From Planctomycetota bacterium (lineage in GTDB: Bacteria > Planctomycetota > PUPC01 > DSUN01): a stretch of DNA of 25,538 nucleotides. The stretch is taken from the NCBI GenBank assembly GCA_016872875.1, contig VGYW01000075.1, positions 1 through 25,538 on the forward strand, in the 5' to 3' direction. The position numbers were made by a program, and so were the translations under genes. Shown here in pieces: positions 1 to 25,538 of this stretch; the first letter of the stretch is position 1, and each line of letters opens with the position of its first letter. The notes beneath the pieces are model-generated. The model did no database searches, had not been told where the DNA came from, and saw only the letters and a program-made list of their open reading frames with translations.

Positions 1-362
1 GCGCCCTCACGGGCGGCGCGATGGCCGACCTCAGCGTGGAGGCCGTCGGCTTCCCCGAGTCGCTGGCAACCGCGGTCAAGCTCACCCGGCGATTCGGCAA
101 GGTCTACGTCTTCGGCGTCCCGCGCTACGAGAGCCAGGAGTTTCCCATCAACGTCTTCTTCCGCGGCGAGATGGAGATGCTCAGCTCGGTGGGCGCCGAG
201 TGCGTCCACTTCTTTGATGCAGCCGTGCGGATGCTCGCCGACGGCCAGCTCGGCCTCTCGCCCCTCATCACCCACAGGCTCCCCTGGCGCGACGCCCAGC
301 GCGCCTTCGACATGTACGCCGACCACACCGACGGCGTGCTGAAGGTCGTCTTGGAGGTCTAA
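1..362 (+). CDS. Zinc-type (MDR) alcohol/sugar dehydrogenase, C-terminal part
   Basis: The reading frame is open from the first bases of the window, so this is the 3' end of a gene starting upstream. The visible ~120 residues begin in the distal half of a Rossmann fold (TGGAMADLSVEAVG, then FGKVYVFGV). They continue into the C-terminal segment that returns to the catalytic domain (LPWRDAQRAFDMYADH...GVLKVVLEV), which is typical of threonine/sorbitol-dehydrogenase-like medium-chain dehydrogenases. Such enzymes oxidise secondary alcohols or polyols with NAD(P). The zinc ligands and most of the nucleotide-binding motif lie outside the window, so substrate cannot be judged. The stop is two bases before the next gene, whose GGAGG ribosome site sits inside this gene's last codons, so the two are co-transcribed and probably coupled. 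Confidence 0.85.
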   Translation, partial: ALTGGAMADLSVEAVGFPESLATAVKLTRRFGKVYVFGVPRYESQEFPINVFFRGEMEMLSSVGAECVHFFDAAVRMLADGQLGLSPLITHRLPWRDAQRAFDMYADHTDGVLKVVLEV

Positions 363-364
363 CC

Positions 365-2572
365 TTGGCCTTTGCCCGGGCCGAAGTGCGAGGCCACAAC
401 GGCGTGCCGACCATCTTCGTGGACGGCCAGCCCCTCCACGGCATGGCGGCCACCAGTTGCGCCTTCGACGACCCGGCTGTGGTCCGCGGCTTCGTCGAGG
501 GCGGCGCCGAAATCCTCATGATCTGGATCGAGGCCGGCATCCACTGCTGGGAAGGGGAGGGGAGGAGGGGCGAGGGGCGAGGGGCGAGGGAAGAAGGGAA
601 GTCCAGGGGCGAGTACGATTGGACGTATGCCGAGCGGAAGCTGGAGTTTTTCGAAAAGCACGGCGGCGACACGCGCTGGATCATCCGCGTCCGCCTCGGC
701 CTCCTCGCCCCCTGGTTCGCCCAAGTCTACCCGTCCGAAGTCCACAAAGGCGGCGATCTGTCGGTCTGCAACATTGCCTCGCCCATCTGGTGCGAGAAGG
801 TCTGCGGCCTCGTGCGCGACTTCGTGTCGTGGCTGAAGACTACCCGTTGGGCGCCGCGCATCATCGGCTTCATGCTCAACGCGGGCAGCACGGAGGAATG
901 GCTGATCTTCGACACAGACGAGACGACTCGCGGGCGCTATCATGAGGTCTACACCCGCGAGTTCCGCAACTGGCTCCGCCGTACCTACGCTGACGAAGCG
1001 GTACTCCGCGCCGCGTGGAACGACCCAAGGGCCAGCTTCGACTCCGCAACGTGCCCGACGGGCCACATGCGCAAGGGCAGCCACATCTGGGGGCCGTTCA
1101 GCCTCCGCGACCCCGCCGTCGAGCGCCCCGCGATTGACTACTATCGGTTCCTCAACACCACCCTCGCCGGCCACTTCATCGCCGTCTGCCGCGCGGCCAA
1201 GGAGGCGGCAGGCTCGTCCATCCTCTGCGGCGGGTTCCACAGCTACCTGTGGTGGGAGACTGGCGTCTACAGCTACATCCAGGAATACGGCCACGGCCTC
1301 ATTCAACTGCTCAAAGAAAGCCCCTGGGTGGACTTCGTCTCCGACATCACGACCTACGACGGCCGCTACCCCGGCGGCCCCTCGGGCTACCTGGGCCTGC
1401 CACACAGCCTCAACCTCAGCGGAAAGCTCCACTTCACCGAGGTTGACCTCGTCACCGTGGCCGCGATTCCCGATTCCATCCGGCAATCACCCCTCCCAGA
1501 CCGAGTGTGGAAGTGGGACCTCAATTTCTGCGGGCGGGGCATGGACGAGCAGGTTGCCCTGCTCCAGCGCGAGCACGCCCACAACCTCATCACGGGAACT
1601 CCCTATTGGTGGTTCGATATCCGCTGCCGCAACTACACACCGCCGGCCATCGTGGCCGCCATGCGGAAGCTCTCCGACATCGGCAAGCAGGCGGTGGCGT
1701 GGGACCGCCGCTCAGTGAGCCAGGTCGCCTTCGTCTGCTCCGAGGACACGCCGATGTTCCAGGCCGCGATGAGCGGCGAGCTGCTTCGCTTCGAGCTGGA
1801 GTGCCATCACCCGCTCCTCCTTGACCTCGCCGCCCGCCAGTGGGGCCTCGCAGGCGTGCCGTTCGATACCTATGAGCTCCACGACCTCGCGCACCGCGAC
1901 TTCCCCGGCGACCAGTATCGTCTCCTCATCTTCGTCAACTGCGCCTACGTCTCGGAGCGTGCCGCCGAGGGCATCCGCCGCTGGCAGCGCGACGGGCGGG
2001 TCATGTGCTGGACCTATGCGGCAGCCGTCCTCGACGAAAGGCGTCTCGACCCCACGATCGGCTCGGAGCTTGTCGGCATGCGCCTCGGCTGGAAGCGCGA
2101 GCGGCGGCAGATTCGCGTGTTGATCGACGACAGCGGCTACGCGCTCACCCAGGGCGGGGAGAAGCTCAGCTTCGGCACCGAAGGCTCGGTCGGCCCCGTC
2201 TTCTTCGCCGACGACCCCGAGGCGTGCGTTTTCGGGCGGCTGCGCGACGGCGGCGAGCCGGCCTTTGCGCTGCGGCATCACGACGGCTGGAGGAGCACCT
2301 ATCTGGCGATGCTCAACTTCGGCCCGCAACTATTGAGGAACCTCGCCCGCTTCTCCGGCGCCCACGTCTGGTGCGAGAGCGACGACGTGCTCTACGCCAA
2401 TCGCTCGCTCCTCTGCCTCCACACCGCATCCGCTGGCGAAAAGGTCATCCACCTGCCCCGCCCAGCCATCGTGACCGACCTGTTGAGCAGCGAGCGCTCG
2501 CCCGAGCCGGTAGACACCATCCGCACGACCATGCCCGCCTACCGCACCCGCCTGTGGCGCCTCTCACCGTAG
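365..2572 (+). CDS. GH42-like glycoside hydrolase (beta-galactosidase-like), 735 aa
   Basis: This is a predicted TIM-barrel glycosidase without a signal peptide, so probably cytoplasmic. The TTG start at 365 is chosen because GGAGG (353-357) lies seven bases upstream and the preceding gene ends just before it. Candidate catalytic residues are the Glu pair E177/E178 in GSTEEW (acid/base region) and E359 in LHFTEVDLV (nucleophile region). Their ~180-residue spacing fits GH42-type barrels. The rest (roughly residues 450-735) resembles the flavodoxin-like and beta domains that follow the barrel in that family. A Gly/Arg/Glu-rich stretch (residues ~63-85), encoded by a G-rich tandem repeat, interrupts the loop after the first strand. 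The neighbouring dehydrogenase suggests further processing of the released sugar. The family assignment is by overall look, and a related clan GH-A family is possible. Confidence 0.72.
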   Translation: MAFARAEVRGHNGVPTIFVDGQPLHGMAATSCAFDDPAVVRGFVEGGAEILMIWIEAGIHCWEGEGRRGEGRGAREEGKSRGEYDWTYAERKLEFFEKHGGDTRWIIRVRLGLLAPWFAQVYPSEVHKGGDLSVCNIASPIWCEKVCGLVRDFVSWLKTTRWAPRIIGFMLNAGSTEEWLIFDTDETTRGRYHEVYTREFRNWLRRTYADEAVLRAAWNDPRASFDSATCPTGHMRKGSHIWGPFSLRDPAVERPAIDYYRFLNTTLAGHFIAVCRAAKEAAGSSILCGGFHSYLWWETGVYSYIQEYGHGLIQLLKESPWVDFVSDITTYDGRYPGGPSGYLGLPHSLNLSGKLHFTEVDLVTVAAIPDSIRQSPLPDRVWKWDLNFCGRGMDEQVALLQREHAHNLITGTPYWWFDIRCRNYTPPAIVAAMRKLSDIGKQAVAWDRRSVSQVAFVCSEDTPMFQAAMSGELLRFELECHHPLLLDLAARQWGLAGVPFDTYELHDLAHRDFPGDQYRLLIFVNCAYVSERAAEGIRRWQRDGRVMCWTYAAAVLDERRLDPTIGSELVGMRLGWKRERRQIRVLIDDSGYALTQGGEKLSFGTEGSVGPVFFADDPEACVFGRLRDGGEPAFALRHHDGWRSTYLAMLNFGPQLLRNLARFSGAHVWCESDDVLYANRSLLCLHTASAGEKVIHLPRPAIVTDLLSSERSPEPVDTIRTTMPAYRTRLWRLSP
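551..600 (+). repeat. G-rich heptamer tandem repeat inside the GH42-like gene
   Basis: Three perfect copies of GGGGCGA occupy 567-587, flanked by imperfect G-rich units from 551 to 600. Five runs of four G's fall at 554-557, 559-562, 567-570, 574-577 and 581-584, which is enough for a G-quadruplex on the coding strand. The tract is translated as a low-complexity GEGRRGEGRGAR-type loop and leaves the reading frame intact. It looks inserted, because the residues on either side (IHCWE and YDWTYAERKL) read like one continuous barrel loop. Confidence 0.75.
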
Positions 2573-2575
2573 CGC

Positions 2576-5500
2576 CTACTTCTGTGCGGCGCTGGCCTTC
2601 TTGCAGCACAGCACCCTTGCAGCATAGTCGGTGCTGATGAGTGTCTCGCCCTCGTAGAGGCCGGCCAGCACGGTGTAGAGGCCCTCGGGGGCCTGTCCGC
2701 TGAGCTTGACCTTGAAGTCCCACGCGGTGGTGCCGGGCGTGCTGCCCCGCATCCCCGCGGGGGTAGCGGTTACCCCGTCCGGAAGCGTGAGCCGCACCTC
2801 TCCTCGAACAGGCTCTCTGGTGACGGGCCGGGGCCGGAACGACAACATCGTTTCCCCGCCGGGAGGGAGGATGCGCTTCTTGGGGAGGTCGTTGTAGAAG
2901 AAGGCTTTGGCCGCGTCGCCCGGCGGGCCGAAGACTTCGACCGCCCGAAGCGTCGAGAGCTTGGGTATCCACTCGATGCTCTCAAAGAGGCAGGAGTTGA
3001 CCATGTGAACGAGCACCCGCACGCGGTCGGTCGTCACAGACGGAAAGCCGTGGTCCGTGACGAAACGATAGCGGTTGCCGCGGACCTTGTCCACCGTGGT
3101 CCATTGGCCGTTCACGAAAGCCTGGATGTCCCAATCGCGCAACACGCGCTCCCATGCGCCGTAGTCGTGGTAGAGCCGCACTCTGGCGATGGGAACCGGC
3201 TTGGGCAGTTTGACCTCGAACCAGTCGGGCCACTGGTCTTTGCCGCTCTCATCCTCGTCCCACCCGCGGCGCGCGCCGGTGAGCGCCCCCGCGCTGGACC
3301 AACAGGTCGGGTCCCCCGCGATGGCGGCCGCCGGCGGCAGCGCCTCGCCCTTCTTCGGCTTGGCGACGGATGAGGCAGAGGCGGTGGCGCCAAGCGTTGG
3401 GATAGCCATGTTGGGCCGCACGCGCAGGCCATCATGGGTCGGCTCAATCCTGTTCTTCGCTCCTACGATAAGATAGGTCGGGTCGCCAGAGATGGCGAGG
3501 CGGAGCTTCCGATCCTCTGGCTTGAGGGTGCGGCGGTTGCCCATCATATCGGTGGCGACGACCTCGGCGGCATCAGTTGCGATGCTTAGCTCGACCGGCT
3601 CGTCCCCCGTGTAGCCCACGGCAACAGTGCGCGTAGCATCACGATAGATTTGGAAGTAGTGGCCGAGGGTCGGCAGCGGAATCTCCCTCTCGAACTTCGC
3701 GTCGCGCAGGCACTCGTTCATCACCTGGATGGCGATTGCGGCGGGCGTGGGGTAGTTGTAGGTGACGAGGAAGAACTCGTTGTAGCCGTGCTCGACGAGG
3801 TAGAAGTCGTAGATGCGGTCGCGGGGGATGGCCATCGCTTCGGCGTGGAGGTGCACCAGAGCGGCGTGGCGGGCCTGGCTCTGGCGATAGGCCCCGAAGC
3901 GGTCGTAGACGTAGTCGTTGAACATCCAGCCGCGGTGCCACGCGCTCTCGGTCATCCAGAGGCCCTGCGACGCGTCCTTGAAGTCGCGCAGCACCTGCCA
4001 CCACTCGTCCAGCTCGGAGCGATAGACCTCCTGGAAGCCGTTGCCGGTGTAGGGATGGAACGAGACGCCGTCGAAGAACTTGTCGCCCCCCAGCTCGTAG
4101 AGTCGGCGGAGCCAGCGGTACTTGTCCAGCCCGCACAGCGACCCGCCGAGGAAGTTCGCCTGCGGGTTGCCCGCCTTCACCGCGGGGTATTGCACCTTGA
4201 GGACATCCTCGATGTACTTCTCCGGCGGCATGGAGAGGTCAGGCTCGTTGATAGGCTCCCAGATGGCCACGCCAAGCTTCGCCGCCTCGCGGGCGTATTC
4301 GGTGAGATAGCGGCTCTTGGCCTCGATGATGGACTTGTTCCGCTGCTCGGGGTCGGGGTACTTCCCGGTGAACCATTTGTCGAGGTCCGCCGACCAGTCG
4401 AGGCCAAGGAACGAAAAGAGGCCCTTGAGCGTGCCTTGCTTTGCCGGTTCGAGGAGGGCCGCGAACTTCCTCGCCCAGCTCTCCCAGTTGATCCAGCCAA
4501 CGCGGTCTTGGTGTTCGCGCCAGGTGTTGGCGAAGGAGGGGTTGAGGCGTATGCCGCGCATGCCGAGGATGTTCGCCCAGAGCATCTCGCTGTCCACCCC
4601 CGGCTTGCCGTCGAGCTCGCGGAGCTTCGGGGCCTCTGGCCGGATGCGGGCGAACGAGATGTCCCAAATGCGCTGGGCAGTCCGGACCGTCGCGCTTTCG
4701 CGCGAAAGCGCGACGGTCCCGCCCGCGGCCGTGAGGGCGAGCCTCGCCCGGAAGTAGCCCATCTCCTTTGGGGTCAGGTCCACCGCCACTTCGGGCGGCC
4801 TGCCAGCCTCGATGGTCACCGGCTGCTCGCCGGTGGCGACTTCGCGCTGCATGTGGTCCTCGGTTCGCCAGCGGAGCACCCACTGGCCAGGCACGCGGTA
4901 GTCCTTGGCGAAGTCGAGCTGGTAGAGCACCCGCTCATCTTCGTAGAAGAGGCTTCGGGGCTTGTCGGGGCGGACGGTGAAGTAGGGAGCCGGCTCGATG
5001 GCGCCCTTGGCGGGAGCGATAGCGAGGGTGATGACGTTCTCGCCCTTGGCCTCGCGGAGCCCGAAGTAGCCGCGCTTCCCCTTGAGGGCCTCGTTTGTGT
5101 AGGGGTCGCCCTTGCCGATCGCGTAGTGCGAGACGCCCGTGATGCCACGAAGCTCAACCTTAGTGCCGTCGGCGTAAGTGACCTCAATCTCCGGCCAGTA
5201 GCGGCCATACATCTGGTAGAAGGAAAAGATGTGGCGGGAGCAAATGTAGTTGGCGGGCAGGGCATCCTCGTCGCCGCTGCGGAGGTTCTTCACGGCGAGC
5301 GCGTCGTCGCCGAAGACGCCCGAGATGTCGAAGATGGGCGGCTGCTCCTTCCCCTTGCCCTTCGGCGCGCGGAGTGACGCGGGGATGATCTCTATCCTGT
5401 CGGGCAGGAAGTGGAGCGTGAGGCCGGGCAAGTCCGATTGCGGATTGCGGATTGCGGATTGTGGATTTGCAGCCGGCTCGCCTTCGCGGAGGGTGATGCG

Positions 5501-5788
5501 CTTCTGCTTCTCATCGAGGGCGATGTCGCACAGGGCCTTCGCCTTCCGGCCAAGCTCGAGGACCAGGTTGCTGATGAGCACGGTCTTGCCGGCGAGGAGC
5601 CGCGTGCGGCCGTCGGCGAACACCTCCGCACGGTAGGCTGGGGTCTGCACCGTGTAGGCTGGGAGCTTCTGCTCGGCGAGCTCGCCTGCGGCGGGGTCAG
5701 CCTTCTTGATCGTGACGCCCTCAGCCCCTCGGGCCAGAGCGTCGAGGCAAAGGAGCAGGGGGCCGATAGCTGCCAGTCTGTACAACAC
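2576..5788 (-). CDS. Secreted multidomain glycoside hydrolase (clan GH-A barrel + discoidin-like domain), 1070 aa
   Basis: A large exported enzyme. The GTG at 5788 is preferred as start: AGGGGA lies six bases upstream, a promoter lies at 5836-5864, and translation gives a signal peptide at once (LYRLAAIGPLLLCLDALARG). An earlier ATG at 5839 would fall inside that promoter. Residues ~25-380 are beta-rich. A TIM barrel follows, with acid/base E515 in IWEPINEPD and nucleophile E614 in WMTESAW, the usual clan GH-A arrangement. Residues ~800-960 look like an F5/8-type C (discoidin) carbohydrate-binding domain (WSSAG...WFEVKLPKPVPIARVRLY). A last beta domain ends in CCKKASAAQK. Two repeats are translated in frame: NPQSAIRNPQS (~107-118) and TVALSRESATV (~357-369). 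The gene converges on the GH42-like gene with only three bases between the stops. Substrate is unknown. Confidence 0.8.
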   Translation of the reverse strand: MLYRLAAIGPLLLCLDALARGAEGVTIKKADPAAGELAEQKLPAYTVQTPAYRAEVFADGRTRLLAGKTVLISNLVLELGRKAKALCDIALDEKQKRITLREGEPAANPQSAIRNPQSDLPGLTLHFLPDRIEIIPASLRAPKGKGKEQPPIFDISGVFGDDALAVKNLRSGDEDALPANYICSRHIFSFYQMYGRYWPEIEVTYADGTKVELRGITGVSHYAIGKGDPYTNEALKGKRGYFGLREAKGENVITLAIAPAKGAIEPAPYFTVRPDKPRSLFYEDERVLYQLDFAKDYRVPGQWVLRWRTEDHMQREVATGEQPVTIEAGRPPEVAVDLTPKEMGYFRARLALTAAGGTVALSRESATVRTAQRIWDISFARIRPEAPKLRELDGKPGVDSEMLWANILGMRGIRLNPSFANTWREHQDRVGWINWESWARKFAALLEPAKQGTLKGLFSFLGLDWSADLDKWFTGKYPDPEQRNKSIIEAKSRYLTEYAREAAKLGVAIWEPINEPDLSMPPEKYIEDVLKVQYPAVKAGNPQANFLGGSLCGLDKYRWLRRLYELGGDKFFDGVSFHPYTGNGFQEVYRSELDEWWQVLRDFKDASQGLWMTESAWHRGWMFNDYVYDRFGAYRQSQARHAALVHLHAEAMAIPRDRIYDFYLVEHGYNEFFLVTYNYPTPAAIAIQVMNECLRDAKFEREIPLPTLGHYFQIYRDATRTVAVGYTGDEPVELSIATDAAEVVATDMMGNRRTLKPEDRKLRLAISGDPTYLIVGAKNRIEPTHDGLRVRPNMAIPTLGATASASSVAKPKKGEALPPAAAIAGDPTCWSSAGALTGARRGWDEDESGKDQWPDWFEVKLPKPVPIARVRLYHDYGAWERVLRDWDIQAFVNGQWTTVDKVRGNRYRFVTDHGFPSVTTDRVRVLVHMVNSCLFESIEWIPKLSTLRAVEVFGPPGDAAKAFFYNDLPKKRILPPGGETMLSFRPRPVTREPVRGEVRLTLPDGVTATPAGMRGSTPGTTAWDFKVKLSGQAPEGLYTVLAGLYEGETLISTDYAARVLCCKKASAAQK
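4684..4719. repeat. Perfect 36-base palindrome inside a coding sequence
   Basis: The sequence is a perfect inverted repeat with no loop, centred between 4701 and 4702. Its half-arm contains GTCGCGCTTTCGC. The central 26 bases (4689-4714) recur exactly at 24114-24139 in non-coding DNA. The outer base pairs differ between the copies, yet each copy stays self-complementary. Here it is read on the minus strand as TVALSRESATV within the beta-rich part of the large hydrolase. Confidence 0.95.
5436..5468. repeat. GATTGCG heptamer tandem repeat inside the large hydrolase gene
   Basis: Three exact GATTGCG units (5436-5456) are followed by GATTGTG and a partial GATTT. On the minus strand it is translated as NPQSAIRNPQS near residues 107-118. 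Seven-base units shift frame by one each, so only certain copy numbers keep this gene open. The array resembles the heptanucleotide STRR sequences described in filamentous cyanobacteria, though the unit sequence is different. Confidence 0.9.
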
Positions 5789-6103
5789 GAGGCTTCCCCT
5801 ACCGGTGCGCGATTGCGTGCCGTCCAACCAGACGAACAATACAACATCGCGACCACCGGGTCAAGGCACGCCGGATGCAGTTGTGGCTCTTCGTTGTCCT
5901 TCGCCCACACGCCTGCTCCGAGGCTGCCGCAGCGGGCCCCCCAGATGCCATAGGACATATGTCCGTCTTTGAGGCGGCGGGGATACGCCCCCCGCAGCGC
6001 CTGACGCCCTTGGGGGGGGCGGAGATGTAGTGCCTTACGCCGATCCCATGCTCGCAAGTCCTTGAAACCAAAGGACTTCTTCTTGCCTACTGTCGACAAT
6101 CAG
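5789..6103. other. Intergenic region between the large hydrolase and the sugar transferase
   Basis: This 315-base gap holds the hydrolase promoter at 5836-5864. GC-rich, partly self-complementary sequence lies at ~5965-6025. An 8-base inverted repeat lies at 6056-6063 and 6071-6078 (AAGTCCTT/AAGGACTT, loop of seven), just past the sugar-transferase stop. No T-tract follows that stem on the minus strand, so it is a poor intrinsic terminator. No gene is apparent. Confidence 0.6.
5836..5864 (-). promoter_or_regulatory. Sigma70-like promoter of the large secreted hydrolase
   Basis: Reading the minus strand, TTGACC (5864-5859) and TATTGT (5841-5836) are separated by 17 bases. The inferred start of transcription, near 5829, lies about 40 bases ahead of the GTG start at 5788. 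Confidence 0.6.
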
Positions 6104-6718
6104 TCAGAATGCCCCTCGGCCGCTCAGCACGGCGGGAATCGTCGCCAGCAGAATCCGCAAGTCGAGCCACAACGAGCAGTGCTCCACGTACTCGATGTCC
6201 AACCTCATCATCTCCGGGTAGGGCAGGGCGTTGCGGCCGCGCACCTGCCAGAGGCCGGTGAGGCCGGGCGACACGTCGTGCCGCCGCTGGTGCTCGGGCG
6301 GGAGCTGGCGGGCCTCGTCGAGCGGCAGCGGGCGCGGGCCGACCAGGCTCATCTGGCCCGCCAACACGTTGAGGAGCTGGGGCAGCTCGTCGAGGCTCGA
6401 CCGCCGCAGGAAGCGCCCGAGGCGGGTCATGCGCGGGTCGTTCCGCATCTTGAAGACCGGGCCGTTCATCTCGCTCTGGCGGGCCAGGGCGCCCCGCGCC
6501 AGCTCGGCGTCCTCGCGCATCGTGCGGAACTTGAGGAGGGTGAAGGGCCTGCCGCCCAGGCCGGCGCGCGCCTGGCGGAAGAGCACCGGGCCACGCGACG
6601 TGAGCTTGACCAGGAGAGCCACGAGCGCGAAGAGCCACGAGAACGCGGCCATGCCCACGAGCGCCACGGCCACGTCGAGCGCGCGCTTCGCAATCCGATA
6701 GCCGCGCCGCCCTCCCAA
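6104..6718 (-). CDS. Exopolysaccharide-priming sugar transferase (ExoY/WcaJ catalytic-domain type), 204 aa
   Basis: Predicted to transfer a sugar-1-phosphate from a nucleotide sugar to undecaprenyl phosphate at the inner membrane, the first step of exopolysaccharide or O-antigen synthesis. Residues ~7-35 hold the conserved KRALD start followed by one hydrophobic segment. LLKFRTM, SLDELPQLLNV, MSLVGPRP and GLTGLWQVRGR are the hallmarks of the bacterial sugar transferase family. The length matches single-domain ExoY-type members. No ATG is suitably placed. TTG at 6718 is the best start, with GAGG four bases upstream, and both lie in the terminal arm of the hairpin repeat at 6714-6814. It is second in an operon behind the PilZ gene, which suggests c-di-GMP control of polysaccharide export. 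Confidence 0.87.
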   Translation of the reverse strand: MGGRRGYRIAKRALDVAVALVGMAAFSWLFALVALLVKLTSRGPVLFRQARAGLGGRPFTLLKFRTMREDAELARGALARQSEMNGPVFKMRNDPRMTRLGRFLRRSSLDELPQLLNVLAGQMSLVGPRPLPLDEARQLPPEHQRRHDVSPGLTGLWQVRGRNALPYPEMMRLDIEYVEHCSLWLDLRILLATIPAVLSGRGAF

Positions 6719-6814
6719 TCGTCCTCGTCCCTCGTCCTCGTCCTTCGTCCTCGATCCTCCTGGCTGGGGGGGGAGGAGAGTGGAGGACGAGGGACGAGGA
6801 CGAGGACGATTGGG
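6714..6814. repeat. GTCCTCG hairpin element, copy 1
   Basis: Seventeen bases at the left end (6714-6730, starting CCCAATCGTCC) are exactly complementary to 6798-6814. The arms continue as imperfect CGTCCTC/GAGGACG hexamer runs around a C/G-rich core (CTCCTGGCTGG...). The same arm-core-arm layout occurs at 12622-12697 in the opposite orientation, and an arm-only copy lies at 10173-10209. It separates the PilZ stop (6817) from the sugar-transferase start (6718), which lies within it. Confidence 0.9.
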
Positions 6815-6816
6815 GC

Positions 6817-7200
6817 TCACTCGGCCTTGCCCTCGGCGTCGGTGCCCGGGGGCAGGCGCTGCTTCACGTACTCCACGATCTTCGCCTGCGCGCCAGAGTC
6901 GCCCCAGCCCGACCAGAGGAACTCCGCGCCCACGTCGTAGACGTCCGAGAACAGGCGCTTCTTGCACCAGACGACCTTGGCGAGTGCCAGGATGGGCGCC
7001 TCGAAGTCCGGGGAGTGGAGGTCAATCGCCACCATCGTCCCCACCGCGATCTCCTCGCGCGCCTCCAGGCAGATCCCGCCGCCCGAGATGTCCACCGCCA
7101 GGCCCGACACCGGGCTCTTCTGGAACTCCGTGTCGCTCACCGGCCGGTATTCCACCGCCCAGCCGGCCTTCACCCGTGGAAACTTGCGTCGCGTCAACAT
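6817..7200 (-). CDS. PilZ-domain c-di-GMP receptor protein, 127 aa
   Basis: A single-domain PilZ protein. The N-terminal RxxxR motif is R5-KFP-R9, and the DxSxxG motif is D37-I-S39-GG-G42. Together these bind c-di-GMP. The remaining strands (AVEYRP, VGTMVAIDLHS, ILALAKVVWCKK, YDVGAEFLW) fit the PilZ barrel, followed by a C-terminal helix and an acidic tail. No membrane segment is present. The ATG at 7200 is preceded by a purine-rich GGAGAGG site, and a promoter is visible at 7252-7279. The gene heads an operon with the sugar transferase downstream, so it probably senses c-di-GMP to regulate polysaccharide synthesis. The HD-GYP enzyme at 15265-16758 could lower the same messenger. Confidence 0.9.
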   Translation of the reverse strand: MLTRRKFPRVKAGWAVEYRPVSDTEFQKSPVSGLAVDISGGGICLEAREEIAVGTMVAIDLHSPDFEAPILALAKVVWCKKRLFSDVYDVGAEFLWSGWGDSGAQAKIVEYVKQRLPPGTDAEGKAE

Positions 7201-7251
7201 CCCTGCCTCTCCTCGCTCGGGGCAGAACCGACAACCCGCTCACGCCCCTAG

Positions 7252-7279
7252 AGTCTACACTCCCGCCCAATCCTGTCAA
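7252..7279 (-). promoter_or_regulatory. Sigma70-like promoter of the PilZ-sugar transferase operon
   Basis: On the minus strand TTGACA (7279-7274) is followed after 16 bases by TAGACT (7257-7252). The leader to the ATG at 7200 would be about 45 bases. Confidence 0.55.
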
Positions 7280-7328
7280 GCGCGATTCGCCGCAATCGCC
7301 GTTCTTCCTCCTTCCCACGCACAGAGCC

Positions 7329-7435
7329 TGTGAAGAAATGACACGGACCTACACGGACGGACATGGACACACGCCCATCGCCGAGGAATCTGCCCGTCCG
7401 TGCTTGTCCGTGGGCGTCCGTGTGATTTCTTCACA
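7329..7435. repeat. 107-base inverted repeat (CACGGAC-rich)
   Basis: The outer arms TGTGAAGAAAT (7329-7339) and ATTTCTTCACA (7425-7435) are perfectly complementary. Inside them, both arms carry runs of CACGGAC-type units, giving an imperfect hairpin of about 45 bases per arm. It occupies the space between the divergent promoters at 7252-7279 and 7498-7525. No coding role is apparent. Confidence 0.9.
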
Positions 7436-7456
7436 AGCTCGGAGCGTCCGAGGAGC

Positions 7457-7481
7457 CGTTCCCACGCAGAGCGTGGAAACG
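7457..7481. repeat. Short palindrome CGTTCCCACGC-AGA-GCGTGGAAACG
   Basis: Eleven-base arms (7457-7467 and 7471-7481) pair at ten positions around a three-base loop. When translated, the type gives FPRSAWER-like peptides, which I recall from many planctomycete genomes. That recollection is knowledge, not something shown here. Confidence 0.8.
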
Positions 7482-7497
7482 AGATGACTGGCCACGC

Positions 7498-7525
7498 TTG
7501 CGCGGGCGGCTCAGACCGGTATACT
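7498..7525 (+). promoter_or_regulatory. Probable promoter of the GH29 fucosidase gene
   Basis: TTGCGC (7498-7503) and TATACT (7520-7525) are 16 bases apart. The -10 is a near-perfect match, the -35 weaker. The start codon lies about 60 bases downstream at 7585. Confidence 0.45.
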
Positions 7526-7584
7526 GTCGGGCACAGCGCGTGCGAATGGGCGCACGCCGCCCCAGGACCAGAGGAGACCGGGCC

Positions 7585-8829
7585 ATGGCAGAGCAGACGG
7601 CGACGAGGTGGGACAGGAACCGTGCGAGCCGGATGCGGTGGTGGCACGAGGCGCGCTTCGGGATGTTCGTCCACTGGGGCCTCTACGCCCAGGTGGGCCG
7701 ACACGAGTGGGTGATGAACCGCGAACGCATCCCGCTGCCCGACTACGAGCGGCTGGCCGACACCTGGAAGCCGAAGCCGCGCCCCGCCCGCGAATGGGCC
7801 GCCCTCGCCAAGAAGGCCGGCATGAACTACATGGTCATGACCACCAAGCACCACGAGGGCTTCTGCCTGTGGGACACGGCTCAGACCGACTACAACGCGG
7901 CCAGGCGCGGCCCAGGCCGCGACCTCGTGGCCGAATACGTCGAGGCCTGCCGCGAGTTCGGACTCCGCGTGGGCTTCTACTACTCGCTGATGGACTGGCA
8001 CCACCCCGACGGCGCACGCTGCGCCAGCGACGAGGCGGCCCGCCGACGCTTCCTCGACTTCACCCAGGGCTGCGTCCGCGAGCTATGCTCCAACTACGGG
8101 AAGATCGACATCCTCTGGTACGACGTCTCCTGGCCCCTCAAGTCTCCAGAGCTCTGGGAATCGGCGAAGATGACGGCCATGGCCCGCGAGCTTCAGCCGC
8201 ACATCATCGTGAACAACCGCGCACAGCTCGCGGAGGACTTCGGCACGCCCGAGGAACACGTCCAGCACGCCGAGGCCGGCCGCTCCTGGGAGGCCTGCAT
8301 GACCTTCAACGGCTCCTGGGGCTACATGCCCAGCGCGATTGACTGGCGGAGCGTGCGCGAAGTCCTCGGCCTCCTCCAGAACTGCGCCTCGGGCCAGGGC
8401 AACCTGCTGCTGAACATCGGCCCGAAGCCCGACGGCTCGGTGCCCGAGGAGGCGGTTCCGCGCCTCACCGCCGTCGGCAAGTGGCTCGCGGCCAACGGCG
8501 AAGCCGTCTATGGCAAGGTTGACCGCGTCGGCGGCCGGCTCGAATGGATGCCCTGCGGGCAGTGGACGCTGAAGGGCCGGACCGCCTACTGGTGGGTGAA
8601 GCACTGGCCTGGGCGGGAGCTGGCCCTCGGCGGGTTCACGACCAAGCTCCGCAAGGCATCGCACCTCGTCGGCGGCGCGCCCATCCCCTTCGAGCAGGCC
8701 GGCAACCGCATCGTGCTGAAGGGCCTGCCGAAGTCCAACCCCGACAAGACCGCGGGCGTGTGCGTCCTCAAGCTCGAGTTCGCCTCCAAGCCCAGGCAGA
8801 CCCTCGGCGCAGGCTACGTCGTGCTGTGA
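7585..8829 (+). CDS. Alpha-L-fucosidase, family GH29, 414 aa
   Basis: A retaining alpha-L-fucosidase, expected to release fucose from glycans. The N-terminal barrel shows RFGMFVHWGLYA, then TTKHHEGFCLWDT (the fucose-binding His-His/Trp region). The nucleophile aspartate is D180 in ILWYDVSWP, and GNLLLNIGPKPDGSVP marks the end of the barrel. A beta-sandwich C-terminal domain follows (residues ~310-414). The ATG at 7585 has GAGGAG eight bases upstream. A longer GTG-started frame would add Arg-rich residues unlike any fucosidase. There is no signal peptide, so it probably acts inside the cell on imported oligosaccharides, unlike many secreted GH29 enzymes. A second GH29 gene lies at the other end of the window (24403-25538), and gene context gives no clear partner. 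Confidence 0.9.
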   Translation: MAEQTATRWDRNRASRMRWWHEARFGMFVHWGLYAQVGRHEWVMNRERIPLPDYERLADTWKPKPRPAREWAALAKKAGMNYMVMTTKHHEGFCLWDTAQTDYNAARRGPGRDLVAEYVEACREFGLRVGFYYSLMDWHHPDGARCASDEAARRRFLDFTQGCVRELCSNYGKIDILWYDVSWPLKSPELWESAKMTAMARELQPHIIVNNRAQLAEDFGTPEEHVQHAEAGRSWEACMTFNGSWGYMPSAIDWRSVREVLGLLQNCASGQGNLLLNIGPKPDGSVPEEAVPRLTAVGKWLAANGEAVYGKVDRVGGRLEWMPCGQWTLKGRTAYWWVKHWPGRELALGGFTTKLRKASHLVGGAPIPFEQAGNRIVLKGLPKSNPDKTAGVCVLKLEFASKPRQTLGAGYVVL

Positions 8830-8833
8830 GGTC

Positions 8834-8849
8834 GGGGCGTTCGCGCCCC
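8834..8849 (+). terminator. GGGGCG-TTCG-CGCCCC hairpin after the fucosidase gene
   Basis: A perfect six-base-pair stem closes a TTCG tetraloop five bases after the fucosidase stop and 13 bases before the next ATG. No T-tract follows, so it may be an attenuating or mRNA-stabilising hairpin rather than a true terminator. Confidence 0.35.
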
Positions 8850-8862
8850 CAGAGGCTAGGCG

Positions 8863-9396
8863 ATGAGGCGAGATGTCAACTACCACCGCAAGGATGCTCG
8901 GAACATCGTCTGGGGCGTTGGCTTCGTAGGGTTCCTGCCCACCTTCGTCATACTCCTGATCATGTTCACACAATCAAGGAGACACATCGTCTGGGGCGGG
9001 GTCCAGGTTGGGGTGCTGGCCTACTCCGTGGTGTTGGCCGCGCTGTCCGCCTACGCAGGCTTTCTTTGCGGGAAGGGCAGCAGGGCCGGCCGAAGGCTGG
9101 CGGCCATCCCATCCTTCCTCGTGCTCCTGTCCTTTCCTCTTGGGACGATCTTCGGGATCGCTGCGCTGATCAGGTTGACCAGGAGCGAGATCGCGGAATC
9201 GTTGGCATCCCAACCAGAACCGAGCATGGCGGACCAGGCACGCACCGAAGCGCCCGGCGCGAGAGCGGAGGCGCCGGCGAGGGATAGCGGTGTCAGGGGG
9301 CCCTCCGGCATCGTCAAGTGCCCAAGCTGTGGCACCGTCGTGCTCCCCAAGTCCAATGGAACCTGCCCCAGTTGCCGCAGGGAGATGCCACTCTAG
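8863..9396 (+). CDS. Small membrane protein with C-terminal zinc ribbon, 177 aa
   Basis: Function not recognised. Three hydrophobic segments are visible: ~17-37 (VWGVGFVGFLPTFVILLIMF), ~45-68 (VQVGVLAYSVVLAALSAYAGFLC) and ~80-105 (IPSFLVLLSFPLGTIFGIAAL). A ~50-residue Ala/Glu/Arg-rich, probably disordered, linker follows. The last ~25 residues form a four-cysteine zinc ribbon (CPSC, then CPSC after fifteen residues) that would face the cytoplasm or periplasm depending on topology. AGAGG lies seven bases before the ATG. It may be read through from the fucosidase gene 33 bases upstream. Membrane plus zinc-ribbon proteins of this kind are common in planctomycetes as hypothetical genes. Confidence 0.7.
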   Translation: MRRDVNYHRKDARNIVWGVGFVGFLPTFVILLIMFTQSRRHIVWGGVQVGVLAYSVVLAALSAYAGFLCGKGSRAGRRLAAIPSFLVLLSFPLGTIFGIAALIRLTRSEIAESLASQPEPSMADQARTEAPGARAEAPARDSGVRGPSGIVKCPSCGTVVLPKSNGTCPSCRREMPL

Positions 9397-9450
9397 CCGC
9401 AGGATGGCGTGCATGGCGAGGCGCAGAGGGGCAAAGCCATGCTCTCACCA

Positions 9451-9495
9451 GTCCCGAAGGGACAACAGGGCCTAGCCGGCGGCTTCAGCCGCCGG
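9451..9495. repeat. Double-hairpin repeat (GTCCC-GAA-GGGAC and CCGGCGGC-TTCA-GCCGCCGG)
   Basis: Two perfect stems follow one another: 9451-9463, and 9476-9495 with an eight-base-pair stem and TTCA loop. A looser outer pairing (GCGCAGAGGG at 9421-9430 with CCCTCTCTGCGC near 9524-9535) may enclose both. The composite reads SPEGTTGPSRRLQPPD on the plus strand, a peptide type I associate with dispersed repeats in planctomycetes and relatives. Confidence 0.8.
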
Positions 9496-9581
9496 ATCGC
9501 GGAAGCGCGAGAAAGACGGCGGGTACCCTCTCTGCGCAGAAACGGAGGAGCGTTGTGGTGCACTACTAGAGCAACATATAG

Positions 9582-9613
9582 ATCATAGCGTATCATAACG
9601 ACTATGATATGCT
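9582..9613. repeat. AT-rich operator-like inverted repeat
   Basis: AGCGTATCATA (9587-9597) and TATGATATGCT (9603-9613) pair at ten of eleven positions around ACGAC. An overlapping alternative pairs ATCATAG (9582-9588) with CTATGAT (9602-9608). The low GC contrasts sharply with the surroundings. It resembles a protein-binding site, but no promoter or gene directly beside it explains it. Confidence 0.55.
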
Positions 9614-9727
9614 GTGAGAAGCAGGGGCCAGAGCTTGTACAAAGCTGCCTCCGCGCGATTTGAGAGCGTTTTTCGCAGATTATTTTCGTCGCTGTAAGTC
9701 AGTGAACCTCATACACTTGTGGCTCTC

Positions 9728-9744
9728 GGCCCCTTTTTGGGGCC
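9728..9744. repeat. GGCCCC-TTTTT-GGGGCC hairpin
   Basis: A perfect six-base-pair GC stem with an all-T loop. No T-tract lies outside the stem, and no gene ends nearby, so a terminator role is not supported. Confidence 0.6.
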
Positions 9745-9882
9745 ACGGGCCAGAGCGATTCCAGAGCGACTCGGGCCGTTAAGTGGAGGGAGAGGGTGAG
9801 AACCCTGTCCCTTGTACGCCCGCGCGCTCAAGTGGCGGGTGGCTCCGACCCAGCTACCCAACCTGCGACGAGCCCCGCCACG

Positions 9883-9971
9883 CCCCGCCGGAAAAGGGGA
9901 CGGGAACCTCTTCCCGGAACGGCCCTTCGGGTGCTTCGCAGGAAAGGTTCCTGTCCCCTTTTCCGGCGGGG
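9883..9971. repeat. Long inverted repeat with 27-base arms
   Basis: The arms 9883-9909 (starting CCCCGCCGGAAAAGGGG) and 9945-9971 pair at 26 of 27 positions around a 35-base loop. Nothing around it encodes a transposase. When translated it gives KGTGTF/GDRNLF-like peptides of a kind I recall as dispersed repeats in planctomycete proteins. Confidence 0.9.
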
Positions 9972-10172
9972 AACCGCGCGGTGCGGAAAGGCTTCGCGCA
10001 AGGCCCGGCCTCGACACCCAAGAGCGGCGACCGAAGCGAGGCCCGCGCAGCTCTTTGACAATTCGGCTTTCTTCCTTGCCCCTGCGGCGGCCGCCGGGCG
10101 GCGGCCCGCATGGTCGCACCGTGCTGCGAACATCCAGAGCCGTGTTCCCATGCAGGAAATCCGGGAGAAGAT

Positions 10173-10209
10173 GAATCGAGGACGACGACGACGAGGACGA
10201 GGACGATTG
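10173..10209. repeat. GTCCTCG hairpin element, arm-only copy
   Basis: GAATCGAGGACGACG... runs to ...GAGGACGATTG, matching the right arm of the elements at 6714-6814 and 12622-12697. The core and opposite arm are missing. Expanded GAC units in the middle suggest slippage. Confidence 0.8.
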
Positions 10210-10212
10210 CAC

Positions 10213-10233
10213 ACTGTCCACTGTCCACTGTCA
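10213..10233. repeat. ACTGTCC heptamer tandem repeat (three units)
   Basis: ACTGTCC occurs twice exactly and then as ACTGTCA, directly after the arm-only hairpin copy and about 36 bases ahead of the promoter at 10269. It is the third heptamer array in the window. Confidence 0.85.
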
Positions 10234-10268
10234 TCCTTGGTTGCGGCTTGCCGCGATGGGCTTCTCGG

Positions 10269-10297
10269 TTGACATCCGCGGGGTCCCGGCTTATACT
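10269..10297 (+). promoter_or_regulatory. Consensus-like sigma70 promoter of the lectin-fold gene
   Basis: TTGACA (10269-10274) and TATACT (10292-10297) are 17 bases apart, close to the ideal. The leader to the ATG at 10379 is about 75 bases. Confidence 0.75.
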
Positions 10298-10378
10298 CTG
10301 TATAGGCGTGAGGACGTGAGGGACACTGAGCGGGGGGAACACTCGGGCAGCCGCCTCAGGGGGGGAAAGGAGGCAGTG

Positions 10379-11026
10379 ATGATCGGACTGCGAACAGCGG
10401 CCTTCTGGCTCGCGGCGATGGTTGGGGCAGCCGTGGCCGTTCCGGAACTCCCCCCAAGCCTCAAGAAGCCGAAGGAGGAGCCGAAGAAGGAGCCGGAGCC
10501 GAATATCGAGGACCTGGCGCGCTGGATTCGGTCCTCCAACCTCGCTGAGATTCGCGACAAGATGTTCTACCTCGATGCCCTGAGGACGAAGGAGCCAGTG
10601 TATGTGTTCCGCAAGGACACGACTCTGGCGAACACGAAGGTGAGCTTCCAGTTCAAGGTGGAGGCCGTGGGCCAAGGCGAGAGAGCCGTGGGCCTCATGT
10701 TCGGCTCGACCGGCAGCGCCTCCTACCACTGCATCCACATCGACCGCAAGAACGTCATCCTCTACCGCGTGACGCCTGGGCAGCCGCGCCTGGAGCTCGA
10801 CCGCCGCGGCGGCTTCACGAAGCCCGACGGCGAGTGGTACGAGGCCAGGGTCGAGTGCCAGGGACCCCTCATCCGCGTCTGGTTCGGCGACAAGTACCTC
10901 TTTGCCTTCAACTCGGGACAGCTCCAGCCGGGCTACGTGGGCTTCTACGCGAGCGAGGGCCGCGCCTGGGTCCGCCGCCTCGACTTCGAGGGGCAGGCGG
11001 CGCGCCTCCCGCAGGCCTGGAAGTGA
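10379..11026 (+). CDS. Secreted DUF1080-like concanavalin-fold protein, 215 aa
   Basis: An exported protein with a predicted jelly-roll fold related to the DUF1080 (3-keto-glycoside hydrolase-like) group. Residues 1-~21 are a signal peptide (MIGLRTAAFWLAAMVGAAVA), followed by a Pro/Lys/Glu linker (~22-43). The body shows KVSFQFKVEA, YHCIHIDRKN, GGFTKPDGEWYEARVEC, IRVWFGDKYLF and GYVGFYASEG, the usual strand pattern of this family, in which the last segment closes the sandwich. ATG 10379 is chosen because GGAGG (10369-10373) lies five bases upstream and the signal peptide starts there. Binding or hydrolysis of a sugar is likely, but no catalytic residue can be assigned. The stop lies seven bases from the converging glycosyltransferase gene. 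Confidence 0.8.
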   Translation: MIGLRTAAFWLAAMVGAAVAVPELPPSLKKPKEEPKKEPEPNIEDLARWIRSSNLAEIRDKMFYLDALRTKEPVYVFRKDTTLANTKVSFQFKVEAVGQGERAVGLMFGSTGSASYHCIHIDRKNVILYRVTPGQPRLELDRRGGFTKPDGEWYEARVECQGPLIRVWFGDKYLFAFNSGQLQPGYVGFYASEGRAWVRRLDFEGQAARLPQAWK

Positions 11027-11033
11027 CCCGCCC

Positions 11034-12536
11034 TCACAACTCCGAGCGCAGGCGCCGGGCGACCTCGCTGCCGGGGTGGGCCATCAGCCACAGATAGTAC
11101 TCCGGCGCGGCTCTCAGCGCGCCCACCCTCTCCATACCCAACTGAAGGCACCCGTCAAAGAGCTCCCGCTCCCACCGCAGGAGGGGATTGAACTGGTCCT
11201 CGCGCGAGGAGAGGAGGACGACGAGCGTCGGCCTGCGGGCCAGGACGTAGGCCGGCGAGTGGTCGCCCGTCCGCGCGATGTGCCGGTCGTTCAGCCCGAA
11301 CGTGTCCACCGTCTCCCACCCCGAATAGTAGGGCACGGCGCCGGCGTCTGCGATGGCCAGCACGGCCTCGCCGCCCCCGGCGTGCCCGCGGAGGAGCTTG
11401 CCCAGGCGGATATGGGCCTCCCGTAGGCCGCGCGCGTACTGGAGGAAGCCCCGCTCCTTCGCCTCGTGGCGGGGGACGATGGCCACAAGTCCCAGAAGCA
11501 CGAGGCAGGCGTGGACAACCACCATGCGCCCCTCGCCCAGCCGCTCCCGCGCCGCCGACAGCACGAGCAGCGTGCCCCGCGCCGCCAGCGCCGCAATCAG
11601 CGGAACCAGCGGATGAAAATACCTCAACCCGTGGCTCATCAGGGGGTCGGGCAGGACCAGGTAGAGCGCCGTCACCGCCAGCGCCGCGATGGCGGGCAGG
11701 CACCTTGCCTTCAGGTTGGCCAGCGCTGCGGCCAGCAGCAGGCCGAAGCAGGCCGCCACCTCCTGCCCGAAGCCGATGGCCGTGGCCAGGCCGCGCGTTC
11801 CCGTCCCTGCGGCCTTCACGTAGAACGGCAGCGGCAGGAACGCCCCGTAGTAGGCCCACCGCCAGGCGAAGTACGCCGCCCCGGGCACCACGTAGAACAG
11901 GAGCACATCCACGAGTACCCTGCGCCGCTGCGGCTCCTCGACCAGCAGGAGCTTCGCCGCGATGAGCGCCGCCGCCGCGAGGTTCAGCTCCGGCCGCGCC
12001 AGCCCGGCGAGAAGCGCGCAGCACGGCACCGCGCGCGACCACCCCCGCAGCCGCCGAGTCCCCACGTAGACCAGCAGCGTCAGCAGGAACGTCGCCAGCG
12101 CCGTCTCCATCCCCGACACGGCGTGGAGCGCGCTGAACGGGTGTGCGGCGAGAAGTGCGGCGGAGAGCGCCGCCGCGAGCGCGCGCGGGCCGCGCTCACC
12201 ATCCTCCCCTAGCATCCACGCAAGCGCGTAGCACGCGCCCACGCACAACAGGGAGAGGGCCAGCCCCATCACCTTCGCCGCCACCGCCACGTCCGCCCCC
12301 GCCAGCTCCGGCGCCGCGGCCAGGAGCATCCAGAGGACCGACGTGTAGCCCTCGCTCCGCGGCGGCCCCTCGCCGTTGAACGTCGGCCCCAAGCCGTGGG
12401 CCAGGTTCCGCGAGTAGCGGAACGTGATGAACGAGTCGTCGCACGTGAAGTCCCACAGCCTGTAGGCCGCATAGCCGCCGAGGGCCAGCGCAACGGCCAC
12501 CGTCAGGGCTGCGAGCTTCTCCGTTAGCCTCTTCAT
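11034..12536 (-). CDS. Polytopic GT-C-like glycosyltransferase, 500 aa
   Basis: A membrane glycosyltransferase of the GT-C superfamily, which uses polyprenyl-phosphate sugars on the outer face of the membrane. After a first membrane helix (~9-27), the loop holds D33-D34 in TCDDSFITFRYSRNLAHGLG...NGE...EGYTSVLW. That is the signature of AftB-like and ArnT/PMT-like enzymes, where the acidic pair is catalytic. About nine to eleven hydrophobic segments follow up to residue ~340. A soluble C-terminal region (~345-500) includes VLAIADAGAVPYYSGWETVDTFGLND, typical of this group. GAGG lies six bases upstream of the ATG, and a promoter is at 12576-12604. It probably decorates lipid-linked or cell-surface glycan, and donor and acceptor are unknown. 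Confidence 0.8.
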   Translation of the reverse strand: MKRLTEKLAALTVAVALALGGYAAYRLWDFTCDDSFITFRYSRNLAHGLGPTFNGEGPPRSEGYTSVLWMLLAAAPELAGADVAVAAKVMGLALSLLCVGACYALAWMLGEDGERGPRALAAALSAALLAAHPFSALHAVSGMETALATFLLTLLVYVGTRRLRGWSRAVPCCALLAGLARPELNLAAAALIAAKLLLVEEPQRRRVLVDVLLFYVVPGAAYFAWRWAYYGAFLPLPFYVKAAGTGTRGLATAIGFGQEVAACFGLLLAAALANLKARCLPAIAALAVTALYLVLPDPLMSHGLRYFHPLVPLIAALAARGTLLVLSAARERLGEGRMVVVHACLVLLGLVAIVPRHEAKERGFLQYARGLREAHIRLGKLLRGHAGGGEAVLAIADAGAVPYYSGWETVDTFGLNDRHIARTGDHSPAYVLARRPTLVVLLSSREDQFNPLLRWERELFDGCLQLGMERVGALRAAPEYYLWLMAHPGSEVARRLRSEL

Positions 12537-12575
12537 CCTCTGCCTCGTCCTGCCTGCTCGCTCTCCCTCCGGCGG

Positions 12576-12604
12576 ATGATACCTGCCCCAGCAATGCCTG
12601 TCAA
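12576..12604 (-). promoter_or_regulatory. Sigma70-like promoter of the GT-C gene
   Basis: On the minus strand TTGACA (12604-12599) and TATCAT (12581-12576) are 17 bases apart, with the ATG at 12536. Confidence 0.7.
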
Positions 12605-12621
12605 GGCGTCTCCCGCCTCCT

Positions 12622-12697
12622 CAATCGTCCTCGTCCTCGACTCTTCTCCTCCAAGCCAAGAGAATCGAGGACGAGGACGACAGACGAGGACGATTAC
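12622..12697. repeat. GTCCTCG hairpin element, copy 2, between divergent promoters
   Basis: CGTCCTCGTCCTCGA (12626-12640) is exactly complementary to 12665-12679, and CTCTT (12641-12645) pairs with AAGAG (12658-12662). An outer alternative pairs 12623-12635 with 12683-12695. The core (TCCTCCAAGCC) matches the complement of the core in copy 1, so this copy is inverted relative to it. It fills the space between two back-to-back -35 boxes (12604 and 12702). Confidence 0.9.
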
Positions 12698-12701
12698 GAT
12701 C

Positions 12702-12730
12702 TTGACCACGCTCCTGCCCCGCGATATACT
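12702..12730 (+). promoter_or_regulatory. Sigma70-like promoter of the exported Gfo/Idh/MocA gene
   Basis: TTGACC (12702-12707) and TATACT (12725-12730) are 17 bases apart. The start codon at 12762 is about 25 bases from the inferred transcription start. Confidence 0.7.
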
Positions 12731-12761
12731 CCCCGTTGGCCAGTCCGATGGAGCATACGTG

Positions 12762-13997
12762 ATGACTTGTTCGACAAGACCATCCAGGCGTGGGTTCATC
12801 CGGGCTTCTGCCCCGGCGTGGGCGGGCCTCCGGGTCGTGGCTGCGACTTCCCTGGGCGCACCGGGCGCCACGCCGCCAACTGACCGCATCGGCCTCGGCC
12901 ACATCGGCTACGGGCGCCGCGGGGCACAGCTCCGCGGACTCCCTGGCGGCCAAGTGGTGGCCATCGCCGACGTGAACGCCAAGCGCCTCGCCGCGGCCGA
13001 AGCCCTGGGGATCAAGGGCTTTCTAGACTACCGCCGCCTCCTCGACCTCAAGGAGGTGGACGCCGTCATCATCGCTACGCCCGACCACTGGCACGCCCCC
13101 CAGTGCATTCACGCGGCCGAGGCGGGCAAGGACATCTACTGCGAGAAGCCCCTCACCCTCACCGTGGCCGAGGGCCGCCGCATCGTCGAGGCCGTCCGAC
13201 GCTACGGCCGCGTGTTCCAGACAGGCAGCCAGTGGCGCTCGTCGGCGGGGGTTCGCCTCGGCTGCGAACTCGTCCGCAACGGCCGGGCCGGCCGCATCCA
13301 CACCGTCCATGCCCACAACTTCCCCAGCCCCTGGGAGCCCGAGCTCCCCGCGGAGCCCGTGCCCGAGGGCCTCGACTGGGACCTCTGGCTCGGCCCCTCG
13401 CCCTTCCACCCCTACAACGCCAACATCTATCTGCCCCGTGCGAAGCCCGGCTGGATTTCGTTCACGCCGTGGTCGGGCGGGGAACTGACCGGGAACGGCT
13501 CGCACGGCCTCGACGCCGTGGCCTGGGCGTTGGGCACCGACCTCACGGGGCCGGTCGAGGTCTGGGCCGACAGCCCGCGCCTCAACAGCGTCGTCCACTA
13601 CCGCTACGCCAGCGGCGTCGTGGTGCACATGGACCAGGGCGGCTACACGGTCGGCGGCATCTTCGTGGGCGACAAGGGGCAGATCGCCCTCGACGGCGAG
13701 CGGGTCCGCTGCACCCCCGAGGAGATTGGCCGCGAGCCGGTCCGCCCCGGCGACCTGCGGCTCTACCCCAGCAACAACCACATGGCCAACTGGGGCGAGT
13801 GCATCCGGAGCCGTGGCACGCCCATTTGCGACGCCGAGACTGGGCACCGCACCGCCACCGTCTGCCACCTCGGCAACATCGCCCGCTGGCTCGCCCCGCG
13901 TCGGCTCAGTTGGGACCCCGCCCGCGAGACCTACCCCGACGACGCGGAGGCCGCCCGCCACCTCTCCCGCCCCGCCCGCGAGCCGTGGGGGGGCTGA
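12762..13997 (+). CDS. Gfo/Idh/MocA-family oxidoreductase with twin-arginine signal, 411 aa
   Basis: An NAD(P)-dependent sugar-type oxidoreductase predicted to be exported folded, with its cofactor, by the Tat system. The N-terminus (SRRGFIRAS, then a hydrophobic Ala-rich stretch) is a twin-arginine leader. The Rossmann part follows: IGLGHIGYGRRG, AIADVN, VDAVIIATPDHWHAPQC and the EKP motif in YCEKPLTLTV, whose lysine is catalytic. The C-terminal domain has GNGSHGLDAVAWAL, the HxxD-like substrate site, and the motif YPSNNHMANWGECIRS seen in planctomycete members. The ATG at 12762 has GGAG eight bases upstream. Exported proteins of this type are strongly expanded in Planctomycetota. Substrate is unknown. 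Confidence 0.88.
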   Translation: MTCSTRPSRRGFIRASAPAWAGLRVVAATSLGAPGATPPTDRIGLGHIGYGRRGAQLRGLPGGQVVAIADVNAKRLAAAEALGIKGFLDYRRLLDLKEVDAVIIATPDHWHAPQCIHAAEAGKDIYCEKPLTLTVAEGRRIVEAVRRYGRVFQTGSQWRSSAGVRLGCELVRNGRAGRIHTVHAHNFPSPWEPELPAEPVPEGLDWDLWLGPSPFHPYNANIYLPRAKPGWISFTPWSGGELTGNGSHGLDAVAWALGTDLTGPVEVWADSPRLNSVVHYRYASGVVVHMDQGGYTVGGIFVGDKGQIALDGERVRCTPEEIGREPVRPGDLRLYPSNNHMANWGECIRSRGTPICDAETGHRTATVCHLGNIARWLAPRRLSWDPARETYPDDAEAARHLSRPAREPWGG

Positions 13998-14044
13998 AGT
14001 GGAATCGAGCAGCCCAATACTCGATATCCAGCTCCACAGCCGAC

Positions 14045-14072
14045 TTGACTTTCCCCAGAAGTCGTGTATATT
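14045..14072 (+). promoter_or_regulatory. Promoter of the histidine kinase-response regulator operon
   Basis: TTGACT (14045-14050) and TATATT (14067-14072) are 16 bases apart, in the only AT-richer part of the 167-base gap. The ATG at 14165 lies about 85 bases downstream of the inferred start. Confidence 0.6.
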
Positions 14073-14164
14073 CTCATTGTCTGTGGTCTGGTGCCGGGCT
14101 CTCGGGGAACAGGCGTGAGGCCGGGCGCGGGGTAAAGGGGGCTTCTTGTGTCGGAGGGCCGACG

Positions 14165-14491
14165 ATGCTCAGATTGCTGAGGCCGCGGGCGCGGTACGTC
14201 TCCAACTTCATCCTGGTCAGCCTGGGCTTCGGGTTCATCTACTGGTTCATCGAGTGCGTGATCCAGGTGTTTCTGTTCTACGAGGGGCGAGCGGCGGTGG
14301 AGGTGTTGACGAAGGGCAATTTCTGGGACCGGTTGGTGGCCCGCCTGTCCACGCCGGCGCCCAACGAGCTGTGGGTGCGGCTGCTGATGCTGATCGCCTT
14401 CGTGCTCTTCGGGGGCTTTGTCCAGCACACGGTCCGCTTGCGCCTCCGAGCGGAGAGCAACCTGGACCACCTCAACCGCGAGCTGGAGTAG
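14165..14491 (+). CDS. Histidine kinase, membrane-anchor half ending at an in-frame TAG, 108 aa
   Basis: GGAGGG (14153-14158) lies six bases before the ATG. The product has two membrane segments: ~12-42 (VSNFILVSLGFGFIYWFIECVIQVFLF) and ~74-92 (WVRLLMLIAFVLFGGFVQH). A coiled-coil-like start follows (LRAESNLDHLNRELE). The TAG at 14489-14491 stops it exactly where this kinase class normally has NRELEQRVEERT, so the stop replaces the expected Gln codon (CAG to TAG). The frame is unchanged on the other side, where the kinase domains continue. On its own this half would be a membrane anchor without catalytic function. Confidence 0.7.
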   Translation: MLRLLRPRARYVSNFILVSLGFGFIYWFIECVIQVFLFYEGRAAVEVLTKGNFWDRLVARLSTPAPNELWVRLLMLIAFVLFGGFVQHTVRLRLRAESNLDHLNRELE

Positions 14492-14494
14492 CGC

Positions 14495-15211
14495 GTGGAG
14501 GAGCGGACGACGCAGCTCGGGGCGGCCAACCGCGAGCTCGAGGCGTTCAACTACACGGTCTCGCACGATCTCGGCACGCCCCTGCGCGCCATCATGGAGG
14601 TCTCGCGCGGCCTGTTGGAGGCCCCGCCAGACCCCATCGCGCCCGCGGTCCGCGAGCACGTGAGCGACATCCGGCGTAGCTCCGAGCGGATGCGGCGGCT
14701 GATAGACGACCTGTTGGCCTTCTCGCGCTCGGGCCGCCGCGAGCTCCAGGTGGGAGAGGGGGACATCGGCGGGCTGGCGCGCGCGGTGTTCGACGAGCTG
14801 ATGGCCCGCGAGCAGGGGCGCAACGTGACCTTGGCCGTGCGCGACACGCCGCCGGCAGCGGTGGACCTCGCGATGGTGCGCGAGGCCATGACCAACCTGC
14901 TCTCGAACGCGCTGAAGTTCACCCGGCCGAAGCCGCAGGCCCACATCGAGGTGGGCGCCCTGGCGGACAAGGAGAGGGGCCAAGCGGCCTACTACGTGAA
15001 GGACGACGGCGTGGGGTTCGACCCCCAGGCCGCAAGCCGCCTGTTCGAGGTCTTCCGGCGGCTGCACAGCGACAAGGAGTTCGAGGGCACAGGCGTGGGG
15101 CTGGCAATCGTGCGCCGCATCGTGGAGCGCCACGGCGGCCGCGTGTGGGCCGAGGGCAAGGTGGGCCAGGGCGCCACCTTCTACTTCAGCCTCCCGACCG
15201 CGCGCGGGTAG
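14495..15211 (+). CDS. Histidine kinase, catalytic half (HisKA + HATPase), 238 aa
   Basis: The same frame reopens one codon after the TAG at 14489. It could be translated separately from the GTG at 14495, since GGAG (14485-14488) lies six bases upstream. Numbered from that GTG, the phosphoacceptor is H24 in VSHDLGTPLRAI, of the phytochrome-like SHDLRxPLR type but with Gly in place of Arg. The ATP-binding domain has the N box (NLLSNALKF), G1 (DDGVGFD) and G2 (GTGVGLAIV), all intact. It would autophosphorylate and pass phosphate to a response regulator, most obviously the REC-PAS-HD-GYP protein 53 bases downstream. Without readthrough the kinase would be soluble and lack its membrane anchor. 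It may be a split gene, a young pseudogene or a sequencing error. Confidence 0.8.
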   Translation: MEERTTQLGAANRELEAFNYTVSHDLGTPLRAIMEVSRGLLEAPPDPIAPAVREHVSDIRRSSERMRRLIDDLLAFSRSGRRELQVGEGDIGGLARAVFDELMAREQGRNVTLAVRDTPPAAVDLAMVREAMTNLLSNALKFTRPKPQAHIEVGALADKERGQAAYYVKDDGVGFDPQAASRLFEVFRRLHSDKEFEGTGVGLAIVRRIVERHGGRVWAEGKVGQGATFYFSLPTARG

Positions 15212-15264
15212 CCGGCTGGCGCGCCACGGCTCAGCAGGGCATCAGGCCCGAGGTGGGGCAACAG

Positions 15265-16758
15265 GTGAGCGGTGCACCCAACATCGCAGAAGCCGTGGCC
15301 GAAGCGGCCCCGCAGCCCCTGTCCATCCTTATCCTCGAGGATGTCGCCGTTGACGCTCGCCTGGTCGAGTCCGAGCTGCGCCGGGGCAAGATCCAGTTCG
15401 TAGCCCATCACGTGTCCACCCGCGACGCTTTCGTTGCGGCCATCCGGGAGCGCGGCTTCGATCTGATCCTGGCCGACTACAAGCTGCCCGGCTTCGACGG
15501 CATCGCGGCGCTGGCGATCGCGCAGGAGGTGTGCCCCAGCGTCCCCTTCATCCTCATCTCCGGCCAGATCAGCGAGGAGATGGCCGTCGCGGCGGTGAGC
15601 GCCGGCGCGACCGACTACATCCTCAAGGACCACATGGCTCGCCTGCTCCCCTCCGTGCACCGCACGCTGCGCGAGGTGCGCGAGCGGATGCGGCGGCGCC
15701 TGGCCGAGGACGCGCTGCGCGCGAGCGAGGAGCGCTACAGGCTCCTCGTCGAACGCTCCCGGGACGGCATCCTCCAGTTCGACCGGCAGGGCAGGGTCGT
15801 CTTCGTCAACCCGCGCGGCGCCGGCATCCTGGGCTGCGAGCGCGAGAGGTTCGCCAGCGACCCGGGGCTCCTCGAGCGGCTCGCCCACGGCAGCTTCAAG
15901 GCCAGGTTCATCGCCCTCCTCGAGCAGGTCCGGGCCGGCGGCTCGCTCCCCCAGGCGGCCAGCGACTGGTTGTGGATGCGTCCCGACGGCACGTTGGTGT
16001 TCACCGAGAACCTGTTCACCGAGCTCATTGACGACCATGGGCGGGTGATCGGCTTCCAGATGGCCCTCCGCGACGTCACGGACAAGAAGAAGGCCGAGGT
16101 CGAGCGCCGCCGCAACTACCAGAAGCTCCGCCGCATCCTCGGCCAGACCGTCAACAGCCTCTCCTCCGCCGTCGAAATGCGCGACCCCTACACCGGAGGC
16201 CACCAGCAGCGCGTCGCCGAGCTCGCCCGCCGCATCGCCGAGGAGATGAAGCTGTCTCCCAGCCGCGTTGAGGGCATCTTCCTCACCGGCCTCCTGCACG
16301 ACATCGGCAAGATCAACGTCCCCGCCGAGATCCTCAGCCGGCCCGGCCCACTTGGCGACGCCGAGAAGCTCATGATCCGCAGCCACCCCGAAGTCGGCTA
16401 CCGCATCCTCAAGGACATCGAGTTCCCCTGGCCAGTCGCCGTCACCGTCGTGCAGCACCACGAGCACCTCGACGGCACAGGCTACCCCGCCGGCCTCTCG
16501 GGCGGCCAGATCATCCTCGAGGCGCGCATCCTCGCCGTCTCCGACGTGCTCGAGAGCATGGCCTCCCACCGCCCCTACCGCCCCGCGCTCGGACTCAGCA
16601 GGGCCATTGCCGAGATCACCCAGCACAGCGGCTCGCGCTACGACCCAGCCGTGGTGGAGACCACCCGCGCACTGCTGGAGGGCGGGAGATTCCAGTTCCA
16701 CCCGTCGAGAACCACCGACGTCTGGGTGGCCATCCGCCCGCCCAACGATGGCGCCTGA
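15265..16758 (+). CDS. Response regulator with REC, PAS and HD-GYP domains (c-di-GMP phosphodiesterase), 497 aa
   Basis: Predicted to degrade c-di-GMP when phosphorylated. REC spans ~18-140, with the acidic pair in ILEDVAVD, phosphoacceptor D71 in ILADYKLPG, the Ser switch in LISG and the Lys in ILKDH. A PAS domain follows (~155-280: YRLLVERSRDGILQFDRQGRVVFVNP). HD-GYP takes ~300-480 with its metal ligands present: TGGHQQRVAEL, H345-D346 in LLHDIGKINVP, SHPEVGYRIL, H398-H399 in HHEHLDGTGYP and AVSDVLESM. The GTG at 15265 gives a natural N-terminus before REC, with a G-rich site (GAGGTGGGG) upstream. It follows the kinase, its likely partner, and precedes the Gfo/Idh gene by six bases. The PilZ receptor at 6817-7200 could read the same messenger. 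Confidence 0.92.
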   Translation: MSGAPNIAEAVAEAAPQPLSILILEDVAVDARLVESELRRGKIQFVAHHVSTRDAFVAAIRERGFDLILADYKLPGFDGIAALAIAQEVCPSVPFILISGQISEEMAVAAVSAGATDYILKDHMARLLPSVHRTLREVRERMRRRLAEDALRASEERYRLLVERSRDGILQFDRQGRVVFVNPRGAGILGCERERFASDPGLLERLAHGSFKARFIALLEQVRAGGSLPQAASDWLWMRPDGTLVFTENLFTELIDDHGRVIGFQMALRDVTDKKKAEVERRRNYQKLRRILGQTVNSLSSAVEMRDPYTGGHQQRVAELARRIAEEMKLSPSRVEGIFLTGLLHDIGKINVPAEILSRPGPLGDAEKLMIRSHPEVGYRILKDIEFPWPVAVTVVQHHEHLDGTGYPAGLSGGQIILEARILAVSDVLESMASHRPYRPALGLSRAIAEITQHSGSRYDPAVVETTRALLEGGRFQFHPSRTTDVWVAIRPPNDGA

Positions 16759-16764
16759 ACTGGA

Positions 16765-17877
16765 ATGCCTACGCCGACTTCAGATCCTCGGCCGCCCATA
16801 GAGATGACTGAGAACATGCACAGGGCGAGGGTCGGGCTGGGGGTCATCGGGATCAATCCGGACAACATGGGCAGCACGATGACGCTGCTGGCGGGCGTGC
16901 CCGGCCTGCGCTTCCGCCTCGTCGCCGCCTGCGCGAGACGGCGCGAGATCCTCGAGCCATTCGCCAGGCAGCAAGGCATCCCGTTCGCCACGACCGACTG
17001 CCGCGAGCTGGTGCGGCGGCCCGAGGTGGATGCCGTGGCGGTCTACTCGCCCGACGCGCTTCACGCGGAGCATTGCATCGCGGCGCTTGAGGCAGGCAAG
17101 CACGTGGTCTGCACCAAGCCGATGGTGACGAGCCTTGACCAGGCCAAGGCGGTCGTTGCCGCGGTGCGGCGGAGCGGACGCAAGTTCCTCGTCGGCCAGA
17201 CGATGCGCTTCGACCGCCAGTTCCTCGCCCTTCGCCGCATGGTGGCCGAGGGCGAGCTAGGGGAGGTGATGGCGGCCGAAGCCTTCTACATCCACGACCT
17301 GCGGCCCGTCTACGCCCTCACCCCCTGGCGCCTGGAGATGCCGCAGGACTTCATGTACGGCGGGGTGACGCATCCCGTGGACATCCTTCGCTGCTTCCTG
17401 GGCGACGCCGAGGAGGTCCACTGCTACGCGGCGAAGGGCCGCCTCACGCCCGCCTATCCGCTGAAGAACCTCTTCTTCCTCAACCTGCGTTTCGCGGGGG
17501 GCGCCATCGCCCAGGTGAAGGGCCTCTACGACGTCGTCGAGCCGCCCCTGCCGATGATGCAGGTCACGCTCTACGGCACGAAAGGCACCGCGGTCGCGGA
17601 GTTCACCGACAACAAGCCCGGCCAGCTTCGCGTCGTCCTCGACAGTTCCCCCGCCAAGGAGCCAGTGATCACCCACTTCGAGCCGGAGCGCGACACGAGC
17701 GTCTACGGCCACGGGGCAACGGTCATCCGCTACATGCGCCACTTCCAGGATTGCCTCGATAAGGACCTGGAGCCCAGCCCGAGCGTCCTCGATGGCGCCC
17801 GCGCCGCCGCGGTTGCCTCCGCCGCCTGGGAGTCCGCCGACACCGGGCGGCCGGCCAAGGTGTTCAATGAGTTCTGA
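16765..17877 (+). CDS. Cytoplasmic Gfo/Idh/MocA-family oxidoreductase, 370 aa
   Basis: An NAD(P)-dependent sugar-type dehydrogenase. The Rossmann fold starts at VGLGVIGINPDNMG, with VDAVAVYSPDALHAEHC next. The usual EKP is replaced by TKP (VVCTKPMVT), keeping the catalytic Lys. The substrate domain has GGVTHPVDILRCFLG with the HxxD pair. No export signal is present, unlike the member at 12762-13997. The ATG at 16765 has a poor ribosome site but sits six bases after the regulator stop, so coupling is likely. ATG 16804 or 16816 would remove only a Pro-rich tail and are possible. It is the third gene of the kinase-regulator unit, which hints that the two-component system responds to or controls a sugar pathway. 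Confidence 0.87.
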   Translation: MPTPTSDPRPPIEMTENMHRARVGLGVIGINPDNMGSTMTLLAGVPGLRFRLVAACARRREILEPFARQQGIPFATTDCRELVRRPEVDAVAVYSPDALHAEHCIAALEAGKHVVCTKPMVTSLDQAKAVVAAVRRSGRKFLVGQTMRFDRQFLALRRMVAEGELGEVMAAEAFYIHDLRPVYALTPWRLEMPQDFMYGGVTHPVDILRCFLGDAEEVHCYAAKGRLTPAYPLKNLFFLNLRFAGGAIAQVKGLYDVVEPPLPMMQVTLYGTKGTAVAEFTDNKPGQLRVVLDSSPAKEPVITHFEPERDTSVYGHGATVIRYMRHFQDCLDKDLEPSPSVLDGARAAAVASAAWESADTGRPAKVFNEF

Positions 17878-17901
17878 ACAATACGGCCACGGGGCTGGTT
17901 T

Positions 17902-17978
17902 GTAGTTCGGCCTTTAGGCGGTTCCTGAGGGGACCGCGCTGACCCCAAGGCCACAAGACCGCCTGAAGGCCGAACTAC
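17902..17978. repeat. Inverted repeat with 21-base arms between two genes
   Basis: The arms 17902-17922 (starting GTAGTTCGGCC) and 17958-17978 pair at 20 of 21 positions around a 35-base loop. The arrangement (about 20-base arms, 35-base loop) is like the element at 9883-9971, but the sequence is unrelated. It fills the 110-172 base gap ahead of the HEAT-like gene. Confidence 0.9.
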
Positions 17979-18049
17979 GAACGCGCTTGTCCAAGCTTGG
18001 GGCGTTTGGGCAACACGCACCAGAGGAGAGAAGAACAGGGGATTTCGCC

Positions 18050-20365
18050 ATGCCGGGCAGCCCATTGGAGAAGGCCATCGAGGATGGGATGAGGCCAGGG
18101 GCGAACCTGGCGGACGCCTTGCACGAGCTGGGCGACATCAAGATTCGCACGCGGTCCGACGCCCAGGCCATCTGCCGCGCTCTTGCCCGCTTCCCCATGC
18201 CGCGCGCGGAGGGGCCTGCCAGCAGCTTCCGCTCCCCGCTCCGCGCGCTGGCCGAACTCCTCCAGGAGGTTGACAGCCGCGAGGCATTCGAAGTGTTCCG
18301 CGAGGAAGGGACGGCGCAACTGGTCCGCATCACCGACGCGCTCCTGGCAAGTCCCACAGAGGAGGAGTTGGACGACCTGCTCTTTATTCTGAAAATCCTC
18401 GCCGGCTACCGCACTCGAGAGGGGGCGGAGTGGGTCGTCAGGGCCGCGCTCAAGCCGCTCAAGCCCGACAGTTGGTGGTGGGAGCCGGTCTTCTCCGCCT
18501 TCGCGGAGGGCCACCCCGAGCGGGAGCGCGTGTTCGGCTCGTTTCGGGACAGGTTGCCGGAGGGCTTCATCGCGGTGGCCCTCCTGGACGCCGCGAACCA
18601 GGCGGCGATTGACCACGAGCTGAGGCAGCACCCCTTCGATTCGCCCGCGGGGAAGCAGCGCCTGCGCGAGTGGTTCACGGACGCCGCTCCCGAGCACTTC
18701 AGTTACGCCCGGAGCGCGACGACGGCCTTGCCGTTCATCAGCGGCCCCGAGCGCAGCCAGCTCCTGGCCCTCGCGATGGAGCACGCCGATGCCGACGTGC
18801 AGGTGGAGGCCGGCTGGGCCGCGGCCAAGCTGGGCAGCGAGGCAGGGATCGAGCTCCTCGCCCGTCACTGCCTCGACGTGAGCCGGTCGCGCACCGCGCA
18901 ACATTACCTGAAGGAGCTCAAGCGCGAGAAGGCGGTTCCGAGGGAGGCCCGCGACCCCGACTTCCAGGCCAAAGCGGAGTTCGCCGCCTGGCTTGCCCAC
19001 CCCAACGAACTGGGCCGGCCGCCCGACGAGCTGGCGATCGTGGACCGCCGCTGGCTCGCCTGGCCGCCCGAACGCGACACCAAGCCCTTCTGGCTCATCA
19101 AGTACGTGGCGCGCGACACCACAGGGCTCGAGGACGACGACACGAATATTGGCCTGGTCGGCAGCACCACCTTTTGCTTCTTCTCCCACGAGATGCCCCA
19201 GCGGCCGCCCGAGGATGCCTACGCGCTCCACTGCTACTGGGAGATGGAGCATGCGGAACTGATCCGCGAGGCCGAGGTGAACGACCCCGCGGAGTACGCC
19301 GGAATGCTGCGCCAGTGGAAGGGGCCCGAGCTTCGGAACGCCGAGGTGCTCTGCGTGGCAGAGCTCTCGCCGCGGCTGAAGCACCCGCAGAAGCTCGTGG
19401 CGCTCGCCTCCGCCACCCTCGGCGGCGAGGAGGGCTGGGCCGTCCTCGACGGGTCTCGGAGCACCTGGTATCCGAAGGCCGACCAGCCGAAAGGCGCGTA
19501 CGAAAAAGACGTGCTCGAAATCCACGTCGGCAGGCAACTACTCGGCTTCAGCGGCCAGCCCGACCGCAGGAAGCACCTGGCGAAGGAGCAGCTGAAGCGG
19601 GAGCCGCAGCAGATCGTGGCCGCCTACGAGAGGCTCCTCGCCGAGGCGAAGACCGGGCCGGAACGCCGCCGCAAGGAGCTCTTCACGGACTACGGCAGCC
19701 CCCTGGGGAAGCACTTCATTGCCTACGTCGAGGCCCGCGCGAGCGTCACCGGCGTCCCTAGCGCGCAGACCCTTATTCAGGTCTACGATGCCCTGCTCGA
19801 CACCGTGCGGGCGAACACAGGGCTGCTCGGCGCGGATGCCTACATCTCCCCCGCCAGCCCGCTCGCCATCGGCTTCGACGCATATGTGGATGCCCTGGTC
19901 GAGATGGGCCAGGCCCCCCGCATCCCTCCCCTCATCGCCTCCTTTGCGCCGTACTGGGACCACCCGTCAGGCTATGGAATGCTCGGCACCGCGGCGTACA
20001 AGGCGGGCGACGCCGAGGCTGCCGAGCGCTTCTTCGTCAAGCTCCACGGGCGCGGGCCTCAGTGGTTCCGCTTCGGGGAGATGGGCCTCCTCGCCCGAAT
20101 CTGGCACGCGAAAGGCCGAGCCGAGGACGCCCACCAGTTGCTCGTCGGGTGTCTCAAGCAGACCCTCGCCCAGAGCCGATCGGCCCACAGGACCGAACGC
20201 AAGCGATACGAGGAGGAGTTTCAGGCCCACCGCAAAACGTATCTCGACCTCTTCCCCGACCGCGGCGACGCGTACCTCGCCAAGCAGGGCGTGCCGAACA
20301 CCACCCTCCCCGCCGCCTCTGACGCGAGAGAGGCAGGCCGGCAGGGTGTTGAAGGAGCAGACTGA
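18050..20365 (+). CDS. Large HEAT/TPR-like repeat protein of unknown function, 771 aa
   Basis: I do not recognise the family. The protein is soluble, with no signal peptide or membrane segment. Residues ~1-230 are mostly helical. A HEAT-like pair is visible at ~237-275 (LALAMEHADADVQVEAGWAAAKLGSEAGIELLARH). The middle (~325-520) is rich in Trp and acidic residues (WLIKYVARDT, EDDDTNIGLVGSTTFCFFSHEMPQ, YWEMEHAELI) and may be a distinct alpha/beta domain. The end (~642-715) looks TPR-like (AYKAGDAEAAERFFVKL). ATG 18050 is preferred, with AGGGGA eight bases upstream. The frame stays open further upstream into the inverted repeat at 17902-17978. The stop overlaps the next ATG (TGATG), so it is coupled to the secreted hydrolase at 20365. 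Helical-repeat proteins usually act as scaffolds. Confidence 0.65.
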   Translation: MPGSPLEKAIEDGMRPGANLADALHELGDIKIRTRSDAQAICRALARFPMPRAEGPASSFRSPLRALAELLQEVDSREAFEVFREEGTAQLVRITDALLASPTEEELDDLLFILKILAGYRTREGAEWVVRAALKPLKPDSWWWEPVFSAFAEGHPERERVFGSFRDRLPEGFIAVALLDAANQAAIDHELRQHPFDSPAGKQRLREWFTDAAPEHFSYARSATTALPFISGPERSQLLALAMEHADADVQVEAGWAAAKLGSEAGIELLARHCLDVSRSRTAQHYLKELKREKAVPREARDPDFQAKAEFAAWLAHPNELGRPPDELAIVDRRWLAWPPERDTKPFWLIKYVARDTTGLEDDDTNIGLVGSTTFCFFSHEMPQRPPEDAYALHCYWEMEHAELIREAEVNDPAEYAGMLRQWKGPELRNAEVLCVAELSPRLKHPQKLVALASATLGGEEGWAVLDGSRSTWYPKADQPKGAYEKDVLEIHVGRQLLGFSGQPDRRKHLAKEQLKREPQQIVAAYERLLAEAKTGPERRRKELFTDYGSPLGKHFIAYVEARASVTGVPSAQTLIQVYDALLDTVRANTGLLGADAYISPASPLAIGFDAYVDALVEMGQAPRIPPLIASFAPYWDHPSGYGMLGTAAYKAGDAEAAERFFVKLHGRGPQWFRFGEMGLLARIWHAKGRAEDAHQLLVGCLKQTLAQSRSAHRTERKRYEEEFQAHRKTYLDLFPDRGDAYLAKQGVPNTTLPAASDAREAGRQGVEGAD

Positions 20366-22272
20366 TGACTCCCTCGCGCATGGTTCTCCTGGCCCCGTGC
20401 TTCGTTGCTTCGGCAATCGCTGCCCTTGCGGGCGAGACGCAGGTGAAAGTGACCGGGCGGCTGTTGGAGGTGAACGGCCAGGCGGAGTTCCCGAAGGGGC
20501 TGATGGGCCTCCACGCCGACACCAGGCTCACCGAGGAGATGCGGCAGGACTGGGGGGTGGAGTGCTTCCGCCAAATCCACTTCGGCCCAGGCGGCGGCTC
20601 CGTGGCCTGGGACAAGAACGGCCTGCGAGAGCCGTTCAAGAACCTCTCGATGGTGATTGACTGCCAGGGCGACCGCTACGCGCCCGCCACGGTGCTGACC
20701 AATCCGAAGTATGAAGAGTTCTTCGCTAGGATCGGCCGCGACTACGCCCAGCGCTGCAAAGACCTCAACTGGCACGGCTACGCGGAGTTCTGGAACGAGC
20801 CTTACCTCAACTGGGCCGAGCGCAGCCGGAAGAACTACGATCCGAAGTTCTACGATGTGACCAAGGCGACGGACGAAGGCCCGGTGACGATCAAGGGCTG
20901 GGACAAGCCGCTCGCCCACCTCCGCTGGCGCCGACTCTGGGCGCGCGGCGAGGACGGCAAGATCGCTCACCTCGTCCCGCTCCCAAAGGGCGCCAAGCCC
21001 GGCGACACCTTCCGCCACCGCCTCGGCTACTACTTCACCAAGAACGAAGAGCAGACCTACACCGTCGTCGAGCACTGGGACGTCTATGACCCCACCGCCG
21101 TCTCCTTCTGGTCGGGCAAGCAGAACTACGATTTCTACATGTGGATGTTCCTCCCCTGGGCGAAGGCGATCAAGGAGGCCAACCCCGACGTCACCATCAT
21201 CGGCGGCTGGTGCTTCAACCTGCCCGCAAACGGCTGGAAGGCCTGGGAAATCCTCTACAAGCCGATGATTGACGAGGGCATCGCGTGGCTCGACGGCGTC
21301 TGCGAGCACCACTACGGCTCCGACACCCGCGTCAACGCCGCGACCTACGAGGTCATCGTCGGCTACGCCCTCACCGAGCACGGCAAACGCCTCCGCTGCT
21401 ACAACACCGAGACCGCCGGCTGCGTTGACCCCGCCGTGCCGGGCGCCCGCCACAGCAACGCCACGCCATACGGCGCGTTCAACTACGGCCTCCGCGACAT
21501 CGTGGAGCTGACCTATCGCTGCCCCGACAAGGCGGCGGCCCGCGCTGCCCACGGCTCGCTGAAGCCCGGCTGGGGCGGCGGCGGCGACGAGTTCCTCTTC
21601 AAGCTCCTCAAGGACTTCCGCGGCCGCCTCATCCACGCCGCCTGCGACGACCTGAGCGTCTGGCCCGTCGCCACGCTCAACGGCGACAAGCTGGTCGTCG
21701 TCGTCTTCAACGACCACAAGGAGGACCGAACGGTTCGCCTCGCCATTGACGCCCCGGCCGGCACCACCCTTGAGGCGGGACGCAAGGTGTGGGTGGCGGC
21801 CAAAGAAGAAAAGGGCGCGCTTCAGTTCCACGAAGCGGCAGTGCCGGCCAGCGGCAGCCGCTTCGAGGGCGACCTGAAGGTCGTGCAGAAGACTGGCGTG
21901 AAGCTGGTCTTCCCGCTGAAGGGCACGCCGCCCGCGAAGACTCAGTGGGTTCGCACCCAGTTCTTCGCAAGGGGCGTCCTCCAGAAGGTCGAGAAGGGCA
22001 AGCCGCTCGCCCTGACGGTGAAGGTGGACGGCAAGCTTCTCGCCCGCGCCGAGGCCGCCCACCTGAAAGTCGTCCTCGAGGGCCTCAGGGCCGCCGAGGG
22101 CTTCGTCAGCGTCAACGGAACCCGACTGCCCCTCCCGCAGCACGACTGGATAGCCGAGGTGCCGCTCGACCCCAGGCTCCTGAAGGGCGGGAACGCCCTC
22201 GCCTTCGAGGCCGCGGGCAGCGGCTACCAGGTGGACGTCGCCTCGCTCGTGATCGAGCACCAGGAGAAATGA
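20365..22272 (+). CDS. Secreted clan GH-A glycoside hydrolase, 635 aa
   Basis: Exported enzyme: residues 1-~22 form a signal peptide (MVLLAPCFVASAIAALAG). The catalytic acid/base is E145 in AEFWNEPYLNW and the nucleophile is E349 in CYNTETAG, both in standard clan GH-A settings. About 200 residues separate them, more than usual, because an additional segment (~155-240, with VPLPKGAKPGDTFRHRLG and TYTVVEHWDVYD) follows the acid/base residue. It reads like a small beta domain. Residues ~445-635 are beta-rich and end in a sandwich-like segment. GAAGGAGC lies eight bases before the ATG, and the start overlaps the preceding stop. GH39, GH50 and GH86 relatives are possible; substrate is unknown. 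Confidence 0.8.
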   Translation: MTPSRMVLLAPCFVASAIAALAGETQVKVTGRLLEVNGQAEFPKGLMGLHADTRLTEEMRQDWGVECFRQIHFGPGGGSVAWDKNGLREPFKNLSMVIDCQGDRYAPATVLTNPKYEEFFARIGRDYAQRCKDLNWHGYAEFWNEPYLNWAERSRKNYDPKFYDVTKATDEGPVTIKGWDKPLAHLRWRRLWARGEDGKIAHLVPLPKGAKPGDTFRHRLGYYFTKNEEQTYTVVEHWDVYDPTAVSFWSGKQNYDFYMWMFLPWAKAIKEANPDVTIIGGWCFNLPANGWKAWEILYKPMIDEGIAWLDGVCEHHYGSDTRVNAATYEVIVGYALTEHGKRLRCYNTETAGCVDPAVPGARHSNATPYGAFNYGLRDIVELTYRCPDKAAARAAHGSLKPGWGGGGDEFLFKLLKDFRGRLIHAACDDLSVWPVATLNGDKLVVVVFNDHKEDRTVRLAIDAPAGTTLEAGRKVWVAAKEEKGALQFHEAAVPASGSRFEGDLKVVQKTGVKLVFPLKGTPPAKTQWVRTQFFARGVLQKVEKGKPLALTVKVDGKLLARAEAAHLKVVLEGLRAAEGFVSVNGTRLPLPQHDWIAEVPLDPRLLKGGNALAFEAAGSGYQVDVASLVIEHQEK

Positions 22273-22283
22273 GGAGCACTGCC

Positions 22284-22670
22284 ATGGTCCGTCGCGTGTG
22301 TGTGCTCTTCTGTGGGCTGGTCACCGTTGCCGCCGTGCTCGCGGCGGAGCCGAAGGTCGAGCTTCTCTGGCCCGAGGGCGCCCCAGGCGCCGTGGGCACC
22401 GAGGAGGCCGACAAGCCGTCGCTGACAATATGGCTGCCGCCGGCGGACAAGGCCACGGGGGCCGCGGTGGTCATCTGCCCAGGCGGCGCCTACGGCTTCC
22501 TCGCCGTCGGCCACGAGGGGAAGGACGTGGCCGCCTGGCTCAATTCCTTCATCTACCAGAGCGGCGGCCACGGCTTCGGCCTCGCCCCGAACGACCCCGT
22601 CCTCTCCACCTGGCCTGGCCGCTGCGAGGCCTGGATGCGCGCGAACGGCTGGCTCAAGCCCGCGAAGTAG
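22284..22670 (+). CDS. Internally deleted secreted esterase (alpha/beta hydrolase remnant), 128 aa
   Basis: The ends match the acetyl-xylan-esterase-like alpha/beta hydrolases, but the middle is gone. Residues 1-20 are a signal peptide. WPEGAPGAVGTEEADKPSLTIWLPP and CPGGAYGFLAVGHEG (65-79, oxyanion loop) come from the N-terminal third, and YQSGGHGFGLAPNDPVLSTWP (91-111) is the C-terminal catalytic-His region. The junction lies at ~22541-22560, after WLNS. About 130-150 residues are missing, including the GxSxGG nucleophile and the acid residue, so it cannot be an active esterase by itself. GAGGAG (22271-22276) lies seven bases before the ATG at 22284. It is the last gene of the operon that includes the preceding hydrolase. 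Confidence 0.7.
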   Translation: MVRRVCVLFCGLVTVAAVLAAEPKVELLWPEGAPGAVGTEEADKPSLTIWLPPADKATGAAVVICPGGAYGFLAVGHEGKDVAAWLNSFIYQSGGHGFGLAPNDPVLSTWPGRCEAWMRANGWLKPAK

Positions 22671-22683
22671 GCTGCATGCGCCT

Positions 22684-22714
22684 GACCAAACTGCGGTCAG
22701 ACCGCAGTTTGGTC
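22684..22714. repeat. 31-base palindrome, copy 1 (GACCAAACTGCGG arms)
   Basis: The 13-base arms GACCAAACTGCGG and its complement flank TCAGA. The pairing extends two bases into the spacer, giving 15-base arms around a single A. It lies between the stop of the esterase remnant (22670) and the converging ATPase stop (22723), where it could fold in either transcript. Confidence 0.92.
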
Positions 22715-22722
22715 GGGGCCGC

Positions 22723-23946
22723 TCACGAGAAGTACGCCAGGGCCTCCGCGGCGCCGGCCACAAGGACCCTCCTGTCCCCGAACTCATGCACTTCCCAAGC
22801 CGGGCGGCGCACGACCTGAAGACCCTGGCTGCACGGCAGGAGGCCGGCGAACTTCCCCCAGCTCGGCGACAGCGCGGTTTCCGAGAGCTTCGCCTCGACG
22901 GGAAGCCAGGGGACTCCATCCCGGACGATGAGGAAGTCGATCTCGTGCCTCTCCTTGTCGCGCAGGCACCAGAGGCTGAAATCGCCTTCGCCCGTGTCCG
23001 TCCAGTAGTCGCACGCTTTCAGCAGATGGGCGGCAACCAGGTTCTCGAAGCGCGCCGCCTCGTCGCGCACCGCCGCATAGTCCCACAGGTAGACCTTCCC
23101 CTCGCGCCGCAGGGCGCGTGGGATTCGTCGGCTGTAGGGCTTGACCTCGAAGAGGTAGTACAGCTCCTTCAGGTACGCCAGCCACCGACGCACCGTGTCG
23201 AAGCTGACCTCCAGGTACTCCCGTAGGCTGGCAATGCTGAACGGCGAACCCACGCGCTCCGGGAGCAAGGCCGCCATCAACTCCAGCCGCCCGAGATCCG
23301 GCAGCCGGCTGATGTCCCGAAGGTCCTCGCGGATGATGATCTGCTCGTGGTTCCGCCGCCACAGGTTGGCACCCCGAACGTCCTGCCCAAAGAGCGGCTC
23401 AGGGAACGGGCCGTACGTCAGGAGCGAGGCCAGGTCCCCATCCGCCCCCCGGCGGCGCGGGGCAGCACGGCTGAAAAGGGAGGCCAGCGCTTCGTCCGGC
23501 CCCAGCATGTCGGCCCGCCGCATCTCCCGCAGGCTGAAGGGGTGCAGCCGAAAATGCAAGTACCGGCCGAGCAGGCTGTCGCCGCCCCGACGATACACGT
23601 TCAGCCGCGCGCTCCCGGTCACAAGGAAGTCGCAGGGCGCCGACAGCGTGTCGAACAGCCCCTTGAGGTTGCGCTTCCAAAGCCGGTCCTTGTGGATCTC
23701 GTCCAGGACGACGAGCGGCGCGACATCGCCCACGGGCGGCGGCGGGATGATGGCCGACGGCTTCTTTGCCCAGGCGTGGCGGAACTCGAACTCGTCCCAG
23801 TTGTAGTAGCTCCCCGCGCCCCGCTTCCGCAGCAGCATTTTCGCCAGCGTCGTCTTCCCGCACTGGCGAGGCCCCGACACCATCGCGATCTTGTGCCGCG
23901 CGAAGCAGCGCGACTCGATCTGGCTGGCGAGATAGCGGTTCTTCAT
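22723..23946 (-). CDS. AAA ATPase of the AAA_14/DUF4143 type, 407 aa
   Basis: An ATPase with Walker A GPRQCGKT (G25-T32; K31), Walker B VVLDEIHK (D82, E83) and VTGSARL, which matches the sensor region. The C-terminal DUF4143 domain carries EIDFLIVRDG...PVEAK, a pattern like the acidic/Lys residues of PD-(D/E)XK-type nucleases. Members are scattered in bacterial and archaeal genomes, often in variable regions, and their role is not established. The ATG at 23946 is used because MKNRYLASQI starts there and no longer frame has conserved sequence. A promoter (23954-23982) ends so close to the ATG that the mRNA would be leaderless, and no ribosome site is present. The gene is bracketed by copies of one palindrome. 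Confidence 0.88.
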   Translation of the reverse strand: MKNRYLASQIESRCFARHKIAMVSGPRQCGKTTLAKMLLRKRGAGSYYNWDEFEFRHAWAKKPSAIIPPPPVGDVAPLVVLDEIHKDRLWKRNLKGLFDTLSAPCDFLVTGSARLNVYRRGGDSLLGRYLHFRLHPFSLREMRRADMLGPDEALASLFSRAAPRRRGADGDLASLLTYGPFPEPLFGQDVRGANLWRRNHEQIIIREDLRDISRLPDLGRLELMAALLPERVGSPFSIASLREYLEVSFDTVRRWLAYLKELYYLFEVKPYSRRIPRALRREGKVYLWDYAAVRDEAARFENLVAAHLLKACDYWTDTGEGDFSLWCLRDKERHEIDFLIVRDGVPWLPVEAKLSETALSPSWGKFAGLLPCSQGLQVVRRPAWEVHEFGDRRVLVAGAAEALAYFS

Positions 23947-23949
23947 TCT

Positions 23950-23980
23950 GACCATACTATGGGAAGACCGCAGTTTAGTC
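23950..23980. repeat. 31-base palindrome, degenerate copy 2
   Basis: The sequence aligns with the other three copies over all 31 bases but has substitutions in both arms (plus-strand left arm GACCATACTATGG, right arm CCGCAGTTTAGTC). These changes coincide with the -35 and -10 of the ATPase promoter. Confidence 0.85.
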
Positions 23981-23982
23981 AA
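23954..23982 (-). promoter_or_regulatory. Promoter of the ATPase gene, formed by a degenerate repeat; leaderless mRNA
   Basis: On the minus strand TTGACT (23982-23977) and TAGTAT (23959-23954) are 17 bases apart, as in the other promoters of the window. The ATG at 23946 begins eight bases past the -10, where transcription would start, so the message should have almost no leader. In the intact repeat the -10 position reads CAGTTT. The differing bases here produce the box. Confidence 0.55.
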
Positions 23983-23991
23983 GCCCATCCT

Positions 23992-24057
23992 GACCAAACT
24001 GCGGGCAGTCCGCAGTTTGGTCAGCCCCCCACTCCCGTCATTCCGAGCGGAGGCCGC
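23992..24057. repeat. 66-base direct repeat, copy 1, containing palindrome copy 3
   Basis: Bases 23992-24022 are the 31-base palindrome (spacer GCAGT). Then come C-rich sequence and ATTCCGAGCGGAGG. The whole 66 bases recur 171 bases downstream (24163-24228) with three mismatches. Confidence 0.93.
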
Positions 24058-24109
24058 TCCCGCCCCCACGCTCTGCCCTGGCCATGCCTGCGGACGCGCG
24101 TGACGCGGG

Positions 24110-24143
24110 GATTGTCGCGCTTTCGCGCGAAAGCGCGACAATC
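24110..24143. repeat. Perfect 34-base palindrome
   Basis: A perfect palindrome centred between 24126 and 24127. Its middle 26 bases are identical to 4689-4714 inside the large hydrolase gene. Here the outer pairs are GATT/AATC, there GGACC/GGTCC. It lies between the two 66-base direct repeats. Confidence 0.95.
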
Positions 24144-24162
24144 GGCCCATCCCCACGGCTCC

Positions 24163-24228
24163 GACCAAACTGCGGGCAGGCCGCAGTTTGGTCAGGCCCC
24201 CACTCCCGTCATTCCGAGCGGAGGTCGC
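24163..24228. repeat. 66-base direct repeat, copy 2, containing palindrome copy 4
   Basis: Bases 24163-24193 are the 31-base palindrome (arms perfect, spacer GCAGG). The remaining 35 bases match 24023-24057 with two mismatches. Confidence 0.93.
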
Positions 24229-24252
24229 CTCTTTGGGGTGCTGATGCTCTCT

Positions 24253-24278
24253 CGTCCCCACGCTCCCGCGTGGGGACG
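24253..24278. repeat. CGTCCCCACGC hairpin
   Basis: Perfect 11-base arms (24253-24263 and 24268-24278) around TCCC. It is similar in type to the palindrome at 7457-7481 but not in exact sequence. Confidence 0.85.
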
Positions 24279-24285
24279 GGCGTGT

Positions 24286-24356
24286 CTGGGACGCTCCAGC
24301 GTCCTCTTGTTCCCTGGGGTCGCCGCGGGAACAGGAAGGGACGCGGGAGCGTCCAG
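24286..24356. repeat. Nested imperfect inverted repeat
   Basis: The left half (starting CTGGGACGCTCC) and the complement of the right half align throughout with a few indels. Exact cores are GACGCTCC (24290-24297) with GGAGCGTC (24346-24353), and TGTTCCC (24308-24314) with GGGAACA (24327-24333). A small local hairpin, GGACGCT-CC-AGCGTCC, is nested at 24289-24304. Confidence 0.75.
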
Positions 24357-24363
24357 GACAGGG

Positions 24364-24389
24364 CGTCCCGACGGTGGACCGTCGGGACG
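24364..24389. repeat. CGTCCCGACGGT hairpin beside the fucosidase stop
   Basis: Perfect 12-base arms (24364-24375 and 24378-24389) around GG, 13 bases past the stop of the minus-strand fucosidase gene. No T-tract follows on the minus strand, so terminator function is uncertain. Confidence 0.8.
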
Positions 24390-24402
24390 AGGTCGCAGTT
24401 CC

Positions 24403-25538
24403 TCATTTCCTCGGGGTCATCTTGAGCACACACGCACTCTCGCACGGGCGCTGGGCGGGGAGCTTGGCGCGCAGGGCCGACTCGTCGCGTGTCCACTGGA
24501 CCGGCTCTTTCGAGCCGAGGAGCTGGACACCGCCTATCTCGCGCGGGTAGAGCCGCAAGGCGCTGCCGAGCGATTGGATGGCGACCTCGCCGCTCTCAGG
24601 CCAAGCGAGGACGATCGCGTAGAGGACATCGCCCTTGGCGGTGAAGCGCACGTCGCGGCTGGTGAAGGCAGAGCGCTTGGTGTCGGTGAACAGGCCCGAG
24701 ACGACCTGGGTCGGCCCCTCGCCGTAGACCTTCCACGGGCGGGTGCCGTAGATGGCCTCGCCGTTGGTCCAGAGCCAGCGGCCAACGTCCAGGAGTATCC
24801 GCTCGTCCCCCTCGGGGATCGTGCCGTCGGGCCGCGGGCCGATGTTGAGGAGCAGCGCGCCGTTCTTGCTCACGATGTCCGCCAGGTCGCCAACCACCTG
24901 GTCGGCCGTCTTGTAGTCGGGGTCGCTCACGTAGCCCCAGGAGTTCTTCGCCACCGCCGTGTCCGTCTGCCAGAAGTGGGGGTTGATGTCGTCGAGTTGG
25001 CCGCGTTCTATGTCGTAGACGGCGGCCTTGGGCGGGAAGCTCTTGAGCTTGTAGTTGATTGCCACGCCGCGGCCCCACTGGGCGCCGCGGTTGTAGTAGT
25101 AGGCGGCGAAGCGGCGGAGGTAGGGGGCGAAGACCGGCTGCTCGATCCACCAGTCGAACCAGACGAGTTGCGGCTGATACTTGTCCACCAGCTCGCACGT
25201 GCGGGCCAGCCAGTCGTCGAGGAACTCCTCGTTCGGCTGCATCTCCTTGGGTTGGGCGGGGCCGTAGAGGCCGGCGAAGCGGGGGTCCTGGACGTCGGAG
25301 GGGAACTTCATCCCGCCGTCGAAGAACCACCAGTGCTCGGCGCGGTGGCTTGAGAGGCCGAAGGTGAGCCATTCGTCGCGGCAGGCGCGGGCGAGGTCGC
25401 CGATGAGGTCGCGGCGCGGCCCCATCTTCGCCGCACACCAGTCCGAGAAGGAGCAATCGTACATCGCAAAGCCGTCGTGATGCTCGGCCACGGGCACGAC
25501 GAACTTCGCCCCCGCCTTGCGGAACAGATTCGCCCAGG
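24403..25538 (-). CDS. Alpha-L-fucosidase, family GH29 (5' end outside window)
   Basis: The frame is open through the window edge (LWANLFRKAGAKFVVPVAEHHDGF), so the beginning is missing. The remaining ~378 residues have AEHHDGFAMYD (fucose-binding His-His), the nucleophile Asp in LVWFDWW and NGALLLNIGPRPDGTIPEGD at the end of the barrel. A C-terminal beta domain follows (~residues 250-378 of this part). It differs clearly in sequence from the GH29 enzyme at 7585-8829 and has the more classical WFD nucleophile setting, so the two are likely to be from different subfamilies rather than a recent duplication. Whether it is exported cannot be seen. Confidence 0.9.
   Translation of the reverse strand, partial: WANLFRKAGAKFVVPVAEHHDGFAMYDCSFSDWCAAKMGPRRDLIGDLARACRDEWLTFGLSSHRAEHWWFFDGGMKFPSDVQDPRFAGLYGPAQPKEMQPNEEFLDDWLARTCELVDKYQPQLVWFDWWIEQPVFAPYLRRFAAYYYNRGAQWGRGVAINYKLKSFPPKAAVYDIERGQLDDINPHFWQTDTAVAKNSWGYVSDPDYKTADQVVGDLADIVSKNGALLLNIGPRPDGTIPEGDERILLDVGRWLWTNGEAIYGTRPWKVYGEGPTQVVSGLFTDTKRSAFTSRDVRFTAKGDVLYAIVLAWPESGEVAIQSLGSALRLYPREIGGVQLLGSKEPVQWTRDESALRAKLPAQRPCESACVLKMTPRK

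What the first reader, a model, noticed from the sequence alone, without database searches (positions are those of the whole stretch)
4684..4719. Perfect 34-36 base palindromes with compensating base-pair changes, one in frame inside an enzyme gene
The palindromes at 4684-4719 and 24110-24143 share 26 central bases exactly. Outside that core, base pairs differ (CC/GG versus TT/AA), yet both arms change together so that each stays perfectly palindromic. That is covariation, which points to selection on the structure or to copying by a palindrome-making process. One copy lies in frame in a secreted hydrolase (TVALSRESATV) and the other in non-coding DNA.
Basis: partly seen in the sequence, partly recalled or inferred. 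Interest (0 to 1): 0.72.

Follow-up and report, generated by a model that had tools for sequence, protein, structure and literature searches.

The report
Bacterial palindromes with an unchanging core
A narrow group of uncultured planctomycete bacteria carries a small family of short mirror-image DNA repeats, some lying inside protein genes, whose centre stays the same between species while the two arms often change together; it looks like a new variety of a known kind of short repeat.

Summary
In detail: perfect 36-bp and 34-bp palindromes share 26 bp and differ symmetrically at two outer pairs. They belong to a real repeat family. A related Planctomycetota MAG (G001) has 12 CTTTCGCGCGAAAG sites (11 loci) against 0 for the reversed control; 8 of the other 391 phylum genomes searched have 1 or 2, the rest none. 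With the central six bases left free, all 11 exact matches in G001 still read CGCGCG. Arm pair 8 is G-C or T-A and complementary in 13 of 13 copies; further out, arms match more than shuffling gives in type A, not in type B. Copies in four unrelated genes use one frame, ALSRE[S/R]A. In two genes the insert sits at the same place in several species (host proteins 76-82% identical) with the core peptide nearly unchanged and all flanking columns changed. Best reading: a REP/RPE-like short palindromic repeat whose core is kept by recognition by an unknown protein and whose arms are corrected by hairpin template switching; both causes are inferred. GTAG/RAYT and CGTC membership tests fail. A parS/Noc-like site is a weaker rival. 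DNA of most same-site relatives could not be reached.

The parts
4684..4719 (.). copy 1: perfect 36-bp palindrome, type A (pair 8 G-C), in frame in the hydrolase-like gene
4689..4714 (.). 26-bp stretch shared exactly with copy 2
4685..4717 (-). the 11 codons (33 bp, TVALSRESATV) absent from the G001 ortholog and from P0005-P0008, as placed by the protein alignment; exact ends uncertain
2576..5839 (-). host gene of copy 1: 1087-aa protein with F5/8 type C (discoidin) domain
24110..24143 (.). copy 2: perfect 34-bp palindrome, type A, intergenic
24114..24139 (.). 26-bp stretch shared exactly with copy 1
22723..24261 (-). ORF whose coding part (AAA_14, DUF4143) lies below about 23960; copy 2 lies in its non-periodic upstream part
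24403..25497 (-). alpha-L-fucosidase gene on the other side of copy 2

Best explanation
A lineage-restricted family of short non-autonomous palindromic repeats, working like REP/RPE repeats. Shown: several copies per genome; an invariant centre inside a 20-bp unit GCKCTTTCGCGCGAAAGMGC; two types that differ by a complementary pair; location between genes and, in one frame only, inside genes; presence at the same site in several species. Inferred: new copies arrive as a hairpin-forming unit of about 33 bp; the core stays unchanged because some protein must recognise it; the arms are drawn back to complementarity by template switching at the hairpin, which turns a one-sided change into a matched pair.
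For: G001: 12 CTTTCGCGCGAAAG vs 0 control; the 12 TTTCGCGCGAAA of G001 are the same 12 places; with a free centre 11 of 11 exact matches read CGCGCG and all have a complementary pair 8; only 1 site at one mismatch, and it is not an extended palindrome. Pair 8 complementary 13 of 13; chance of that under independent halves 0.00013 if copies were unrelated. Insert present or absent in orthologs. Carriers of the hydrolase insert fall in one clade of five (99/97) and carriers of the FGE-histone deacetylase insert in one clade of seven (100/100). Core peptide varies in 1 of 7 columns, flanks in 15 of 15 and 4 of 4 (Fisher p 0.00009 and 0.015). From residues alone, matched flanks of 11 inserts allow 30 of 44 arm pairs vs 19.7 when permuted (p 0.0006). 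One frame in 4 of 4 genes. Single strands fold into full-length hairpins.
Against: No transposase was tied to it. No movement was observed. Arm covariation is not significant in type B or in the second family. Decaying copies, expected of a selfish repeat, were not found, which fits a maintained binding site as well. A or B at the same site is known only from the right-arm residue (S or R), not from DNA. P0006, sister of the carrier P0003, has a clean native site, which suggests either precise loss or separate gains. Copies share descent, which the shuffles do not correct.
Confidence: 0.5

Rival explanations
1. A dispersed binding site of a chromosome-organising protein of the ParB/Noc kind. 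Type B core TCTTTCGCGCGAAAGA differs from parS TGTTTCACGTGAAACA only at the two half-site positions at which Noc's site TATTTCCCGGGAAATA also differs. A redundant set of sites would stay intact yet be gained and lost.
For: parS and NBS consensus and the two differing positions (PMC7383237 passages); intact cores without decayed copies; G001 has 0 GTTTCNCGNGAAAC and, of 13 TTTCNCGNGAAA, 12 TTTCGCGCGAAA and 1 TTTCCCGGGAAA.
Against: The one complete ParB found in G001 (contig C754) differs, by my reading of its alignment to 6t1f, at four of six contact residues said to be conserved in ParB and Noc (K171V, S172H, N178H, R204E; numbering inferred). No palindrome lies on that contig. Conservation reaches pairs 9-10, beyond 16 bp, and a dimer site does not require pair 8 to be complementary. 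G001 has a one-mismatch parS-like site on C450, though matches up to 2 mismatches equal the control (10 vs 10). New sites as 33-bp inserts are odd for a binding site. The MAG may lack its chromosomal ParB.
Confidence: 0.2
2. Operator or other site of a different DNA-binding protein, for instance a winged-helix regulator.
For: Four copies of the second palindrome family lie within about 0.8 kb around a winged-helix gene.
Against: No relative of that regulator was found among the loci held around family 1 copies (done by phmmer on 4987 ORFs). Family 1 sites lie in genes, between convergent and between divergent genes alike, by my own simple gene caller.
Confidence: 0.12
3. Purely mutational: unrelated quasi-palindromes perfected by template switching, without a repeat family.
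For: Matched changes at pairs 8, 14 and 15; arms of coding palindromes evolve in concert in Nematomorpha mitochondria (PMC6649704 passages); template switching is proposed to create and keep perfect stems (PMC8794818 passages).
Against: Would not give one shared 14-bp core at many unrelated loci of one lineage, nor keep it unchanged.
Confidence: 0.05

Closest known systems
Rickettsia palindromic elements (RPE; grouped with CGTC-tagged repeats in PMC3733652)
   Same: Palindromic repeats in frame inside unrelated proteins
   Different: RPEs end at one side in CGTC (PMC3733652 passage) and are said to lose repeat identity with time (PMC6649704 passage); here there is no unpaired tag and the core stays intact
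GTAG-tagged REP / RAYT
   Same: Short palindromes, intergenic and intragenic; REPs at about the same site in recB of two Xanthomonas species (PMC3733652 passage)
   Different: No GTAG tag; no copy within 19 of 19 Y1_Tnp loci of G001
Coding palindromes of Nematomorpha mitochondria
   Same: Perfect palindromes in genes with arms evolving in concert (PMC6649704 passages)
   Different: Those are up to 284 bp and made of the genes' own conserved sequence; here one shared core sits in an insert
parS and NBS sites of ParB and Noc
   Same: Dispersed palindromes with the same TTTC-C-G-GAAA frame
   Different: Different bases at the two specificity positions; longer conserved unit; complementary pair 8; no fitting ParB found

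Membership tests
GTAG-REP / RAYT | GTAG tetranucleotide at one end | tested here: not met
   Arms of 13 copies listed show no shared GTAG end
GTAG-REP / RAYT | Repeat flanks a RAYT (Y1_Tnp) gene | tested here: not met
   19 Y1_Tnp matches in G001, 17 over the cut-off; 0 of 19 loci hold family 1 at up to 2 mismatches. Against this: contigs C3, C4 and C57 carry both a Y1_Tnp gene and a family 1 copy, 3.6 to 13 kb apart
CGTC-REP / RPE | Unpaired CGTC at one end, stem 8-9 bp, loop 4-5 | tested here: not met
   CGTC occurs only inside the paired arm of some type A copies; loop-free palindromes
RPE | In-frame insertion in unrelated proteins | tested here: met
   Hydrolase-like, DUF5107/TPR, FGE-histone deacetylase and LysE proteins
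RPE | Copies lose repeat identity with time | tested here: not met
   12 exact, 1 at one mismatch, then background (33 vs 13 control up to 2 mismatches); core peptide 1 of 7 columns variable
ParB/Noc site | TTTC-C-G-GAAA half-site frame | tested here: met
ParB/Noc site | Cognate ParB with intact contact residues | tested here: inconclusive
   Only complete ParB found is altered; MAG is fragmented
ParB/Noc site | Binding by the protein | not testable with these tools
   needs protein and DNA
Template-switch-corrected quasi-palindrome | Matched changes on both arms | tested here: inconclusive
   Met at pair 8 and in type A; not significant in type B or family 2

The most novel reading that the evidence does not exclude
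A modular class of palindromic elements. Two families in one lineage, type A of family 1 and family 2, share an outer half-arm motif (GAYNNTC at positions 17-11 from the centre) around unrelated 20-bp cores. The cores would be addresses read by an unknown protein and the shared ends the signal for copying, with arms corrected through the hairpin, so that an element sits inside genes for long times without decaying.
Probability: 0.17. Interest if true: 0.8.

Novelty: new variant of a known kind. Interest (0 to 1): 0.52.

Why it matters
Short bacterial palindromes inside genes are commonly seen as decaying insertions. A family whose core is kept across species while an arm pair changes in step would let one test whether such repeats are held by a protein or by hairpin template switching. 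Inside genes it passes for ordinary protein sequence (ALSRESA) and is easily missed.

Tried and rejected
Chance: rejected by shuffles and by the 12 vs 0 control. RAYT-linked REP: not supported. Viral or plasmid source: 20-mers of both types and of family 2 absent from viral contigs; plasmid matches are 9 Sinorhizobium records at E 0.1-0.3, read as chance. Three of 7 genome-contig hits (L005 Saccharopolyspora, L006 Nostoc, L007 Candidatus Spechtbacteria) share the 20-mer but not the G001 arms and were left out of all counts; L006 is itself a 42-bp perfect palindrome, so 'chance' is not shown for it. Larger repeat unit around the palindrome: an all-against-all blastn of 32 flanks was run but its output was cut; in the part seen, family 1 matches were mostly confined to the palindrome, with one longer match (L089 with L091, 141 bp, 85%) lying off it; some family 2 flanks matched further (to 170 bp at 74%). 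Near-matches on C465, C782, C534 and C270 were looked at and are not extended palindromes. Print: CTTTCGCGCGAAAG, TTTCGCGCGAAA, CATTCTATAGAATG and ALSRESA gave one paper, on E2F (listing only), and two searches for planctomycete or intragenic palindromic repeats listed nothing that I recognised as this family (listings only). These cover open-licence PMC text only.

Full report
The thing itself. The two palindromes are real and beyond chance. Copy 1 is in frame in a 1087-aa discoidin-domain, hydrolase-like protein; copy 2 is intergenic, amid other short repeats. The window is planctomycete: of 20 proteins returned for the host protein, those with a taxon in the name given by a source are Planctomycetota, Planctomycetes or Candidatus Brocadiia. 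No genome is held for the window.

Further copies. The 20-mer core was found in 7 genome-contig loci, 4 of them in one Planctomycetota MAG, VGYV01, here G001. In G001 (8.9 Mb) CTTTCGCGCGAAAG occurs 12 times against 0 for the reversed control; of the other 391 genomes searched in the phylum, 8 have 1 or 2, and the reversed control also turns up once or twice in some of them. Two of the 12 are overlapping contig ends (C205, C310), so 11 loci; that they overlap is my reading of near-identical flanks. Type A has G-C at pair 8 and type B T-A. A pattern with the central six bases and pair 8 left free gave 11 exact matches, all with CGCGCG and a complementary pair 8 (10 loci; 16 matches vs 7 control up to one mismatch). 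So the constant centre is not made by the search.

Arms. Thirteen distinct copies (2 window, 11 G001) were compared; pairs 1-6 were required by that search. Pairs 7 and 9 are constant, pair 8 is complementary in 13 of 13, pair 10 in 12 of 13. Pairs 11-18 are complementary in 61 of 104 against 37.4 shuffled (0 of 5000 as high); split by type this holds for A (36 of 48 vs 28.5, p 0.0012) and not for B (25 of 56 vs 21.6, p 0.17); pairs 19-26, outside, give 42 of 104 vs 34.6, p 0.055. Relatedness of copies is not corrected.

Same site across species. In the hydrolase-like protein 4 of 8 close orthologs carry the peptide: P0001 and P0003 (ALSRESA), P0004 and P0009 (ALSRERA), four residues before AQR in each. 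They lie in a clade of five (99/97) together with P0006, which lacks it; the order inside is partly unsure. In an FGE-sulfatase/histone deacetylase fusion, 5 of 7 members of a 100/100 clade carry it exactly 8 residues after FRCVRR, as A or B. Host proteins of the carriers are 76-82% identical to the query. A and B are not separate groups on either tree. The core peptide varies in 1 of 7 columns where flanks vary in 15 of 15 and 4 of 4. The same peptide sits in four unrelated proteins, so a DNA-level cause is inferred. Of 189 proteins held, 11 have ALSRE[S/R]A, P0001 and P0002 being one protein; no protein showed the other two reading frames of the palindrome by my motif scan. The DUF5107/TPR copy is in P0142 (G001) and in none of the other 47 proteins listed with it. 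The LysE copy lies across two contig ends. One copy (C478) falls in a short ORF of doubtful reality.

Second family. G001 has 20 hits of a CAATCATTCTATAGAATGATTG pattern at up to 3 mismatches (9 exact), none in the 8 other genomes of its class, 0 control. In 18 copies pairs 1-6 never vary; outer pairs 13-18 are not significantly concerted (64 of 108 vs 58.5, p 0.10), and unlike family 1 it has mismatched copies. Its 36 half-arms and the 12 of type A share G17 (34 of 36; 10 of 12), A16 (24; 7), Y15 (34; 12), T12 and C11 (all); type B lacks this. The match was noticed after the fact and is not corrected for looking.

What it works like. It works like an in-frame short palindromic repeat of the REP/RPE kind, but fails the tag and transposase tests and keeps its core. 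The parS/Noc resemblance falls on exactly the two specificity positions, yet no fitting ParB was found and it leaves pair 8 unexplained. Template switching is a documented way to make and keep perfect stems (PMC8794818 passages; PMC7202029 listing and start of abstract) and is my preferred source of matched arm changes; it is not shown here.

Limits. One fragmented MAG supplies 11 of the 13 DNA copies. Gene calls in G001 come from a simple caller of mine. No structure was predicted.

Noticed in passing
L143:1034-1832 (G001 contig C710): Four copies of the second palindrome family surround a 93-aa winged-helix gene (1106-1387, HTH_20 and ArsR-type HTH_5 above cut-off), as if it read them.
   Followed up: partly
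L094:11516-11961 (G001 contig C111): Families 1 and 2 alternate at about 135-bp steps (B, family 2, A, family 2); the two family 2 copies lie in 78-bp repeats 99% alike.
   Followed up: partly
L131:1886 (G001 contig C136): A further palindrome-like sequence with GTCGTTC...GAACGAC ends and another core, about 390 bp from a family 2 copy.
   Followed up: no
L006:1989-2030: A Nostoc contig holds a 42-bp perfect palindrome with the same 20-bp centre and other arms.
   Followed up: no
window:22684-22714, 23990-24024, 24163-24193: A separate hairpin family GACCAAACTGCGG-N5-CCGCAGTTTGGTC with variable loop, on both sides of copy 2.
   Followed up: no
window:5435-5467 (minus): The same host protein has a second repeat-like stretch, NPQSAIRNPQS, changed or missing in orthologs.
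   Followed up: no
P0023, P0024 linker: Beside the palindrome peptide lies another long insert (VIPSLSR...KLRMT) in the linker of the FGE-histone deacetylase protein, so this linker seems to gather inserts.
   Followed up: no
window:9450-9495 (minus): Acido-Lenti-1 RNA, 46 bits against a gathering score of 37.
   Followed up: no
window:9883-9971: Inverted repeat with 27-nt arms, 96% complementary, 35 nt apart.
   Followed up: no
L099:469-1371 (minus, G001 contig C754): ParB-family protein next to an AAA_22 ATPase, with several DNA-contact residues changed by my alignment reading.
   Followed up: partly
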